Below, piece by piece: positions 1-64,000 of a stretch of 64,000 nucleotides of DNA (positions are counted from its first letter, which is position 1; every line of letters starts with the position of its first letter). The notes under the pieces were generated by a model. That model ran no database searches. It was given only the letters and a program-made list of their open reading frames with translations, and was not told the DNA's origin. The position numbers were made by a program, and so were the translations under genes. The stretch comes from Acidobacteriota bacterium (GTDB taxonomy: Bacteria > Acidobacteriota > Vicinamibacteria > Vicinamibacterales > UBA2999): positions 186,001-250,000 of the forward strand of contig CANKJK010000001.1 in NCBI GenBank assembly GCA_947482665.1. Direction: 5' to 3'.

Positions 1-33
1 GTCCGTGTGCGCATGTCTGTTGCCGGGGGCTCG

Positions 34-1038
34 ATGAGTCGCCCGCAGGTCGCGGTGCTCGGGAGCGGGGGATGGGGCACGGCTCTGGCCACCCATCTCG
101 CACGCGTGGGTCACGACGTCCGACTCTGGGGACGCGACCGTGAGCTCATCGCCCTGCTCGCTCGGAGCCGGGTCAATGAGGTCTACCTGCCCGGAGTCGA
201 GTTGCCGGCGGCCGTGACGCCGATGGCGGATCTGTCCGCCGCCGTGGCCGGGGCATCGATGGTGGTGGCCGCCGTGCCGTCGCACGGGTTGCGTCAGGTG
301 GCCCGGGCCATGGCGACCTCGCTCGCACCGGGTGCCACGCTCGTATCGGCGACCAAAGGCATCGAGGTTGAATCGCTGTACCGCATGTCCGAGGTGCTGA
401 GCCAGGAGTGCGGCGCGGGCCATCCGGTGGTTGTGGTGTCGGGGCCAAGCTTTGCCGCCGAGTTGGCACGGTCGCTCCCCACGGCTGTGGTGGCCGCATC
501 GACTGATGCCGCGGCGGTGGCTCGCGTCCTCGAGGAGTGCCGCAGCAGTTACTTCCGGCTGTATGAGAGCGATGACGTCGTGGGCGTGGAGATCGGAGGC
601 GCCCTGAAGAATGTCATTGCCATTGCCGCGGGTGCCGCGGAGGGGCTGGGTCTCGGGTTCAATGCAAAGGCCGGCTTGATCACCCGAGGTCTCGCGGAGA
701 TCGCCAGGCTTGCCGTGGCCGCCGGTGGCCGCCGCGAGACCCTGGCGGGACTGGCCGGTCTCGGGGACCTCGTGCTGACGTGTCATGGTTCTCTCAGCCG
801 GAACCGCCAGTTTGGCGTTGAACTGGGGCGTGGCCGCTCGGCGGCGGAAATTGTCGCCGGTATGAAGGCCGTCGCGGAAGGCGTGAGGACGGCTGGCGCC
901 GCACGGATTCTGGGACGCCGGTACCAGCTGGAACTGCCAATTACCGAACAGGTCGTCGCGGTGATCGAGGGACGGACCTCACCAGCTGTGGCCGTGACGG
1001 AGTTGATGGATCGACCGCAGCGGCCGGAGGCGGAATAG
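34..1038 (+). CDS. gpsA: NAD(P)H-dependent glycerol-3-phosphate dehydrogenase
   Basis: Reduces dihydroxyacetone phosphate to sn-glycerol 3-phosphate, the backbone for phospholipid synthesis, in the cytoplasm. The 334-residue protein opens with a Rossmann nucleotide loop (GSGGWGTA, residues 10-17). It carries the family segments SGPSFAAE and GGALKN, the latter holding the catalytic lysine, and NAKAGLITRG with the substrate-contacting C-terminal domain. The length fits the family. I chose ATG at 34 because the Rossmann strand starts right after it; in-frame GTG (7) and ATG (13) would only add an unconserved tail. It is followed directly by ftsY with no gap. Confidence 0.96.
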   Translation: MSRPQVAVLGSGGWGTALATHLARVGHDVRLWGRDRELIALLARSRVNEVYLPGVELPAAVTPMADLSAAVAGASMVVAAVPSHGLRQVARAMATSLAPGATLVSATKGIEVESLYRMSEVLSQECGAGHPVVVVSGPSFAAELARSLPTAVVAASTDAAAVARVLEECRSSYFRLYESDDVVGVEIGGALKNVIAIAAGAAEGLGLGFNAKAGLITRGLAEIARLAVAAGGRRETLAGLAGLGDLVLTCHGSLSRNRQFGVELGRGRSAAEIVAGMKAVAEGVRTAGAARILGRRYQLELPITEQVVAVIEGRTSPAVAVTELMDRPQRPEAE

Positions 1039-1953
1039 ATGGGACTGTTCGATCGACTCAAGCAGGGGCTGAGCCGGACGACCCAGACCCTGGTGTCGCG
1101 GTTTGGGGATCTGGTGCGGCGGGCGGACGATGCCGCCGATGGCGCGCTCGATACCGACACGGCGGAATCGCTTGAAGAGATGCTCATTGCCGCGGACGTC
1201 GGCGTCGCGGCGTCGCGCGTCGTGGTCGATGCCGTCAGGCACGGTGGCGCGGGCGGGCTCCGCGATCGCGTGAAGCGCGAGCTGCTGCGGATGTTCGAGG
1301 TGGCCGCTGCGGCGCATCCGCCGGTGACGGGACCGTCGCCGCGCGTGGTGCTGGTCGTCGGCGTCAATGGTGTAGGGAAGACCACCACGCTGGGGAAGCT
1401 GGCCGCCACGCTCAAGGCGTCTGGGCACGCGCCGATGGTCTGTGCGGCGGACACCTTTCGCGCGGCGGCCGTGGAGCAGTTGGAGATCTGGGCCCATCGC
1501 GCCGGCGTGGAGATCGTGCGCGCCGCCCACGGCGCTGATCCCGCCTCAGTCGTCTTTGATGCGATCACGTCCGGCCGCGCCAAGGGGTGTGACCCGATCC
1601 TCGTGGACACAGCCGGTCGCCTGCATACGCGGGTGAACCTGATGCACGAACTGGAGAAGATGCGCCGGGTGGCGGGCCGCGCCATGGCCGGGGCACCACA
1701 TGAGGTGCTGCTCGTCCTGGATGCCACTGTGGGGCAGAACGGCCTTGTGCAGGCGCGGGAGTTCCTCGGCGTTGCCGGCGTCACTGGCATCGTGCTGACA
1801 AAGCTGGACGGCACCGCCAAGGGCGGCATTGCCGTGGCGATTGCACACGACTTGAAGCTGCCGATTCGCTACGTGGGCATCGGTGAGGGGATTGACGATC
1901 TGATTCCCTTTGATCCGGCTGCGTACGTGGATGCACTGTTCGAGGCGGCGTGA
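1039..1953 (+). CDS. ftsY: Signal recognition particle receptor FtsY
   Basis: SRP-receptor GTPase that docks ribosome-nascent-chain-SRP complexes at the inner membrane. An N domain (about 1-95) is followed by the G domain with GVNGVGKTTT (108-117), DTFRAAAVEQL, DTAGR (190-194) and TKLDGTAKGG. At 304 residues it lacks the long acidic A domain of enterobacterial FtsY, as many bacterial forms do. The MGLFDRLKQGL start is an amphipathic helix suited to membrane contact. It starts one base after the gpsA stop, and its stop overlaps the ribD GTG. Its partner ffh lies 3 kb downstream. Confidence 0.96.
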   Translation: MGLFDRLKQGLSRTTQTLVSRFGDLVRRADDAADGALDTDTAESLEEMLIAADVGVAASRVVVDAVRHGGAGGLRDRVKRELLRMFEVAAAAHPPVTGPSPRVVLVVGVNGVGKTTTLGKLAATLKASGHAPMVCAADTFRAAAVEQLEIWAHRAGVEIVRAAHGADPASVVFDAITSGRAKGCDPILVDTAGRLHTRVNLMHELEKMRRVAGRAMAGAPHEVLLVLDATVGQNGLVQAREFLGVAGVTGIVLTKLDGTAKGGIAVAIAHDLKLPIRYVGIGEGIDDLIPFDPAAYVDALFEAA

Positions 1954-3044
1954 CGACGAGTCAGGCCGACCACGAGTTCATGGCGCGCGCGCTCGCGCTG
2001 GCGGAGCGCGGCCTCGGCCGTACAACACCCAATCCGGCCGTTGGAGCGTGCATCGTGGCCGAGGGTGTGGTCGTGGGACATGGTTCGACGGAGCCGCCCG
2101 GGCAGCGCCATGCGGAAATCGTCGCGCTGGACGCGGCGGGAGGGCGCGCCCGGGGCGCGACGCTCTACTGCACGCTTGAGCCGTGCGCGCACACAGGGCG
2201 CACGGGACCCTGCGTCGACCGCATCATAGCGGCGGGCGTCACCCGTGTGGTGGCGGCGGTCGAGGATCCCGACCCGCGGGTTCGGGGTCGTGGATTCGAC
2301 CGGCTGAGGCACGCCGGTCTCACCGTCGAGGTGGGCGTGGGTGCGGCCGAAGCGGTTCGCGTGAATCTGCCGTTCTTCACCGTGCATGGGAAGGGGAGGC
2401 CGATGGTGATCGCCAAGGCGGCCGCCAGTCTCGACGGATGCGTGGCGGCGGCGCCCGGTATGCGGACCGCGCTGACCTCGGAGGCGGCCAACCGTCGCGT
2501 TCAGCGGACACGCGCACAAGTGGACGCCGTGGCAGTGGGCTCAGGCACTCTGCTTGCGGACGATCCCCGGCTCGATGTGCGTGAACTGTATCGGGCCAGA
2601 CCGCTGGTGCGGGCCGTGTTTGACCGACGCCTGAGGACGCCGGCAGACGCGCGGATCTTCACGACGCTCGACGCCGGGCCGGTTGTGATCCTGACCAGTG
2701 CGGCCGCCGTGGCGCGGCATCCCGAAGTTGCGGAGGCGCTGACGGCGCGCGGCGCGATCGTCGTGCCCGACGCAGATCCCACGTTTCCCAATCTGCTCCG
2801 GCGTCTGCTCGCGTTCGACGTGCATGCCGTGCTGCTTGAAGGGGGACCCGTCCTGCATGGTGCGGCGTTTGCGGCTGACGCGGTGGATATCGTGCAGGCG
2901 TACGTCTCGCCGATCTCGGTTGGCCCCGGGGGCGTGCGCGCGTCCGCGGCGCTGCTGCAGTCATTGCCGGCGCTCGTGGGGGCGCGCGTGGAAGCGTGGG
3001 GACCCGACGCGGTGATTGAGGGCTATGTTCACCGGATTGATTGA
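1950..3044 (+). CDS. ribD: Bifunctional riboflavin deaminase/reductase RibD
   Basis: Carries out the second and third steps of riboflavin synthesis, deaminating and then reducing the pyrimidine intermediate. The N-terminal deaminase has zinc ligands in HAE (54-56) and PC...PC (Cys79, Cys88), with the EPCAHTGRTGPC signature. The C-terminal reductase begins near residue 150 at AKAAASLDG and includes a late LLEGGP motif. Length is 364 residues, normal for RibD. The GTG start overlaps the ftsY stop (GTGA), suggesting translational coupling, and its end overlaps ribE by 20 bases. Confidence 0.96.
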   Translation: MTTSQADHEFMARALALAERGLGRTTPNPAVGACIVAEGVVVGHGSTEPPGQRHAEIVALDAAGGRARGATLYCTLEPCAHTGRTGPCVDRIIAAGVTRVVAAVEDPDPRVRGRGFDRLRHAGLTVEVGVGAAEAVRVNLPFFTVHGKGRPMVIAKAAASLDGCVAAAPGMRTALTSEAANRRVQRTRAQVDAVAVGSGTLLADDPRLDVRELYRARPLVRAVFDRRLRTPADARIFTTLDAGPVVILTSAAAVARHPEVAEALTARGAIVVPDADPTFPNLLRRLLAFDVHAVLLEGGPVLHGAAFAADAVDIVQAYVSPISVGPGGVRASAALLQSLPALVGARVEAWGPDAVIEGYVHRID

Positions 3045-3645
3045 AGCGGTCGGCGACGTCGTATCCCTGCTCCCGCAGTCCGGGACCAGCCGGCTGACTG
3101 TGCGCACGGCACTCGCGGCGGCACTCGCACCTGGGGAGAGCGTGGCGGTTGACGGCGTCTGTCTGACGATGGTGTCCGACGGCCTGGACCTGACGAGCGC
3201 CGATCTGGGTCCGGAGACGTTACGGGTGACCACCCTCGGAGCCCTTCGGCCCGGGTCGAGGGTCAACCTTGAACGGTCGATGCGAGCAGACGGCCGATTG
3301 GGTGGCCATTTCGTGCAGGGCCACGTGGACGGCATGGGCCGTCTCCTCGCCGTCCGCGAAGAGGGCGATGCGCAGTGGCTCACGCTCTCGTATCCTGACG
3401 CGCTGGCGTCCCTGCTCGTGTCAAAGGGGTCGATTGCGGTCAACGGCGTCAGCCTGACGGTTGCGGCGCTGCGCGCAGGGGAGTTGGACGTGATGATTGT
3501 GCCGTTCACATGGGCGCATACCGCGCTCTCTGGCGTGCGGCCCGGCGAGCCGGTGAATCTGGAAGCCGATGTGATTGGGAAGTACGTGGCGCGAGCGCTC
3601 GAGGTTCGAGGGCTGGGCGCGCTGGACGGAGAGGCGGAACGGTGA
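3025..3645 (+). CDS. ribE: Riboflavin synthase alpha chain
   Basis: Converts two 6,7-dimethyl-8-ribityllumazine molecules to riboflavin. The 206-residue protein starts with the diagnostic MFTGLIEAVG and has two lumazine-binding repeats, each with a G-x-V-x-V-x-G-V-x-L-T stretch (near residues 45 and 140). I took ATG 3025; a TTG three codons upstream would add nothing conserved. The start lies inside the ribD end and the stop overlaps the GTG of ribBA, so the rib genes look translationally coupled. Lumazine synthase (ribH), which usually accompanies these genes, is not in the window. Confidence 0.96.
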   Translation: MFTGLIEAVGDVVSLLPQSGTSRLTVRTALAAALAPGESVAVDGVCLTMVSDGLDLTSADLGPETLRVTTLGALRPGSRVNLERSMRADGRLGGHFVQGHVDGMGRLLAVREEGDAQWLTLSYPDALASLLVSKGSIAVNGVSLTVAALRAGELDVMIVPFTWAHTALSGVRPGEPVNLEADVIGKYVARALEVRGLGALDGEAER

Positions 3646-4925
3646 CGACACAGGCAAAGAGCCGCAAGCGCACGGTCAAGGTGAAGCCACGCGGGAAGCC
3701 CGCGTCGGGGGGACGGGCGAATGGGCCGTTCGCTCCGATCGAGGAGGCCGTGGCCGCGATCCGGGCGGGACGGATGATCGTGGTCGTTGATGACGAGGAC
3801 CGCGAGAACGAAGGCGACCTGACGATTGCGGCGTCGAAGATTACGCCGGACGTCATCAACTTCATGGCGACGCACGGCCGCGGGCTGATCTGCCTGTCGA
3901 TGACCGGGGAGCGTCTCGACGAACTCGAGATTCCCCTGATGGTCGAGCGCAATACGACGTTGTTCAAGACCGCGTTCTGCGTGTCCATCGAGGCCCGGAA
4001 GCACGTCTCGACGGGTATCTCGGCGGCCGACCGGGCCGCCACGGTGCGCGCGGCCATTGACCCGAAGACCCAGCCCGGGGATCTGGCGCGCCCGGGACAC
4101 ATGTTCCCGCTCCGTGCGCGCGATGGCGGGGTGATGGTGAGGGCGGGTCAGACGGAAGCGGCCGTGGATTTGGCCCGGATGGCAGGGCTCTATCCCGCTG
4201 GAGTCATCTGCGAAATCATGAATGCCGACGGCACGATGTCGCGGGTGCCGCAGTTGGCTCGGTTTGCGAAGAAGCATGGCCTGCCGATGATCACCATCGC
4301 AGACCTGATTCAGTACCGCATGCGTACCGAACGGCTCGTGCGGCGTGCGGCCGAGGCAGACCTGCCGACCAAGCACGGGCCGTTCCGGATCGTGTGCTAC
4401 GACAATCAGGTGGACGGTGAGACGCACGTGGCACTGGTCCGTGGCAGTCTCGGTGAGGGGAAGGACGTACTCGTGCGCGTCCACTCGAAGTGCCTCACGG
4501 GAGACGTCTTCCACTCGGCCAAGTGCGATTGCGGTGCACAACTCGACGCGGCCATGGCGCGGATCGCGCAGGAGGGCCGGGGCGTGCTGCTCTATCTGAA
4601 CCAGGAAGGGCGGGGCATCGGCCTGGTGAACAAGATCAGGGCCTACGCACTTCAGGACCAGGGCCTCGATACGGTCGAGGCAAATGAGAAACTGGGCTTC
4701 AAGGCCGACCAGCGGGACTACGGCATCGGCGCGCAGATTCTGAGCGACCTGGGCGTCAACACCATGCGCCTGCTGACCAACAATCCGCGCAAGTTCGTCG
4801 GGCTGCAGGGCTATGGCCTGGCGGTGTCGGCGGCTGTGCCGCTGGAAATTCCGGCCGGCGAGCACACCCGCAAGTACCTCAAGACCAAGAAGGACAAGCT
4901 GGGGCATTTGCTCAAGGGGGTCTAG
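3642..4925 (+). CDS. ribBA: 3,4-DHBP synthase / GTP cyclohydrolase II fusion
   Basis: Supplies both precursors of riboflavin: DHBP from ribulose 5-phosphate and the pyrimidine from GTP. The RibB domain (about 30-235) shows DDEDRENEGDL (50-60) and THGRGLICL. The RibA domain (about 240-427) shows zinc cysteines Cys284, Cys295 and Cys297, then NQEGRGIGL and LLTNNPRK. A lysine-rich N-tail of about 28 residues precedes the RibB fold. GTG 3642 overlaps the ribE stop; the longer open frame upstream is only out-of-frame ribE sequence. The RibA signature is intact (some fusions have degenerate RibA), so both activities are expected. Confidence 0.95.
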   Translation: MTTQAKSRKRTVKVKPRGKPASGGRANGPFAPIEEAVAAIRAGRMIVVVDDEDRENEGDLTIAASKITPDVINFMATHGRGLICLSMTGERLDELEIPLMVERNTTLFKTAFCVSIEARKHVSTGISAADRAATVRAAIDPKTQPGDLARPGHMFPLRARDGGVMVRAGQTEAAVDLARMAGLYPAGVICEIMNADGTMSRVPQLARFAKKHGLPMITIADLIQYRMRTERLVRRAAEADLPTKHGPFRIVCYDNQVDGETHVALVRGSLGEGKDVLVRVHSKCLTGDVFHSAKCDCGAQLDAAMARIAQEGRGVLLYLNQEGRGIGLVNKIRAYALQDQGLDTVEANEKLGFKADQRDYGIGAQILSDLGVNTMRLLTNNPRKFVGLQGYGLAVSAAVPLEIPAGEHTRKYLKTKKDKLGHLLKGV

Positions 4926-4953
4926 CTCCGCAGGGGCGCCCAGTTGGCCAGCC

Positions 4954-4983
4954 TTGCCGGAATGGGAGGGTTTGGCCTAAGAT
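4954..4983 (+). promoter_or_regulatory. Candidate sigma-70 promoter for ffh
   Basis: TTGCCG (4954-4959) and TAAGAT (4978-4983) are separated by 18 bases in the 106-base gap after ribBA. This puts a start site near 4990 and a leader of about 40 bases. Sequence match only. Confidence 0.45.
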
Positions 4984-4998
4984 AAGTGTTTCTGTCCA

Positions 4999-5016
4999 CT
5001 GGGCTTAGGGGCCCAG
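4999..5016 (+). other. Hairpin in the ffh leader
   Basis: CTGGGC and GCCCAG form a perfect 6-bp stem around a TTAGGG loop, 16 bases before the ffh ATG and just downstream of the putative promoter. It has no T-tract, so it is more likely a leader structure than a terminator. Confidence 0.35.
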
Positions 5017-5031
5017 AGGCAGCCCTTGTCC

Positions 5032-6444
5032 ATGTTCGACGCGCTCAGCACACGTCTCCAGTCCGTTTTCGCGTCCTTGCGGCGTGAAGGCCGGCTGACT
5101 CCTGAACTCGTGGAGACGGCGCTGAAGGAGATTCGCCTCGCACTCCTGGAGGCGGACGTCAACGTCAAGGTGGTCAAGGCGTTCATCGATCGGGTGCGGG
5201 ATCGCGCCCTCGATGAGGAGGTACTCAAGAGCCTCAGCCCGAGTCAGCACGTCGTCAAGGCGGTGCGGGACGAACTGCTGGCGCTCTTCGGTGAGACCAA
5301 GGGCGGGCTGGTGCCGGGCAACCGGTCGCCGCGGGTCGTGCTGATGCTGGGGCTCCAGGGCTCGGGCAAGACGACGACCTCCGGCAAGCTTGGCGCGTGG
5401 CTGGCAAAGCAGGGGAAGCATCCGCTGCTGGTCTCCACGGACGTCAGGCGACCAGCGGCCATTGCGCAGCTCGCGGTGCTGGGGGAGAAGGCGTCCCTGC
5501 CGGTGTTTGACCCGGCGGGGAATCTGGACCCGGTGTCGCGTGCCGCCGGCGCGCTGGTGGAAGCGCGTAGCAAGGGGTTTGACACGCTCATCGTCGACAC
5601 GGCAGGCCGTCTGCACATCGATGATGAACTCATGAAGGAACTGGCCGCGATCAAGGCAGCCGTCCAGCCGTCGGATCTGCTCTACGTCGCGGATTCCATG
5701 ACGGGGCAGGACGCGGTCCGGAGCGCGGGCGAGTTCCACGGGCAGATCGGCGTCACGGGCGTGGTGCTGACGAAGCTGGACGGTGATGCGCGAGGCGGCG
5801 CGGCCCTGTCGGTCGTGTCGGTGGTCGGTGTCCCGATTGCCTTTGTCGGCAGCGGCGAGCGGATGGAGGACATCGAACTCTTCCACCCGGACCGCATCGT
5901 GTCGCGGCTGCTCGGCATGGGCGACGTGCTGTCGCTCATCGAGAAGGCCGAGCAGGTTATCGACCAGGACGATGCGGCGGACCTGGAAGACAAGCTTCGA
6001 CGGAATGCCTTCACGCTGGAGGACTTCGCGAAGCAGTTGAAGATGGTCAAGCGGCTCGGGCCACTTGAAAACATCCTCGGGATGATTCCCGGGATGGGAC
6101 AGATGAAGGACGCGGCCGCGCAGAAGCCGGACGAGAAGCAGTTGGGCCGCGTGGAGGCCATCATCTCGTCGATGACGGCGCAGGAGCGGCGGAATCACAC
6201 GCTCATCAACGGGAGCCGCCGCAAGCGGATCGCGTCGGGGAGCGGGACATCGGTAGAAGACGTGAACCGGCTGCTGAAGCAGTTCGTCGAGATGCAGCGG
6301 GTCATGAGGATGATGGGGCAGGGCGGTCTGCCGGCGATGGCACGCGGGGGCATGAAGATGCCGCCGATGTCGGCTGGTGGTGCCGGGTTGCCCGGTCGTA
6401 AGCGCAAGAAGGGCGGCCCGTGGGGCCTGATCAAGAGTCGGTAG
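5032..6444 (+). CDS. ffh: Signal recognition particle protein Ffh
   Basis: SRP54 GTPase that binds signal sequences and 4.5S RNA and delivers ribosomes to FtsY. It has an N domain, then a G domain with GLQGSGKTTT (107-116), DTAGRLHID and TKLDGDARGG. The methionine-rich M domain follows from about residue 330 and ends in a glycine/lysine-rich tail. Length is 470 residues. I chose ATG 5032 because MFDALSTRLQ is the normal family start; an in-frame TTG two codons upstream is unlikely. It is the first gene of the ffh-rpsP-khpA-rimM-trmD-rplS-rnhB string. Confidence 0.97.
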   Translation: MFDALSTRLQSVFASLRREGRLTPELVETALKEIRLALLEADVNVKVVKAFIDRVRDRALDEEVLKSLSPSQHVVKAVRDELLALFGETKGGLVPGNRSPRVVLMLGLQGSGKTTTSGKLGAWLAKQGKHPLLVSTDVRRPAAIAQLAVLGEKASLPVFDPAGNLDPVSRAAGALVEARSKGFDTLIVDTAGRLHIDDELMKELAAIKAAVQPSDLLYVADSMTGQDAVRSAGEFHGQIGVTGVVLTKLDGDARGGAALSVVSVVGVPIAFVGSGERMEDIELFHPDRIVSRLLGMGDVLSLIEKAEQVIDQDDAADLEDKLRRNAFTLEDFAKQLKMVKRLGPLENILGMIPGMGQMKDAAAQKPDEKQLGRVEAIISSMTAQERRNHTLINGSRRKRIASGSGTSVEDVNRLLKQFVEMQRVMRMMGQGGLPAMARGGMKMPPMSAGGAGLPGRKRKKGGPWGLIKSR

Positions 6445-6457
6445 GGTAGGAGGACAG

Positions 6458-6727
6458 ATGCTTTCGATTCGTCTGCGGCGGATGGGTTCAACCAAGAAGC
6501 CGTTCTTCCGTGTTGTGGTGCAGGAAGCGCGTTCGGCGCGGGACAGCAGTTTCGTGGAGAACCTCGGGACGTACAACCCGCGGACCAAGCCCGCGAAGGT
6601 AGAGCTCGAGAAGGCCCGGATCGAGCACTGGCTCAGCAAGGGCGCGCGCCCGTCTGATTCCGTGCGGACGCTGCTGGCCAAGCACCTCTCGAAGGACCTG
6701 GGCGCCGTGGCGCCCGTGGCGGAGTAG
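6458..6727 (+). CDS. rpsP: 30S ribosomal protein bS16
   Basis: Small-subunit protein that binds 16S rRNA during early assembly. The 89-residue product begins MLSIRLRRMGSTKKPFFRVV, a typical S16 start, and continues with NPRTKPAKVEL and a conserved W-x-x-x-GA-x-P-S-D segment. A strong AGGAGG lies just before the ATG. It is followed two bases later by khpA, the usual S16-KH-RimM-TrmD-L19 order. Confidence 0.97.
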   Translation: MLSIRLRRMGSTKKPFFRVVVQEARSARDSSFVENLGTYNPRTKPAKVELEKARIEHWLSKGARPSDSVRTLLAKHLSKDLGAVAPVAE

Positions 6728-6729
6728 CC

Positions 6730-6984
6730 GTGTCCGACCAGGCGTCGAGCCCGGTGAAGGCGGTCGTCGAGGTGATCGCCCGTGCGCTGGCCGATAAACC
6801 GAGTGCGGTCCAGGTCGAGGAGCGTGAGCGCCGCGGCATGTCCGTGGTCGAGCTGTCGATGGCGCCCGGTGATATCGGCAAGGTGATCGGACGACAGGGT
6901 CGGACGGCGGCGGCGCTGCGGACACTCGTGGGGCTCACGGCCGAGCACCACGGTACGCGGGCGACGCTCGACATTCGGGACTGA
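6730..6984 (+). CDS. khpA: KH-domain RNA-binding protein KhpA
   Basis: Small single-KH-domain RNA-binding protein of the YlqC/KhpA family, which pairs with KhpB in some bacteria and affects cell shape and mRNA. The 84-residue protein carries the KH GxxG loop in IGRQGR (about residues 55-60), followed by AAALRTLV. Position between rpsP and rimM is the standard location. GTG start two bases after the rpsP stop. The role in this organism is inferred from family only. Confidence 0.9.
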   Translation: MSDQASSPVKAVVEVIARALADKPSAVQVEERERRGMSVVELSMAPGDIGKVIGRQGRTAAALRTLVGLTAEHHGTRATLDIRD

Positions 6985-6992
6985 GGCTGGCG

Positions 6993-7520
6993 GTGCCCGA
7001 CTGGGCTGACCTGATACTGGTCGGACGGATCGCCCGGCCGCACGGGTTGCGCGGCGCGGTCGTCATCAATCCGGACACCGACTTCGTCGAAGAGCGGTTC
7101 TCGGAGGGCAGCCGGTTGTGGTTGGGCGGGGCCGGGGTTCCGCGCGCGGTGGTCATTGAGACCATGCGCGTACAGCAGGGGCGGCCGATTGTGCAGTTCG
7201 AGGGGTGGGGCTCGATTGAGGCGGTGCAGCCTCTGGCGGGCGCCGAACTGCGAGTCGAACCCGAGGCGCTGCCGGCGTTGAGCGACGGTGGGTATTACCA
7301 CCACGAGCTCATCGGATGTCTGGTCGAGACGGCGGCGGGAGAAACGGTCGGTCACGTGAAGGCCGTTGAAGGTGCCGGTGCCATAAGCCGGCTGGTGGTG
7401 TCGGGACCACGGGGCGACGTGCAGGTGCCTTTTGCAGAAGAGATTTGCGCGGTGGTGGACACCGCGGCCCGGCGGATTGTGATCCACCCGCCGGAAGGGT
7501 TACTGGATCTGAACCGCTGA
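6993..7520 (+). CDS. rimM: 16S rRNA processing protein RimM
   Basis: Maturation factor for the 30S head that binds uS19. The 175-residue protein has the N-terminal barrel beginning LILVGRIARPHGLRGAV and the C-terminal PRC-barrel from about residue 95, starting at YYHHELIGC and running to PFAEEICAVVD. Length is normal. The GTG start is nine bases after khpA; the next gene, trmD, starts 22 bases after its stop. Confidence 0.95.
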   Translation: MPDWADLILVGRIARPHGLRGAVVINPDTDFVEERFSEGSRLWLGGAGVPRAVVIETMRVQQGRPIVQFEGWGSIEAVQPLAGAELRVEPEALPALSDGGYYHHELIGCLVETAAGETVGHVKAVEGAGAISRLVVSGPRGDVQVPFAEEICAVVDTAARRIVIHPPEGLLDLNR

Positions 7521-7542
7521 TGGGCGGCAGGGCGCCGCGGAG

Positions 7543-8289
7543 ATGAAGTTCGACATCGTCACGATCTTTCCGGCGATGGTGGCGGCGGGCCTCACCGAGG
7601 GGGTCGTCGCCCGCGGGGTCGAGCGGGGGTTGGTGGATGTCCGGATCTGGAACCTTCGGGACCAGACGACGGATCGTCACCGCTCGGTGGATGATGTGCC
7701 CTATGGCGGTGGGCCCGGCATGGTGATGACACCCGAGCCGTGGGTCCGGACGCTGGAGGCCATTCGCCGGGATCGCGGTGAACCGGCGGCGGTGGTGTTG
7801 CTCTCGCCGCAGGGCCGGGTGTTCACGCAGGCGGAAGCGGTCCGGCTGCGGGCGTTGGACCACGTGGTGCTGCTGTGCGGGCGTTACGAGGGGATCGACG
7901 AACGGGTGCGGGACCTGGTCGCGACCGAGGAACTGTCGGTCGGGGACTTCGTGGTCAGCGGCGGTGAATTGCCGGCACTGCTGGTGGTCGACGCGGTGAG
8001 CCGGTTGGTGCCGGGGGTCGTCGGAGATGCGGAGTCGGTCGTGGGGGACTCGTTCACACGGGGCCTGCTCGACTACCCGCACTACACGAGGCCGGCGGAG
8101 TTTGAGGGACGGACGGTACCGGAGGTGCTCCTGTCGGGACACCATAGGGAGATCCGGCAGTGGCGGAAGCGGATGGCACTTGAGCGGACGCTCGAGCGCC
8201 GACCGGAACTGGTAGAGGGGGCGGCCCTCGACGTGGACGAGCAGGCGTGGCTGCGCGAGTGGCGCCGGCGCCGCGAAGACGAAACGTAA
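7543..8289 (+). CDS. trmD: tRNA (guanine-N1)-methyltransferase TrmD
   Basis: Methylates G37 of tRNAs, preventing +1 frameshifting. It is a SPOUT-class enzyme with a trefoil knot visible in LLCGRYEGIDERV and GDFVVSGGELPAL. MKFDIVTIFPAM at the start and DDVPYGGGPGMVM are TrmD hallmarks. Length is 248 residues, typical. The C-terminal tail holds the expected LPEVLLSGHH-type segment (VPEVLLSGHH). ATG start; rplS follows after a 75-base leader region. Confidence 0.97.
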   Translation: MKFDIVTIFPAMVAAGLTEGVVARGVERGLVDVRIWNLRDQTTDRHRSVDDVPYGGGPGMVMTPEPWVRTLEAIRRDRGEPAAVVLLSPQGRVFTQAEAVRLRALDHVVLLCGRYEGIDERVRDLVATEELSVGDFVVSGGELPALLVVDAVSRLVPGVVGDAESVVGDSFTRGLLDYPHYTRPAEFEGRTVPEVLLSGHHREIRQWRKRMALERTLERRPELVEGAALDVDEQAWLREWRRRREDET

Positions 8290-8297
8290 CAGCGCGG

Positions 8298-8347
8298 GCC
8301 GACACGCGTGGCGTGTGGCTGTGGACAGATGCCGGGACGGACCCGGC
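8298..8347 (+). promoter_or_regulatory. Two hairpins in the rplS leader
   Basis: The 75-base gap between trmD and rplS holds ACACGC/GCGTGT (8302-8307, 8311-8316, extended by GCC/GGC across a bulged G) and GCCGGG/CCCGGC (8331-8336, 8342-8347). A GGAAGGAAGG ribosome binding site follows at about 8350. L19 leader structures that respond to the ribosomal protein are known in other phyla; that role here is inference. Confidence 0.35.
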
Positions 8348-8364
8348 CGGAAGGAAGGACGACG

Positions 8365-8709
8365 ATGGGTGCGATGGAACTGGTGGAACAGTCGCAGTTG
8401 ACCGAGCGGCCGCGGATGAATGCGGGCGATACCGTCAAGGTGCATGTGAAGGTCAGAGAAGGCGACAAGGAACGCATCCAGGTATTCGAAGGCATGGTGA
8501 TCGGGATGCACCGCGGCGGCTCCCGTGCGTCGTTCACGGTCCGGAAGGTCTCCTTCGGCCAGGGCGTGGAGCGTATCTTCCCGCTGCACTCACCGACCAT
8601 CGCGAAGATCGAGGTCATCCGCTCAGCTCGGGTCCGCCGCGCGAAGCTGTATTTCATCCGCGATCTGAAGGGCAAGGCCGCCCGGATGAAGGAAACCAAG
8701 CGGGCCTAG
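8365..8709 (+). CDS. rplS: 50S ribosomal protein bL19
   Basis: Large-subunit protein at the 30S-50S interface. The 114-residue product shows the L19 core FNAGDTV-like ([13 protein letters not shown]), the [11 protein letters not shown] strand, [21 protein letters not shown] and a basic end with [19 protein letters not shown] chose ATG 8365 because GGAAGG sits just upstream; a longer frame from 8308 would translate the leader hairpins. Confidence 0.96.
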
Positions 8710-8738
8710 CCCGCTGGTCTCGAGGTGCGGACGCCGGG

Positions 8739-9365
8739 ATGGTGCGCCACCGTGCCCACCGCACCCTCGAGAACGCGTGTCGCCGGGAGGGATTCCGGCG
8801 CATCGCGGGTACCGATGAGGTCGGACGCGGCTGCCTCGCTGGCCCAGTGCTGGCGGCAGCCGTCGTACTCGACCCCGCTCGGCACATCCCCGGACTCGCC
8901 GATTCAAAACTTCTCACCGACCGTGCGCGCGAGCGGCTGTACGACAGCATCGCCGAGCGCGCCGTGTCCTGGGCGGTGGGGTCGGCTTCGCCCGATGAGA
9001 TCGATCGCCTTAACATTCACCGCGCCTCGCTCGAGGCGATGAGACGCGCCGTGGTGGCCCTTGCACCCCCTCCTGACCTGGTGCTCGTGGACGCGTTCAC
9101 CATTCCAGAACTGCCGGTAGACCAGCGCGCCGTGCCGCATGGCGATCTGCGCTGCGCGGCGATAGCCGCCGCGTCGATCATGGCGAAGGTGACTCGGGAT
9201 CGGCTCATGCGCCTCCATCACGAGACGGATCCGCGATATGGCTACGACCGCCACAAAGGCTATGGGACCGCGGCGCATCTTCAGGCGCTCCGGCAGTACG
9301 GCTGGTCGCCGCTGCATCGCCGCTCATTCGCTCCGGTCGCCCTGGCGGGCGCAGGGCCACGCTGA
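8739..9365 (+). CDS. rnhB: Ribonuclease HII
   Basis: Removes ribonucleotides and RNA primers from DNA by cutting RNA in RNA-DNA hybrids. The 208-residue protein has the two N-terminal catalytic acids in GTDEVGRG (Asp26, Glu27), LADSKLLTDRARE, the LVDAF aspartate near residue 118, AAASIMAKVTRDR, and YGYDRHKGYGT near the end. ATG 8739 gives a normal length; the open frame extends far upstream only as rplS shadow. Its stop and the next ATG share a base (TGATG). Confidence 0.95.
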   Translation: MVRHRAHRTLENACRREGFRRIAGTDEVGRGCLAGPVLAAAVVLDPARHIPGLADSKLLTDRARERLYDSIAERAVSWAVGSASPDEIDRLNIHRASLEAMRRAVVALAPPPDLVLVDAFTIPELPVDQRAVPHGDLRCAAIAAASIMAKVTRDRLMRLHHETDPRYGYDRHKGYGTAAHLQALRQYGWSPLHRRSFAPVALAGAGPR

Positions 9366-10342
9366 TGGGTCTGGACCGCATCCATACGCTGCGGCGGGCT
9401 GACGCGCTCGTGCGGACCGGGCAGCTCGCCGAGGCGCGCGAGTGCCTGGTCGCGCTCGCCGCCGAGGCGCCGGATGATTGGAGTGTCGTGCAGGCGGCGG
9501 CGGACCTCTGCCGCCGGACTGGCCGCGCACGCGACGCGGTCCGGCTCTGGCTGGGGATGGCGCGGCACTTCGCCCGATCCGGCGTGCCGGGTCGCGCGGA
9601 GCAGATCTATGAGGACGTTCGGCAACTCGCGCCGGACGATCGCGCGGCGACGTTTCGGCTCGCGGAATTGGCGTCTGCGGCGGGTGATCGTGAGCGGGCG
9701 CGTCTCCTGCTCGCCGAGGTCGTGCAGTCAGCCGGCGTGGGGCCGGGCCCGTCCGTGACCGGAGCGCCCGGTACCGAGGCGGTCGTGGCCAGCCTGACGG
9801 CCGGGCGGTTTGAGGACGCGCGGATGGCACTCGTGCGGCTCGTGGTGGCGTCGCGCGGTGTCGACCCAGCTCTCACTCAGGCGTGGCTGGACGCCACCGC
9901 CCGTGACCCGGGCGCCATGACAGCCCTCGCCATGGCGCTGTCCGACGTCTGCCTGGTAGCCGGGGATGCCAGCGGGTCCGTGCAGGTGCTGCGCGAGTTC
10001 CTGGCGAGGGCCCCAGGGGAGCCAGAGGTGCTGCGCCATCTGGTGGCGATGGCGCTCGAGGCCGGTGCTGGTGCCCCGGTGCTTGACGCGCAGGCCGAAC
10101 TGGCTGAGGCGCTGCTGCAGCGAGGATGCGCGGCCGATGCGTTATCCGTCGCAGAAGATCTGGTGGCGCGTCTCCCGGACACGGCGAACCGCGCGCGGCT
10201 CGAGCGGGTTCGGGCCGCGGTGGCCGCGGCGGGACACGTCGGGCAGACGGTGGAGTCCCCTGAGGCCCAGCCTGCAGCTGCGGTGACCGAGGGCCTGCTG
10301 CGCGACCTCAGTGATGCGCTTGAGGCCCTCGGGACCCCATGA
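9365..10342 (+). CDS. TPR-like protein of unknown function
   Basis: A 325-residue soluble, alanine/arginine-rich helical protein without signal peptide. The first 120 residues look like tetratricopeptide helices (A-x-x-L-V-x-x-G-x-x-x-E-A-R patterns, e.g. ALVRTGQLAEAREC and AGDRERARLLLAEV), and the rest continues as degenerate helical repeats. It is locked in a coupled chain: TGATG overlap with rnhB and ATGA overlap with the small membrane protein that follows. No catalytic motif is visible and I cannot assign a function; a scaffold role is only a guess. Confidence 0.75.
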   Translation: MGLDRIHTLRRADALVRTGQLAEARECLVALAAEAPDDWSVVQAAADLCRRTGRARDAVRLWLGMARHFARSGVPGRAEQIYEDVRQLAPDDRAATFRLAELASAAGDRERARLLLAEVVQSAGVGPGPSVTGAPGTEAVVASLTAGRFEDARMALVRLVVASRGVDPALTQAWLDATARDPGAMTALAMALSDVCLVAGDASGSVQVLREFLARAPGEPEVLRHLVAMALEAGAGAPVLDAQAELAEALLQRGCAADALSVAEDLVARLPDTANRARLERVRAAVAAAGHVGQTVESPEAQPAAAVTEGLLRDLSDALEALGTP

Positions 10343-10608
10343 CATTGGTCCGTCGGGTTCTGTGGGTCGTGCTGTTCCTGGAGGTAGGGCTGCTGTTGGC
10401 CGTCGTGCCGTGGTCAATCTACTGGGACCGGAACTACTTTACCCAGGCGATGCCCTGGCTCAGACCGGCCATCGGGAATAACTACGTGCGCGGGGCCGTG
10501 TCCGGGCTGGGCATCGTGAATCTCGTGGCGGCAATCGTGGATGCGTTGTCGCTGGGCCGGGCCGTGAAAGCGGCGTGGGCGGACGCTGTCAGGCGCGCGC
10601 ACGAATGA
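10339..10608 (+). CDS. Small two-helix membrane protein, unknown
   Basis: An 89-residue protein with a hydrophobic N-terminal helix (about residues 7-25, VLWVVLFLEVGLLLAVVPW). An aromatic loop follows (WDRNYFTQAMPWL), then a second hydrophobic stretch (about 50-70). The C-terminus is basic. The composition fits an inner-membrane protein with a short periplasmic loop. It overlaps the upstream TPR gene by ATGA and the downstream ThiE-like gene in the same way, so co-translation is likely. Family not recognised. Confidence 0.7.
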   Translation: MTLVRRVLWVVLFLEVGLLLAVVPWSIYWDRNYFTQAMPWLRPAIGNNYVRGAVSGLGIVNLVAAIVDALSLGRAVKAAWADAVRRAHE

Positions 10609-11255
10609 CCTGGCCACCGCGGTGCGCGCTGGTCACGGACCGTGGGCGCTGGGGTTCTGAATGGCGCCGCGCCATTCCCGCGCTCGCGGGTCGGGCTGCC
10701 GAAGCCGGCGTGGATCTCTTCCAGGTACGGGAGTACGGCCTGGAGACGAGGGCGCTGGCGTCGCTCGTGGCCGCCTGCCGGGAAGCGATGGCCGGTAGCC
10801 GAACGCGTTTGCTGGTGAACGACCGGCTGGATGTGGCGCTGGCGGAAGGTGCCGACGGCGTGCACCTGCCTGGTCACGGCCTGGGCGTCGCTGAGGTGCG
10901 CCTCCAGGTGCCTGAGGGGTTCCTGATCGGGCGGAGCGTGCGCGGGCCGGAGGCGGCCGCGGGCGAGTCCGGCATGGCCGATGTGCTGGTGTTTGGCACC
11001 GTCTTTCAGACGGTCTCCAAGCCGGGAGTGGTTCCCGCCGGTCTGAGAGGGCTGGCGCGGGTGACCGCTCTCAGCAGGGTTCCGGTACTGGCCATTGGCG
11101 GGGTGAACGAGGCCGTGCTCGGGGATCTGGCACTGGCGGGTGCCGCCGGGATTGCGGCGATTGGCTGGCTGCAGGTGGAGAGCACTGCGGAAATGCGCCG
11201 GCGTGTCCTGGCGGTGCGCTCTGCGTTTGATACACTCGGGCGGCAGCTCCCATGA
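10605..11255 (+). CDS. ThiE/TenI-like phosphate-barrel protein, divergent
   Basis: A 216-residue TIM-barrel of the thiamine phosphate synthase/TenI superfamily. Visible signatures are LFQVREYG, LLVNDRLDVAL, ADGVHLPGHGL, VFGTVFQTVSKPG and VLAIGGVNE. Compared with true ThiE, the lysine of the QxREK pyrophosphate-binding motif is tyrosine, and the T-x-T-K loop is reduced to TVSK. A second and more orthodox ThiE is encoded at 39265. This copy may therefore be a TenI-like or moonlighting homologue; it is not linked to other thi genes. ATG 10605 overlaps the preceding stop (ATGA). Confidence 0.75.
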   Translation: MTWPPRCALVTDRGRWGSEWRRAIPALAGRAAEAGVDLFQVREYGLETRALASLVAACREAMAGSRTRLLVNDRLDVALAEGADGVHLPGHGLGVAEVRLQVPEGFLIGRSVRGPEAAAGESGMADVLVFGTVFQTVSKPGVVPAGLRGLARVTALSRVPVLAIGGVNEAVLGDLALAGAAGIAAIGWLQVESTAEMRRRVLAVRSAFDTLGRQLP

Positions 11256-12016
11256 CATCCGGCGTCTCTTCTGCTGACTTCGGACCGCGCCTCAAACGCG
11301 CGCGTGAAGCTCGGGGGACCACCCTCCGGGAGATTGCCGCGCGTACGAAGATCGCGGCGTCTGCCCTGGAGGCGCTGGAGCGGAATGATATTTCCCGCCT
11401 GCCTGGCGGCATCTTCGGTCGTGCCTTTGTCCGCGCGTATGCCGTGGAGGTCGGACTCGACCCCGAACAGACCATCCGCGAGTTTCTCGAGGCCTTCCCG
11501 CACGATACCGTGACGGTCGGCAGCCCGTATGTGGCCTCCGAAGACCACGCGGCGGTCGAAGGCTCCCGACGCAGTGCGCAGACGGCGCTGAAACTCGCCG
11601 TGATTTCCGTGCCGGTCGTCGTGGCGATTATCTATTTCACGATGGCGCGTGCCTCGGCGCCCGCACAGCCCCCACCAGCGCCGGTGGCCGAGCCCGTGCC
11701 CGTGGCCATGCCGGCACCGCCGCCACCACAGGGCGCGGCAGTCAGCGAGGCGCCACTCTCGATCGAGTTGGTGGCCACCGCTCCCGTGGGCGTGACGATC
11801 ATCGCCGACGGAGTCGCCGAGGCGGCGCGCACGATGGTGGTCGGCGAGCGGCGCGCGCTGGCCGTGGAGCGCGGCCTGACGCTGAGCATGACGAACGCCG
11901 CTGCGCTGCAGGTGACCATCAACGGCCAGCCCACCGTCCCTCTCGGGGGAGCTGGCGAGATGCGCACCGTACAGATTGATCGCGATTCCATGGCATCGCT
12001 GCTGGCTCCCCGGTAG
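11252..12016 (+). CDS. RodZ-like helix-turn-helix membrane protein
   Basis: A 254-residue bitopic protein. An N-terminal Xre-type helix-turn-helix (about 10-75, with LKRAREARGTTLREIAARTKI and IFGRAFVRAYA) is followed by a linker. A single membrane helix lies at about 112-130, then a proline/alanine-rich stretch, then a C-terminal beta domain resembling DUF4115. This is the architecture of RodZ, which links the MreB cytoskeleton to the cell wall machinery. It overlaps the ThiE-like gene by ATGA. The assignment rests on domain order; mre genes are not in the window. Confidence 0.8.
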   Translation: MTSGVSSADFGPRLKRAREARGTTLREIAARTKIAASALEALERNDISRLPGGIFGRAFVRAYAVEVGLDPEQTIREFLEAFPHDTVTVGSPYVASEDHAAVEGSRRSAQTALKLAVISVPVVVAIIYFTMARASAPAQPPPAPVAEPVPVAMPAPPPPQGAAVSEAPLSIELVATAPVGVTIIADGVAEAARTMVVGERRALAVERGLTLSMTNAAALQVTINGQPTVPLGGAGEMRTVQIDRDSMASLLAPR

Positions 12017-12033
12017 TTCCCCCGCATACGGCC

Positions 12034-12744
12034 GTGACAGGCCTTTCCCCGCTGCTGACGCTCTTCCAGGCCGGTGACGTCGAGCTGGATGTCCGCCGTC
12101 TGGCCGCGCGGGGCGGTCTCATGCCGCACGGGCGCGACGACATCGCGCTGCTGGCCCTGCTGACCCGTGACCGCGACGCCAACGTCGCCGACATCGCACG
12201 CGCCAGTCTCGCGCGGTACCCGCCGCCGCTGGTGGCGGAAGTCGGTGAGGAGCTTGGTCTCAACCTGTCCGCGCTCGAATCCGCGCCTGCCACGCCCCCG
12301 CCGACCTCCGAGGTTCCGCCCAGGGATGACCAGAGCACGGCGGAGTCGGTCAGGAGCCGCATCCTGGGAATGGGCGTGGCTGAGCGGCTGGTGCTGGCGT
12401 TGCGCGGGGGGCGGCCCGAGCGCATGGTGCTCGCGGGCGACCCGGCGAAGGCGGTGGCGCTCGCGGTGCTGAGCAATCCCGGTCTGCACGAAGCGGAAGT
12501 CGAGAGCCTCGCACGCCAGGCTCAGGTGCACGAAGACCTCTTGCGCGCGATCGCCGGTCAGCGCGCGTGGGTGCGCCACTACGGTGTGGTGGTGTCGCTG
12601 GTCCGGAATGCCAGGACACCGGCTGCCGTCTCCCTGCTTCTGCTGCCGCGCCTGCAGGACCGTGACCTGCGGCTGGCCTCAACGGACCGCAACATCCCGG
12701 ACATCGTGCGGGTACGTGCCCGGCGGAAGCTGCTCGGCGGCTAA
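12034..12744 (+). CDS. Conserved-looking helical protein, unknown
   Basis: A 236-residue protein with no signal peptide or membrane segment. It is leucine/alanine-rich with repeated helical units (LLALLTRDRDANVADIARASLARYP; VLSNPGLHEAEVESLARQ) reminiscent of HEAT-like repeats, split by a proline-rich linker near residues 85-100. The GTG start is 17 bases after the RodZ-like gene with the same orientation, so it probably ends that operon. Its TAA stop shares two bases with the stop of the convergent gene on the other strand. Function unassigned. Confidence 0.65.
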   Translation: MTGLSPLLTLFQAGDVELDVRRLAARGGLMPHGRDDIALLALLTRDRDANVADIARASLARYPPPLVAEVGEELGLNLSALESAPATPPPTSEVPPRDDQSTAESVRSRILGMGVAERLVLALRGGRPERMVLAGDPAKAVALAVLSNPGLHEAEVESLARQAQVHEDLLRAIAGQRAWVRHYGVVVSLVRNARTPAAVSLLLLPRLQDRDLRLASTDRNIPDIVRVRARRKLLGG

Positions 12745-13058
12745 CGGCGGGTGCGGCGGGGCTTGTCCGCAAACTCCTTCCGGAGGTCGTTCAGTCCTTC
12801 CATGTAGACGGTCGCGCGTTCACGCGTCTCTTCGTCGGGCAGCAGTCGGAGCAGCGCGATCGCGTGCTGCAGGTCGGCCTCGATCGTCGCCGCGGCGGTG
12901 GCGAAGTAGATGCGCCGGATTTCCGCGAGCATGGCCTCCGGCGTGGCGGGCGTCTTGCCGAGCGCCTTCAGGGGAACGAAACTCGCGGGCTGGGGCGAGG
13001 CCGGCTCGGCCCGACGCTTCACAGTCCGGACCGTACGCGGGGATTTCTTTACTGCCAC
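12741..13058 (-). CDS. Small basic protein, unknown
   Basis: A 105-residue protein with a lysine/arginine-rich N-terminus (MAVKKSPRTVRTVKRR), a predicted helical core (AMLAEIRRIYFATAAATIEADLQHAIALLRLLP) and a basic end. GTG 13058 is preceded by GGAGGG at good spacing, which decides the start over a longer upstream frame lying inside the kinase gene. It overlaps the end of the GHMP kinase by 10 bases, so the two are probably co-translated. It might bind nucleic acid; I do not recognise the family. Confidence 0.65.
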   Translation of the reverse strand: MAVKKSPRTVRTVKRRAEPASPQPASFVPLKALGKTPATPEAMLAEIRRIYFATAAATIEADLQHAIALLRLLPDEETRERATVYMEGLNDLRKEFADKPRRTRR

Positions 13059-14065
13059 TGGAGACCCTCCGTTTCGATGGAGAAGGGGAGCAGGCGCGCG
13101 CCTCCCGCCTCGAGCGCCGCGGCGACCGCGGCGTGACGATCTGGGGGTGTGAGGCAAAACAGGCACCCGCCGCCACCTGCGCCACAGACCTTGCCGGCGG
13201 TGGCCCCGGCGGACCCGGCGGCCTGCATCAGGCGGTCGATTGTGGGGGTGGTGACGCCGGGCGCGAGCCGCGTCCGATTGGCCCATTCGGTGTTCACGGC
13301 GTCTGCGACGGCCGCCCAGTCCTCGCGCGCAAGGGCCTCGCGCATCACGACCGCCGTGTCGCGGATCCGTTCGAAGCAGTCGAAGATGAAGCGGTCGCCA
13401 TCAAGGTGGCGGCGCGTGATCTCCCAGTTGTTGGTGCCGGAGTTGTGCGGCTCGCCCGTGTAGCACAGCACGATGCGGTCCTCGAGTGCTGCAGGCAACA
13501 CGGGTAAGGCGACGCGCCGGGGCGCTTCGAGGCCGAGTTCAATGGCCGCCACCCCGCCATAGAGCGCCGGGCGGTAGTCCTGCACGCCTGTCGGAACGCG
13601 GATCGTCTGGCACTCGACGTTCTTGACGATTTCAAGCAGCGTCTCCCCGTCGGGTTCTGCGCCAATGGCGCGACCAAACGCCGCGCCGACGGCGACGGCC
13701 AGCGCAGAGGAGCCCGCGATGCCCGCACCCGCGGGGGAGGCACAGTCCGTCGTCAGGGTGAAGCCGTTCCGCGTGACGGCGCCGGTGTGGTCTCGACCCA
13801 GGAAGGCGTGGGCGAGGAGCGTGAGGAGCCGAAGGTCGCTGGGGTCACGAAGATCAGACTCGGGTGTGCGTGTGACCTGCCGGCCGGTGTCAATGGAGTG
13901 GAAGACCCGGAGTCCGTCGGTCCGCGGCTCGAGACGCGCGCGTGCGCGCAGACTAATGGCGGCATTGAGCGTTTGCGCGCCCTCGTGAAAGAGGTACAGC
14001 GGCCAGATGTCGAGCGTGCCGCCGGCCAGATCAATTCGGGTGGGTGCCGAGGACTCGATGATCAC
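13049..14065 (-). CDS. GHMP-family sugar kinase
   Basis: A 338-residue GHMP kinase. It starts with the substrate/fold motif SSAPTRIDLAGGTLDIWP and has the ATP loop SPAGAGIAGSSALAVAV (about 110-125) and the C-terminal motif KVCGAGGGGCLFC. The closest families I know are the heptose-7-phosphate kinase HddA and fucokinase-type enzymes. No heptose or GDP-sugar genes lie next to it, so the substrate is open. GTG start 14065; the 58-base gap to divergent nagZ probably holds promoters for both. Confidence 0.85.
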   Translation of the reverse strand: MIIESSAPTRIDLAGGTLDIWPLYLFHEGAQTLNAAISLRARARLEPRTDGLRVFHSIDTGRQVTRTPESDLRDPSDLRLLTLLAHAFLGRDHTGAVTRNGFTLTTDCASPAGAGIAGSSALAVAVGAAFGRAIGAEPDGETLLEIVKNVECQTIRVPTGVQDYRPALYGGVAAIELGLEAPRRVALPVLPAALEDRIVLCYTGEPHNSGTNNWEITRRHLDGDRFIFDCFERIRDTAVVMREALAREDWAAVADAVNTEWANRTRLAPGVTTPTIDRLMQAAGSAGATAGKVCGAGGGGCLFCLTPPDRHAAVAAALEAGGARLLPFSIETEGLQWQ

Positions 14066-14111
14066 GTCCGTATCATCGCATCACTCTCGTCACTGAGGAC
14101 CGGTCGCTATC

Positions 14112-14117
14112 TATAAT
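14112..14117 (+). promoter_or_regulatory. -10 box directly before nagZ (candidate leaderless)
   Basis: A perfect TATAAT ends six bases before the GTG start of nagZ. A transcript from it would begin at or beside the start codon. There is no Shine-Dalgarno and no clear -35. Confidence 0.5.
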
Positions 14118-14123
14118 GACGAC

Positions 14124-15227
14124 GTGCCGTCGCCTCTACGTCGCGAGATCGGACAGCTGGTGTTCGGAAGTCTGTCCGGTCCCTCTGTGTCACCCGGGTT
14201 CGCGGCGCTGGCTCGCGAGTTTGGTCTCGGGGGCGTGACCCTCTTCCGGCGGAACATCGAGGAGCCGATGCAGGTCGCGGAACTCGCGCGCGAGATTCGG
14301 GGGCTCGTGCCGGGGACACCTCTGTGGGTGGCGATTGACCAGGAGGGCGGCCGGGTGGCGCGCCTCCGCGCGCCGTTTACAGAGTGGCCGCCCATGGCGA
14401 CGTTGGGCCGAAGCGGCGATCCGGAACTGTGCCGCCGGTTTGGGCGTGCGCTGGCCGCCGAACTGGCCGCGGTCGGTGTGACGCTGGACTACGCACCGGT
14501 GCTGGATGTGCATACCAATGCCGCCAATCCGATCATCGGTGACCGTGCGTTCTCGCATGACCCCGACGTTGTGGCGGCGTGCGGCACGATGGTCATCGAA
14601 GAGCTGCAGCGCGCGGGCGTGGCCGCGTGCGGGAAGCATTTTCCCGGGCATGGGGACACGGCCGTTGATTCGCACCTGGCCCTGCCGGTCGTCGAGCATC
14701 CGCCTGACCGTATCCGGCGCGTCGAGTGCGTGCCGTTCCGCGCGGCCATTGCGGCCAAGGTGGCGTTCATGATGACGGCGCACGTGCTGGTCCCGTCGAT
14801 GGATGCCGCTCTGCCAGCGACACTCTCGCGGCCGATCGTGGATGGGTTGCTCCGGCACGAACTGGGTTTCGAGGGCGTGATCCTGAGCGACGACCTGGAG
14901 ATGCGGGCGCTCGCGGACGGGTGGCCGCTCGGTGAGGCCGCCGTGCAGTCCATCGCGGCGGGTTGCGACGGCGTCCTGTTGTGCCGCGCCCTCAGTGAGG
15001 CGCGAGACCGCGATCTCGATGCCCATGCGGAAGTGCTTGAAGCGCTGGTGCACGCCGTCGAGGACGGGCGGATTCCGTATGCACGGTTCGATGACGCGCT
15101 GGTTCGGCAGCGGCAGGCCCGCGAGACCTTTCTGCGGACAGCGCCGCCCCCTCCCCGAACGTGGAGGACGGTCGTGGGGACGGAGGCGCATCGCCGGATC
15201 GCCGACGAGATGAGGCGGCACGCATGA
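14124..15227 (+). CDS. nagZ: Beta-N-acetylhexosaminidase NagZ (GH3)
   Basis: Cytoplasmic glycosidase that removes GlcNAc from anhydro-muropeptides during cell-wall recycling. The 367-residue protein shows AIDQEGGRVARL, the GH3 NagZ motif KHFPGHGDTAVDSH (about 171-184) with the His/Asp acid-base pair, and LSDDLEMRAL with the nucleophile Asp near 255. It lacks a signal peptide, as expected for NagZ. The start is GTG 14124 immediately after a TATAAT box. An ATGA overlap joins it to the LD-carboxypeptidase. Confidence 0.93.
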   Translation: MPSPLRREIGQLVFGSLSGPSVSPGFAALAREFGLGGVTLFRRNIEEPMQVAELAREIRGLVPGTPLWVAIDQEGGRVARLRAPFTEWPPMATLGRSGDPELCRRFGRALAAELAAVGVTLDYAPVLDVHTNAANPIIGDRAFSHDPDVVAACGTMVIEELQRAGVAACGKHFPGHGDTAVDSHLALPVVEHPPDRIRRVECVPFRAAIAAKVAFMMTAHVLVPSMDAALPATLSRPIVDGLLRHELGFEGVILSDDLEMRALADGWPLGEAAVQSIAAGCDGVLLCRALSEARDRDLDAHAEVLEALVHAVEDGRIPYARFDDALVRQRQARETFLRTAPPPPRTWRTVVGTEAHRRIADEMRRHA

Positions 15228-16165
15228 CGAACAACGTGTCGAGCCGGCTGCGTCCAGCGGTCGTCCGACCGGGCGCCCGGGTGGCTGTGGTCTCTCCATC
15301 GAGTCCGATTGATCGGGCGGAACTGGATCGTGGCCTCGACGGCCTGCGCGCGCTCGGATTCGAACCGGTCTGGGACGAGGACACACTCGCGAAGGACGGC
15401 TACGTGGCGGGACCAGCATCCTCGCGCGCAGCGGCGTTTCTGCGTGCCTGGGAGGACCCGACGGTCTCGGCACTGGTCGCCTCACGAGGCGGCTATGGCA
15501 GTGCGCAGATCCTGCCGTGGCTGGACCCCGCGCGGTTGCGCGCCACGCCCAAGCTCTTCATCGGCTATTCGGATACCACGGCCATCCTGACCTGGCTCAC
15601 GGTCCACTGTGGCCTGACGGCGCTACACGGCCCCATGATCGAGCGGCGCATCGCCGCGCTGGATGCCGGCGTGCATGTGGAGAGCCTGCGAGCGGCGTTG
15701 GCAGGGGGCGCTGCCGGGAGACTCATGGCACCGGCATCGGTGGAGGTGCTGCAACTCGGGGAGGCAGAAGGCCTGTTGCTGGGCGGCACCGTGGCGCTGC
15801 TCTGTGCCTCGCTCGGTACGCCGTACGCATTCATGCCGCCAGCCGGCTCGGTGCTCTTCCTTGAAGACGTGCAGGAGCGCCCGTTCCGGCTCGACCGCAT
15901 GCTGACGCAGTTGCGCCTGGCCGGCGTGTTCGACCGCGCCAGTGCCGTGGTGTTCGGCGACATGCCTGGCTGTGACGATGCGGGAGGGCTCACCGCCCGG
16001 GAGGTGGCCGCGTGTGTGCTGCGCGACTTCAGGGGGCCGGTGCTCTGGGGCTTCCCCTCGGGCCACACGACTGGTCCGCTGTGGACGCTGCCGCTCGGCG
16101 TGCGCGTCCGCGTGGTGACAGGCGCCACGCCTGGGGTGATTGTGGACGAAGAGGCGGTGGTGTGA
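15224..16165 (+). CDS. ldcA: Muramoyltetrapeptide LD-carboxypeptidase (S66)
   Basis: Trims the terminal D-Ala from recycled tetrapeptides in the cytoplasm. The 313-residue protein has the S66 features: RGGYGSAQILPWLD, the nucleophile serine in GYSDTT (near 115), the glutamate in FLEDVQERPFRLDR, and the histidine in FPSGHTTGP. It sits between nagZ and mpl, which supports a recycling role rather than MccF-type microcin immunity. ATG 15224 overlaps the nagZ stop; its own stop overlaps the mpl ATG. Confidence 0.9.
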   Translation: MTNNVSSRLRPAVVRPGARVAVVSPSSPIDRAELDRGLDGLRALGFEPVWDEDTLAKDGYVAGPASSRAAAFLRAWEDPTVSALVASRGGYGSAQILPWLDPARLRATPKLFIGYSDTTAILTWLTVHCGLTALHGPMIERRIAALDAGVHVESLRAALAGGAAGRLMAPASVEVLQLGEAEGLLLGGTVALLCASLGTPYAFMPPAGSVLFLEDVQERPFRLDRMLTQLRLAGVFDRASAVVFGDMPGCDDAGGLTAREVAACVLRDFRGPVLWGFPSGHTTGPLWTLPLGVRVRVVTGATPGVIVDEEAVV

Positions 16166-17559
16166 TGCGGATTCATTTGATAGGCGTATGTGGTACGGCG
16201 ATGGCGACTCTTGCCGCGTTGCTGCAGCGCCGCGGTCATCAGGTGCAGGGCTCGGATCAGCACATCTATCCGCCGATGAGTGACTTCCTCCGAGAGGAGG
16301 GCATCCGGTTGCTGGAGGGCTATCACGCGGAGCATGTCACCGAGGATGTGGATCTGGTGGTCGTGGGCAATGCCATCTCACGCGGAAATCCAGAACTTGA
16401 GTCTGTGCTGGATCGGCGCGTGCAGTACTGTTCGCTCCCCGAAGCCGTCCGTGAGCACTTTCTGCGGGAGGCGCAGTCCATTGTCCTGGCCGGCACACAT
16501 GGCAAGACGACCACCACCGCTCTGACCGCGTGGCTGCTGACGCACGGTGGCTGTGACCCGGGCATGCTCGTGGGGGGGATTGCGCGCAACTTCGGTGAGC
16601 GTGGCACGAGCTATCGCGTGGGCAGCGGTCCGCACTTTGTCATCGAAGGGGATGAGTACGATTCGGCGTTCTTCGACAAGACGGCGAAATTCCTGAAATA
16701 CCTGCCGCAGGTCGCCGTCATCGGCAATGTCGAATTCGATCACGCGGACATCTACGCCGACTTCGCGGCCGTGCAGTTGGCATTCCGGCGCCTGGTGAAC
16801 CTGGTGCCCCGGAACGGACTTCTTCTGCTCGGCGCCGACGACGCAGGTGCCATGGCGCTGGTGCCCTTCGCGGTGAGTCCGGTTGAGACCTTCGGACTGG
16901 CCGAGGGAGCGGACTGGCGGGCGACGGATGTCGAGGCGCATGACGGCATCACGTCCTTTACGGTGCGTCACGCCGGGGACGAGATCGGGCGTTTTGCCTC
17001 ACCGCTGCTCGGGCATCACAACGTCCGCAATGCGCTGGCCGCGATCGCCGTTGGCCAGTGGGCGGGGGTGTCCGCCGCCACGCTCGCGGAGGGGTTGGCG
17101 TCTTTCGCCGGAATCAAACGCCGTCTCGAGATCGTGGGCCAGGCTCGGGGTGTCACGGTGATCGACGACTTCGCGCATCACCCGACCGCCGTGCGCGAGA
17201 CGCTGGCGGCGCTGCGATCCGGGTACCCGGACCGGCGCATCTGGGCGGTCTTTGAGCCGCGGTCGGCATCCTCGTGCCGGCGTGTGTTTCAGGACGCCTT
17301 CGCCGAGGCCTTCGGGCACGCCGACGAGGTGATTGTGGCTGCGGTCTACCGGTCGAGCCTACCCGAGGAGGAGCGCCTCAATGCCGTGCGTCTGGTCGCG
17401 GATCTGGGACGACGCGGGCAGCATGCGCGACACATCCCGGACGTGCCTGCCATCGTGGAGACGATCGCGTCAGAAGCGCGCGAGGGGGATGTCGTCATGG
17501 TGATGTCCAACGGCGGATTCGGCGGCATCCACGGCCTGCTGCTTACGGCGCTTCGCTGA
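16165..17559 (+). CDS. mpl: Murein peptide ligase Mpl
   Basis: Ligates recycled L-Ala-gamma-D-Glu-meso-DAP tripeptide to UDP-MurNAc, bypassing MurC/D/E. The 464-residue Mur-ligase has an N-terminal Rossmann start (MRIHLIGVCGTAMATLA), the P-loop GTHGKTTTTALTAW and the Mpl-diagnostic DEYDSAFFDKTAKF (MurC differs here). It also has GHHNVRNALAA, DDFAHHPTAV and MSNGGFGGIH. Start ATG 16165 shares a base with the ldcA stop. With nagZ and ldcA it completes a short recycling route. Confidence 0.92.
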   Translation: MRIHLIGVCGTAMATLAALLQRRGHQVQGSDQHIYPPMSDFLREEGIRLLEGYHAEHVTEDVDLVVVGNAISRGNPELESVLDRRVQYCSLPEAVREHFLREAQSIVLAGTHGKTTTTALTAWLLTHGGCDPGMLVGGIARNFGERGTSYRVGSGPHFVIEGDEYDSAFFDKTAKFLKYLPQVAVIGNVEFDHADIYADFAAVQLAFRRLVNLVPRNGLLLLGADDAGAMALVPFAVSPVETFGLAEGADWRATDVEAHDGITSFTVRHAGDEIGRFASPLLGHHNVRNALAAIAVGQWAGVSAATLAEGLASFAGIKRRLEIVGQARGVTVIDDFAHHPTAVRETLAALRSGYPDRRIWAVFEPRSASSCRRVFQDAFAEAFGHADEVIVAAVYRSSLPEEERLNAVRLVADLGRRGQHARHIPDVPAIVETIASEAREGDVVMVMSNGGFGGIHGLLLTALR

Positions 17560-17561
17560 GC

Positions 17562-19172
17562 ATGGTCCTGGATTGGCGTCCTGCCGGTGACGCCGCTTGG
17601 ATCTGTGGAGCGGCCGGGCCTCTTCAGCTTGATGTCAGCGCGCGGATGCGCGGCATCGCGACCGCGGTGTCCGCCGCGAACATCCCTGGTGTTCGGGACA
17701 CGGTGCCGTCCTGTGGCGCCGTGGTGGTCCACGTGGACCCGCTGCGGTGGTCGGAGGGCGGGCTCGACCAGCTGCGGGGCGTGTCGGTGAACCCGGCGGG
17801 GGAGGCGGCACAGGTGGTGGACGTGCCGGTCATCTACGACGGCGAGGACCTTCTAGCTGTGGCCGCGCATTCGGGTCTCACGGTGGCCGACGTGACACGG
17901 CGTCACGCGGCCGGCGTGTACACGGTCGTGATGACGGGGTTTGCGCCAGGGTTCCCGTATCTGGCAGCCGTTGACCCGAGGCTGTCTCTCCCTCGGTTGG
18001 CGACACCGCGGCTCCGAGTCCCTGCCGGCGCGATTGGACTCGCGGCCGGCATGACCTGCATCTATCCAGGCGGCACTGGTGGCGGCTGGAGCCTGGTTGG
18101 CCACTCCGACATCCGCCTGTTTGATCCCGAAGCCGTTCGGCCCGCCACGCTCCGCCCAGGAGACCAGGTGCGCTTTGTCCCCGTCCACGCCCTGGCCCGG
18201 GAACCGGGGCCCTCGTCTCTCCCCCCTCGTGCCGCCACGGCGCCGGCGCCCGGGGGACTTCGGGTGCTCCGGCCTGGGCAGCTGACCAGCGTGCAGGACG
18301 GTGGCCGCTGGGGCTTTCAGGCGCTGGGCGTCCCGGTCTCGGGCGCGTGTGAAGCCGGTGCACGGCGGCGGGCGAACCGGGCCGTGGGGAATGCAGACTC
18401 GTGCGCGGTGCTTGAGGTGACGGCCGTCGGCCCGGACCTGCGTGCGGAGGAGCCACTCCTGCTCGCCTGGTCCGGGGCGGGAATGGCGGTTGAGCTGGAC
18501 GGCCGCCAGATTCCTGCGGGCGTGGCCGTTCAGGTGAAACCAGGCGGTGTGGTCCGCTGTGGGGCCATCACGGGCGGGCTGCGCGCCGTGGTGGCTGTCC
18601 GTGGGGGCCTGGACGTTCCGGTCGTGTTGGGAAGCCGATCCGCGTGTCTCGGCGGAGCCTTTGGCGGGGGAGTGGGCCGCGCCCTGCTGTCCGGTGATCA
18701 CCTGCCGATTGGCCGTCCCAGCGGAGAGCCCCGTCTCGTTCCCAATCCCTGGCGTGGCGGCGGACCCATCGTATTGCGTGTGCTGCCTGGGCCGGACGCG
18801 TCGCTGCTGAGCGCGTCGGTGCTCGCGCGACTTCTCGAGACACCGCTGACCGTGTCGCGGCACGGGAATCGTACAGGGTGCCGTCTGTCGGTCCAGGTGC
18901 CTGAGCTGTGCGACCTCGCCGCCGGAGAGCGGCTGCCGTCCGGCACCGTCCCTGGCGCGATTCAGTGCACACCCGCGGGTGACCTGCTGCTCCTGCTGGC
19001 GGACCGCCAGCCGACAGGTGGCTATCCACAGGTGCTGGCTGTGATCGCCGCGGACCTCGATGTCGCGGCACAATTGACGGCTGGTGACCGAGTGACCCTG
19101 ACCTGCTGCTCGCCCGATGACGCATTGCGCGCCCTCGTCAGCCGCGAGGCTGCCCTGCTCAATGGCTGCTGA
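17562..19172 (+). CDS. 5-oxoprolinase subunits B and C fused (PxpB-PxpC)
   Basis: A 536-residue fusion. Residues about 1-225 match PxpB/KipI (GVYTVVMTGFAPGFPYL, GGTGGGWSLVGHSD). Residues about 240-536 match PxpC/KipA (LTSVQDGGRWGFQALGVPVSGACE, VAVRGGLDVPVVLGSRS, PTGGYPQV). With PxpA this family hydrolyses 5-oxoproline to glutamate using ATP. PxpA is not adjacent and not elsewhere in the window. The start ATG 17562 is two bases after mpl and the end overlaps murB, so it is embedded in the peptidoglycan operon. Related biotin-dependent carboxylase domains (urea amidolyase) are the alternative. Confidence 0.87.
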   Translation: MVLDWRPAGDAAWICGAAGPLQLDVSARMRGIATAVSAANIPGVRDTVPSCGAVVVHVDPLRWSEGGLDQLRGVSVNPAGEAAQVVDVPVIYDGEDLLAVAAHSGLTVADVTRRHAAGVYTVVMTGFAPGFPYLAAVDPRLSLPRLATPRLRVPAGAIGLAAGMTCIYPGGTGGGWSLVGHSDIRLFDPEAVRPATLRPGDQVRFVPVHALAREPGPSSLPPRAATAPAPGGLRVLRPGQLTSVQDGGRWGFQALGVPVSGACEAGARRRANRAVGNADSCAVLEVTAVGPDLRAEEPLLLAWSGAGMAVELDGRQIPAGVAVQVKPGGVVRCGAITGGLRAVVAVRGGLDVPVVLGSRSACLGGAFGGGVGRALLSGDHLPIGRPSGEPRLVPNPWRGGGPIVLRVLPGPDASLLSASVLARLLETPLTVSRHGNRTGCRLSVQVPELCDLAAGERLPSGTVPGAIQCTPAGDLLLLLADRQPTGGYPQVLAVIAADLDVAAQLTAGDRVTLTCCSPDDALRALVSREAALLNGC

Positions 19173-20253
19173 ACTGCCTATCCGCCGCAACGTCGCGCTC
19201 GGTCCGCTGACCACGCTGGGCGTGGGTGGTCTGGCGCAGTGGTTTGTGGACGTCACCACGGTGGACGAGATCGCCCAGGCCTGCCGCTGGGCGTCCGAAC
19301 GCGGCCTGCCGCTGACCGTGCTCGGGGGAGGCAGCAATGTGGTGATTCATGACGCGGGCGTGGCTGGCCTGGTCGCGCGAGTGCGCATTGTCGGCCGAAC
19401 GCTCCGGTGGGCAGGCGACGTACTGGAGGTCCAGTCAGGGGCAGGCGAAGCCTGGGATGCGCTAGTGGAGGCGTGTGTTGGGGAAGGCGCGTGGGGGCTG
19501 GAAGGCCTCTCGGGCATCCCCGGGACGGTTGGCGCCACCCCGGTGCAGAACGTTGGTGCGTACGGTCAGGACGTGAGTCAGACCATCACCTCGGTCCTCG
19601 TCGTGGACCGCGAACAGGGCGAGCCCGCGAGGCTGGGCACGGCGGCCTGCGCGTTCGGGTATCGGGACAGCCGCTTTCGCTCGAAGGACCGCGATCGGTA
19701 CATCATTGCGGGCGTGACATTCCAGCTGCATCGTGGGCGCCCGCGTTCGCTCTATCCCGAGGTTGAGCGGATACTGGGCGGTGCGTCCGGGGAGATCTCT
19801 CCCGCGGCCGTACGGCAGGCGGTACTCACGCTTCGCCGGGCGAAGGGCATGGTCGTGGAGTCGGGTGTGGCGGACAGCCGGAGCGTCGGTTCGTTCTTCG
19901 TGAATCCGGTGATAGCGGCGCAGCAGGCGGACGCGTTGGCGGCCCAGGCCCCAGGTATCGAGCTGCCCAGGTATCCGGCTGGCGCGGGATTCGTCAAAGT
20001 GCCAGCCGCCTGGTTGATCGAACGAGCCGGGTGGTTTCGCGGGGGCGCCCGCGGCCCGGTCGGGTTGTCGACCCGGCATACGCTGGCTCTCGTCAACCGC
20101 GGTGGTGCGACGGCTGATGACGTGGTGGAACTGGCCGTGGCGATCAAGCGCGCCGTGCAGGAGCAATGTGGTGTGGCGCTGTGTGCCGAGCCGGTGTTTC
20201 TCGGGTTTATGGCGGACGCCCGGGTGGCGTTTCTGAAGGGAACGGAGAGCTGA
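19162..20253 (+). CDS. murB: UDP-N-acetylenolpyruvoylglucosamine reductase MurB
   Basis: Reduces enolpyruvyl-UDP-GlcNAc to UDP-MurNAc with FAD and NADPH. The 363-residue protein has the FAD loop LGGGSNVVI, GLEGLSGIPGTVGA, NVGAYGQDV, the arginine in FGYRDSRF, the catalytic serine in VGSFFVNP and the glutamate in CAEPVFLGF. The YRDSxF insertion marks the E. coli-like type I form. ATG 19162 is preferred over 19117 because it gives the normal MurB start; it overlaps the preceding gene by 11 bases. Confidence 0.95.
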   Translation: MAAELPIRRNVALGPLTTLGVGGLAQWFVDVTTVDEIAQACRWASERGLPLTVLGGGSNVVIHDAGVAGLVARVRIVGRTLRWAGDVLEVQSGAGEAWDALVEACVGEGAWGLEGLSGIPGTVGATPVQNVGAYGQDVSQTITSVLVVDREQGEPARLGTAACAFGYRDSRFRSKDRDRYIIAGVTFQLHRGRPRSLYPEVERILGGASGEISPAAVRQAVLTLRRAKGMVVESGVADSRSVGSFFVNPVIAAQQADALAAQAPGIELPRYPAGAGFVKVPAAWLIERAGWFRGGARGPVGLSTRHTLALVNRGGATADDVVELAVAIKRAVQEQCGVALCAEPVFLGFMADARVAFLKGTES

Positions 20254-21515
20254 TGTCCACGCTCGTGATCGAGGGAGGGCACCGTCTGGAAGGGCGAGTG
20301 GCCGTCGAAGGCAACAAGAACGCCGCGCTGCCGCTGCTGGCGGCGTGCCTCCTCACAGGTGAGGAGTGTGTGCTCACCAACGTGCCTCGCATCGGTGATG
20401 TCGACGTCATGGCGAGGCTGCTGGCGGATCTCGGGGCGAGCGTGGAGGGGATCGGGACGCCGACGCTGACGATTCGTGCTGCGGAGATCAGGACGCACGA
20501 GGCCGATCGGACGCTCGTCGGCCGCCTACGTGGTTCGGTGCTGCTGCTGGCACCGCTGCTGGCGCGGACCGGTCGCGCCAGGTTGGCGCCGCCAGGAGGA
20601 GACTTTCCCGCGCGGCGCAGCATCTCGACCCACCTTGAGGCTCTGGAGGCGATGGGGGCCAGATTAAGCGAGGGCCGCGATCACGTCCTCGAGGCGCCGG
20701 ACGGCCTGCGACCGGCCTCAATGTATCTGTATGAAGCGTCGGTGACCGGCACCGAGACGGCGCTGCTGGCCGCCGCCGCAGTACCCGGCACCACGGAGAT
20801 TCGGCACGCCGCCACGGAACCCCATGTGGTTGAACTCTGCACCTTCCTCGCGCGCATGGGCGCGGAGATTATCGGCGCCGGCAGTTCCACCATCCGCGTG
20901 ACGGGCGCAGCGCGCCTCCGCGGGGCGCGGCATGAACTGGGGGGCGACTATATCGAGGCCGGCAGCTGGGCGGTGGTCGCGGCCATTACCGGCGGAGAGG
21001 TGGCCATTGATGGTGCCCGTCCCGAGGACATCGAAGTGGTCGCGGCCGTCCTGCAGCGGATGGGCATCGAGTGCGGCATGGTCGAGCGCTCGTTTGTGGT
21101 GAAACCCTCGAAACCCAGGGCGGTGCGGCGCATTGCCACCGGCCTCTGGCCTTCATTTCCGAGCGACCTTGTCAGCCTGGTGACCGTCCTGGCCACGCAG
21201 GCAGAGGGCCGCACGCTCGTGCATGACTGGATGTACGAGCTGCGGCTTTTTGCACTGGAGCAGATGAGCGGGATGGGGGCGGACCTGTTTCTGGCGGATG
21301 CGCACCGCATCATCGTCAACGGGCCGACGCGCCTTCGGGGTGGACGCACACTGGACAGCCGGGATCTGCGATCGGGCATGTCGCTCATCGCGGCCGGTCT
21401 GGCGGCGGACGGGGAGACGCGCGTGGCGCCGCTCGAAACGGTGGAGCGGGGCTACAGTCAGCTGGTGGACCGGCTCCGATCCCTCGGCGCCAAGGTCACG
21501 AAGGTCCTCGACTGA
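20253..21515 (+). CDS. murA: UDP-GlcNAc 1-carboxyvinyltransferase MurA, Cys-to-Asp type
   Basis: First committed step of peptidoglycan synthesis, transferring enolpyruvate from PEP to UDP-GlcNAc. The 420-residue protein carries GNKNAALPLLAA with Lys22 and Asn23. The catalytic loop reads PPGGDFPARR, with Asp117 in place of the usual Cys115 that fosfomycin alkylates. The following residues (TEPHVVELC, GDYIEAGSW, the VERGY end) are conserved, so the enzyme looks active. Natural Asp variants are known, for example in mycobacteria and chlamydiae, and are fosfomycin-resistant. ATG 20253 shares a base with the murB stop. Confidence 0.93.
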   Translation: MSTLVIEGGHRLEGRVAVEGNKNAALPLLAACLLTGEECVLTNVPRIGDVDVMARLLADLGASVEGIGTPTLTIRAAEIRTHEADRTLVGRLRGSVLLLAPLLARTGRARLAPPGGDFPARRSISTHLEALEAMGARLSEGRDHVLEAPDGLRPASMYLYEASVTGTETALLAAAAVPGTTEIRHAATEPHVVELCTFLARMGAEIIGAGSSTIRVTGAARLRGARHELGGDYIEAGSWAVVAAITGGEVAIDGARPEDIEVVAAVLQRMGIECGMVERSFVVKPSKPRAVRRIATGLWPSFPSDLVSLVTVLATQAEGRTLVHDWMYELRLFALEQMSGMGADLFLADAHRIIVNGPTRLRGGRTLDSRDLRSGMSLIAAGLAADGETRVAPLETVERGYSQLVDRLRSLGAKVTKVLD

Positions 21516-21522
21516 ACGCCGC

Positions 21523-23316
21523 CTAGCGGGGCAGGGGCACTGCTGGAGGTTGGAGCGGTGCCGCCGGCGCGGCAGGTGTGACCACCGGGTTCACCGGTGG
21601 CAACTGCATGGGTAGCGGCAGTTCCAGCGAGGTGACGCCCGTTTCCCTGCCGACCCTGAAGGGCCTCAGGTCGGTTTCGTTGAGATCGAGCACGCGGATG
21701 ATCCGCGGCGTGAGCGTCAGGACGATATCGGTTTCCTGGGTCTCCTTGCGAGAGTGCGCGAAGAGCCGGCCAAGAATGGGCAGGTCACTCAGCCCTGGCA
21801 CGCCGTCAAGCACGCGGCGCTCGTCGTCGCGGATGAGTCCCGCCAGCATGTTGGTCTCACCGTCGCGGAGGCGGATCACCGTGTTGATCTCCCGGTTGCC
21901 GAACGTGGGCAGACCGCCGAATCCGGTGCCGGAGATACTGCTGACCGCAACCTTCACCGCGAGCGTCACCTCGTCATCGTGATGGGTCCGTGGCGTGATG
22001 TCGATGTTGACCCCGATGTTCTCGTAGTTGAACGAGGTGATGGGCTGCTGCGCCGTGCCGCCGGTGGCAATCGGCGCGAAGGTGGTGACGGGAACAGGGA
22101 CGCGCTCGCCGAAGCGCGCCTGTGCCGCCAGGCCCTCGGACGTGCGGAGCTGCGGATTCGCCAGCGTCCTGGTGTGCGTGTCGGACTTCAAGAGCCGGTA
22201 GTAGAGCCCTGGAAGATTGGTCAGCATCAGGTCGCTCTGCGTGAGGTTCCGCAGATTGCGCAGCGTGAGGCTGGAGTTATTGATCGTCGCCGTCCCGTTC
22301 AACCCTGGCGAACCTGGGGACGCGACCTGCAGGCCGTAGTCGCGTAGCTTCGTGCGGTCCACTTCCAGGAGCTCGACATCGATGACCACCTCAGGTCTGG
22401 CCTTGTCGATGGCGGCCAGGAGCCGGGCGGCCGCGGCGACGCGTTCGGGCGTGTCCTTGATCGCGATGGCATTGTTGGCGGCGATGGGAGCGATGCGGCG
22501 GGCATCGATCACGATGCGCAACAGATCGATCGTTTCCTTGAGATCGGCGTTGCTCAGGTAGAAGGTCCGGACGATCTCCTCTTCGTACTCGCGCCGTTTG
22601 GCCGTCGTGTCGGGAATGACCGTCACCGTCCTGAGGCCGGTCACGCGGAAGAACGCCTTGGTGCTGGTGGAGACCGCCGAGAGCGCGTCTTCAAGCCCGG
22701 CATTGCGGAGGTCGATGGTAATCGGCTGGTCCTTGAAGTCGGCGTCGAAGACGATGCTGATGTTCGCAAAACGTGCGATGGCTGTGAACACGTCCCTGGA
22801 TCGCGCGTCGCGGAAGACGAGTGACGCAGGCAGTTTGACGTCGGTCGGCAGGTCCAGGCCAGGAGGTGGGAGTGCGCGTGAGCGCTCTACGAGGGTTTCC
22901 AGCTTGGTCTTGCCCTCGCGCGCCACTGCGACGCGGGTTCGGAGCTGAGCGCGGGTGTCGCGGAGCGCGTCCTCGATCTCCTTGCTCGCCGGGTTCAGCT
23001 CAGAGGCGAGCTGAAACTCGACGAGGGCTTCGTCCAGCTTTGTGGTGAACGCGAGACGGCGGCCGCGCGTGAAGTGTTCCTGAGAGGCGCGGAGTTTGGC
23101 GCGCTCAAGCGCCTGGCGGGCCGAGCGGTCGGTTGGATCCTTCTGCAGCGCCTTGGCATACTCCACGACCGCGACGTCGTAGTCACCGGCCTGCTCGGCC
23201 TGGAGGCCGCGCACGGCGAAGCCCCCGGTGGCGCAGCCGATAGCGAACGACAGCGAGAGACACGCCACCCAGAGTCGTGCCGGTCGCGCGCGAAGGGCGT
23301 CAGTGAGATCCATCAT
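21523..23316 (-). CDS. Secretin-family outer-membrane lipoprotein with TPR
   Basis: A 597-residue GspD/PilQ-type protein. The N-terminus is a lipoprotein signal with lipobox AIGC near residue 28. TPR-like helices follow (about 30-150), then an STN/N0 and secretin-N region with YLSNADLKETIDLLR. The C-terminal secretin domain has VPVPVTTF, GVNIDITPR, LRDGETNMLAGLI and the PILGRLFAHSRKE motif. A proline-rich tail ends it. No other type II secretion genes are near, so the partner machine is unknown. It overlaps lolA upstream by 17 bases. A second secretin, pilQ, lies at 32532. Confidence 0.87.
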   Translation of the reverse strand: MMDLTDALRARPARLWVACLSLSFAIGCATGGFAVRGLQAEQAGDYDVAVVEYAKALQKDPTDRSARQALERAKLRASQEHFTRGRRLAFTTKLDEALVEFQLASELNPASKEIEDALRDTRAQLRTRVAVAREGKTKLETLVERSRALPPPGLDLPTDVKLPASLVFRDARSRDVFTAIARFANISIVFDADFKDQPITIDLRNAGLEDALSAVSTSTKAFFRVTGLRTVTVIPDTTAKRREYEEEIVRTFYLSNADLKETIDLLRIVIDARRIAPIAANNAIAIKDTPERVAAAARLLAAIDKARPEVVIDVELLEVDRTKLRDYGLQVASPGSPGLNGTATINNSSLTLRNLRNLTQSDLMLTNLPGLYYRLLKSDTHTRTLANPQLRTSEGLAAQARFGERVPVPVTTFAPIATGGTAQQPITSFNYENIGVNIDITPRTHHDDEVTLAVKVAVSSISGTGFGGLPTFGNREINTVIRLRDGETNMLAGLIRDDERRVLDGVPGLSDLPILGRLFAHSRKETQETDIVLTLTPRIIRVLDLNETDLRPFRVGRETGVTSLELPLPMQLPPVNPVVTPAAPAAPLQPPAVPLPR

Positions 23317-23971
23317 CGGTCAGAACATCCACTCCCTTGGGGATGCGGAACGCGAACTGCTTATCGGACAGACCCTGATTTTCCTTCACATGGGTGAAGG
23401 AAAAGGCCGAGGTGCCGCCCTGCAGGTCCACGGTCGTCAGCCCAATGATCCGCAGGCCCGGCAACTGCACCACCAGCAGCATCTGCGCGTAGTCCGCGCC
23501 AGGGTTGCGTGGCGTCAGCGTCAATGTCGTGGTGGCCGGGGTCGCGTCTCCGGCCAGTGCGACCACGAAATCCCGCGTGAGATTGCCTTTTCCGGCGAGA
23601 AACAGCACGGGCAGCGGTGCATCGGCGTCGGACGGGACCTGCGAGACCACCACTTGCCGGTCCTGGGGAATGTACGCGTAGATCCGCCGGCCGTCGGAGA
23701 CGAATTCCTTCCGTTCGGGCGCGTCATAGACCCAGCGCATCAACCCGGGCTTCTTGAATGCGGCTGTGCCGCGTTCGACGACCTGAGTGCGGAGGGTCCC
23801 GCCGCGGTATCGGTGCTCGAAGTCGGCCGAGAAATCGCGGATGGTGTCGTAGTGCCGCTGGACCGCCTGTGCCAACACCTCCGGGGACGCCGGGGCAGCA
23901 GGAAGGGCGACCGGCAGCGTGCTCAGCGCCGTGAGGAGGAGGACGCCGATCATGCGAGGGGCAAGGGGCAT
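23300..23971 (-). CDS. lolA: Outer-membrane lipoprotein carrier LolA
   Basis: Periplasmic chaperone that carries lipoproteins from the LolCDE transporter to the outer membrane. The 223-residue protein has a signal peptide (about 1-25, ending ALPAAP). It then shows the LolA start HYDTIRDFSADFEHRY, the KPGLMRWVYDAPERKEFVSDGRRIYAY segment split over residues 75-100, and a beta-rich remainder. It is co-oriented and overlapping with the secretin lipoprotein, a plausible client. ATG 23971. Confidence 0.88.
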   Translation of the reverse strand: MPLAPRMIGVLLLTALSTLPVALPAAPASPEVLAQAVQRHYDTIRDFSADFEHRYRGGTLRTQVVERGTAAFKKPGLMRWVYDAPERKEFVSDGRRIYAYIPQDRQVVVSQVPSDADAPLPVLFLAGKGNLTRDFVVALAGDATPATTTLTLTPRNPGADYAQMLLVVQLPGLRIIGLTTVDLQGGTSAFSFTHVKENQGLSDKQFAFRIPKGVDVLTDDGSH

Positions 23972-24015
23972 CGTGTGGACGGTGCCTCACCATAGCACGG
24001 TGAGTGAACGGGAGG

Positions 24016-24375
24016 TCAGGCCTTGAGGGAGGCCGCAGGCGCGGCGGGGCGCGGGGCGTCTTTGGCTTCAATGGGCAGGCCGGCCGCGAGCCACGCCGCG
24101 ATACCACCCGCAAGAGCCGACGCCCTCTGGTGCTGCCGGATGAGCGTGGCGGCGACCGCGCTGCTGGCGAGTTCGTCGGGGTCCGAATCGTAGACAACCA
24201 CCAGTCGGCCCGCAGGCAGGGCCGCGCCCGCCTGATGTCGGACCGAACCGGGAATCCGGACGGTGCTGTGCTCGTAGGGGTACTTGAGCCGTGCGTCCAA
24301 CACCAGGGGCGCTTCGTCGCCTCCTGCGCTCAGCAGCGCTTGGAGCTCTGCGGGTGTGATGCGGGGAACAGGCAC
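24016..24375 (-). CDS. Rhodanese-like protein without active-site cysteine
   Basis: A 119-residue single rhodanese domain: ITPAELQALL, PLVLDARLKYPYEHSTVRIPGSVR, VVVYDSDPDELAS, AASALAGGIAAWLAAGLP-like end. The loop that normally holds the catalytic cysteine (C-x-x-G-x-R) reads YDSDPDEL, so sulfur transfer is not expected; a regulatory or binding role is more likely. The start is uncertain: GTG 24375 is the only start between the tRNA and the domain, with no clear ribosome binding site. The C-terminus is alanine/proline-rich. Confidence 0.7.
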   Translation of the reverse strand: MPVPRITPAELQALLSAGGDEAPLVLDARLKYPYEHSTVRIPGSVRHQAGAALPAGRLVVVYDSDPDELASSAVAATLIRQHQRASALAGGIAAWLAAGLPIEAKDAPRPAAPAASLKA

Positions 24376-24412
24376 GGCAGGTTGATGGGAAGCCGGTAGC
24401 CGGAAGGTGAAG

Positions 24413-24488
24413 TGGTGGACGGCAGGGGGATCGAACCCCTGACCTCTGCATTGCGAACGCAGCGCTCTCCCAGCTGAGCTAGCCGCCC
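24413..24488 (-). tRNA. tRNA-Ala (anticodon CGC)
   Basis: A 76-base tRNA with encoded CCA. Acceptor arms GGGCGGC and GCCGTCC pair with one G-U. The D arm contains TAGCTCAGCTGGGAGAGC, the anticodon loop is TTCGCAA with anticodon CGC (reads GCG), and the T arm is CAGGGGTTCGATCCCCTG. It lies on the minus strand between pfkA (divergent) and the rhodanese-like gene. Confidence 0.95.
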
Positions 24489-24580
24489 GAAACCGTGGTG
24501 GTCGCACGGACGCCGCAGCGGGTTGCAATGCTGTCGAAATCCGGCAACGACCGAAGCCCAAGTGTAACATAGCTGGAGCG

Positions 24581-25663
24581 ATGAAAACCCTGCGTAGACT
24601 CGGCGTACTGACCGGCGGTGGTGATGCCCCTGGACTGAATGCGGTGATCCGCGCCGTGGTGAAAGCGGGGTTCAACGCGGGCATTGAGGTCATCGGTCTC
24701 GAGGACAGCTTCGACGGCTTGGTGTATCCCGGCAAGACCCGTGTGCTGACGCCCAGTGACGTGACGGGCATCCTCCGCCTGGGCGGCACGATTCTCGGCA
24801 CCACGAACCGCGGCAATCCATTGACGAGCGTGATCGAGACCGAGGATGGACCGTCCACCTACGGAGATCGTGTCGTCGAGATGTTCCACCGCCTGAAGCT
24901 CGATGCGCTGGTCTCGATCGGTGGGGACGGCACGCTCGCCATTTCCTACGAGTTCCACCAGCGGGGGATCCCCATCGTCGGCGTGCCGAAGACGATTGAT
25001 AACGACATCGTCGGGACCAACTCCTGTTTCGGGTTTGATACGGCGGTCTGCTGCGCCACCGATGCGATCGATCGCCTGCACTCCACGGCTGAAGCGCACA
25101 AGCGCATCATGGTGGTCGAGGTGATGGGGCGTAACGCCGGGTGGATCGCACTGCACGCGGGTGTGGCTGGCGGGGCCGATGTCATTTTGATTCCCGAGTT
25201 GCCCTACGACGTCGAGAAGGTGGTCGCGCACGTGAAGGATCGCGACCGATGGGGCGCGAAGTGCACGATTGTCGTGGTCGCCGAAGGGGCCACGTCCAGG
25301 AACGGGGAGCGGACGGTGATCGAGGCGGCGAAGGGGTCGCGGCTTGAGCGGTTGGGCGGGGTCGCGGCACGGGTCTCATCCGACCTGGAGGCGCTCTCAG
25401 GAAAAGAAGCCCGCTACGTGGTCCTCGGACATCTGCAGCGTGGCGGAGCGCCGACGCCGTTCGACCGGATGCTGGCGACCAGGTTTGGAGCCACGGCCGT
25501 GGAGATGGCGCGCAACGGTGTGTTTGGCGTGATGGTCGCCAACCGTCCGCCAAGCATTGTGCCGGTCCCGTTGTCGGAAGTCGTCGGCCGCACCCGGACC
25601 GTGCCGCATGACTCCGACCTGATCAAGACCGCACGTGCACTCGGCGTCTCATTCGGGGACTGA
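24581..25663 (+). CDS. pfkA: 6-phosphofructokinase, mixed-signature group III type
   Basis: Phosphorylates fructose 6-phosphate to the 1,6-bisphosphate. The 360-residue protein has LTGGGDAPGLNAVIR, the nucleotide loop IGGDGT (Gly117 at the position that favours ATP), and PKTIDNDI (Lys137 at the position usually Gly in ATP enzymes and Lys in PPi enzymes). It also has MGRNAGWIAL and LGHLQRGGAPTPFDR. The Gly/Lys pairing is seen in group III ATP-dependent enzymes, so ATP is the likelier donor. The ATG follows a weak TAACAT box ten bases upstream. Confidence 0.93.
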   Translation: MKTLRRLGVLTGGGDAPGLNAVIRAVVKAGFNAGIEVIGLEDSFDGLVYPGKTRVLTPSDVTGILRLGGTILGTTNRGNPLTSVIETEDGPSTYGDRVVEMFHRLKLDALVSIGGDGTLAISYEFHQRGIPIVGVPKTIDNDIVGTNSCFGFDTAVCCATDAIDRLHSTAEAHKRIMVVEVMGRNAGWIALHAGVAGGADVILIPELPYDVEKVVAHVKDRDRWGAKCTIVVVAEGATSRNGERTVIEAAKGSRLERLGGVAARVSSDLEALSGKEARYVVLGHLQRGGAPTPFDRMLATRFGATAVEMARNGVFGVMVANRPPSIVPVPLSEVVGRTRTVPHDSDLIKTARALGVSFGD

Positions 25664-25690
25664 CCCGTCCCCGGCCTGGCCGTCGGGCCC

Positions 25691-26260
25691 TCAGTGGCCG
25701 AGGAGCTCGGCGTCCTTCCGTTTCTGGACCTCGTCGATCAGCTTCACGTGCTCGTCGGTGATCTTCTGCACCTGCTCGAGCGCACGCCGTTCTTCGTCCT
25801 CAGAGATCTTCGCATCCTTCAGCAGTTTCTTGATGCGGTCGTTCGCGTCGCGCCGGACCTGGCGCACAGCGTTGCGGCCCTCTTCCGCCTGCTTGTGGAC
25901 GTGCCGCGAGAGTTCCTTGCGGCGGTCGTCGGTGAGCGACGGGATGGGAACCCGGATGGACTTGCCGTCGCTCTGAGGATTGAGGCCGAGGTCCGATAGG
26001 CGGACCGCCCGCTCAATCGCGGCCAACAGCGAGGTGTCGAAGGGCTGCACCACGATGAGCGCGGCCTCCGGGACCGAGAGGGAGGCCACCTGGTTGAGCG
26101 GCATCTTGGAGCCCCAGGCTTCCACCTGGACGCCGTCGAGCAGGTTCACAGAGGCACGGCCCGTCCTGACCGCGGCGATCTCACGCCGCACGTGTTCAAT
26201 CAGTGTGTCCATCCGCGTCTTAATCTGCGCGGACATGCCCTTGATGTCGTTGAAATCCAT
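25691..26260 (-). CDS. frr: Ribosome recycling factor
   Basis: Splits post-termination ribosomes together with EF-G. The 189-residue protein shows the RRF core: VRTGRASVNLLDGVQVEAWGSKMPLNQVASL split over residues 30-60, VQPFD, NPQSDGKSIRVPIPSLTDDRRKEL and the long helical hairpin near the end. It is last in the tsf-pyrH-frr order, eight bases after pyrH. ATG 26260 fits the family start. Confidence 0.97.
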   Translation of the reverse strand: MDFNDIKGMSAQIKTRMDTLIEHVRREIAAVRTGRASVNLLDGVQVEAWGSKMPLNQVASLSVPEAALIVVQPFDTSLLAAIERAVRLSDLGLNPQSDGKSIRVPIPSLTDDRRKELSRHVHKQAEEGRNAVRQVRRDANDRIKKLLKDAKISEDEERRALEQVQKITDEHVKLIDEVQKRKDAELLGH

Positions 26261-26268
26261 ATCTGCCT

Positions 26269-27018
26269 CTATGCCTTCACCGCTGGGCTCGGCACCACGG
26301 TGGTGCCGATGGGTTCTCCCATCACCACGCGCCGGATGTTGCCGGGTTCACGCAGGTTGAAGACCACGATGGGAAGTGCATTCTCTTTGCACACGGAGAT
26401 GGCCGCCGCGTCCATCACCTTCAGCTCCAGCGCCAGAACCTGCTGGTAGGTGATGGTGGGGAACTTCGTGGCGTCCGGGTGCAGTACGGGGTCGGCCGAG
26501 TAGATGCCGTCCACCTTGGTGCCCTTCAGGATGGCATCGGCCCGAATCTCCATCGCCCGGAGCGCAGCTGCCGTGTCGGTGGTGAAGTAGGGGTTGCCAG
26601 TGCCGGCGGCGAAGATGGTGACGCGGCCTTTTTCGAGATGGCGCACGGCTCGGCGACGGATGAAGGGTTCGGCCACCTGGCGCATCTCAATCGCGGTCAT
26701 GACGCGGGTGTGCGTCCCTTGCTGCTCGAGAGCATCCTGCAGTGCCAGGCCGTTGATCACGGTGGCGAGCATGCCCATGTAGTCAGCGGTCGCCCGGTCC
26801 ATACCTTTGGCCGATGCCGCCAGGCCGCGGAAGATGTTCCCCCCGCCGATGACGATCGCCACCTGGACGCCGAGGTCGCGGATTTCGCCGATGTCACGCG
26901 CAATTCTGGAGGCGACCGCGGGGTCGACGCCGAACTGCTGCTGACCCATGAGGGCCTCGCCGGACAGCTTGAGAAGGACGCGCTTGTAGAGGGGAGTCGA
27001 TGAGGAATGGGCCGACAC
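26269..27018 (-). CDS. pyrH: UMP kinase
   Basis: Phosphorylates UMP to UDP; an amino-acid-kinase-fold enzyme, usually hexameric. The 249-residue protein shows [45 protein letters not shown], the [17 protein letters not shown] segment and a DGIYSADP motif. The start codon GTG 27018 lies eight bases after a TATAAT box and has no Shine-Dalgarno, unlike the flanking genes. It sits between tsf and frr, the usual order, but may have its own transcript. Confidence 0.96.
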
Positions 27019-27026
27019 GAGCCGTA

Positions 27027-27032
27027 ATTATA
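27027..27032 (-). promoter_or_regulatory. -10 box directly before pyrH (candidate leaderless)
   Basis: TATAAT on the minus strand ends eight bases before the pyrH GTG. No convincing -35 is present; the upstream side is occupied by the hairpin at 27037-27071. Confidence 0.45.
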
Positions 27033-27036
27033 CGCG

Positions 27037-27071
27037 TTCTGGAGGACGGCCCGTGGGGCTGTCCTCCAGAA
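27037..27071 (-). terminator. Strong hairpin between tsf and pyrH
   Basis: Two 16-base arms (27037-27052 and 27056-27071) pair perfectly except for one G-U, closing on a 3-base loop. The hairpin begins ten bases after the tsf stop. There is no T-run after it, so termination would need help; it could also protect the upstream mRNA end. Confidence 0.5.
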
Positions 27072-27081
27072 CGGTTAAAGG

Positions 27082-27687
27082 CTATTCGCTGAGCTCGCCG
27101 ACCCGGAACCGCGCGAAGCGGCCGATGGAGATGTTCTCGCCGGTCTTCGCAGACGTCTGGGCCACCAACTGACCGATGGTGAGGGCGCCGTCGCGGACGG
27201 AGGGCTGGTCCAGGAGGACGAACTGGGAGTAGAAGCTGCCGAGCTTGCCCTCGATGATCTTATCGAGGACGTTCGCCGGCTTACCTGAGCTCTCCATCTG
27301 GGCCCGGTAGATGCTCTTTTCTTTCTCGATGGCATCGGCGGGAACGTCCTCACGGCGGACCCACTTTGGGTCGGCGGCGGCAATGTGCATCCCGACCTCG
27401 CGCACCAGGGACTGGAAGTCCTCGGTACGGGCGACAAAGTCGGACTCGCAGTTGACCTCGAGGAGGACGCCAATCTTCCCGCCGAGATGGATGTAGCTGG
27501 AAATCGTGCCTTGCGCCGTCGTCCGGCCGGCACGCTTCGCGGCCTGGGCGAGACCGCGCTTGCGGAGGAGCGTAATGGCTTCCTCCATGTTGCCCTGGGC
27601 CTCGCTCAGGGCGGCCTTGCACTCCATCATGCCTGCGCCCGTCTTGTCGCGCAGCTGCTTGACCATATCAGCGGTAATGCCTGCCAT
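27082..27687 (-). CDS. tsf: Elongation factor Ts, short form
   Basis: Exchanges GDP for GTP on EF-Tu. The 201-residue protein has the UBA-like N-domain with VKQLRDKTGAGMMECKAAL, the TAQGTISSYIH turn, the core GVLLEVNCESDFVART and a shortened second half. This is the compact one-subdomain type seen in several phyla, not the 283-residue enterobacterial form. ATG 27687 is standard. It follows rpsB after a 115-base gap that contains a terminator-like hairpin. Confidence 0.96.
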   Translation of the reverse strand: MAGITADMVKQLRDKTGAGMMECKAALSEAQGNMEEAITLLRKRGLAQAAKRAGRTTAQGTISSYIHLGGKIGVLLEVNCESDFVARTEDFQSLVREVGMHIAAADPKWVRREDVPADAIEKEKSIYRAQMESSGKPANVLDKIIEGKLGSFYSQFVLLDQPSVRDGALTIGQLVAQTSAKTGENISIGRFARFRVGELSE

Positions 27688-27757
27688 TGCTGTCTCCGTC
27701 GAAAGATGACCGCCGGAGGGCGATCGAGGGGGCGGTCGCGCCGCCGTACAAAGAAAT

Positions 27758-27784
27758 CGCCGGCTCCACGAACTCGAGCCGGCG
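27758..27784 (-). terminator. Attenuator-like hairpin between rpsB and tsf
   Basis: CGCCGGCTC (27758-27766) and GAGCCGGCG (27776-27784) form a 9-bp stem with a 9-base loop. On the minus strand it is followed by ATTTCTTTG, a weak T-rich tail. It may cut tsf expression relative to rpsB. Confidence 0.5.
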
Positions 27785-27802
27785 CGTCTGGGTCAGCGAG
27801 GC

Positions 27803-28618
27803 TCAGGCGCCTGCAGGCGTCGGAGCGGGCTCGGCGCGCCGCTGCGGACGCACTACGCGCGTCAGCCTGGCGGCGGCGTCTGCGGTGGCGGCTTCCTCAG
27901 CCTGCACAGCCGCTTCTTCGGCCTGGCGAGACTCACGGAGTGTCCGGCCTGAAATCACGGCATCCGCCACGTGTGAGGCGAATAGCCGAATCGCGCGCAA
28001 CGCGTCGTCGTTGCCAGGGATCACGAAATCCACTTCGTCGGGGTCGCAGTTCGTGTCGACAATACCGATCACCGGAATCTTCAGCTTCCGGGCCTCGTCG
28101 ACCGCGATCTTCTCCTTGCGGGTATCCACAACGAAAATGGCGTCGGGAAGCTTGGCCATGTGCCGGATGCCTTCGAGGTTCTTCAGGAGCTTCCGCTTCT
28201 CCTTCTCGTTCTTGGCGATTTCCTTCTTCGACAGCGTTTCATAGCGGCCATCGGTCGCCATGGCTTCGATGTCGCGCAGGCGCCCCAGGCTCCGCTGAAT
28301 CGTTGTGAAGTTGGTCAGCAGTCCGCCCAGCCAGCGCTGGTTCACGAAGTACATCCCTGAGCGAGCGGCCTCCTCGGCGATGACATCCTGCGCCTGGCGC
28401 TTGGTGCCCACGAAGAGGATGGTCTTGCCCTCCGATGCGATCGACGTAATGAACTCCGACGCGTCGCGGAACCGCTTCACCGTCTTGTTCAGATCGATGA
28501 TGTAGATACCGTTCCGCTCTCCGAAGATGTATTCCTTCATCTTCGGGTTCCACCGCTTCGTCTGGTGGCCGAAGTGCACTCCGGCTTCCAGTAGATCATT
28601 CATCGCAATCGCGGACAA
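27803..28618 (-). CDS. rpsB: 30S ribosomal protein uS2
   Basis: Small-subunit protein needed for late 30S assembly. The 271-residue product has [37 protein letters not shown] spanning residues 7-42, [14 protein letters not shown] and [25 protein letters not shown] spread across the core. The C-tail is alanine/arginine-rich. I keep the TTG start at 28618: MSAIAM aligns with the usual MSVISM S2 start, and GGGAGG lies just upstream of the TTG rather than of the internal ATG 28603. Confidence 0.96.
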
Positions 28619-28651
28619 GCTACCTCCCTCTGATCGTCGTAATGCCGTGAA

Positions 28652-29044
28652 CTAACGCTTGCTGAACTGGAACCGCTTGCGGGCGCCAGCCAGGCCGTAC
28701 TTCTTCCGTTCCTTGATGCGCGAGTCGGAGGTCAGGAGACCTTCCTTCTTCAAGGACTTGCGGTACTCGATGTCCATGGAGACCAGCGCACGAGCGATAC
28801 CCAGGCGGATGGCTCCGGCCTGCCCGTTCACGCCGCCGCCGGCGACGGTGGCCAGAATGTCGAACTTCTCGACGGTCTCCGTCAACTGGAGCGGTCGCCG
28901 AACCTGCGTACGAAGCTGGTCGGTGGGGAAGTAGGAACTGAATTCACGGTGATTCACCGTGATGGTGCCCGTGCCCGGGCGCAGGAAGACGCGAGCGGCG
29001 GACGTCTTACGACGTCCAGTGGCGTAATACTCTGTGGCTGGCAA
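28652..29044 (-). CDS. rpsI: 30S ribosomal protein uS9
   Basis: Small-subunit head protein whose C-terminal tail reaches the P-site tRNA. The 130-residue protein contains [33 protein letters not shown] and ends in the basic [10 protein letters not shown] tail typical of S9. It starts two bases after the rplM stop, forming the universal rplM-rpsI pair. Confidence 0.97.
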
Positions 29045-29046
29045 GG

Positions 29047-29478
29047 CTAGGCGACCTCGATTTTCTTGGGCTGTTGAGCCGTGTGCGGGTGCTCCGAACC
29101 GGCATAGACCTTCAACTTGCGGTACATGGCATCGCCCATCTTGGTCTTGGGCAGCATGCCGCGGACGGCTTCTTCAAGAAGGCGGGTCGGACGCCGCTTC
29201 CGGAGTACTCCGGCGCGTTCCTCACGCAGACCACCCTCGTATCCGCTGTGATAGCGATAGAGCTTCTGATCGTCCTTGCGGCCGGTGAGCTTGATCGCGC
29301 TCGCGTTCACGATGACGACGTGGTCGCCAGTGTCGATGAAGGGGGTATAGGTGGCCTTGTGTTTCCCCTGGAGCAGGCGGGAAGCCACGGTGGCGATACG
29401 GCCCAAAACAAGACCGTTCGCATCGATGACGTGCCACTGGCTGTCTACGGTCTTCGAGCTGGCGACGAACGTACGCAT
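29047..29478 (-). CDS. rplM: 50S ribosomal protein uL13
   Basis: Early-assembly large-subunit protein. The 143-residue product has [36 protein letters not shown] split over residues 38-57, [18 protein letters not shown] and [20 protein letters not shown]-type core. ATG 29478 gives the normal L13 length; a longer frame runs through the leader. It is first gene of rplM-rpsI-rpsB-tsf and is preceded by a consensus-like promoter and a leader of about 70 bases. Confidence 0.96.
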
Positions 29479-29554
29479 GAAGAAAAAGACCTCGCTGGCC
29501 GACCGGAGTGTAGAAACACCCTGACCGGGCAATGACCTACAACTGCAAACCCTG

Positions 29555-29583
29555 ATCCTAGTGACGGTTCCAGCGATTGTCAA
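29555..29583 (-). promoter_or_regulatory. Sigma-70 promoter of the rplM-rpsI-rpsB-tsf operon
   Basis: On the minus strand TTGACA (29578-29583) is separated by exactly 17 bases from TAGGAT (29555-29560). The -35 is a perfect consensus. A start near 29548 leaves a leader of about 70 bases before rplM, long enough for L13 autoregulation. Confidence 0.75.
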
Positions 29584-29704
29584 GCGGCTGGAACCGAGAT
29601 GGATGTCCAGTTGTAGTGCCCGTGATTGTAAGCTTCTGACGGTTTCGTGGGTCAGCGTGGGCGAGCGGGGCCGCCAGCTAGCCGGCTTTGCTCTGAGCGT
29701 GTGC

Positions 29705-29720
29705 TGGCACGCCGGTTGCG
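29705..29720 (+). promoter_or_regulatory. Sigma-54 promoter of the pil operon
   Basis: TGGCACG-N4-TTGC matches the sigma-54 -24/-12 consensus at all specified positions (GG at 29706-29707, GC at 29718-29719, ten bases between). A start near 29731 would leave only about seven bases before the pilM ATG at 29738. Confidence 0.75.
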
Positions 29721-29737
29721 ATACAAGGATTACTATC

Positions 29738-30808
29738 ATGGCGCTTTTCCGCTTCGGCCAACCTCCATCTGTCATTGGCCTTGATATCGGGTCCGGCGCG
29801 ATCAAGGCTGTCGAACTGCAGCCGGCCGGGAAAGGGTTCCGCGTTGCAGCCTACGCGTCGGAACCGGTTCCGCCGGGAAGTATCGGAGAAGGCAGCATTC
29901 GGGATCCGGAGGGCGTGGCGCGTGCCATCCGTGCCGCGCTGGCGCGCGGAGGGTTCCGCGGCCGCGATGTCTGCGTTTCGCTGTCCGGCAACGCCGTCAT
30001 CGTGAAGAAGATTGTGCTGCCGGTGATGACGCCGGGCGAACTGGCGGATTCGATCGTCTGGGAGGCCGAGCAGTACATTCCGTTCGATGTGCAGGATGTG
30101 AATCTGGACTACCAGATTCTGGACCCTGGAACCGGCCCGGACTCTCGCGGCAGCATGGAAGTGCTCCTCGTGGCAGCGAAGAAGGACCGCACCGCGGAGT
30201 ATGCGGCCGTCGTGGAGGCCGCCGGGCGGACGCCTGTGGTGGTGGATGTGGATGCCTTCGCGTTGCAGAATGCCTATGAGGCGAATTACGGACTCGACGG
30301 AAGCGCGGTGGTCGTGCTCATGAATGCCGGGGCCAGCGCAGTCAACGTCAACATCCTGCAGGACGGCCGTTCCGTGTTCACGCGTGATATTTCAGTGGGT
30401 GGGAACGCCTATCGAGATGCCCTCCAGCGTGAACTCGGTGTTGGGCCCGAGGATGCGGACCGGCTCAAGCGCGGGGGACGCGTCGAGGGTGTTCCGGAGG
30501 ATGAGGTCCCTCCGGTTCTGCGCGCCGTGACGGAGCAGATCATGCTCGAAGTCCAGAAGACCTTTGATTTCTTCAAGGCGACCACGGCCGCTGATCGGAT
30601 CGACCGGGTGGTGCTGAGCGGAGGGGCCTCTCAGGTTGACGGGTTCGCCGCGATCGTGCAGTCCCGGTTCGGCATCCCGGCAGAGCCGCTCGACCCCTTC
30701 AGACACATCGTGTGGGACAGCGCCCGTCTTGGCTGCGACGCAAGCGAGGCCGCGCCGGTCGCGGCCGTGGCCGTGGGCCTCGGACTCCGCAGGGCGGGCG
30801 ACCGGTGA
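29738..30808 (+). CDS. pilM: Type IV pilus assembly protein PilM
   Basis: Cytoplasmic actin-like ATPase-fold protein that anchors the PilN tail at the inner membrane. The 356-residue protein shows VIGLDIGSGAIKAVEL, LSGNAVIVKKIVLP, WEAEQYIPFDVQDVNLDYQIL over residues 105-125, and the C-terminal VVLSGGASQVDGF motif. ATG 29738 gives the normal PilM start (MALFRFG); the longer frame lies in the promoter region. It heads pilMNOPQ and its stop overlaps the pilN GTG. Confidence 0.95.
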   Translation: MALFRFGQPPSVIGLDIGSGAIKAVELQPAGKGFRVAAYASEPVPPGSIGEGSIRDPEGVARAIRAALARGGFRGRDVCVSLSGNAVIVKKIVLPVMTPGELADSIVWEAEQYIPFDVQDVNLDYQILDPGTGPDSRGSMEVLLVAAKKDRTAEYAAVVEAAGRTPVVVDVDAFALQNAYEANYGLDGSAVVVLMNAGASAVNVNILQDGRSVFTRDISVGGNAYRDALQRELGVGPEDADRLKRGGRVEGVPEDEVPPVLRAVTEQIMLEVQKTFDFFKATTAADRIDRVVLSGGASQVDGFAAIVQSRFGIPAEPLDPFRHIVWDSARLGCDASEAAPVAAVAVGLGLRRAGDR

Positions 30809-31440
30809 TCCGTATCAATCTCCTGCGCACCGCTCCGGCGCCCGCGCGCGCCCGGCTGGCGGGACCGGCTGCGGCCGTGCCGCTGGCCTGCGCCGCTGTG
30901 CTCCTTGCCGGCGCGGTCGGTATTGGCTGGTGGTATTGGTCGCTGACCCGCGCGGAGCAGTCCGTGGCGGCGGAGTTGGCGACCGCCAGGCAGGAGGCGG
31001 AGCGCTTGAAGGGTGTGATTGCCGAGGTGGCCCAATTCGAGCGGCGCAAAGAGCAGCTCAAGCTGCGGGTGGATCTCATCGAGGAATTGCGGGCCAACCA
31101 GAGTGTCCCGGTCAAGCTGGTGGATGCGGTGAGCCGGAGTCTGCCGGAGATGCTCTGGCTGACGCACATGAAGCAGAGCGGGGCAGACCTGGTCATCGAG
31201 GGGCGCAGCACCACGCTCATTGCGCTGTCCGATCTGGTAGGGAATCTTGGTAATTCGCCCGTGTTTGAACGGCCCGTGGAACTGGTGGACAGCCAGGCGG
31301 AGAGCGCCGTTGCGGGTGCGGCGGGGACGGCGGAGCTCATCCGCTTCACGCTGAAGGCGCGGATCGCGGGATCGACGAAACCCGTGCCAGGGCCGCCTCC
31401 GGCAGCGGCGGCTACACCCGGGAAAGCGGGGGGCAAGTAG
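30805..31440 (+). CDS. pilN: Type IV pilus assembly protein PilN
   Basis: Inner-membrane protein of the pilus alignment complex. The 211-residue product begins with the PilM-binding motif IRINLLR (residues 2-8), then a membrane helix (about 22-45, with a GIGWWYWSL end), a coiled-coil stretch (EQSVAAELATARQEAERLK) and a ferredoxin-like periplasmic domain with a PEMLWLTHM segment. The C-tail is proline/alanine-rich. The GTG start overlaps the pilM stop (GTGA). Confidence 0.93.
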   Translation: MIRINLLRTAPAPARARLAGPAAAVPLACAAVLLAGAVGIGWWYWSLTRAEQSVAAELATARQEAERLKGVIAEVAQFERRKEQLKLRVDLIEELRANQSVPVKLVDAVSRSLPEMLWLTHMKQSGADLVIEGRSTTLIALSDLVGNLGNSPVFERPVELVDSQAESAVAGAAGTAELIRFTLKARIAGSTKPVPGPPPAAAATPGKAGGK

Positions 31441-31441
31441 C

Positions 31442-32065
31442 ATGGCGGACTCCCGCATTTCCCGGTGGCCCTGGTATAGCCAGATTGGTGGATGTCTGGC
31501 GCTGACGGCGCTGGCCACCGCCGGCTTCTTTACGTACTACGCCCAACCGGTCGGGCAGCAACTGGCGGAACAGTATGCGCAACTCGCCGCCGTGCAGGGC
31601 GAGATTCAGCGTGCCCAGGCGACGGCGCGGCGACTGCCGCAGTTCCGCGCGGATGTGGCGCGGCTTCAGCAGCAGTTGGACCAACTGCGTCCCGTTCTTC
31701 CAGAGGAGAAAGACGTCGCGGACCTCCTGCGCCGGCTTCAGGGAATGGCGACGGAATCGCGCCTGGTCATCCGCGCGTTTACGCCCCGACCAGTCGCGCC
31801 GAAGCTCCTGCACGTGGAGTGGCCGATCTCCCTCGAGTTGGAGGGCACGTATCACGATGTTGGGCATTTCCTGGCCCGCATCGGGGGCTTCCCGCGGATT
31901 ATCAATGTGACGGACCTCGAGGTGCGGGCCAAGGAGAAGACCGTACCTGGCGGTTCGACGGTCTCGGTGCTCTGCACTGCGACGACATTTGTCCTCACGC
32001 CCGCGAAGGACCCCGCGCCGGCGGCGGCAGGGAGCAAGGTCGTACCGGGAGGGAAGAAGTCGTGA
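31442..32065 (+). CDS. pilO: Type IV pilus assembly protein PilO
   Basis: Inner-membrane partner of PilN. The 207-residue protein has a short cytoplasmic start, a membrane helix (about 15-35, GCLALTALATAGFFTYYAQP), a coiled coil (LAEQYAQLAAVQGEIQRAQA) and a periplasmic domain with LPEEKDVADLLRRLQ and YHDVGHFLARIGGFPRIINV, which is diagnostic for PilO. ATG 31442 begins one base after the pilN stop; its stop overlaps the pilP GTG. Confidence 0.94.
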   Translation: MADSRISRWPWYSQIGGCLALTALATAGFFTYYAQPVGQQLAEQYAQLAAVQGEIQRAQATARRLPQFRADVARLQQQLDQLRPVLPEEKDVADLLRRLQGMATESRLVIRAFTPRPVAPKLLHVEWPISLELEGTYHDVGHFLARIGGFPRIINVTDLEVRAKEKTVPGGSTVSVLCTATTFVLTPAKDPAPAAAGSKVVPGGKKS

Positions 32066-32535
32066 CACGGCGTGCCGTTCCGATCGCTGCGCTGATCGCG
32101 ATGGTTGTGCTGTGCGCGGGGACGGCGTCTGCCCAGCGGGCACAGGCACCGCGCACGCCGGCGCCGATCATCGCGCCGCTGGACAGTTACGACCCCGGGG
32201 GCCGGCGCGACCCGTTCGTCAGTCTCCTTCGGACAGGCCCCGACCCCAATGGCCGCGGCAATGTGCCGAGACCGGCTGGAGTGGCCGGCCTCGTGGTGAG
32301 CGAGGTGGCGCTGAAAGGGATATTGCAGTCGGAGTCCGGGTACGCCGCGCTCCTGCAAGGGGCCGACACCAGAACGTACGTCGTGCATGTGGGCGATCGC
32401 CTGTTTGACGGCCAGGTTCGCGCCATTGCGCTGGACAGCGTCGTGTTGTTGCAGCGATCGAGCGATCCGCTGGTGACGCCGCAGGAAGTTGAAGTACGGA
32501 AACGTCTAAGGCAGGTGGGAGAAGGCAAGCGATGA
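32062..32535 (+). CDS. pilP: Type IV pilus assembly lipoprotein-like PilP
   Basis: Periplasmic link between PilNO and the PilQ secretin. The 157-residue protein has a signal-like hydrophobic segment (about 6-22, ending TASAQ), a proline-rich linker with SYDPGGRRDPF, and a beta domain (AGLVVSEVALKGIL, AALLQGADTRTYVVHVGDRLFDG). No lipobox cysteine is present, unlike the Neisseria lipoprotein. GTG 32062 overlaps the pilO stop and the end overlaps pilQ by ATGA. Confidence 0.9.
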   Translation: MTRRAVPIAALIAMVVLCAGTASAQRAQAPRTPAPIIAPLDSYDPGGRRDPFVSLLRTGPDPNGRGNVPRPAGVAGLVVSEVALKGILQSESGYAALLQGADTRTYVVHVGDRLFDGQVRAIALDSVVLLQRSSDPLVTPQEVEVRKRLRQVGEGKR

Positions 32536-34322
32536 CGTGGTCAACATGGAGCCGCAAAGGGTTCGCGCTGAGCGTGGCTGTAATGGCGGTGGCCGGGGTA
32601 TGGCCGTCGCTCAATGCAGCCAGCGTCGTGCTCCGGTCGGTGAGCAGCCGGCCCGAAGGAGGGCGGCCGATGGTGGCGATCGAGGCGTCCGCGCCAGTCG
32701 CCTACGAAACGACCCGGCCGGATTCCCGGACGTTCGTGGTGGAACTACGTGACGTGGACGCCACGCCGGCACTGTCGCGCGTGCCTGCGGCGATCGCGGG
32801 CGTTCGCTCGATCGCGGTCGAGCAGGACCGCACTGTGGACGGCGTGTCCATCGCCCGCGTCAGGCTCGGCATTGATGAGGGCGATCGGCCGAGTGCTCAT
32901 AGCGCGAAGAACGTCATCTTCATCGATCCTGGGACGAGTCGTGGAGGGGGCGGTCAGGAGCGTCCGGCGAATCCGGTGCTGAGTACGGCACGGCCACAGG
33001 GCCCGGGGGCGGCACCGGCGCCAGTGCGGGCTCTCCAGAACGGGGTGGTTCAGTCGGGTGAACCAAAGAAATTCACCGGTCAGCCGGTCAGCCTCGACTT
33101 CCAGGGTGCGGACCTTCGCGCGGTGCTGCGGGTGTTTGCCGAGATTTCCGGTCTAAACGTGGTGATTGATCCCGCCATCCAGGGCAGCGTTGATGTCGCC
33201 CTTCGCGATGTCCCCTGGGACCAGGCGCTGGAGATCATCCTGCGTTCCAACAAGCTGGGCTACTTCCTTGAGGGCACGATTGTCCGGATTGCGCCGCTGA
33301 CGGTCCTGGCTGACGAGGAGACACAACGCCGGAAGCTGGCGGATGAGCAGGCCCTATCCGGCCGGCTCCAGGTCATGACGCGGGCGCTCAGTTACGCAAA
33401 GGCTGAGGACGTGGCGCCGCTTCTCACGAAGACGATTCTGTCGTCGCGCGGTCAGGTGCAGACGGATGCGCGCACCAATACGCTCATCATCAACGACCTG
33501 CCCGAGCGCCTGGCGCAGGCAGTCGAGTTGGTGAACACGCTCGACCAGCCGCAACCACAGGTCGAAATCGAAGCGCGGATCGTCCAGACGACCCGTGAGT
33601 TCGCACGGACGCTCGGCGTGCAGTGGGGCGTCGGCGCACGGGCCAGCCAGGCCCTGGGCAACACGCTGCCCGCCGCATTCCCGAATCAGGGGTCAATTAC
33701 GGGGCGTACCGGAGGCTCGCAGGGGGACACGGCGGAGGACGGGGCCAAGACCGCAGTGAACCTGGGCGTCACGGGAGCGAGTTCGGCACTCGGACTCGCG
33801 CTGGGGTCGGTCAATGGGGCCGTCAACCTCGATGTGGCCTTGTCCGCGCTTGAGCGCCATGGCCAGGGGCGGCTCCTGTCGACACCACGCGTGGCCACGC
33901 AGAACAACGTCGAGGCGGAGATCACGCAGGGTGTGCAGATACCGATTCAGACGGTGGCGAACAACACCGTCACGGTGTCATTCAAGGACGCAGCCCTGAC
34001 CTTGAAGGTGACACCTCAGATCACGGCGGCCAACACGGTGATCATGCGCATTTCCGTCGAGAACGCGGCGCCCGATTTCAGTCGCTCGGTGAATAACATT
34101 CCGCCCATCGACACCCAACGCGCGGTGACGCAGGTCTTGGTGACCAACGGCGAGACGACGGTCATTGGCGGTATCTATGTCAGTCGCGAGCAATCAAGCC
34201 AGGACCGGACACCGGGGCTGAATCGCATTCCGTTGCTCGGCTGGCTGTTCAAGCGGGACGGGGTGACGGATGAGAGCCGTGAGTTGCTCATCTTCATCAC
34301 GCCGCGCATCGTGCGGATGTGA
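32532..34322 (+). CDS. pilQ: Type IV pilus secretin PilQ
   Basis: Outer-membrane channel for the pilus fibre. The 596-residue protein has a signal peptide (about 1-28), an AMIN domain (about 30-125), an N0/STN domain with ISLDFQGADLRAVLR-like sequence (VSLDFQGADLRAVLRVFAE, about 175-195), a secretin-N KH-like domain and the C-terminal secretin barrel with RLLSTPRVATQNN, IPIQTV and the LLGWLFKRD motif near the end. The glycine/threonine-rich insertion near 375-400 is unusual but outside conserved parts. ATG 32532 overlaps pilP. Confidence 0.95.
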   Translation: MTWSTWSRKGFALSVAVMAVAGVWPSLNAASVVLRSVSSRPEGGRPMVAIEASAPVAYETTRPDSRTFVVELRDVDATPALSRVPAAIAGVRSIAVEQDRTVDGVSIARVRLGIDEGDRPSAHSAKNVIFIDPGTSRGGGGQERPANPVLSTARPQGPGAAPAPVRALQNGVVQSGEPKKFTGQPVSLDFQGADLRAVLRVFAEISGLNVVIDPAIQGSVDVALRDVPWDQALEIILRSNKLGYFLEGTIVRIAPLTVLADEETQRRKLADEQALSGRLQVMTRALSYAKAEDVAPLLTKTILSSRGQVQTDARTNTLIINDLPERLAQAVELVNTLDQPQPQVEIEARIVQTTREFARTLGVQWGVGARASQALGNTLPAAFPNQGSITGRTGGSQGDTAEDGAKTAVNLGVTGASSALGLALGSVNGAVNLDVALSALERHGQGRLLSTPRVATQNNVEAEITQGVQIPIQTVANNTVTVSFKDAALTLKVTPQITAANTVIMRISVENAAPDFSRSVNNIPPIDTQRAVTQVLVTNGETTVIGGIYVSREQSSQDRTPGLNRIPLLGWLFKRDGVTDESRELLIFITPRIVRM

Positions 34323-34978
34323 CCGTGCAGGCGCGGAGGAGGCACAGAACCGTGAAGTGCAGAGGATGGATGCTGGCGGTGCTGCTGGCAGCGGGAGCGG
34401 CGGCTGGCTGCGGCGACGTGGCGCGAAGCGGACGGTCACCGGCGCTCGTGGTGATTGGATCACTGGAAGCGGCATCGGGCGCGTCTCCGACAACGTTTGG
34501 GGGCACGCTGGATTCCGACGTGATCACCAACGTCACACGAACGGTGGGTGGCGCGCAGGTACTGGAACCTACGGTCTTCAGTGACGTGGGTCGCGCGACG
34601 CTCCGGCTGACCCTGAAGGACCCGGGCGTGCCAGGGAATGCGTCGTCGCCATCGAGCCTGAACCAGGTGACGATTACCCGCTATCAGGTGACGTTTCGGC
34701 GGTCGGACGGGCGGAATACCCCTGGCGTCGACGTACCGCAGCCCTTCGATTCGGCCGTGACGGTCACAGTGCCCGCGGATGGGACCACGACGGCGACCTT
34801 CGAACTCGTGCGCAACACGGCGAAGCAGGAAGCCCCGCTCTCCGCTCTGCGGTCGAGCGGCGTCGTCATTGCAACGGTTGCGGATGTGACGTTCATCGGT
34901 CGGGACCTGGCCGGGAACACGGTGACGGTGACCGGCAGCATCGGCGTGCAGTTCGGTAACTTCGGCGACCCGCGGTAG
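34319..34978 (+). CDS. Lipoprotein of unknown function in the pil operon
   Basis: A 219-residue exported protein with a basic N-terminus, a hydrophobic stretch and lipobox AAGC near residue 31. The mature part is threonine/valine-rich beta sequence with no recognised domain. The GTG start overlaps the pilQ stop (GTGA); an internal GTG at 34352 would give a more typical lipoprotein signal. Position suggests it is co-expressed with the pilus machine, possibly as an outer-membrane accessory, which is inference. Confidence 0.7.
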   Translation: MTVQARRRHRTVKCRGWMLAVLLAAGAAAGCGDVARSGRSPALVVIGSLEAASGASPTTFGGTLDSDVITNVTRTVGGAQVLEPTVFSDVGRATLRLTLKDPGVPGNASSPSSLNQVTITRYQVTFRRSDGRNTPGVDVPQPFDSAVTVTVPADGTTTATFELVRNTAKQEAPLSALRSSGVVIATVADVTFIGRDLAGNTVTVTGSIGVQFGNFGDPR

Positions 34979-34984
34979 AGGACT

Positions 34985-36244
34985 ATGCGCAGCATCTGGA
35001 TATCGATGAAGACGGCGCGAATGGTGGCGGTCGGTGCGCTGCTCATGGCCGCCGCTGGCTGTGGTCTGGAGGAGCAGAAGGCCGCGACGCTCATTGCGCC
35101 GTCGGAATTCAGCCTGTCGGTGACTGCAACGGTGTTGCCCGACCAACTGCCGCGTGACGGTCAGTCGCAGGCGGTGGTGACGGCGTTGGTGCGTGACGCC
35201 CGAGGACAGGCCGTGGCTGGACAGCGGTTGAGTGTCTCGGCGACCGTCGGCACGGTGACGCAGTCCGAAGTGACGACGGACTCGTCCGGACGTGCATCGG
35301 TCGGGTACACCGCGCCGGTGGCCAGCACTGTCGTGGGCGATGGACAGGCGGTCATTGCCCTGACCCCTCTCAGCGGCAACGCTGGCGACGCGGTCGCCCG
35401 GACCGTGTCGCTCAGATTGACGGGTACCCCCAATACCGGTGCGCCCGTCGCGGTGTTTTCGCTTCTGCCGACGGCTCCGGAGCGCGGACAACTGGTGACA
35501 TTTGATGCCAGCGCCACGACCGACGAAGGTGCGCGCTGCGGCGATGCCTGCACCTACGCCTGGAACTTCGGGAGTGAGGCGTCGGCGTCGGGCCGCACGG
35601 CGACCTATCGCTTCCTGCAGGCGCGCACGTATGCGGTGACGCTGACGGTCACCGATGCCACGGGGACGAGCACAAGCGCGACGCAGTCGATCGCCGTGGT
35701 GAATCCTGCCGCGCCCACGGCCGTGTTCACAACCTCGCCGAGTTCCCCAGCCATTCTGCAGAACCTGAATTTTGTGGCGACCGGGTCGGCGGCTGCGGCG
35801 GGCCACACGCTTGCGCTGTTCGACTGGAGCTATGGGGACGGCGCCACCTCCAGCGGTACGAGTGCATCGTCGAGCCACGCGTACACGACGACCGGTACGT
35901 ATACCGTGACGCTGACGGTCACCGATGACGTGGGGCAGACCCGGACGGCCAGTGGCACAGTGATCGTGGTCAACGGGCTCACGGCGAATTTCTCTGTGTC
36001 GCCGAGTAGCCCAGTCATCAACCGGACGGTGAACGTGAGCGGCGCGGACTCCACGTCCGTGGCCGGGGCGAGCATCGTGCTCTATCAGTGGGACTTCGGC
36101 AACGGCCTGACGTCCTCCGATTCCGGCGCGACCGCGACAACCACGTATACGACGGCCGGCACCTACACGATCCGCCTCACCGTGCGAGACAGTGCGGGCC
36201 GGACCGCCACCGTGACGAAGAGCGTCACGGTCACGGCCTCGTGA
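34985..36244 (+). CDS. Lipoprotein with bacterial Ig-like and PKD repeats
   Basis: A 419-residue exported protein. The lipobox AAGC lies near residue 27. It has an invasin-like Ig domain (about 38-135, with AVVTALVRDARGQAVAGQRL) and three PKD domains (about 150-240, 242-330, 332-419). The PKD hallmarks are Y-x-W-N/D-F/Y-G-x-G-x-x and YTTTGTYTVTLTVTD. Two PKD copies share a nearly identical DNA segment (around 35637 and 35907), pointing to internal duplication. Start ATG 34985 or 35006. Likely a surface-exposed adhesion or binding protein next to the pilus genes. Confidence 0.85.
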   Translation: MRSIWISMKTARMVAVGALLMAAAGCGLEEQKAATLIAPSEFSLSVTATVLPDQLPRDGQSQAVVTALVRDARGQAVAGQRLSVSATVGTVTQSEVTTDSSGRASVGYTAPVASTVVGDGQAVIALTPLSGNAGDAVARTVSLRLTGTPNTGAPVAVFSLLPTAPERGQLVTFDASATTDEGARCGDACTYAWNFGSEASASGRTATYRFLQARTYAVTLTVTDATGTSTSATQSIAVVNPAAPTAVFTTSPSSPAILQNLNFVATGSAAAAGHTLALFDWSYGDGATSSGTSASSSHAYTTTGTYTVTLTVTDDVGQTRTASGTVIVVNGLTANFSVSPSSPVINRTVNVSGADSTSVAGASIVLYQWDFGNGLTSSDSGATATTTYTTAGTYTIRLTVRDSAGRTATVTKSVTVTAS

Positions 36245-37386
36245 CGGTGGGAGCTGAGTCGGCGGCGGCGCAATTCTCGGCGCGCGTGGCAGCCGTGAGG
36301 GCGCGGATCACCTCCTCGGGGGCGGATGCGCTGGTGGTGACCCACCAGCCCAACATCCGGTACCTTTCCGGGCATTCCGGGAGTGCCGGGATTCTGGTCG
36401 TCTCGCACGATGCGCTCGCGCTACTCCTGGATGGCCGATACCGGGAAGCCGCCAGGCGGTTGTTGGAAGAGGGGCTGGCTCCTGATGGGCTGGAGGTGGT
36501 CGACGTGCCCGCCAGCTACGACTCCGCCACGCTGGCGTACGTCGGAGAGCGGCACCTGCGGCGGGTGGCCGTGGAAGGCGACTATCTTCCGGTCGGGCGC
36601 TTCCGGTGGTTCGAGCGGATGTCGGCCGGCGACGGCCGCACGGGGCCTTTGTGGCAACCCGTGGCGGGGCTGGTCGAGGGAGTGCGCACGGTAAAGGATG
36701 TCGCGGAGCAGGAGAGCCTGCGCCGGTCGGCGCGGGGCCTGACGGCCGTCGCTGAGGCGGCCTTCCGGTTCGTACGCGAAGGGGTGACCGAGCGGGACGT
36801 TGCTGGGGTCATCGAGGCAGCGATGCGGGCCTCCGGGTTTGAGAAGCCGGCGTTTGACACCATCGTGGCCTCAGGTCCAAATGGTGCGCTTCCTCACTAC
36901 AGGGCAGGTGACCGAAAGCTTGCGTCTGGCGACCTGGTCGTGCTGGACTTCGGCGGTGTGATGGACGGATACTGCAGTGACATTACGCGCACCGTCGCGC
37001 TGGGGCCTCCTGGGATGGAGGCCCGCCGTGTGTACGGGGCCGTTCTTCGGGCGCAGCAGGCAGCCATCGGGCAGGTGGCGCCCGGTAGAACTGCTGAAGA
37101 AATTGACGCCGCTGCCCGTGCCGTGCTGGCGGCGGATGGTTTGGGCGAAGCCTTCAGCCACGGTACCGGCCATGGGATCGGCTTGGAAGTGCATGAGGCG
37201 CCCCGGGTGGGTCGGGCGGTTGAGGGCTCGGCACCGGCTGAGCTCATGGCTGGGATGGTGTTTACCGTCGAGCCTGGAGCCTATCTACCTGGATGGGGCG
37301 GGGTCCGCATCGAAGACGATGTAATGGTCACGGGCGTTGGATGTGAGGTCTTAACCGACGTGCCGCGTGAGCTGCTGGTGCTGTAG
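36241..37386 (+). CDS. pepP: Xaa-Pro aminopeptidase (M24)
   Basis: Removes N-terminal residues preceding proline. The 381-residue protein has a creatinase-like N-domain (about 10-140, with ITSSGADALVVTHQPNIRYLSG) and a pita-bread catalytic domain. The metal ligands are visible in VVLDFGGVMDGYCSDITRT, GTGHGIGLEVHE, TVEPGAY and GVRIEDDV. GTG 36241 overlaps the preceding stop (GTGA). It is followed by accB after 23 bases; the efp gene that often lies between is absent. Confidence 0.92.
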   Translation: MTVGAESAAAQFSARVAAVRARITSSGADALVVTHQPNIRYLSGHSGSAGILVVSHDALALLLDGRYREAARRLLEEGLAPDGLEVVDVPASYDSATLAYVGERHLRRVAVEGDYLPVGRFRWFERMSAGDGRTGPLWQPVAGLVEGVRTVKDVAEQESLRRSARGLTAVAEAAFRFVREGVTERDVAGVIEAAMRASGFEKPAFDTIVASGPNGALPHYRAGDRKLASGDLVVLDFGGVMDGYCSDITRTVALGPPGMEARRVYGAVLRAQQAAIGQVAPGRTAEEIDAAARAVLAADGLGEAFSHGTGHGIGLEVHEAPRVGRAVEGSAPAELMAGMVFTVEPGAYLPGWGGVRIEDDVMVTGVGCEVLTDVPRELLVL

Positions 37387-37409
37387 ACCGCGAGGAGTGG
37401 ACGGAGTCT

Positions 37410-37868
37410 ATGGATTTTGATGAGTTGAAGCAGGTGCTGGAGATGGTGCGTGAGCACGATCTCACGGAGCTCGAGCTCGAGCGCCCCGACTTCAAGATCC
37501 GCGTGCGGAAAGGGCCATCGGGGCAGTTGCAGGCAGTGACACCCGTGGCTGCCGTCGTCGCCGCCTCTGCGCCGGTTGCGCCCTCCGCGGTGGCGGCCCC
37601 CATGGCCGTGCCTGCCGAGGATGTCGACCTGGCCGTGCTGAAGTCGCCGATTGTCGGCACGTTCTATCGGTCATCGGAGCCTGGATCGGCGCCCTTCACC
37701 GACGTCGGTAGTCGGGTGAAGAAGGGGCAGGTCCTCTGCATCATCGAAGCGATGAAGCTCATGAACGAGATCACCTCCGATGTCGACGGGGAGGTCGTGA
37801 AGGTGTTCGTGGAAAACGGGCAGGCCGTGCAGTACGGCGAGCGCCTGTTCGCCATCCGTCCCAACTAG
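37410..37868 (+). CDS. accB: Biotin carboxyl carrier protein of acetyl-CoA carboxylase
   Basis: Carries the biotin that accepts carboxylate from AccC in the first step of fatty-acid synthesis. The 152-residue protein has an N-terminal helical part (FDELKQVLEMVREHDLTELE), an alanine/proline-rich linker (about 45-70) and the biotinyl domain with EAMKLMN, biotinylated lysine Lys116. GGAGT precedes ATG 37410. It pairs with accC three bases downstream. Confidence 0.97.
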   Translation: MDFDELKQVLEMVREHDLTELELERPDFKIRVRKGPSGQLQAVTPVAAVVAASAPVAPSAVAAPMAVPAEDVDLAVLKSPIVGTFYRSSEPGSAPFTDVGSRVKKGQVLCIIEAMKLMNEITSDVDGEVVKVFVENGQAVQYGERLFAIRPN

Positions 37869-37871
37869 CCC

Positions 37872-39245
37872 ATGTTCAAGAAGATTCTGGTCGCCAACCG
37901 TGGCGAGATCGCGCTCCGCGTGATCATCGCCTGCCGCGAGATGGGGATTAAGACCGTCGCCGTCTATTCGGAGGCCGACGAGCACGCCCTGCATGTGCGC
38001 TTCGCGGACGAGGACGTCTGTATCGGTCCAGCACGGAGCAGCGACAGTTATCTGAACATTCCGGCGATCATCAGCGCCGCAGAAGTGACCGGCGCGGACG
38101 CCATTCACCCAGGCTATGGGTTCCTCTCGGAGAATCCGCACTTCGCGGAGGTCTGCGAGGCCTGCCACATCCGCTTCATCGGTCCGAGCCCGCACGTCAT
38201 CAAGTTGCTCGGCGACAAGGCGAGGGCCCGCCGGGCGATGAAGAAGGCCGGCGTCCCGATGCTGCCGGGCAGCGAGGGCCCAGTGGATTCCGAAGAGAAG
38301 GCGCTGAAGCTCGCCAACGAAATCGGATATCCCGTCATCATCAAGGCCGTGGCCGGTGGCGGCGGGCGCGGCATGCGGATCGTGCGCGCGCCTGAAGAAA
38401 TGGGGGCCCTGCTGCGCACCGCCCAGCGGGAAGCCGAGTCCGCGTTTGGTTTAGGGGACTGCTACGTCGAGAAGTATCTGGAGAACCCCCGGCACATCGA
38501 GTTCCAGGTTCTCGGCGACCATCACGGCAATCTCGTGCACCTGGGCGAGCGTGAGTGCTCGATCCAGAGGCGCCACCAGAAGCTGATCGAGGAGTCGCCC
38601 TCGCCGGCCCTCACCGACAAGGTGCGGAAGAAGATGGGCGCAATCGTCGTCGACGCGGCGAAGGCGGTGCAGTACACCAATGCCGGCACGTTCGAGTTCC
38701 TGATGGACAAGGACGGCAAGTTCTACTTCATGGAGGTGAATACGCGCCTCCAGGTCGAACACCCTGTCACGGAACTGGTGACCGGCATCGATCTCGTGAA
38801 GGAGCAGATCCGCATCGCGGCGGGCGAGCGCCTGGGCTACAAGCAGAGCGACATCGCGTTCAAAGGCCACGCGATGGAGTGCCGGATCAACGCCGAGCAC
38901 CCTGAGAAATTTACGCCGTCCCCTGGCGTCATCCGTACCTTCAATCTCTCGTCGGGGCCCGGTGTCCGCGTGGACACGGCGGCTCATGCTGACTGCACTA
39001 TCCCGCCCTACTACGACTCAATGATCGGGAAGGTAATCGTGTTCGCCCGTGACCGGGCCGAAGCCATCGCCAGGATGCGGCGCACGCTTGAGATGAGCGT
39101 GATCGAAGGCATCCACACCACGATGCCTCTCCATTTGCGGATCCTGGCCGACCCGGACTTCCAGGCGGGCCGCATCGGCACGGGCTTCATGGACCGGCTC
39201 CTGGCCGAGCCGGCCAAGCCGCGCGGCGTTGCCGCGGCAGGCTAA
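37872..39245 (+). CDS. accC: Biotin carboxylase subunit of acetyl-CoA carboxylase
   Basis: ATP-dependent carboxylation of biotin on AccB. The 457-residue ATP-grasp protein starts [17 protein letters not shown]. It shows [10 protein letters not shown], the glycine-rich ATP loop [29 protein letters not shown] and [10 protein letters not shown]. Length matches the family. It lies three bases after accB. Confidence 0.97.
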
Positions 39246-39264
39246 TCACTCCCGTTCCTTTCGC

Positions 39265-39918
39265 GTGGCGACGACCGTAGCAGGCTCCCGGGACGCCCTG
39301 CCGTCGCGCCTGTATGTGATCTGCGACGTGGACGCGCTCTCCCGCGTGTCGTGGGAACCGCTGGCGTTTGTGGACGCGTGCCTCTCGGCTGGCGCCACCT
39401 TCTTTCAGATCCGCGCAAAGACGCTGGAGGCCGGTGCCTTCGCCGCACTGACCAGGCGGATCCTCGCGCGCGTGTCTGGCGTGGCCACCGTGATCGTCAA
39501 CGACCGGGTCGATGTCGCTCTGGTGACAGGCGCGTCGGGCGTGCACGTGGGGCAGGACGATCTGCCGCCAGGCGCAGCGCGCGAGCAACTCGGTCCGACG
39601 GCGCTCGTGGGGGTCTCCACGCACACGGAACAGCAATTGGCCGTGGCACTGGTCGCTCCGGTCTCCTATGTCGCCATCGGTCCCGTCTTCGCGACAACCA
39701 CAAAGGACACGGGATACGACGCCAGGGGACTGTCGATGGTGGAGCGTGCGCGGGAGGCCGCCGGTTCGCGGATGCCGATTGTGGCCATCGGCGGGGTGAC
39801 GCCCGAGCGCGCGGCCGCGGTCCTGCGGGCCGGGGCAGATGCGGTTGCCGTCATCGGTGGCCTCGTCGGGCCAGACCCTGGCGCCTGTGTCGCCCGATAT
39901 CTCGACCAGCTCTCGTGA
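39265..39918 (+). CDS. thiE: Thiamine phosphate synthase ThiE
   Basis: Joins the thiazole and pyrimidine halves of thiamine. The 217-residue barrel shows LYVICDVD, FFQIRAKT (Lys kept), IVNDRVDVAL, GVHVGQDDLPP, LVGVSTHTEQQ, GPVFATTTKDTGY and VAIGGVTPE, including the pyrophosphate/substrate loop missing in the copy at 10605. The glutamate of QxREK is alanine. The start is uncertain: GTG 39265 gives the normal length but lacks a clear ribosome binding site. The frame could begin inside accC. Confidence 0.85.
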   Translation: MATTVAGSRDALPSRLYVICDVDALSRVSWEPLAFVDACLSAGATFFQIRAKTLEAGAFAALTRRILARVSGVATVIVNDRVDVALVTGASGVHVGQDDLPPGAAREQLGPTALVGVSTHTEQQLAVALVAPVSYVAIGPVFATTTKDTGYDARGLSMVERAREAAGSRMPIVAIGGVTPERAAAVLRAGADAVAVIGGLVGPDPGACVARYLDQLS

Positions 39919-39927
39919 GTCGACAGC

Positions 39928-39933
39928 TATAAT
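39928..39933 (+). promoter_or_regulatory. -10 box before the permease gene
   Basis: A perfect TATAAT lies between thiE and the permease, 24 bases before the ATG, which has GGAGGAG in between. This gene therefore has a normal leader, unlike the leaderless candidates. No good -35 seen. Confidence 0.4.
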
Positions 39934-39957
39934 TCGCCCGCCCCTGGAGGAGACCTG

Positions 39958-41466
39958 ATGCCTGGTTCCAACCCCTTGTTTGCCACGAAACCGCTCGCAC
40001 AGCTCCTTGAGGAACTGCACGGGGAGCAGCGCCTCCGCCGCGTGCTGGGCCCGGTGCAACTCTCCGCCCTCGGTGTCGGCGCCATCATCGGCGCGGGCAT
40101 CTTCGTCGCGACTGGCTCGGCGGCGCATAACGTCGCCGGTCCGGCCCTGATGGTCTCGTATGTGGTCGCGGGGCTGACCTGCATTTTCGCCGCGCTCTGT
40201 TACGCCGAGTTTGCGTCAATGGTGCCGGTGGCCGGGTCGGCCTACACCTACGCCTATGCCACGCTCGGTGAACTCTTCGCCTGGATCATGGGCTGGGACC
40301 TGGTCCTCGAGTACGCCGTGGGCTCGGCCACAGTGGCCAACGGCTGGTCGGGTTACTTTCAGAGCGTGATCGCGAAGTTCGGCATCAGCCTGCCGGCCGC
40401 ACTGTCAGGGCCGCCCATCGTCTACGACACAGTGACCGGGCACTTCGTGCAGACGGCTGGATTGATCAATCTGCCGGCGGTGCTGGTCGTGGCGGTGGTG
40501 ACGGCCGTGCTCGTCAAGGGCATCCAGGAAAGCGCCTCGTTCAACGCGGTGATGGTGGGCGTGAAGCTCGCGGCGGTGCTGTTCGTCATCGCCGTGGGTG
40601 CGTTCTACGTCAGCCCGGAGAACTGGCATCCCTTCGCGCCCTACGGCATGAGCGGGCTGAGTGTCTTTGGCAAGCCATTGATGGGGCAGGTCAACGCGGG
40701 CGGACAGCCCGTGGGGATGTTGGCCGGCGCGGCCATCATCTTCTTCGCGTATATCGGGTTCGATTCCGTGTCGACGCACGCCGAGGAGGCGAAGAATCCG
40801 AGGCGCGATGTCCCCATCGGGATCATCGCGTCACTGCTTATCTGTACGGTGCTCTACATCGCGGTCGTGGCGGTGCTGACCGGGATGGTGCCCTACACGA
40901 AGATCAGCGTCGACGCCGGGGTGTCGGACGCCTTCAAGCAGGTGGGTCTGCCGTGGGCGGAGTTCATCATCGCCGCGGCTGGCGTGGCGGGTATCACGTC
41001 CGTGCTGCTCGTGCTGATGCTGTCAGGGCCGCGCGTGTTTCTGGCGATGGCGCGCGACGGCATGGTGCCGCGTGGCTTCTTCGGGGACGTGCATCCGCGG
41101 TTCAAGACGCCGCACCGGTCGACGATCCTCATCGGTGTGTTCGTGGCCTTCCTGACGGGCTTCCTGCCGATCGATGCCCTGCTGCACCTGACGAATATCG
41201 GGACGCTCTTTGCGTTTCTCGCGGTGTGCGTGGCCGTGCTGATCATGCGGCGAACCAATCCCACGGCCGAGCGGCCCTTCAAGGTGCCGTTCTATCCTGT
41301 GGTGCCCATCCTGGGCATTTTCAGCTGCCTGCTGCTGATGATGTCACTCCCAGTGGCGAACTGGTATCGCCTGATCGGCTGGCTGCTCATCGGCCTCGTG
41401 ATCTATTTCGGCTACAGCCGCCGGCACAGTGAGCTGCGTCGCCGCAACGGGCTGGTGGCTCGATGA
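39958..41466 (+). CDS. APC-family amino acid permease
   Basis: A 502-residue inner-membrane transporter with about 12-13 predicted helices. The APC signature VGAIIGAGIFVATG lies in helix 1 (about 42-55). EFASMVPVAGSAYTYAYATLGE, the IGFDSVSTHAEEAKNPRRDVPIGI segment and PHRSTILIGV are typical of the cationic-amino-acid (YfnA/CAT) subgroup. Substrate cannot be read from sequence. GGAGGAG precedes ATG 39958, and the stop overlaps the folD ATG (ATGA). Confidence 0.9.
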   Translation: MPGSNPLFATKPLAQLLEELHGEQRLRRVLGPVQLSALGVGAIIGAGIFVATGSAAHNVAGPALMVSYVVAGLTCIFAALCYAEFASMVPVAGSAYTYAYATLGELFAWIMGWDLVLEYAVGSATVANGWSGYFQSVIAKFGISLPAALSGPPIVYDTVTGHFVQTAGLINLPAVLVVAVVTAVLVKGIQESASFNAVMVGVKLAAVLFVIAVGAFYVSPENWHPFAPYGMSGLSVFGKPLMGQVNAGGQPVGMLAGAAIIFFAYIGFDSVSTHAEEAKNPRRDVPIGIIASLLICTVLYIAVVAVLTGMVPYTKISVDAGVSDAFKQVGLPWAEFIIAAAGVAGITSVLLVLMLSGPRVFLAMARDGMVPRGFFGDVHPRFKTPHRSTILIGVFVAFLTGFLPIDALLHLTNIGTLFAFLAVCVAVLIMRRTNPTAERPFKVPFYPVVPILGIFSCLLLMMSLPVANWYRLIGWLLIGLVIYFGYSRRHSELRRRNGLVAR

Positions 41467-42392
41467 CGGCGCGGCTCCTCGACGGCCAGAAGCTCTCGGT
41501 CCAGCTGCAGGCTGAGATCCGTCCGGCGGTGGCAGCGTTCACGGCGCGGGTGGGCCAGCCGCCAGGCCTCGCGATCGTGCTTGTGGGCAACGACCCTGCC
41601 TCCGAGGTGTACGTGCGCAACAAGGTGCGGTCGGGTCAGGACGTGGGCTTTCGCGTGGACCTGGAGCGGCTGCCTGCCACGGTGACGCTCACCGAGGTGC
41701 TGGACACGGTGGCCCGCCTGAACGCCGACGATCGCTACGACGGCATCCTCGTGCAGTCTCCGTTGCCGGCGGCATTGGGCCGCGGAGCGGAACAGCGCGT
41801 GTTTGACGCGATTGCCGTCGGGAAGGACGTGGATGGGTTCAGCCCGGAGAGCGTGGGGCTGCTCGTGCAGAACAGGGCGGCCATCGCCGCGGGTACCCCA
41901 TCGGGCGTCATCGAGCTGCTCGAGCGTGAGGGCATTCCCATCGCTGGCCGCCATGCGGTCGTGATTGGCCGCAGCGACATCGTGGGCAAGCCCATGGCGC
42001 TGCTTCTGCTGCACCGCCATGCCACCGTGACGATCTGCCACTCGAAGTCGGTTGACCTCCCGGCGCTGTGCCGGCAGGCGGACATTCTGGTGGCCGCCGT
42101 GGGCCGGGCGGGGTTGGTAACGCCGGACTTCGTCAAGCCGGGCGCCACGGTGATCGACGTCGGCATCAATCGCGTGACGGATCGAGCCGAGGCGGAGCGC
42201 GTCCTGGGGACCGGCCATCCCCGCTTCAAGGTTTTCGAGGAGAAGGGGTCGGTGCTGGTGGGTGACGTCCACCCATCGGTCGCGGAGGTAGCGGGTGCCC
42301 TGACGCCTGTACCTGGTGGCGTGGGGCCGCTGACCATCGCCATGCTGATGCGCAACACGCTGGCGGCAGCTGGGGCGCGGCACCCGGCCTGA
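41463..42392 (+). CDS. folD: Methylene-THF dehydrogenase/cyclohydrolase FolD
   Basis: Interconverts methylene-, methenyl- and formyl-tetrahydrofolate. The 309-residue protein has the catalytic lysine in YVRNKVRSGQDVGF (near 54), QSPLP and KDVDGFSP in the substrate site, the Rossmann motif VVIGRSDIVGKPMALLL, and GDVHPSV and TPVPGGVGPLTIAML near the end. ATG 41463 overlaps the permease stop. Confidence 0.96.
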   Translation: MTARLLDGQKLSVQLQAEIRPAVAAFTARVGQPPGLAIVLVGNDPASEVYVRNKVRSGQDVGFRVDLERLPATVTLTEVLDTVARLNADDRYDGILVQSPLPAALGRGAEQRVFDAIAVGKDVDGFSPESVGLLVQNRAAIAAGTPSGVIELLEREGIPIAGRHAVVIGRSDIVGKPMALLLLHRHATVTICHSKSVDLPALCRQADILVAAVGRAGLVTPDFVKPGATVIDVGINRVTDRAEAERVLGTGHPRFKVFEEKGSVLVGDVHPSVAEVAGALTPVPGGVGPLTIAMLMRNTLAAAGARHPA

Positions 42393-42409
42393 ACGGCGGA
42401 GGAGCACGC

Positions 42410-43027
42410 TTGGCCACGCCGCCGCGACGCATCGCCCTGACGGGCGGGATCGGCACGGGGAAGTCCTTCGTCCTGCGCCATCTGGCACGCTGCGGCGTGC
42501 CCACGCTGGACACCGACGTCGCGGCCCGCGACGCCGTGCGCCCAGGTGAATCGGCCCTGGCCGCGGTGGTGGCGCGCTTCGGGCCCGGGGTCTTGCGAGC
42601 CGACGGCACCCTCGACCGTGCCGGTCTGGGTCATCTGGTCTTTGCCGACGCCGCCGCACGGCGCGACCTTGAGGCCATCCTGCATCCGGTGATCTGGCGC
42701 GCCGTCTTTGAGTGGCTCACGGGGTTGCAGGCCACCGGCGTGGTCGCGGTCCCGCTGCTGTTCGAGACGGGGCAGCAGCAGCAATTCGATCGCGTACTGC
42801 TGACGGATTGCCCCGAGGACCTTGAGGTGGAGCGGGTGATGGCCCGGGATGGACTCGATGAGGTGGCCGTCCGCGCGCGGGTGTCGGCACAGATGCCGGC
42901 CGCCGAACGGCGGCGACTGGCGGACGCGGTGGTCGACACCTCGGGAAGCGAGGAGGACACTGTCCGCCGACTGGAGATGATCTGGAGTGGGTGGGGGCTG
43001 CCTGCGCTGGAACCGCGCGAGCCCTGA
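42410..43027 (+). CDS. coaE: Dephospho-CoA kinase
   Basis: Last step of CoA synthesis. The 205-residue P-loop kinase has ALTGGIGTGKS (residues 10-20), a DTD segment, HPVIW in the CoA-binding part and the LLTDC/RV-x-x-RD region. The start is TTG 42410, supported by GGAGG seven bases upstream and by the family start; no ATG lies nearby. It closes the + strand run that began at pilM. Confidence 0.92.
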   Translation: MATPPRRIALTGGIGTGKSFVLRHLARCGVPTLDTDVAARDAVRPGESALAAVVARFGPGVLRADGTLDRAGLGHLVFADAAARRDLEAILHPVIWRAVFEWLTGLQATGVVAVPLLFETGQQQQFDRVLLTDCPEDLEVERVMARDGLDEVAVRARVSAQMPAAERRRLADAVVDTSGSEEDTVRRLEMIWSGWGLPALEPREP

Positions 43028-43036
43028 AGACAGAAA

Positions 43037-43064
43037 CACCGCGACGGATGGCTCCGCCGCGGTG
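43037..43064. terminator. Hairpin between convergent coaE and cytochrome genes
   Basis: CACCGCG/CGCGGTG plus CGGA/TCCG form an 11-bp stem with one A-C mismatch and a TGGC loop. It lies between two convergent stops and could serve both strands; there is no T-run. Confidence 0.5.
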
Positions 43065-43083
43065 CGATGTGACGCCTAGGCGC

Positions 43084-43497
43084 CTACTTGATTTCGAAAC
43101 CGTCCGCGGTCTTCTCGCGGTGAGCGGTGTGGCACGCCTGGCAGGTTGCGCCCATGTCCTTCATGGCTGCCTGGATACCCTCGCTGCTGGAGAGGCTTGC
43201 GCTCACCAGCAGGTCGGCCGCGCCTTTGGCTCCCGTGTCGGCCAGCTTGACGGCATCAGCCGCGCCCTTGGCGTTCCAGTACTTGACCACGACGGCAAAG
43301 GCGTCCTTTGAGGCCTGGGCCTGCTTCGTGGCCAGTGCAAAATCCTCAGAGGCCCCGGGCTTTGCGAGCGCGCCCATGGCGGCGCCGAGATCCTTCATGG
43401 CCTTCTGGAAGTCGGCCGGTGGCTTTTCCGCGGCGCGGGTGGCGACGGTCAAGCTGGCGACCAGCAGACAGGTAAGTGCGAGAGACAGCCGACGCAT
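43084..43497 (-). CDS. Periplasmic cytochrome c'-like protein
   Basis: A 136-residue exported protein with a signal peptide (about 1-22, ending TRAAE), a four-helix-type body and a single C-terminal heme motif CQACH followed by TAHREK. The late CxxCH and helical body fit the cytochrome c' (prime) family, proteins that bind NO or CO. ATG 43497 has GAGGAGG at ideal spacing; an ATG-like start seven codons upstream does not. Its role is not clear from context. Confidence 0.85.
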   Translation of the reverse strand: MRRLSLALTCLLVASLTVATRAAEKPPADFQKAMKDLGAAMGALAKPGASEDFALATKQAQASKDAFAVVVKYWNAKGAADAVKLADTGAKGAADLLVSASLSSSEGIQAAMKDMGATCQACHTAHREKTADGFEIK

Positions 43498-43568
43498 GTA
43501 AGTCCTCCTCAGGCGCACGTTCCGAGTGCGCGTGGTGCAAAGTAAAACAGAATTCCGACAGAGTAGCC

Positions 43569-43591
43569 AAGAAAAAGGTTACGGCCAACCT
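43569..43591 (-). terminator. Intrinsic terminator after lapB
   Basis: On the minus strand AGGTT and AACCT close a six-base loop and are followed by TTTTTCTT. The stem is short (5 bp), but the T-run is good. It ends the kdsB-pyrG-kdsA-kdsD-lapB operon before the cytochrome gene. Confidence 0.6.
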
Positions 43592-43623
43592 GAAAGATCC
43601 CGCAGGGTGGGGAGAACTTCACG

Positions 43624-44841
43624 CTATTCAGAGAACGCCCCCCCGGTTGGGGCAACGCGCTCTTCAATGAAGGTATTCCACTCGTGGCACTGGGGGCACT
43701 GCCACAGGAGCTCCGTCGCCCGGTAGCGACACCTGGTGCATACATGAGGATCGAGGTAGAACACGGCCTCTCTCGCCAGCGTGACATACCGGGCCACCAG
43801 AGAAGGCTCGAAGGCCAACGCGGCCAGGGCTTGCCAGATCGCCTGATGCACGCTCATCCCATGGGGGTGATGGGGCAGTGCGTCGAGCAGGCCGTCGAGC
43901 GCCTCGGCTGCGTGGCCTGCCGAGAGGTCGTGGCGCGCGAGCGCCAGACGGGCCCTCCAGTCTTCGGGGTGTTCGGCGGCGAGTGTGCGGCACAGTGCGC
44001 GGAAGCGCTCAGGGCGCCCCTGTTCCCGGTAGGCGTGCTCAAGGCGATCGAATGCGAGATGGGCACGGTCAGGGACCGCCTTCACGAGTGTTTCCCACGC
44101 AGCGACCGCGCCGGCGAGATCGCCGTGCCTGAGGCGCACGTCGCCCAGGTTGAGATGGGCGGGCGCGGTTCGGGCGTCTGTATCCAGTGCGCGCTGGAAG
44201 GCCCGGGTGGCTTCGGCATCCCCACCGGCCTTGAGGTGAGCGGCGCCGATCTCATTCTGAAGGAAGGCCAGGATTTCGAGATTCGCTGGCCGGGCCGCCC
44301 CGTCAATCTGCGCGATCTGGCGACGCGCCGTTGTGGCCTCTTCCCACTGGTGTTGGTCCTCGTGGAGCTTCTGCAGATTGACCAGGGCGTGGCGGTTGGC
44401 CGGGTCGAGCGTGAGCACCTCGCGGAAGGCCTCGACGGCCCGGTCGACGAAGCCGCCGCGGCGAAAGTCGAGGCCGAGGCAGAGCAGCACGTAGGCGTGC
44501 TCAATGGGCCGCAGGCCGGGATGCTGGAGCAGCCCCTGGTGCGTATTGATGGCTCGCGTGACCTGTCCCTTTTCGCGGAAGAGGTTGCCCAGAATCATCT
44601 GGAGTTCAAGGGCGTCGGGCTCTGTGGATGCGGCCTGCGTGAGTTCCTCGATGGCGTCGTCGATCCGGCCTGCCACCAGGAAGTTCAGCCCCAGCATGTA
44701 GTGCGGCGTGTCGCGGAGCCGGCGGCGGTCCAGCCAGCGGCCGTCCCTGAGCTTGTAGCGTTCCCAGGCCTTTCCGCTCAGGATGCCCATCAGCAGGGCG
44801 AGGAGCGTGGCCAGCAGCCAGAGCTGCGGGGTGAGCTGCAC
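43624..44841 (-). CDS. lapB: LapB-like TPR protein with rubredoxin-type zinc domain
   Basis: In E. coli LapB (YciM) tunes LPS synthesis by controlling LpxC turnover. The 405-residue protein has the same plan: an N-terminal membrane helix (about 6-22), then TPR repeats (about 48-330), then a four-cysteine knuckle (Cys368, 371, 382, 385). GTG 44841 starts five bases after the kdsD end, so it sits in an operon for KDO synthesis, which fits an LPS role. The LpxC partner is outside the window. Confidence 0.88.
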   Translation of the reverse strand: MQLTPQLWLLATLLALLMGILSGKAWERYKLRDGRWLDRRRLRDTPHYMLGLNFLVAGRIDDAIEELTQAASTEPDALELQMILGNLFREKGQVTRAINTHQGLLQHPGLRPIEHAYVLLCLGLDFRRGGFVDRAVEAFREVLTLDPANRHALVNLQKLHEDQHQWEEATTARRQIAQIDGAARPANLEILAFLQNEIGAAHLKAGGDAEATRAFQRALDTDARTAPAHLNLGDVRLRHGDLAGAVAAWETLVKAVPDRAHLAFDRLEHAYREQGRPERFRALCRTLAAEHPEDWRARLALARHDLSAGHAAEALDGLLDALPHHPHGMSVHQAIWQALAALAFEPSLVARYVTLAREAVFYLDPHVCTRCRYRATELLWQCPQCHEWNTFIEERVAPTGGAFSE

Positions 44842-44845
44842 GGGC

Positions 44846-45823
44846 TTACAGGAGGGCCGTGCCCCAGAGGTCGTGCAGATGCAGCACGCCCTCGGGACGG
44901 CCGGTCTCGTTCACGACGACCAGCGCCGTGATCTTGCGAGTGCCGCGATCAAAGGACTTCAGCGCGTCCCCTGCCAGCATGTCTCGTCGGACGACGACGG
45001 GCGAGGGGGACATGATGTCGCGCGCCGTCCTGGTGAGCAGGTCCGGTGTCGTGCCCATGTGCCGGCGGAGATCGCCATCGGTGATGACGCCGAGGAGCTG
45101 TCCATCGGCGTCCACGACAGAGGTCATGCCCAGACCCTTCCGTGAGATTTCGTAGACGATCTCCGGCATCGTCGTGGCTGGGCTCACCCGCGGAAACGCG
45201 TCTCCGGTGTGCATCAACTCGTCGACGCGCTTGAACTGCCTGCCGAGCTTGCCGCCGGGGTGCAGCGACGCAAAGTCCTCCACGCGGAAGCCCTTGGCCT
45301 GGAGCACGGTCATCGCGAGTGCGTCGCCCATGGCGAGCGCGGCCGTCGTACTGGCGGTCGGAGCGAGCCCGAGCGGACACGCTTCCGTCGAGACACCACA
45401 GTCGAGGACGGCGGCGGCCGCGCGACCGAGCGTGGACCCGGGCGTGCCGGTGAGCGCAACGAGGGCCGCGCCGAGCCGCCGGATGGTCTGCAGGAGCCGG
45501 AGGAGTTCGTCCGTCTCGCCGCTATGGGAGAGCGCGATGACGACGTCGTCGGGCTGGATCGCGCCAAGGTCGCCATGGATGGCTTCCGCCGGATGCAGGA
45601 AGAACGCCGCGGTTCCGGTACCTGTCAGCGTCGCCGCGAGCTTGCGGCTGATGATGCCGGACTTGCCCATGCCGGTGACGATGACCCGGCCGCGACATTC
45701 CGTGACGAGGCGGACGGCGTCGTCAAAGGCTGGGCCCAGCCTGGCGACCAGCGCCGCAATGGCGGCGGCCTCCGTCTCCAGCACGCTCCGTGCGAGTGCG
45801 CGTCCGCTGAGGGGCTCCGTCAT
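44846..45823 (-). CDS. kdsD: Arabinose 5-phosphate isomerase
   Basis: Converts ribulose 5-phosphate to arabinose 5-phosphate, the first KDO precursor. The 325-residue protein has a SIS domain (about 35-175, with TGMGKSGIISRKLAATL and HPAEAIHGDLG, ALSHSGETDELL) and two CBS domains (about 205-325). ATG 45823 overlaps the kdsA stop (ATGA). Family length is typical. Confidence 0.95.
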   Translation of the reverse strand: MTEPLSGRALARSVLETEAAAIAALVARLGPAFDDAVRLVTECRGRVIVTGMGKSGIISRKLAATLTGTGTAAFFLHPAEAIHGDLGAIQPDDVVIALSHSGETDELLRLLQTIRRLGAALVALTGTPGSTLGRAAAAVLDCGVSTEACPLGLAPTASTTAALAMGDALAMTVLQAKGFRVEDFASLHPGGKLGRQFKRVDELMHTGDAFPRVSPATTMPEIVYEISRKGLGMTSVVDADGQLLGVITDGDLRRHMGTTPDLLTRTARDIMSPSPVVVRRDMLAGDALKSFDRGTRKITALVVVNETGRPEGVLHLHDLWGTALL

Positions 45824-46668
45824 CCGCGCACCTCCGGAGGCGGCGGGCAGGGCGGCACGCGGTGCAGCGCCACGAGGCGTTCCATCAGCGGCCCCAGGCA
45901 GTCGAGGCGCAGCGCGTTCGCGGCATCGCTTTTCGCACGGCGTGGATCGTCGTGCACTTCCATGAAGACGCCGTCGACGCCGGCGGCGACGCCGGCTGAG
46001 GCCAGGGGCTCGATGTATTCCGCGAGGCCGTTCGTCACGCCGTCGCCGGCTCCGGGCAGTTGCAGGCTGTGCGTGACGTCGAAGATGACGGGATAACCCA
46101 GGGCACGCATCATCGGGAAGGCCCGCATGTCCACCACCAGGTTGTTGTAGCCGAACGTCACACCGCGTTCCGTGAGCGTGACGTGGTGATTGCCCGTGGA
46201 GGTGACCTTGGCGATGACATGCCGCATGTCGCCCGGCGCGAGGAACTGGCCCTTCTTGACGTTGACCATCTTGCCGGTCGCCCCGGCGGCCAGCAGCAGG
46301 TCCGTCTGCCTGGAGAGGAAGGCGGGGATCTGGAGGATGTCGACCACTTCGGCTGTCGGTGCCGCCTGGGCGGGCTCGTGGATGTCCGTCAGGATGGGCA
46401 GGCCGCTTCGTTCGCGCACCTCGGCCAGCACCCGCAGACCCTCGGCCAGGCCTGGACCGCGGAATGATGTAACAGACGTGCGATTGGCCTTGTCGAACGA
46501 GGCCTTGAAGACCACTGGGACGCCGATCCGGCTGGCAATGTCGCGGATGGCGAGCGCCATGTTCACCGCATGTTCGCGGCTTTCAATTACGCAGGGGCCG
46601 ACGATGAAGGGGAGGGATCCGTCCCCAAAGGTCACTGGTCCGGCAGAGACGGGATGCACGGCCGCCAT
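45820..46668 (-). CDS. kdsA: KDO-8-phosphate synthase, metal-type
   Basis: Condenses PEP with arabinose 5-phosphate. The 282-residue protein has IVGPCVIES with Cys26, the metal-binding cysteine found in class II (metal-dependent) enzymes; metal-free E. coli KdsA has Asn there. FKASFDKANRTS, DIHEP, NVKKGQFLAPGDM and FMEVHDDP also fit. I list ATG 46668, but a TATAAT box overlaps this ATG, and a GTG at 46659 lies seven bases after it. The in vivo start could be that GTG. Confidence 0.94.
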   Translation of the reverse strand: MAAVHPVSAGPVTFGDGSLPFIVGPCVIESREHAVNMALAIRDIASRIGVPVVFKASFDKANRTSVTSFRGPGLAEGLRVLAEVRERSGLPILTDIHEPAQAAPTAEVVDILQIPAFLSRQTDLLLAAGATGKMVNVKKGQFLAPGDMRHVIAKVTSTGNHHVTLTERGVTFGYNNLVVDMRAFPMMRALGYPVIFDVTHSLQLPGAGDGVTNGLAEYIEPLASAGVAAGVDGVFMEVHDDPRRAKSDAANALRLDCLGPLMERLVALHRVPPCPPPPEVRG

Positions 46669-46672
46669 TATA
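46667..46672 (-). promoter_or_regulatory. -10 box overlapping the kdsA start (candidate leaderless)
   Basis: TATAAT on the minus strand includes the first two bases of the kdsA ATG and ends seven bases before an in-frame GTG (46657-46659). No Shine-Dalgarno serves either start. Confidence 0.35.
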
Positions 46673-46688
46673 AGTGGCGGCCGTGCGT

Positions 46689-49165
<2,477 letters not shown>

Positions 49166-49173
49166 TGGCCGGA

Positions 49174-49202
49174 TCGCAATGTCGGATCGGCGGCAGTATG
49201 AT
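49174..49202 (+). promoter_or_regulatory. Promoter of the PilP/GspC-like gene (candidate leaderless)
   Basis: TCGCAA (49174-49179) and TATGAT (49197-49202) are 17 bases apart. The -10 ends six bases before the ATG at 49209, with no Shine-Dalgarno in between. Confidence 0.45.
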
Positions 49203-49208
49203 GGCGCC

Positions 49209-49763
49209 ATGTTGCCGACGAACTGGAAGGGAACGGTCGTCTGGTCGGGCACGACGGCGCTGGCCACCTGGCTGGCCTCCGCCGCACCCGTGGTCGCCCC
49301 TCGTGTGGCGTCGGGGCCTGTCGCAGGTCACCTCGAGGCCTCAACGCATCGCGCCGTCGTGACGCGGGTGCAGGACTTGAGCGAGGAGGCGGCCCGCCTC
49401 TCGCGGCGCATCAGCGGGCAGGATGGCTATACCGAACCATCCCGCGACCCGTTTCGCTTCCGGCCGGCGCCGGTGCCCGCGCCGGCGCGTCCAGTGGCGG
49501 TCCTGGCGCCTCCGCCCGTGGCCGCTGCCGTGGCCCCGCCCGCGGTGCAGCCCCCGCCGTTCGTGCTGTCAGGGATCGCGGAGGACCGCCAGGGTGATGT
49601 CGTCATTCGCACCGCGGTGATCGCCGGGAGCGGCGACCTCTGGCTGGTCAAGGCGGGGGAGAAAATCGAGGGGAAGTTCGAGGTAACGGCAGTGGATGCC
49701 GACGCGGTGGAACTGATCCGCGCCGACACCGGCACTGCCCTCCGATTGATGTTTAGACCCTGA
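49209..49763 (+). CDS. Exported PilP/GspC-like protein, orphan
   Basis: A 184-residue protein with a hydrophobic N-terminus (about 10-32), then a proline-rich linker with SRDPFRFRPAP (the RDPF pattern also seen in PilP). A C-terminal beta domain (about 115-184, FVLSGIAEDRQGDVVI, LWLVKAGEKIEGKFEV, LRLMF) resembles the HR/SH3-like domain of PilP and GspC. No secretion genes adjoin it. Its stop overlaps the convergent serA by 11 bases. The assignment is by pattern, not by a confirmed family. Confidence 0.65.
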   Translation: MLPTNWKGTVVWSGTTALATWLASAAPVVAPRVASGPVAGHLEASTHRAVVTRVQDLSEEAARLSRRISGQDGYTEPSRDPFRFRPAPVPAPARPVAVLAPPPVAAAVAPPAVQPPPFVLSGIAEDRQGDVVIRTAVIAGSGDLWLVKAGEKIEGKFEVTAVDADAVELIRADTGTALRLMFRP

Positions 49764-51330
49764 CGAGGCGCGCGTCCCGCACCGCCGGGAGCGCCCGCAG
49801 TTCCGCCAGCACCGATTCGCCGACGGGCTTCGTCTCGTCGATGCTGACCACACCCACCGCTTCACTTCCGCTCCGGCCGAGCGCGAAGGTCCCGATGTTG
49901 ATGCCCTGGCGGCCGAGGACTGTGCCGACTTCGCCGATGACGCCCGGCTGATCGGAATTGGCCAGCACGATGAGCGAGCCTTCGAGGGCCGCGTCCACCG
50001 GCACGCCGTTGACCTGGACGAGTCGCGGCGCGGCCTTGTCGAACACGGCGCCCTCCACCCAGTGCTCACCTTTACTGGTGGTCAGCTTCACGGAAATCAG
50101 GCGCGTGTAGTTGCGCGGACGCGAGCTCTGGGACTCAATGATCTCGATCCCGCGCTCCTGCGCCACAGCCTTGGCGTTTACTGCGCTCACGCTGGTCGAC
50201 AGAATGGGCCGGAACAGGCCCACGAGGACGGCGCTGACGATGAGGTCCGTCTTCCCGCTGGCCAGTTCGCCGTAGTAGCGGACACCCAGCGACTCAATCC
50301 GGTCCGTGGTCATCTGCCCGAGGAACGCGCCGAGCCGCTCCGCCAGGATGATGAAGGGCGCCATCCGGGCGTATTCCTCTGGTGAGACCGAGGGGAAATT
50401 GACCGCGTTGCGGATGATGCCGTCGCGGAGGCAATCCCGGAGGGCCGTTGTCGTTTCGATGCCGACCAGCTCCTGGGCCTCGCGCGTGGACGCGGCGACG
50501 TGCGGGGAGGCGACGACCTGCGGCAGCATCTGCAGGCGCTGATCGACGGTGGGCTCCTTCGCAAAGACGTCGAGCGCGGCGCCGGCGACCTGACCAGCCT
50601 CGATGGCATCGGCCAGCGCGCCTTCGTCGATGAGGTCGCCGCGGGCCGTGTTGATGATGCGGATGCCCTTCTTGGCCTTGGCCAGCCGCTCCGCATTGAC
50701 GAGATTCTTCGTCGACGCGTTGGAAGGCATATGGAGCGAGATGTAGTCAGCCCGCGCGAAGAGCTCGTCGAGCGTGACCAACTCGACGCCGAGGTCTTCG
50801 GCGACCTGGGCGGAGATGAACGGGTCGTGCGCGATGACGCGCATCCCGAACGGCGCGACGCGGCGCGCGACCTCCTGGCCGATTCGGCCGAGGCCGGCGA
50901 GTCCGAGGACCTTGTCCCGGATTTCCTCGCCCATGAACTTCTTCTTCTCCCACTTGCCCTGCTTCATCGCGGCGTCGGCGCCGGGGAGGTGTCGGGCGAG
51001 GCAAAGAATTTGACCAACCGCCAGTTCCGCAACGCTGATGCTGTTGGCACCGGGCGCGTTCATGACGACGATGCCGCGCGCACTGGCGGCCTTGACGTCC
51101 ACGTTGTCCACGCCAGTTCCTGCGCGTGCAATGACGCGGAGTTTCGGCGCGGCTTCAATCAGTTCCGCCGTGACCTTGGTCGCGCTGCGCACCATGATCG
51201 CGTCGGCATCGGCGAGGTCGGCCTTGAGCTGTTCAACAGGGCGACCCGGTGTGGCATCTACAGTCCAGCCCTCCGCGCGGAGCAGGTCCGCGGCGGATGC
51301 CGGAAGATCATCAGCAATAACGATTTTCAT
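49753..51330 (-). CDS. serA: D-3-phosphoglycerate dehydrogenase, long form
   Basis: First step of serine synthesis. The 525-residue protein has the Rossmann loop GLAGLGRIGQEVA (about 146-158), catalytic Arg in NTARGDLIDEGAL, Glu in FAKEPT and His in ASPHVAAST. An intervening domain (about 320-450) and a C-terminal ACT domain (SIDETKPVGE end) mark the long, mycobacterial-like form, often serine-inhibited. ATG 51330 opens divergently from mdh across a 218-base regulatory gap. Confidence 0.96.
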   Translation of the reverse strand: MKIVIADDLPASAADLLRAEGWTVDATPGRPVEQLKADLADADAIMVRSATKVTAELIEAAPKLRVIARAGTGVDNVDVKAASARGIVVMNAPGANSISVAELAVGQILCLARHLPGADAAMKQGKWEKKKFMGEEIRDKVLGLAGLGRIGQEVARRVAPFGMRVIAHDPFISAQVAEDLGVELVTLDELFARADYISLHMPSNASTKNLVNAERLAKAKKGIRIINTARGDLIDEGALADAIEAGQVAGAALDVFAKEPTVDQRLQMLPQVVASPHVAASTREAQELVGIETTTALRDCLRDGIIRNAVNFPSVSPEEYARMAPFIILAERLGAFLGQMTTDRIESLGVRYYGELASGKTDLIVSAVLVGLFRPILSTSVSAVNAKAVAQERGIEIIESQSSRPRNYTRLISVKLTTSKGEHWVEGAVFDKAAPRLVQVNGVPVDAALEGSLIVLANSDQPGVIGEVGTVLGRQGINIGTFALGRSGSEAVGVVSIDETKPVGESVLAELRALPAVRDARLVRV

Positions 51331-51373
51331 TGGCAGGATCGTGATCTCAGACGTGATGGGTTAACGACAAAAC

Positions 51374-51379
51374 AGTATA
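51374..51379 (-). promoter_or_regulatory. Candidate serA -10 box
   Basis: TATACT on the minus strand, about 44 bases before the serA ATG. No convincing -35 accompanies it, but the region is markedly AT-richer than the genes around it. Confidence 0.35.
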
Positions 51380-51403
51380 AACTTTCTCGGGCTCCTCGCC
51401 GTC

Positions 51404-51418
51404 GCACCATCGTGGTGC
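51404..51418. promoter_or_regulatory. Inverted repeat between serA and mdh
   Basis: GCACCA-N3-TGGTGC is a perfect 15-base dyad in the divergent gap, 25-40 bases upstream of the serA -10 candidate. It could be an operator or a hairpin. A second dyad, CACAG-N3-CTGTG, lies at 51487-51499 closer to mdh. Confidence 0.4.
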
Positions 51419-51548
51419 AAACCGCTAAATGGTTCGACTTCGCGAGGAAAATCCTGCACGCTTGGGGTCATTTCAACAGGCTTTTCCACAGATTCTGTGA
51501 ACGCGGTGTGTTCGTCAGCGGGGCGAGTCCCCTAAGGGATAGAACGGC

Positions 51549-52475
51549 ATGAATCGCAAAGTGACGGTAGTGGGTGGCGCCGGCAATGTCGGCGCGACGG
51601 TAGCTCGTTCAATCGCGGAGAGAGAGCTGGCCGATGTCGTGATCATCGACATCGCGGACCAGAAGGCCGCCGGCGTAGCCCTCGACATGTATGAATCGCA
51701 GCCGATTCTCGGCTCGGATGCCCGGATCATTGGCGGAGCGGACTGGAGCGCGGCCGAGGGCTCTGACGTCGTCGTCATTACCTCGGGCAAGCCCCGGAAG
51801 CCCGGCATGAGCCGCGACGACCTCGTGAAGGACAACTTCGCGATCATGCAGAGCATTGCGCCAAACCTGGTGAAGTACACGCCGAACGCGGTGATTATCC
51901 CCGTGGCGAATCCGCTCGATGCGATGTCGCAGGCCCTCTTCAAGCTCACCAAGTTCCCGCGCGAGCGCATCCTGGGCATGGCCGGTGTGCTCGACTCCGC
52001 CCGCATGAGCACGTTCGTGGCGATGGAACTGGGCGTATCGGTGGAGAACATCCACTCGTTCGTGCTCGGTGGCCACGGCGACACGATGGTGCCGCTTCCG
52101 CGTTATTCCACCTGCGCCGGCATTCCGATCACGGAGCTGCTGTCGAAGGAAAAAATTGACGCGATCTGCAAGCGCACGGCCGATGGCGGCGCTGAGATCA
52201 CAAAACTGGTCGGCACCAGTGCCTGGTATGCGCCCGGTACTGCGGCGGCCATCATGGTTGAGGCCGTGCTGAAGGACAAGAAGCAGGTGCTTCCGTGCTC
52301 CGTCTACCTGACCGGTGAGTACGGCATCAACGATCTGTTCGTGGGGGTTCCCGTGAAGATCGGTGCCCGCGGGTGCGAGCAGATCATCGAAATCAAGCTG
52401 ACGGCGGAAGAGAACGCGGCGCTGCAGAAATCGGCCGGCGCCGTGCGCGAGCTCGTCGACGTCATCGGTATGTAA
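51549..52475 (+). CDS. mdh: Malate dehydrogenase
   Basis: Oxidises malate to oxaloacetate with NAD in the TCA cycle. The 308-residue protein is of the LDH-like MDH type. It has [13 protein letters not shown] (6-18), [13 protein letters not shown], the substrate arginine in [13 protein letters not shown] (malate rather than lactate specificity), NPLDAM, and the catalytic histidine in [13 protein letters not shown] 51549; the leader is 218 bases from serA with only a weak GGGA ribosome site. Confidence 0.95.
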
Positions 52476-52492
52476 GGGCGAGGTGTGGGGTG

Positions 52493-52524
52493 GCGGACCG
52501 GCCGGGGGTTCCCGGCCGGTCCGC
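52493..52524. terminator. Strong hairpin between mdh and sdhB
   Basis: Two 13-base GC-rich arms (52493-52505 and 52512-52524) pair perfectly around a six-base loop, extendable to a GGTT tetraloop. It lies between convergent stops and could stop both transcripts; there is no T-run on either side. Confidence 0.7.
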
Positions 52525-52559
52525 ACGTCCCGCCGTGCGGAGGGGAAGGCCGTGAGCCT

Positions 52560-53312
52560 TCAGCCCTTGAGTGCGGCCTTCTGATAGTCGCGATACATGC
52601 GGGCGATGCCGGAGATGGAAATTTCCTTCGGGCACACCGCTTCGCATTCCCCTTCGTTCGAACAATTCCCGAAGCCTTCCGCGTCCATCTGATCGACCAT
52701 GCGGACCACGCGGGTATAGCGCTCCGGCTGCCCCTGCGGCAGCAGGCCGAGGTGCGTGATCTTGGCCGAGGTGAACAGGTGCGCCGCGGCGTTCTTGCAG
52801 GCTGCGACGCATGAGCCGCACCCGATGCAGGCCGCCATGTCCATCGCGGCCTCAGAGACGTCCTTGGAGATGGGCAGGCAGTTGCCGTCCGGCGCGCCGC
52901 CCGTATTGAAGGAGACATAGCCGCCAGCGCCGATGATCCGGTCGAAGGCGCTGCGGTCCACGACGAGGTCCTTCACGACGGGAAAGGCCTTGGCGCGCCA
53001 GGGCTCGATCGTGATCGTGTCTCCGTGCTTGAAGCTGCGCATGTGCAGCTGGCAGGTCGTCGTGCCGCGCACAGGGCCGTTCGGCACGCCGTTGATGACC
53101 AGGCCGCACGCGCCGCAGATGCCTTCGCGGCAGTCGGACTCGAACGCGATGGCGTCCTCGCCCTTCTTGATGAGGCCCTCGTTGACCACATCCAGCATCT
53201 CGAGGAACGACATGTCGGTGCTGACCGTGTCTGCCGTGTAGTCGACAAGGCGGCCGGGCTTGCCGGGGCCGTCCTGCCGCCAGATCTTGAGCTTGACGCT
53301 GATAGTCGCCAC
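52560..53312 (-). CDS. sdhB: Succinate dehydrogenase iron-sulfur subunit
   Basis: Passes electrons from the flavoprotein to the membrane anchor. The 250-residue protein has a 2Fe-2S domain with [12 protein letters not shown] (about 59-70) and a later cysteine in TTCQLH. The C-terminal helical domain binds clusters with CIGCGSC, CKN and CEAVCP. The spacing matches the fumarate-reductase/non-classical SDH type that pairs with a di-heme SdhC. It begins one base after the sdhA stop. Confidence 0.95.
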
Positions 53313-55222
<1,910 letters not shown>

Positions 55223-55226
<4 letters not shown>

Positions 55227-55891
55227 GCCTGCACGCCTCCCACGAAGTGCGCCCAGAGCGCGATAAGGATGAATCCGGTCGCGATGAGGACCGCGATGAG
55301 CTTGCCGGCGGTCAGCAGGCGCGGCGTCCAGGTCGGGTGACTGAAGCCAAGGGATTGGAACGCGCTCGAGATGCCATGGAAGAGGTGCGATCCCACCACG
55401 ATCATGGTCAGGACGTAGAAGCCGACCACACCCGGGTTGCTGAAATACTGCATCTCCAGCGCGAAGAGGTCCCTGTGGCCTTCCTCCGTCAGCGGTGCCG
55501 GGGCGAACTTGAAGCCGTAGACGTGGAGCACCAGAAAGACGAGAAGCCAGAGGCCCGTCAGAATCATTGTCGTCGACGCCAGCGTCTTGCGGCTCCGGCC
55601 ACCGGCGGGCTTCTTAACGGCGTAGGGCACGGGCCGGGCCGCCCGGTTCGCCAGCGTCATCCCGACCGCCTTGACCGCGTGGGCCAGGATGGCCAGCAGC
55701 AGGACGACCTCGATGCCCATGATGAGTGGGTTCTCGGAGAGGGCGCCCGCGTAATGGTTGAAGGTGTCGTGGCCGGCGAACACGACGAGGTTGCCCCCGA
55801 TGTGTACCAGCAGATAGACGAAGAGAAACAGTCCTGTGATGCCGACGAGCAGCTTGGTGCCGACCGACGACGTGAACGGACGTGAAACCAT
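55223..55891 (-). CDS. sdhC: Succinate dehydrogenase cytochrome b subunit (di-heme type)
   Basis: Membrane anchor of complex II. The 222-residue protein has five predicted helices and five spaced histidines ([34 protein letters not shown]), the pattern of single-subunit di-heme type B anchors as in Bacillus and Wolinella. No separate sdhD is present, as expected. ATG 55891 with GGGAG upstream. A sigma-70 promoter lies about 80 bases upstream. Confidence 0.93.
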
Positions 55892-55970
55892 GGATACTCC
55901 CTGACGGACGGCGGCTTCAAACGCGACGAAGACTATCTGCCCCGCGAGCGGAACACGCTCAAACCCATCA

Positions 55971-56000
55971 AGTGTAGTTTCTCGCGCGGATATCGCGCAA
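55971..56000 (-). promoter_or_regulatory. Promoter of sdhCAB
   Basis: On the minus strand TTGCGC (55995-56000), an 18-base spacer and TACACT (55971-55976). Start near 55964 leaves a 70-base leader. It overlaps head-to-head with the sucC promoter. Confidence 0.5.
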
Positions 56001-56007
56001 TCGAGGC

Positions 56008-56037
56008 TTGACCGCTTGGTACGGCGCTGGCTACGAT
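56008..56037 (+). promoter_or_regulatory. Promoter of sucCD (candidate leaderless)
   Basis: TTGACC (56008-56013), an 18-base spacer and TACGAT (56032-56037), which ends eight bases before the sucC TTG start. There is no Shine-Dalgarno between them. Confidence 0.55.
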
Positions 56038-56045
56038 TGGCTGCT

Positions 56046-57215
56046 TTGAAAATCCACGAATATCAAGCCAAGAGTGTGCTCGCCCGGTTCGGTGTGCCCG
56101 TGCCGCGCGGCGAAGTTGTGTTCACGCCCGCTGAAGCCCGGAGCGCCGCGGAGCGCCTCGGCACCAGCGTGGTTGTCGTCAAGGCGCAGATCCATGCTGG
56201 AGGCCGCGGCAAGGGAGGCGGCGTCAAGCTGGCACGGTCGCTGGACGAAGCCGAGCAGCTGGCGAAGCAGATGCTCGGCATGACGCTCGTGACCCATCAG
56301 ACGGGTCCCGAGGGCAAGAAGGTGGAGAAGCTCCTCGTCGAACAGGGCCTCGACATCGCCCGTGAGCTCTACCTGAGCGTGGTCATCGACCGCGCCGCCG
56401 AGGCCCCGGTCATCATCGCGAGCGCTGCTGGCGGCATGGACATCGAAGAGGTCGCGGCCCACACGCCGGAGCAGATTCTCAAGCTGACGGTCAACCGCGG
56501 CACCGGCGTCATCCCGTTCCAGGCGCGCCAACTCGCCTTCGGCATGGGTCTGGATGGGTCGCAGAGCAACAAGTTCGTGAAGGTCCTGGAGTCCATCTAC
56601 ACGGCCTTCATCGAGACCGACGCGTCGATGATCGAGATCAATCCGCTCATCGTGACGAAGAGCGGCGACCTCTTGGCGCTGGACGCCAAGGTCAGCTTCG
56701 ACGACAACGCGCTCTATCGGCACCAGGACCTGAAGGACCTGCGCGACATCTCCGAGGAGGACCCGCTTGAGGTCGAGGCGTCGAAGTTCTCGTTGAACTA
56801 CATCCGGCTCGACGGCACGATCGGCTGCATGGTCAACGGCGCCGGTCTTGCTATGGCCACAATGGACATCATCAAGCTGTCCGGAGGCGAGCCCGCCAAC
56901 TTCCTGGACGTCGGTGGCGGCGCAAACGCCGAGCAGATCAAGAACGCCTTCCGGATCCTGATGGCCGACACGAATGTGAAGGCCGTCCTCATCAATATCT
57001 TCGGCGGCATCCTGCGCTGCGACGTGCTCGCGGCCGGTGTCATCGCGGCCGTCAAGGACCTGGGCGTGCCGGTGCCGATCATCATCCGGATGGAAGGCAC
57101 CAACGTGGACGAAGGGAAGCGGATGCTGAAGGAGAGCGGCTTGAACTTCGCGACCGCGGATTCGATGGGCGAGGCGGCCGACAAGGCCGTGGCGCTGGCG
57201 AAGGGGGGCAAGTAG
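56046..57215 (+). CDS. sucC: Succinyl-CoA ligase beta subunit
   Basis: Couples succinyl-CoA hydrolysis to ATP or GTP formation. The 389-residue protein starts (L/M)[19 protein letters not shown], then shows the ATP-grasp [25 protein letters not shown] and the [16 protein letters not shown] CoA-binding part. TTG 56046 is chosen because KIHEYQAK is the invariant family start and the length then equals E. coli SucC. An earlier in-frame start at 56016 would include the promoter. Confidence 0.94.
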
Positions 57216-57217
57216 TC

Positions 57218-58093
57218 ATGGCTGTCCTTCTCGACAAGAACACCCGCCTCATCGTCCAGGGGCTGACCGGCAAGGAAGGCACCTTCCACGGCAAGCAGGC
57301 CGCGGCCTACGGTACCAACGTCGTCGGTGGCACCTCGCCCGGCAAGGGCGGATCGACCCACGAGGGCTTCGCAATCTTCAACACTGTCGCCGATGCCCGC
57401 GCGAAGACCGGCGCCAACGCGTCGGTGATCTTCGTCCCGCCTCCCTTCGCGGCGGACGCGATCATGGAAGCGGCGGATGCGGGGATTGAACTGGTGGTCT
57501 GCATCACCGAGGGCATTCCGGTCGTGGACATGATGAAGGCCATGACCTTTCTCGAGAGCCACCCGAAGACGCGGCTGATCGGGCCGAACTGTCCTGGCAT
57601 CATCTCGCCCGGCAAGGGCAAGGCCGGCATCATCCCGCACAACATCGTGCGTGAGGGGCGCATCGGCATTGTGTCCAAGTCTGGCACGCTGACCTACGAG
57701 GCGATTCACCAGCTCTCGAGGGTGGGCATGGGCCAGACGACCTGCATCGGTATCGGGGGCGACCCGCTCATCGGGACGAGCCATATCGACGCGCTGAAGC
57801 TCTTCAAGGACGACCCGGATACGGAAGCCGTGATCATGATCGGCGAAATCGGGGGCAGCGCCGAGCAGGAGGCTGCCGCCTACATCAAGGCGGAGTTCAC
57901 GAAGCCTGTCGTCGGCTTCATTGCCGGCCAGACGGCGCCGCCAGGACGCCGGATGGGACACGCCGGCGCCATCATTTCGGGCGGGTCGGGTACGGCCGCC
58001 GAGAAGATGGAGGCCCTGGCCGCCGCTGGGGTTCGTGTGGTCAACAGCCCTGCTGACATGGGGAAGGCCATGCAGGAAGTGCTGGGAAGATAG
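57218..58093 (+). CDS. sucD: Succinyl-CoA ligase alpha subunit
   Basis: Carries the phosphohistidine of the complex. The 291-residue protein has the CoA-binding [25 protein letters not shown], and the active-site histidine in [14 protein letters not shown] (about 249-262). It starts two bases after sucC. A 117-base gap with hairpins follows. Confidence 0.97.
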
Positions 58094-58116
58094 TCAGTCG
58101 AGGAGGGATGCCCGGG

Positions 58117-58132
58117 CGGTCCTTCGGGACCG
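58117..58132 (+). other. UUCG-tetraloop hairpin between sucD and korA
   Basis: CGGTCC-TTCG-GGACCG, a 6-bp stem with the very stable UUCG loop, in the 117-base gap. A second stem CCCGCC/GGCGGG lies about 20 bases further on. No T-run; probably mRNA processing or partial attenuation. Confidence 0.5.
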
Positions 58133-58210
58133 GCTGGGGTTTCCCGCCTGGCGGGTTGACGCCTCCCCGCGCCAGTCCGACAGGGTTCTCGCGAGAGGGG
58201 AGCACCCACC

Positions 58211-60103
58211 ATGGACAACGGCGCTGCAGCACGCGATCAGCCTCCCTCAGAGCCATCCGCGTCACCGGTCGTCAACGAATTCACCATCCAGATAGCCACC
58301 GTCAACGGCTCCGGGAGTCAGACGGCCAACCTCGTGCTGCTCCGGTCGATCTTCCAGATGGGAGTCCCGGTGTCGGGCAAGAACATGTTCCCGTCGAACA
58401 TCGCGGGACTGCCCACCTGGTACACCATCCGGGCCAGCGCCCGGGGCTACATCTCGCGCAAGAAGGAAATCGACATCCTGGTCGCCATGGATCCCGAGAC
58501 GGCCCGGGAGGATGTGCTGACACTGCCTCCGGGCGCCCTCGTCATCTACGACGAGCCGCTGCGGCTCAGTGAACTCCGGTCCGACGTGACATTTGTACCT
58601 GTGCCATTTGACCGGCTGGTGGCACCTGTCTGCCCCGAAGCCAGGCTCCGGCGCCTGGTGCGCAACCTGATCTACGACGGCATCCTCGCCAGGCTCCTCG
58701 ACATCGACATGGGGGAAATGGAGACGGCGCTTGTCCGCCAACTGGGGCGCAAGGCCAAGGCGACGGAGTTGAATCTCGCCGCGCTCAAGGTCGGCTGGGA
58801 GTTTGCGGGGCAGGGGCTGCCGCCACAGCGGGCGTTCCGGGTGGAGCGGATGGACCGCACGGCCGACATGATGCTCGTGGAAGGGAATGCCGCCGCGGCC
58901 ATGGGCGCCCTGATGGCGGGCTGTACCGTGCTCGCCTGGTATCCAATCACGCCGTCCTCGTCCCTATGCGAGACGCTCATCCGGTACCTGCGGAAGTACC
59001 GCCGGGCCCCGGATGGCGCGTGTACGTTTGCCGCCGTGCAGGCGGAGGACGAGATCGCGGCGCTGGGGATGGTGCTCGGCGCTGCCTGGGCAGGCGCTCG
59101 CGCGATGACGGCCACGTCAGGTCCGGGCATCTCGCTGATGTCCGAGTTCGTCGGGCTGGGCTACTACGCGGAGATTCCGGCGGTCATCGTCGACGTGCAG
59201 CGCGTGGGGCCCTCCACCGGGCTGCCGACGCGCACGGCCCAGGGCGATATTCTCTCGACGGCGCTGCTCTCTCACGGCGATACGAAGCATCCACTGTTGT
59301 TGCCGGGGTCGGTGGGTGAGTGCTATTCGATGACGATGGACGCATTCGACCTGGCCGAGCGGCTCCAGACGCCGGTGTTCGTCATGATGGACCTCGACCT
59401 GGGGATGAATACCTGGATGTCGGATCCGTTTCCCTATCCGGAGACGCCGATCGATCGTGGCAAGGTGCTGGACGAGGCGAGGCTGCGCCAGCTGGGTGCC
59501 GGCTGGGGCCGGTACGCCGATGTCGAGGGGGACGGGATTGCGTATCGGACGATTCCTGCCGACGGCCTGCCGCCCACATTCACGCGCGGGTCCGGGCACA
59601 ACGCGCGCGGGCAATACAGTGAGCGGGCCGACGACTACGCCGAGAATGTCGACCGGCTTGCGCGCAAGTTCGATGGGGCCAGACATTTCATGCCCGCACC
59701 GGATGTGGATGTGCGCCCGGGCGCCACGATCGGGATCGTCGCGTACGGCACGAGCCATTTTCCGGTCTGCGAGAGCCGCGATCAGCTCCGCGAGGAATAC
59801 GGCGTGGAGACGTCGTATCTGCGCCTGAAGGCGTTCCCGTTTCACGATGCGTTGACGGCGTTCGTCGATGCGCACGACCACGTGTATGTCGTCGATCAGA
59901 ACCGCGATGCCCAGATGGCGGCGTTGATGCGGCTCGACCTGCCCGGTGATCGCGTGGCGAAGCTGCGCAGTATCCGGCACTACAGCGGGCTGCCGATTGA
60001 CGCACGCAGCATCACCGACGCACTGCTGCGACGGGAAGGGCAGGGGCCGCTGGCCGAACCGGACGGCCCGGCCTCCGCACCGTCGGCCCGGAGGGAGCAG
60101 TAG
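58211..60103 (+). CDS. korA: 2-oxoglutarate:ferredoxin oxidoreductase, gamma-alpha fusion
   Basis: With KorB converts 2-oxoglutarate and CoA to succinyl-CoA, reducing ferredoxin. The 630-residue protein fuses the gamma domain (about 20-205, with TVNGSGSQTANLVLLRSIFQMG) to the alpha domain (from about 225, with WYPITPSSSLCE, AVQAEDEIAAL and TSGPGISLMSE). The fused form is common in aerobic bacteria. GGGGAG precedes ATG 58211. It stands next to sucCD, taking the place of the 2-oxoglutarate dehydrogenase complex. Confidence 0.93.
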   Translation: MDNGAAARDQPPSEPSASPVVNEFTIQIATVNGSGSQTANLVLLRSIFQMGVPVSGKNMFPSNIAGLPTWYTIRASARGYISRKKEIDILVAMDPETAREDVLTLPPGALVIYDEPLRLSELRSDVTFVPVPFDRLVAPVCPEARLRRLVRNLIYDGILARLLDIDMGEMETALVRQLGRKAKATELNLAALKVGWEFAGQGLPPQRAFRVERMDRTADMMLVEGNAAAAMGALMAGCTVLAWYPITPSSSLCETLIRYLRKYRRAPDGACTFAAVQAEDEIAALGMVLGAAWAGARAMTATSGPGISLMSEFVGLGYYAEIPAVIVDVQRVGPSTGLPTRTAQGDILSTALLSHGDTKHPLLLPGSVGECYSMTMDAFDLAERLQTPVFVMMDLDLGMNTWMSDPFPYPETPIDRGKVLDEARLRQLGAGWGRYADVEGDGIAYRTIPADGLPPTFTRGSGHNARGQYSERADDYAENVDRLARKFDGARHFMPAPDVDVRPGATIGIVAYGTSHFPVCESRDQLREEYGVETSYLRLKAFPFHDALTAFVDAHDHVYVVDQNRDAQMAALMRLDLPGDRVAKLRSIRHYSGLPIDARSITDALLRREGQGPLAEPDGPASAPSARREQ

Positions 60104-60105
60104 TC

Positions 60106-61125
60106 ATGGAGACCACCAATCGGCTTGGCCTGGTGATGGCCAGCTACCGCGGCGGCAAGTCGACCCTCTGTGCCGGGTGTGGCCACAACGCGATTTCCGA
60201 GCGGGTGATTGAGGCCTGCTTCGAGATGGGGATCGACGCCACCCACGTCATCAAGCTCTCCGGCATCGGGTGCTCGAGCAAGAGTCCCGCCTACTTTCTG
60301 TCCGGGTCCCACGGATTCAACTCCGTGCACGGCCGGATGCCGTCGGTGGCCACCGGCGCGTTGCTGGCCAATCACCGGCTGCAGGCCATCGGCATCAGCG
60401 GAGACGGCGATACCGGCGCGATCGGGATCGGGCAGTTCGTGCACCTGATGCGCCGGAACCTGCCGATGATCTACATCGTGGAGGACAACGGCTGCTACGG
60501 GTTGACCAAGGGACAGTTTTCGCCCACGGCGGATCTGGGCTCCACCCTCAAGAGCGGGGTGGTCAATGACCTGGCGCCCATCGACCTGTGCGCCATGGCG
60601 ATTGAACTTGGCGCCAGCTTCGTCGCCCGCTCGTTTTCCGGCGACAAACGGCAGCTCCTCCAGTTGCTCAAGGCTGGGCTGGCTCATCGGGGGACCGTGC
60701 TCATCGACGTCTTTTCGCCCTGTGTCACGTTCAATGACCACCGGGGCTCGACGCGCAGCTACGAGTACGTGCGAGACCACGAGGAGCCCCTGCACGAGTT
60801 GAACTTCGTGCCGTTCTTTGAGGACATCACGGTCGAGCAGGAGCCTGGGGCGGTGCGGGAGGTCGACCTGCACGACGGATCGAAAGTCTTTCTCAAAAGC
60901 GTGGCGGCAGACTACGATCCTACGGATAAGCTGGCGGCCATGCGGCTGCTGACGGACACGGCGCGGCGCGGGGAGTACCCGACCGGCCTGTTGTATGTCG
61001 AGCCCGACAAGGTCGACTTCTGCACGCAGCTCAATCTGGTGGATGAGCCGCTGGCAACGCTCCCGCTGGAGCGTGTGCGGCCGCCGAAGTCGGCACTCGA
61101 CGAAATCATGGAATCCCTGCGCTAG
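60106..61125 (+). CDS. korB: 2-oxoglutarate:ferredoxin oxidoreductase, beta subunit
   Basis: TPP-binding subunit. The 339-residue protein has [11 protein letters not shown] with cluster-binding cysteines, GIGCSSK, the TPP motif [16 protein letters not shown] and the [15 protein letters not shown] segment. These motifs fit the KOR/2-oxoacid-ferredoxin family. It begins two bases after korA. Pyruvate or branched-chain specificity cannot be excluded by sequence, but the sucCD neighbours favour 2-oxoglutarate. Confidence 0.93.
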
Positions 61126-61169
61126 GGGCACGGGCACCAGCGCACATCACGCAGGCAGATAAGAGAGAC

Positions 61170-61583
61170 ATGGCACTGACATTTGCAATCATCAAGCCGG
61201 ACGCCGTCGAGGCGCGTCTGACCGGACGGATTCTGGCGCGCATCGAGCAGGAAGGATTCACCGTTCGCGGCATGCGGCTGCAGCACCTCACCAAGCGTGA
61301 GGCCGAGGGCTTCTACGCCGTCCACAGCGCGCGCCCGTTCTTCGGCAGCCTGACGGACTTCATGTCGTCGGGTCCCTGCGTGCTGCTGGCGCTCGAGGCG
61401 GAGGGCGCCATTGCGAAGTGGCGCACGCTCATGGGTGCCACGGATCCGGCCAAGGCCGAGGCCGGGACGCTCCGCAAGGAATTCGGGCAGTCCATTGACA
61501 AGAACGCAACCCACGGCTCAGACGCGCCGGAGACGGCCGCATTCGAGCTGGGCTATTTCTTCCGGGGGCTCGAGCTCCTGTAG
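61170..61583 (+). CDS. ndk: Nucleoside diphosphate kinase
   Basis: Exchanges gamma-phosphates among nucleoside tri- and diphosphates. The 137-residue protein has [10 protein letters not shown] (4-13), the phosphate-binding segment and the active-site histidine in [10 protein letters not shown]. The ATG follows AAGAGAG. It lies 44 bases after korB. Confidence 0.97.
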
Positions 61584-61589
61584 CACGCC

Positions 61590-61787
61590 GTGGCACGCCT
61601 CTTCATCCTGGGCGGAGTAGGCCTGGTGGCGGTAGGCGTGCTGCTGAAGATGGGCGTCCCCCTGGGGCGCCTGCCCGGTGATTTGATCGTTCGCCGGGGT
61701 TCGTTCACGCTTTATGTACCGCTGGCCACGTCGATCGTGGCCAGTCTCGTGCTCACCGCGCTCATGACCTGGTGGTCTCGGCGCTAG
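61590..61787 (+). CDS. Small membrane protein (DUF2905-like)
   Basis: A 65-residue protein with two membrane helices (about 4-20 and 42-60) around a short basic hinge with GRLPGDLIVRRG. This matches the DUF2905 family, of unknown function. The GTG start is six bases after ndk. Despite its size, the coding pattern is conserved and it is between two clear genes in the same direction. Confidence 0.75.
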   Translation: MARLFILGGVGLVAVGVLLKMGVPLGRLPGDLIVRRGSFTLYVPLATSIVASLVLTALMTWWSRR

Positions 61788-61802
61788 CGGACCGGAGTCG
61801 CG

Positions 61803-62360
61803 ATGCCCTCCATCAAGGCTGATAAGTGGATTCGGAAGATGGCGCTCGAGCACAAGATGATCGAGCCCTTCGAGGACCGGCAGGTCCGTGACGGCGTCGT
61901 GTCTTACGGGCTGTCGTCCTATGGGTACGACATCCGGGTCGCGGACGAGTTCAAGGTCTTCACGAATATCAACAGCACCGTGATCGACCCCAAGAATTTC
62001 GACAGCCGGTCGTTCGTCGACATCAAGACCGACGTCTGTATCGTGCCGCCGAACTCCTTCGCACTGGCGCGGACGGTGGAGTACTTCCGCATTCCGCGTG
62101 ACGTGCTGACGGTCTGCCTCGGGAAGTCCACCTATGCCCGCTGCGGCATCATCGTGAATGTGACCCCGTTCGAGCCCGAATGGGAGGGGAACGTCACGCT
62201 GGAGATCTCTAATACGACGCCGCTTCCCGCCAAGATCTACGCGAACGAGGGAATCGCCCAGGTGCTCTTCTTCCAGAGCGACGAGGTCTGCGAGGTCTCC
62301 TACGCGGACAAGAAGGGCAAGTATCAGTCGCAGACGGGCCTCACGCTCCCGCGGATGTAG
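61803..62360 (+). CDS. dcd: dCTP deaminase
   Basis: Deaminates dCTP to dUTP for thymidylate synthesis. The 185-residue trimeric beta-fold protein shows [21 protein letters not shown] and the catalytic glutamate in [13 protein letters not shown] (near 138). The length fits the mono-functional Dcd type. GGAG lies before the ATG. Confidence 0.95.
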
Positions 62361-62419
62361 GCGGGCCGGCGGCTTCCCTGGACGGCGCGCGACGGCGTCC
62401 GCCCGGGGCCGCCTCACGA

Positions 62420-62425
62420 TAAGAT
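62420..62425 (+). promoter_or_regulatory. -10 box before the gamma-carbonic anhydrase gene (candidate leaderless)
   Basis: TAAGAT ends seven bases before the GTG 62433; no Shine-Dalgarno lies between and no clear -35 is visible. Confidence 0.35.
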
Positions 62426-62432
62426 CCAGAGT

Positions 62433-62960
62433 GTGATTCGCCCGTTTCGCTCGATTCTGCCCACGATTGATTCCTCCGTCTTCGTCGATGAGACCGCCCA
62501 GGTGATCGGCGACGTCCACATTGCCGCCGAGTGTGGCATCTGGATGGGCGTCGTGATCCGCGGTGACGTCAATTACGTCCGGATTGGCCAGCGCACCAAC
62601 ATCCAGGACGGCACGATCATTCACGTCAATCGCGTGCCGTCGCACGCCTGCATCATCGGCAACGACGTGACCGTTGGCCACGGCGCCATCGTGCACGGTT
62701 GCACGATCGAGGATCGCTGTCTCATCGGAATGGGCGTGATTCTCCTGAACGGCTGCCACATCGGCTCCGGCTCGATCATCGCCGCCGGAGCACTGGTGCC
62801 AGAGGGCATGGTGATTCCGCCGGGTTCGATGGTGATGGGCATGCCGGCCAAGGTGCGCCGCCCTCTCACACCAGAGGAGGACACCTCGCTCGACAAGTAC
62901 GCGCAGAGCTACGTGAAGTACCGGCTGGACTACATGCCGTCCGCGGTGACGGCCTCGTGA
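62433..62960 (+). CDS. Gamma-class carbonic anhydrase-like hexapeptide protein
   Basis: A 175-residue left-handed beta-helix of the Cam/YrdA family. Zinc-type histidines are in TIIHVN, VGHGAIVHGC. The repeat pattern runs from residues 15-145, with RTNIQDGTIIH, and the helix GSGSIIAAGALVPEG, and a short tail follows. It may hydrate CO2, though many YrdA-like members are not proven enzymes. GTG 62433 after a TAAGAT box; its stop overlaps hisS GTG. Confidence 0.87.
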   Translation: MIRPFRSILPTIDSSVFVDETAQVIGDVHIAAECGIWMGVVIRGDVNYVRIGQRTNIQDGTIIHVNRVPSHACIIGNDVTVGHGAIVHGCTIEDRCLIGMGVILLNGCHIGSGSIIAAGALVPEGMVIPPGSMVMGMPAKVRRPLTPEEDTSLDKYAQSYVKYRLDYMPSAVTAS

Positions 62961-64000
62961 GCGGCCCGAAGCTCAACACGGGTCCGGCGCGCGGCATGCG
63001 CGACTTCCTGCCCGTGGACGTGAGGCGCCGGGCGTTCGTGATTGATGTGGTGACCCGCGTCTACCAGTCGTACGGCTTCGAGCCGCTTGAGACGCCGGCG
63101 GTCGAGAACATTGAGACCCTCCTCGGTAAGTATGGGGAGGAAGGCAATCAGCTCATCTACAAGATCCTGAAGCGGGGCGAGCATGAGTCGACCGGGCAGG
63201 CCGACCTGGCGCTTCGCTACGACCTGACCGTGCCGCTGGCGCGCGTCGTGGCCGAGCACCGCGCGAAGCTGCCGCGCCTGTTCCGGCGCTACCAGATTCA
63301 GCCGGTGTGGCGGGCGGACCGGCCGGCGCGTGGCCGGTACCGCGAGTTCTATCAGTGTGATGTCGACGCGCTCGGGTCCACGTCGGCGGCCATCGAGGCG
63401 GAGCTGTGCGGCGCGGTGAGTCAGGTGCTGACCGAGTTGGGCTTCGAGGATTTCCGGATCCGGCTGAACCATCGAGAGCTGTTGCGGGCGGTCCTGCAGG
63501 CTGCCGGGGTGCCGGAAGGGCTGCATGGGGAAGCGCTCATCGCCGTCGACAAGCTGGACAAGATCGGCCCCGAGGGTGTGACAGGGGAGCTCACGGCGCG
63601 AGGTGTCGCGCCACAGGCGGCCCGTGCACTGCTCGGTGTGTTCGCCGGTGGAGAGGCGGAGAACGGCGCTCTCCTGTCGAGTCTGGAGGCCTTTGTCACC
63701 GGCGGCGCGGCTGGAGTGGCCGTGCCGGCGTGCCTCGAAAACCTGCGCGAGATCCTCGCGCTCACGGAAGGAACTCCCGCCGCCGGCCGGCTGCGCGTGG
63801 ACCCGTCCCTGGCGCGCGGCTTGTCCTATTACACCGGCGCCATTTTCGAGATTGCCGTGCCGGACCTGGCAGGCAGCCTCGGTGGCGGCGGCCGGTATGA
63901 CGGCCTGGTGGGGATGTTCTCCGGGGAGCAGGTGCCGGCGTGCGGGTTTTCCCTCGGCCTTGAGCGCATCCTCGTCGTGATGGGGGAGCGGAACCTCTTT
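62957..64000 (+). CDS. hisS: Histidyl-tRNA synthetase (5' part)
   Basis: Charges tRNA-His. Only the first 348 codons are in the window; the frame is open to the edge. A class II catalytic domain shows GPARGMRDFLP, RYDLTVPLARVV, motif 2 in FRRYQIQPVWRADRPARGRYREFYQ (split, about 111-135), the HisA loop LARGLSYYTGAIFE and motif 3 GFSLGLERI. GTG 62957 overlaps the carbonic anhydrase stop (GTGA). Confidence 0.95.
   Translation, partial: MSGPKLNTGPARGMRDFLPVDVRRRAFVIDVVTRVYQSYGFEPLETPAVENIETLLGKYGEEGNQLIYKILKRGEHESTGQADLALRYDLTVPLARVVAEHRAKLPRLFRRYQIQPVWRADRPARGRYREFYQCDVDALGSTSAAIEAELCGAVSQVLTELGFEDFRIRLNHRELLRAVLQAAGVPEGLHGEALIAVDKLDKIGPEGVTGELTARGVAPQAARALLGVFAGGEAENGALLSSLEAFVTGGAAGVAVPACLENLREILALTEGTPAAGRLRVDPSLARGLSYYTGAIFEIAVPDLAGSLGGGGRYDGLVGMFSGEQVPACGFSLGLERILVVMGERNLF

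Follow-up and report, generated by a model that had tools for sequence, protein, structure and literature searches.

A conserved sigma-54 promoter with its own type of enhancer predicted before pilMNOPQ in Vicinamibacterales

The pilMNOPQ locus

The stretch of DNA analysed here (the window, 64 kb) lies on contig C1 of a 3.53-Mb draft genome (38 contigs, 97% complete) and contains five consecutive genes of the PilM, PilN, PilO, PilP and PilQ families, with the PilP match below the curated cut-off (Table 1). The relatives of its pilM belong to Vicinamibacterales and other Acidobacteriota. Since the five genes overlap or nearly touch, they probably form one operon. On the other side of the intergenic region the ribosomal operon rplM-rpsI points away from pilM. 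Positions 34319-36244, after pilQ, hold a small lipoprotein-like ORF and a PKD-repeat-like protein, and a peptidase-like gene from about 36241 overlaps the preceding stop; the putative sigma-54 operon may extend into these genes.

Table 1. Features of the pilM locus, with positions counted in the window
Feature	Position	Strand	Basis
Divergent sigma-70-like rplM-rpsI promoter, TTGACA-17-TAGGAT	29555..29583	-	Consensus scan 10/12; one versus 0.1 in shuffles
Putative enhancer, two AC-N6-GT-type palindromes 19 bp apart	29620..29648	+	Leave-one-out 21.7 bits; pair match 7/8 fixed bases
Predicted sigma-54 -24/-12 promoter element, TGGCACG-CCGG-TTGC	29705..29719	+	Sequence; kept in 63/99 homologous loci; PSSM 15.1 bits
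Shine-Dalgarno-like AAGGA, upstream of predicted transcript start	29725..29729	+	Sequence
Predicted 7-nt leader	29731..29737	+	Inferred from sigma-54 promoter geometry relative to the -12 GC
pilM	29738..30808	+	Pfam PilM_2 E=8e-69; NCBIfam pilM above cut-off
pilN	30805..31440	+	Pfam PilN E=2e-12
pilO	31442..32065	+	Pfam PilO E=3e-29
pilP	32062..32535	+	Pfam PilP E=4e-4, below curated cut-off; position and overlap with neighbours
pilQ secretin	32532..34322	+	NCBIfam IV_pilus_PilQ, 410 bits versus cut-off 284

A sigma-54 promoter element before pilM

The first-pass annotation of this DNA described a near-perfect sigma-54 promoter directly before pilM, and the sequence bears this out. Positions 29705-29719 read TGGCACGCCGGTTGC, matching all 11 fixed bases of TGGCACG-N4-TTGC, and the GG (29706-29707) and GC (29718-29719) are separated by the canonical gap of exactly ten bases. 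Measured against TGGCACR-N4-TTGCW, the sole departure is base 29720, which is G rather than A or T. A scan for the same motif, as the annotation had proposed, found no second exact copy in the 64 kb and one elsewhere in the genome, inside a long ORF. Such a lone 11-base match is unconvincing in itself, because the genome is G+C-rich and copies with at most one mismatch (61) are not commoner than those of the reversed pattern (113); genome-wide counts are therefore of no help, and it is position and conservation that decide. The narrower TGGYAY form gave 15 against 5 genome-wide.

Conservation was assessed in 99 homologous pilM loci from Vicinamibacterales and close outgroups within Acidobacteriota. 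In 63 of these, TGGYAYN5TTGC was present in the 200 nt preceding pilM, compared with 100 dinucleotide-preserving shuffle sets that averaged 0.05 and never exceeded 1; the count was 0 both for the reversed pattern and on the opposite strand. The flanks of the sites differ freely and their distance to the start codon ranges from 28 to about 190 nt among the loci, so this is not general conservation of the DNA. The first-pass annotation had named two observations that would count against the promoter, a genome lacking rpoN and a mapped start elsewhere with sigma-70 elements. The genome does encode RpoN (PF04552, E=9.4e-66 at G000:C7:9384-9857), as do 52 of the 53 genomes tested, and a consensus scan found no sigma-70-like promoter on the + strand of the pilM/rplM intergenic region. 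Together with the enhancer described below, these observations make it very likely that 29705-29719 is a genuine sigma-54-dependent promoter of pilMNOPQ.

The promoter is absent from 34 of the 99 relatives, about a third, and a loss of rpoN was rejected as the cause, given its near-constant presence. On a quick PilM tree promoter presence changes at least 15 times, four of these changes being forced by starred branches, compared with a mean of 28 when shuffled. Judged from these loci, the promoter is widespread in the order but labile.

Two side observations were made in the same set of loci. The word CCGATAA, which resembles a sigma-28 -10 element, is a conserved feature of the DNA separating rplM from pilM, where 17 of 25 promoterless loci have it (0.1 expected); L034, L037, L039-L043 and L127 are among the many loci that contain it there. 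It is absent from the window and may be a second pilM promoter or an element of rplM. Loci L195 and L159, titled Bifidobacterium breve and Acidimicrobiia, carry a pilM locus of Vicinamibacterales type that falls inside the acidobacterial tree, and are probably mislabelled or contaminated MAG contigs.

A putative enhancer upstream of the promoter

Activator-binding repeats had been suggested as something to look for in 29584-29704, and conserved tandem palindromes do lie there. The enhancer was sought by word counts and EM upstream of the -24 element in 54 non-redundant sigma-54-bearing loci. EM returned a conserved 28-nt motif (log-likelihood 509, versus 100-105 for shuffles) made up of two AC-N6-GT palindromes at a spacing of 19 bp, with a consensus of about CGATTCTGTNATCGGCTGACGATTCTGTNA. 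Of the 54 loci, 36 had a leave-one-out score above 15 bits, a level that no shuffle exceeded. Among the 35 loci first scored as promoterless, the only one to exceed 15 bits was L139, which has GGGTACCAGTTTTGC; the enhancer is high-scoring in no locus truly without the promoter.

The distance from the enhancer to the -24 element is usually about 88 nt (mode 86-90 nt). Nine spacings lie off the mode, at 53, 56, 56, 73, 76, 76, 77, 98 and 110 nt, and these fall near whole helical turns from it (V test p=0.008, a guide only since the loci are related; one further match at 14 nt was left out). Such spacing is the architecture expected of an activator that would act by DNA looping. In the window the upstream palindrome, at 29620-29629, is a degenerate CC-N6-GT and the downstream one, at 29639-29648, is AC-N6-GT; the pair ends 56 nt before the -24 element, thus supplying one of the two 56-nt spacings. 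With the window excluded from the model its enhancer, scored over 29621-29648, reached 21.7 bits, a score that none of 5000 shuffles attained, against 9.1 for the next best position in the 64 kb. It is nonetheless one of the weaker copies and stands at a less common spacing.

PilS-PilR and the pilA promoter

A search for a PilR-type activator, also proposed in the first-pass annotation, found a PilS-PilR pair on contig C15, in the gene order pilB-pilT-pilC-pilS-pilR-pilA; the genome has about 20 NtrC-type activators. Here pilA is preceded by a sigma-54 site, TGGCACCCGGGTTGC, so the arrangement known from other bacteria, sigma-54 with PilR at pilA, is found in this genome as well. The pilA promoters of 20 genomes, this one included, carry upstream TGAC-N7-GTCA boxes, as a rule a pair spaced about 23-24 bp, and N7 sites with at most one mismatch are present in 20 of 20 pilA loci, while no N6 site was found near the pilA promoter in the same 20 genomes. 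At the same stringency the pilM enhancers show N6 sites in 22 of 54 loci and N7 sites in 5 of 54, and the palindromes before pilM are of the N6 type, 19 bp apart, rather than paired TGAC-N7-GTCA boxes. Because the pilM enhancer is unlike the PilR-type pilA enhancer of the same lineage, PilR is probably not the activator of the pilM promoter, and the earlier hint in that direction finds no support.

A candidate two-component system

When the pilM-type enhancer pattern was searched for in 18 genomes, it repeatedly marked one other place, upstream of an operon that lies next to an ABC-F ATPase gene and encodes an NtrC-type response regulator together with a PAS-domain histidine kinase (control matches 0). 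The orthologue in the present genome lies at G000:C14:59.6-62.2 kb, unlinked to pilM, and its regulator is 78% identical, the next paralogue being at 48%. NGGYAYN5TTGC was found upstream of the kinase gene in 30 of 33 orthologues (reversed control 0), and the pilM-type enhancer scored above 12 bits there in 20 of the 33, a level reached by 7 of 300 shuffled stretches. In 18 of these 20 the distance from enhancer to -24 element is 75-78 nt, shorter than at pilM by about one helical turn. With the same type of enhancer and a sigma-54 promoter before its own operon, the kinase/activator pair looks autoregulated. The C14 pair is thus the best candidate regulator and, on balance, likely to be the pilM activator, with binding to the enhancer presumed from the shared site type.

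The copy before the kinase gene in this genome is weak (4.9 bits, with one clear half-site/palindrome, TTACACTTACGTAA). The pair is nearly universal, including in genomes whose pilM lacks the promoter, so its presence does not track that of the pilM promoter; the same near-universality of a second activator, on C3 beside a fliA-like sigma gene, makes the presence or absence of either regulator uninformative as a test. The C3 activator is not favoured, the enhancer scoring above 12 bits in 5 of 30 of its loci and at no constant spacing. The fliA-like gene itself (L204:11280-11400; G000:C3, about 191.3 kb) has a sigma-54 site, TGGTACCGCCGTTGC, adjoins the divergent NtrC-type regulator gene, and in this genome has a pilM-like enhancer (17.8 bits) whose distance to the -24 element is 78 nt. 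Similar palindromes may be common to related NtrC-type proteins. Given the weak kinase-operon copy and the similar site at the fliA-like gene, a related regulator could also be the pilM activator.

Another motif copy, TGGCATCCAGCTTGC, lies about 18 nt upstream of an aminotransferase-like gene next to flagellin (L205:8165-9370; G000:C1, 388164), where sigma-54 control of flagellin modification is possible.

Transcript start and leader

With the C of the -12 GC at 29719, transcription would begin at about 29731, leaving a leader of 7 nt before the ATG at 29738. These are the figures of the first-pass annotation, which follow from the same promoter geometry; what it did not mention is that such a start would leave the Shine-Dalgarno-like AAGGA outside the transcript. 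Six other loci have predicted leaders of at most 8 nt. An ATG start is found in 4 of the 7 short-leader loci, versus 8 of the 61 whose leaders are longer. Leaderless translation would fit such a difference, although with numbers so small and some starts uncertain this sign was set aside. Nor can the leader be lengthened by placing the pilM start further downstream, as the conserved core is reached before any other in-frame start codon. Either the pilM mRNA would be translated with almost no leader, or a second, unrecognised promoter is at work. A very short predicted leader is also seen at an infA-like gene (IF-1), where TGGCACACTGATTGC lies about 18 nt upstream (L023:1501-1752; G000:C5, 29758).

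Alternative explanations

The promoter, the enhancer, their conservation, rpoN and both regulator pairs are present in the sequences themselves, and the alternatives concern how they are to be read. That the pilM site is a chance match, with pilMNOPQ driven by a housekeeping promoter, might be argued from the lack of any excess of near-matches in the genome, from the many relatives in which the site is missing, and from a position so near the ATG that the Shine-Dalgarno sequence would go untranscribed. Against these stand the 63 loci where 0.05 would be expected, the conserved enhancer linked to the site, and a + strand with no sigma-70 candidate, and chance is scarcely credible. It is very improbable, too, that the enhancer serves the divergent rplM-rpsI operon. 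It does lie in the DNA between the two operons, some 40-65 nt upstream of the -35 element of rplM, but it is present only together with the pilM sigma-54 site, though 27 of the 35 promoterless loci keep the divergent rplM; its distance to the pilM -24 element is conserved and roughly in helical phase, and the same arrangement of enhancer and -24 element precedes an unrelated operon.

A single PilSR regulon for the whole pilus, in which PilR would activate the pilM promoter as at pilA, deserves more weight but is still unlikely. The genome has the PilS-PilR pair and the sigma-54 pilA promoter that it calls for, the TGAC/GTCA half-sites of the pilM and pilA enhancers look alike, and other T4P targets were predicted in a Geobacter PilR screen, as that work is cited in PMC6058289. 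The palindromes nevertheless differ in both internal gap and spacing (N7, about 23-24 bp apart, at pilA versus N6, 19 bp apart, at pilM), and the N6 type precedes another kinase/activator operon.

Comparison with known systems

What is known of sigma-54 in the control of pili concerns mainly the pilin gene, by way of PilR. PilR/sigma-54 control of pilA is established in Pseudomonas aeruginosa and Geobacter sulfurreducens (PMC6058289, PMC2725144), and the present case shares with it a -24/-12 promoter, a presumed NtrC-type activator and a type IV pilus target, with the organism's own pilA in the same arrangement. It differs in that the target here is pilMNOPQ, an assembly operon located far from pilSR, and in that the enhancer spacing and palindrome are unlike the pilA boxes. 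In Xanthomonas oryzae, RpoN2-PilRX controls pilAX and pilCX, as summarised in a review (PMC8657755), so that there too the reach of sigma-54 and PilR extends beyond the pilin to a gene of the pilus machine; the targets given in the relevant part of that review are pilA and pilC, and no pilM promoter is described there. In Myxococcus xanthus, NmpRSTU includes a non-PilR, apparently autoregulatory NtrC-type regulator that feeds into pilus gene control via a sigma-54 site (PMC6211767), which resembles what is proposed here, but NmpR acts on pilR (inside pilS) rather than on pilMNOPQ, and the sensors differ.

The first-pass annotation had called sigma-54 control of the assembly operon less usual. 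This is fair, yet such control is not unheard of: a Geobacter sulfurreducens screen, as cited in PMC6058289, predicted PilR/sigma-54 sites before other T4P biosynthesis genes. The likeness lies in sigma-54 sites before several such genes, and the difference is that in that account they are attributed to PilR. The text of a recent cross-phylum sigma-54 survey (PMC12316311) mentions neither Acidobacteria nor pilM, and our literature search found no paper joining Acidobacteria, sigma-54 and type IV pili.

A proposed mechanism and its implications

For binding, activation, start site and choice of regulator, we infer the following. RNA polymerase with RpoN would sit at 29705-29719, closed until activation. 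With the tandem AC-N6-GT palindromes at 29620-29648 as its binding site, an NtrC-type activator would loop over and open the promoter by ATP hydrolysis. The likely activator would be the C14 PAS kinase/NtrC-type regulator system, not PilR; in most relatives the operon of this system is itself preceded by a sigma-54 promoter and by an enhancer of the same kind, which points to autoregulation. Transcription of pilA would start from a separate sigma-54 promoter, the one with PilR-type boxes. Both the fibre subunit and the alignment/secretin complex would then depend on sigma-54 while answering to different signals.

The boldest reading, to which we assign a probability of about 0.5, is that the T4P machine of Vicinamibacterales is split into two sigma-54 modules, with PilSR directed at the pilin and a separate, autoregulated two-component system at pilMNOPQ. 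As part of this reading the pilM promoter would have been gained or lost repeatedly within the order, and a near-leaderless mRNA would be possible in this genome. As far as we have searched, what appears to be new is a conserved sigma-54 promoter with its own type of enhancer before pilMNOPQ in Acidobacteriota, together with a candidate two-component system.

The proposal names a testable regulator, a core two-component pair, and the site model allows its other targets to be searched for. A sigma-54 promoter that is conserved before pilMNOPQ and comes with an enhancer would imply that, in this little-studied phylum, it is the assembly of the machine that is switched, and not only the fibre.
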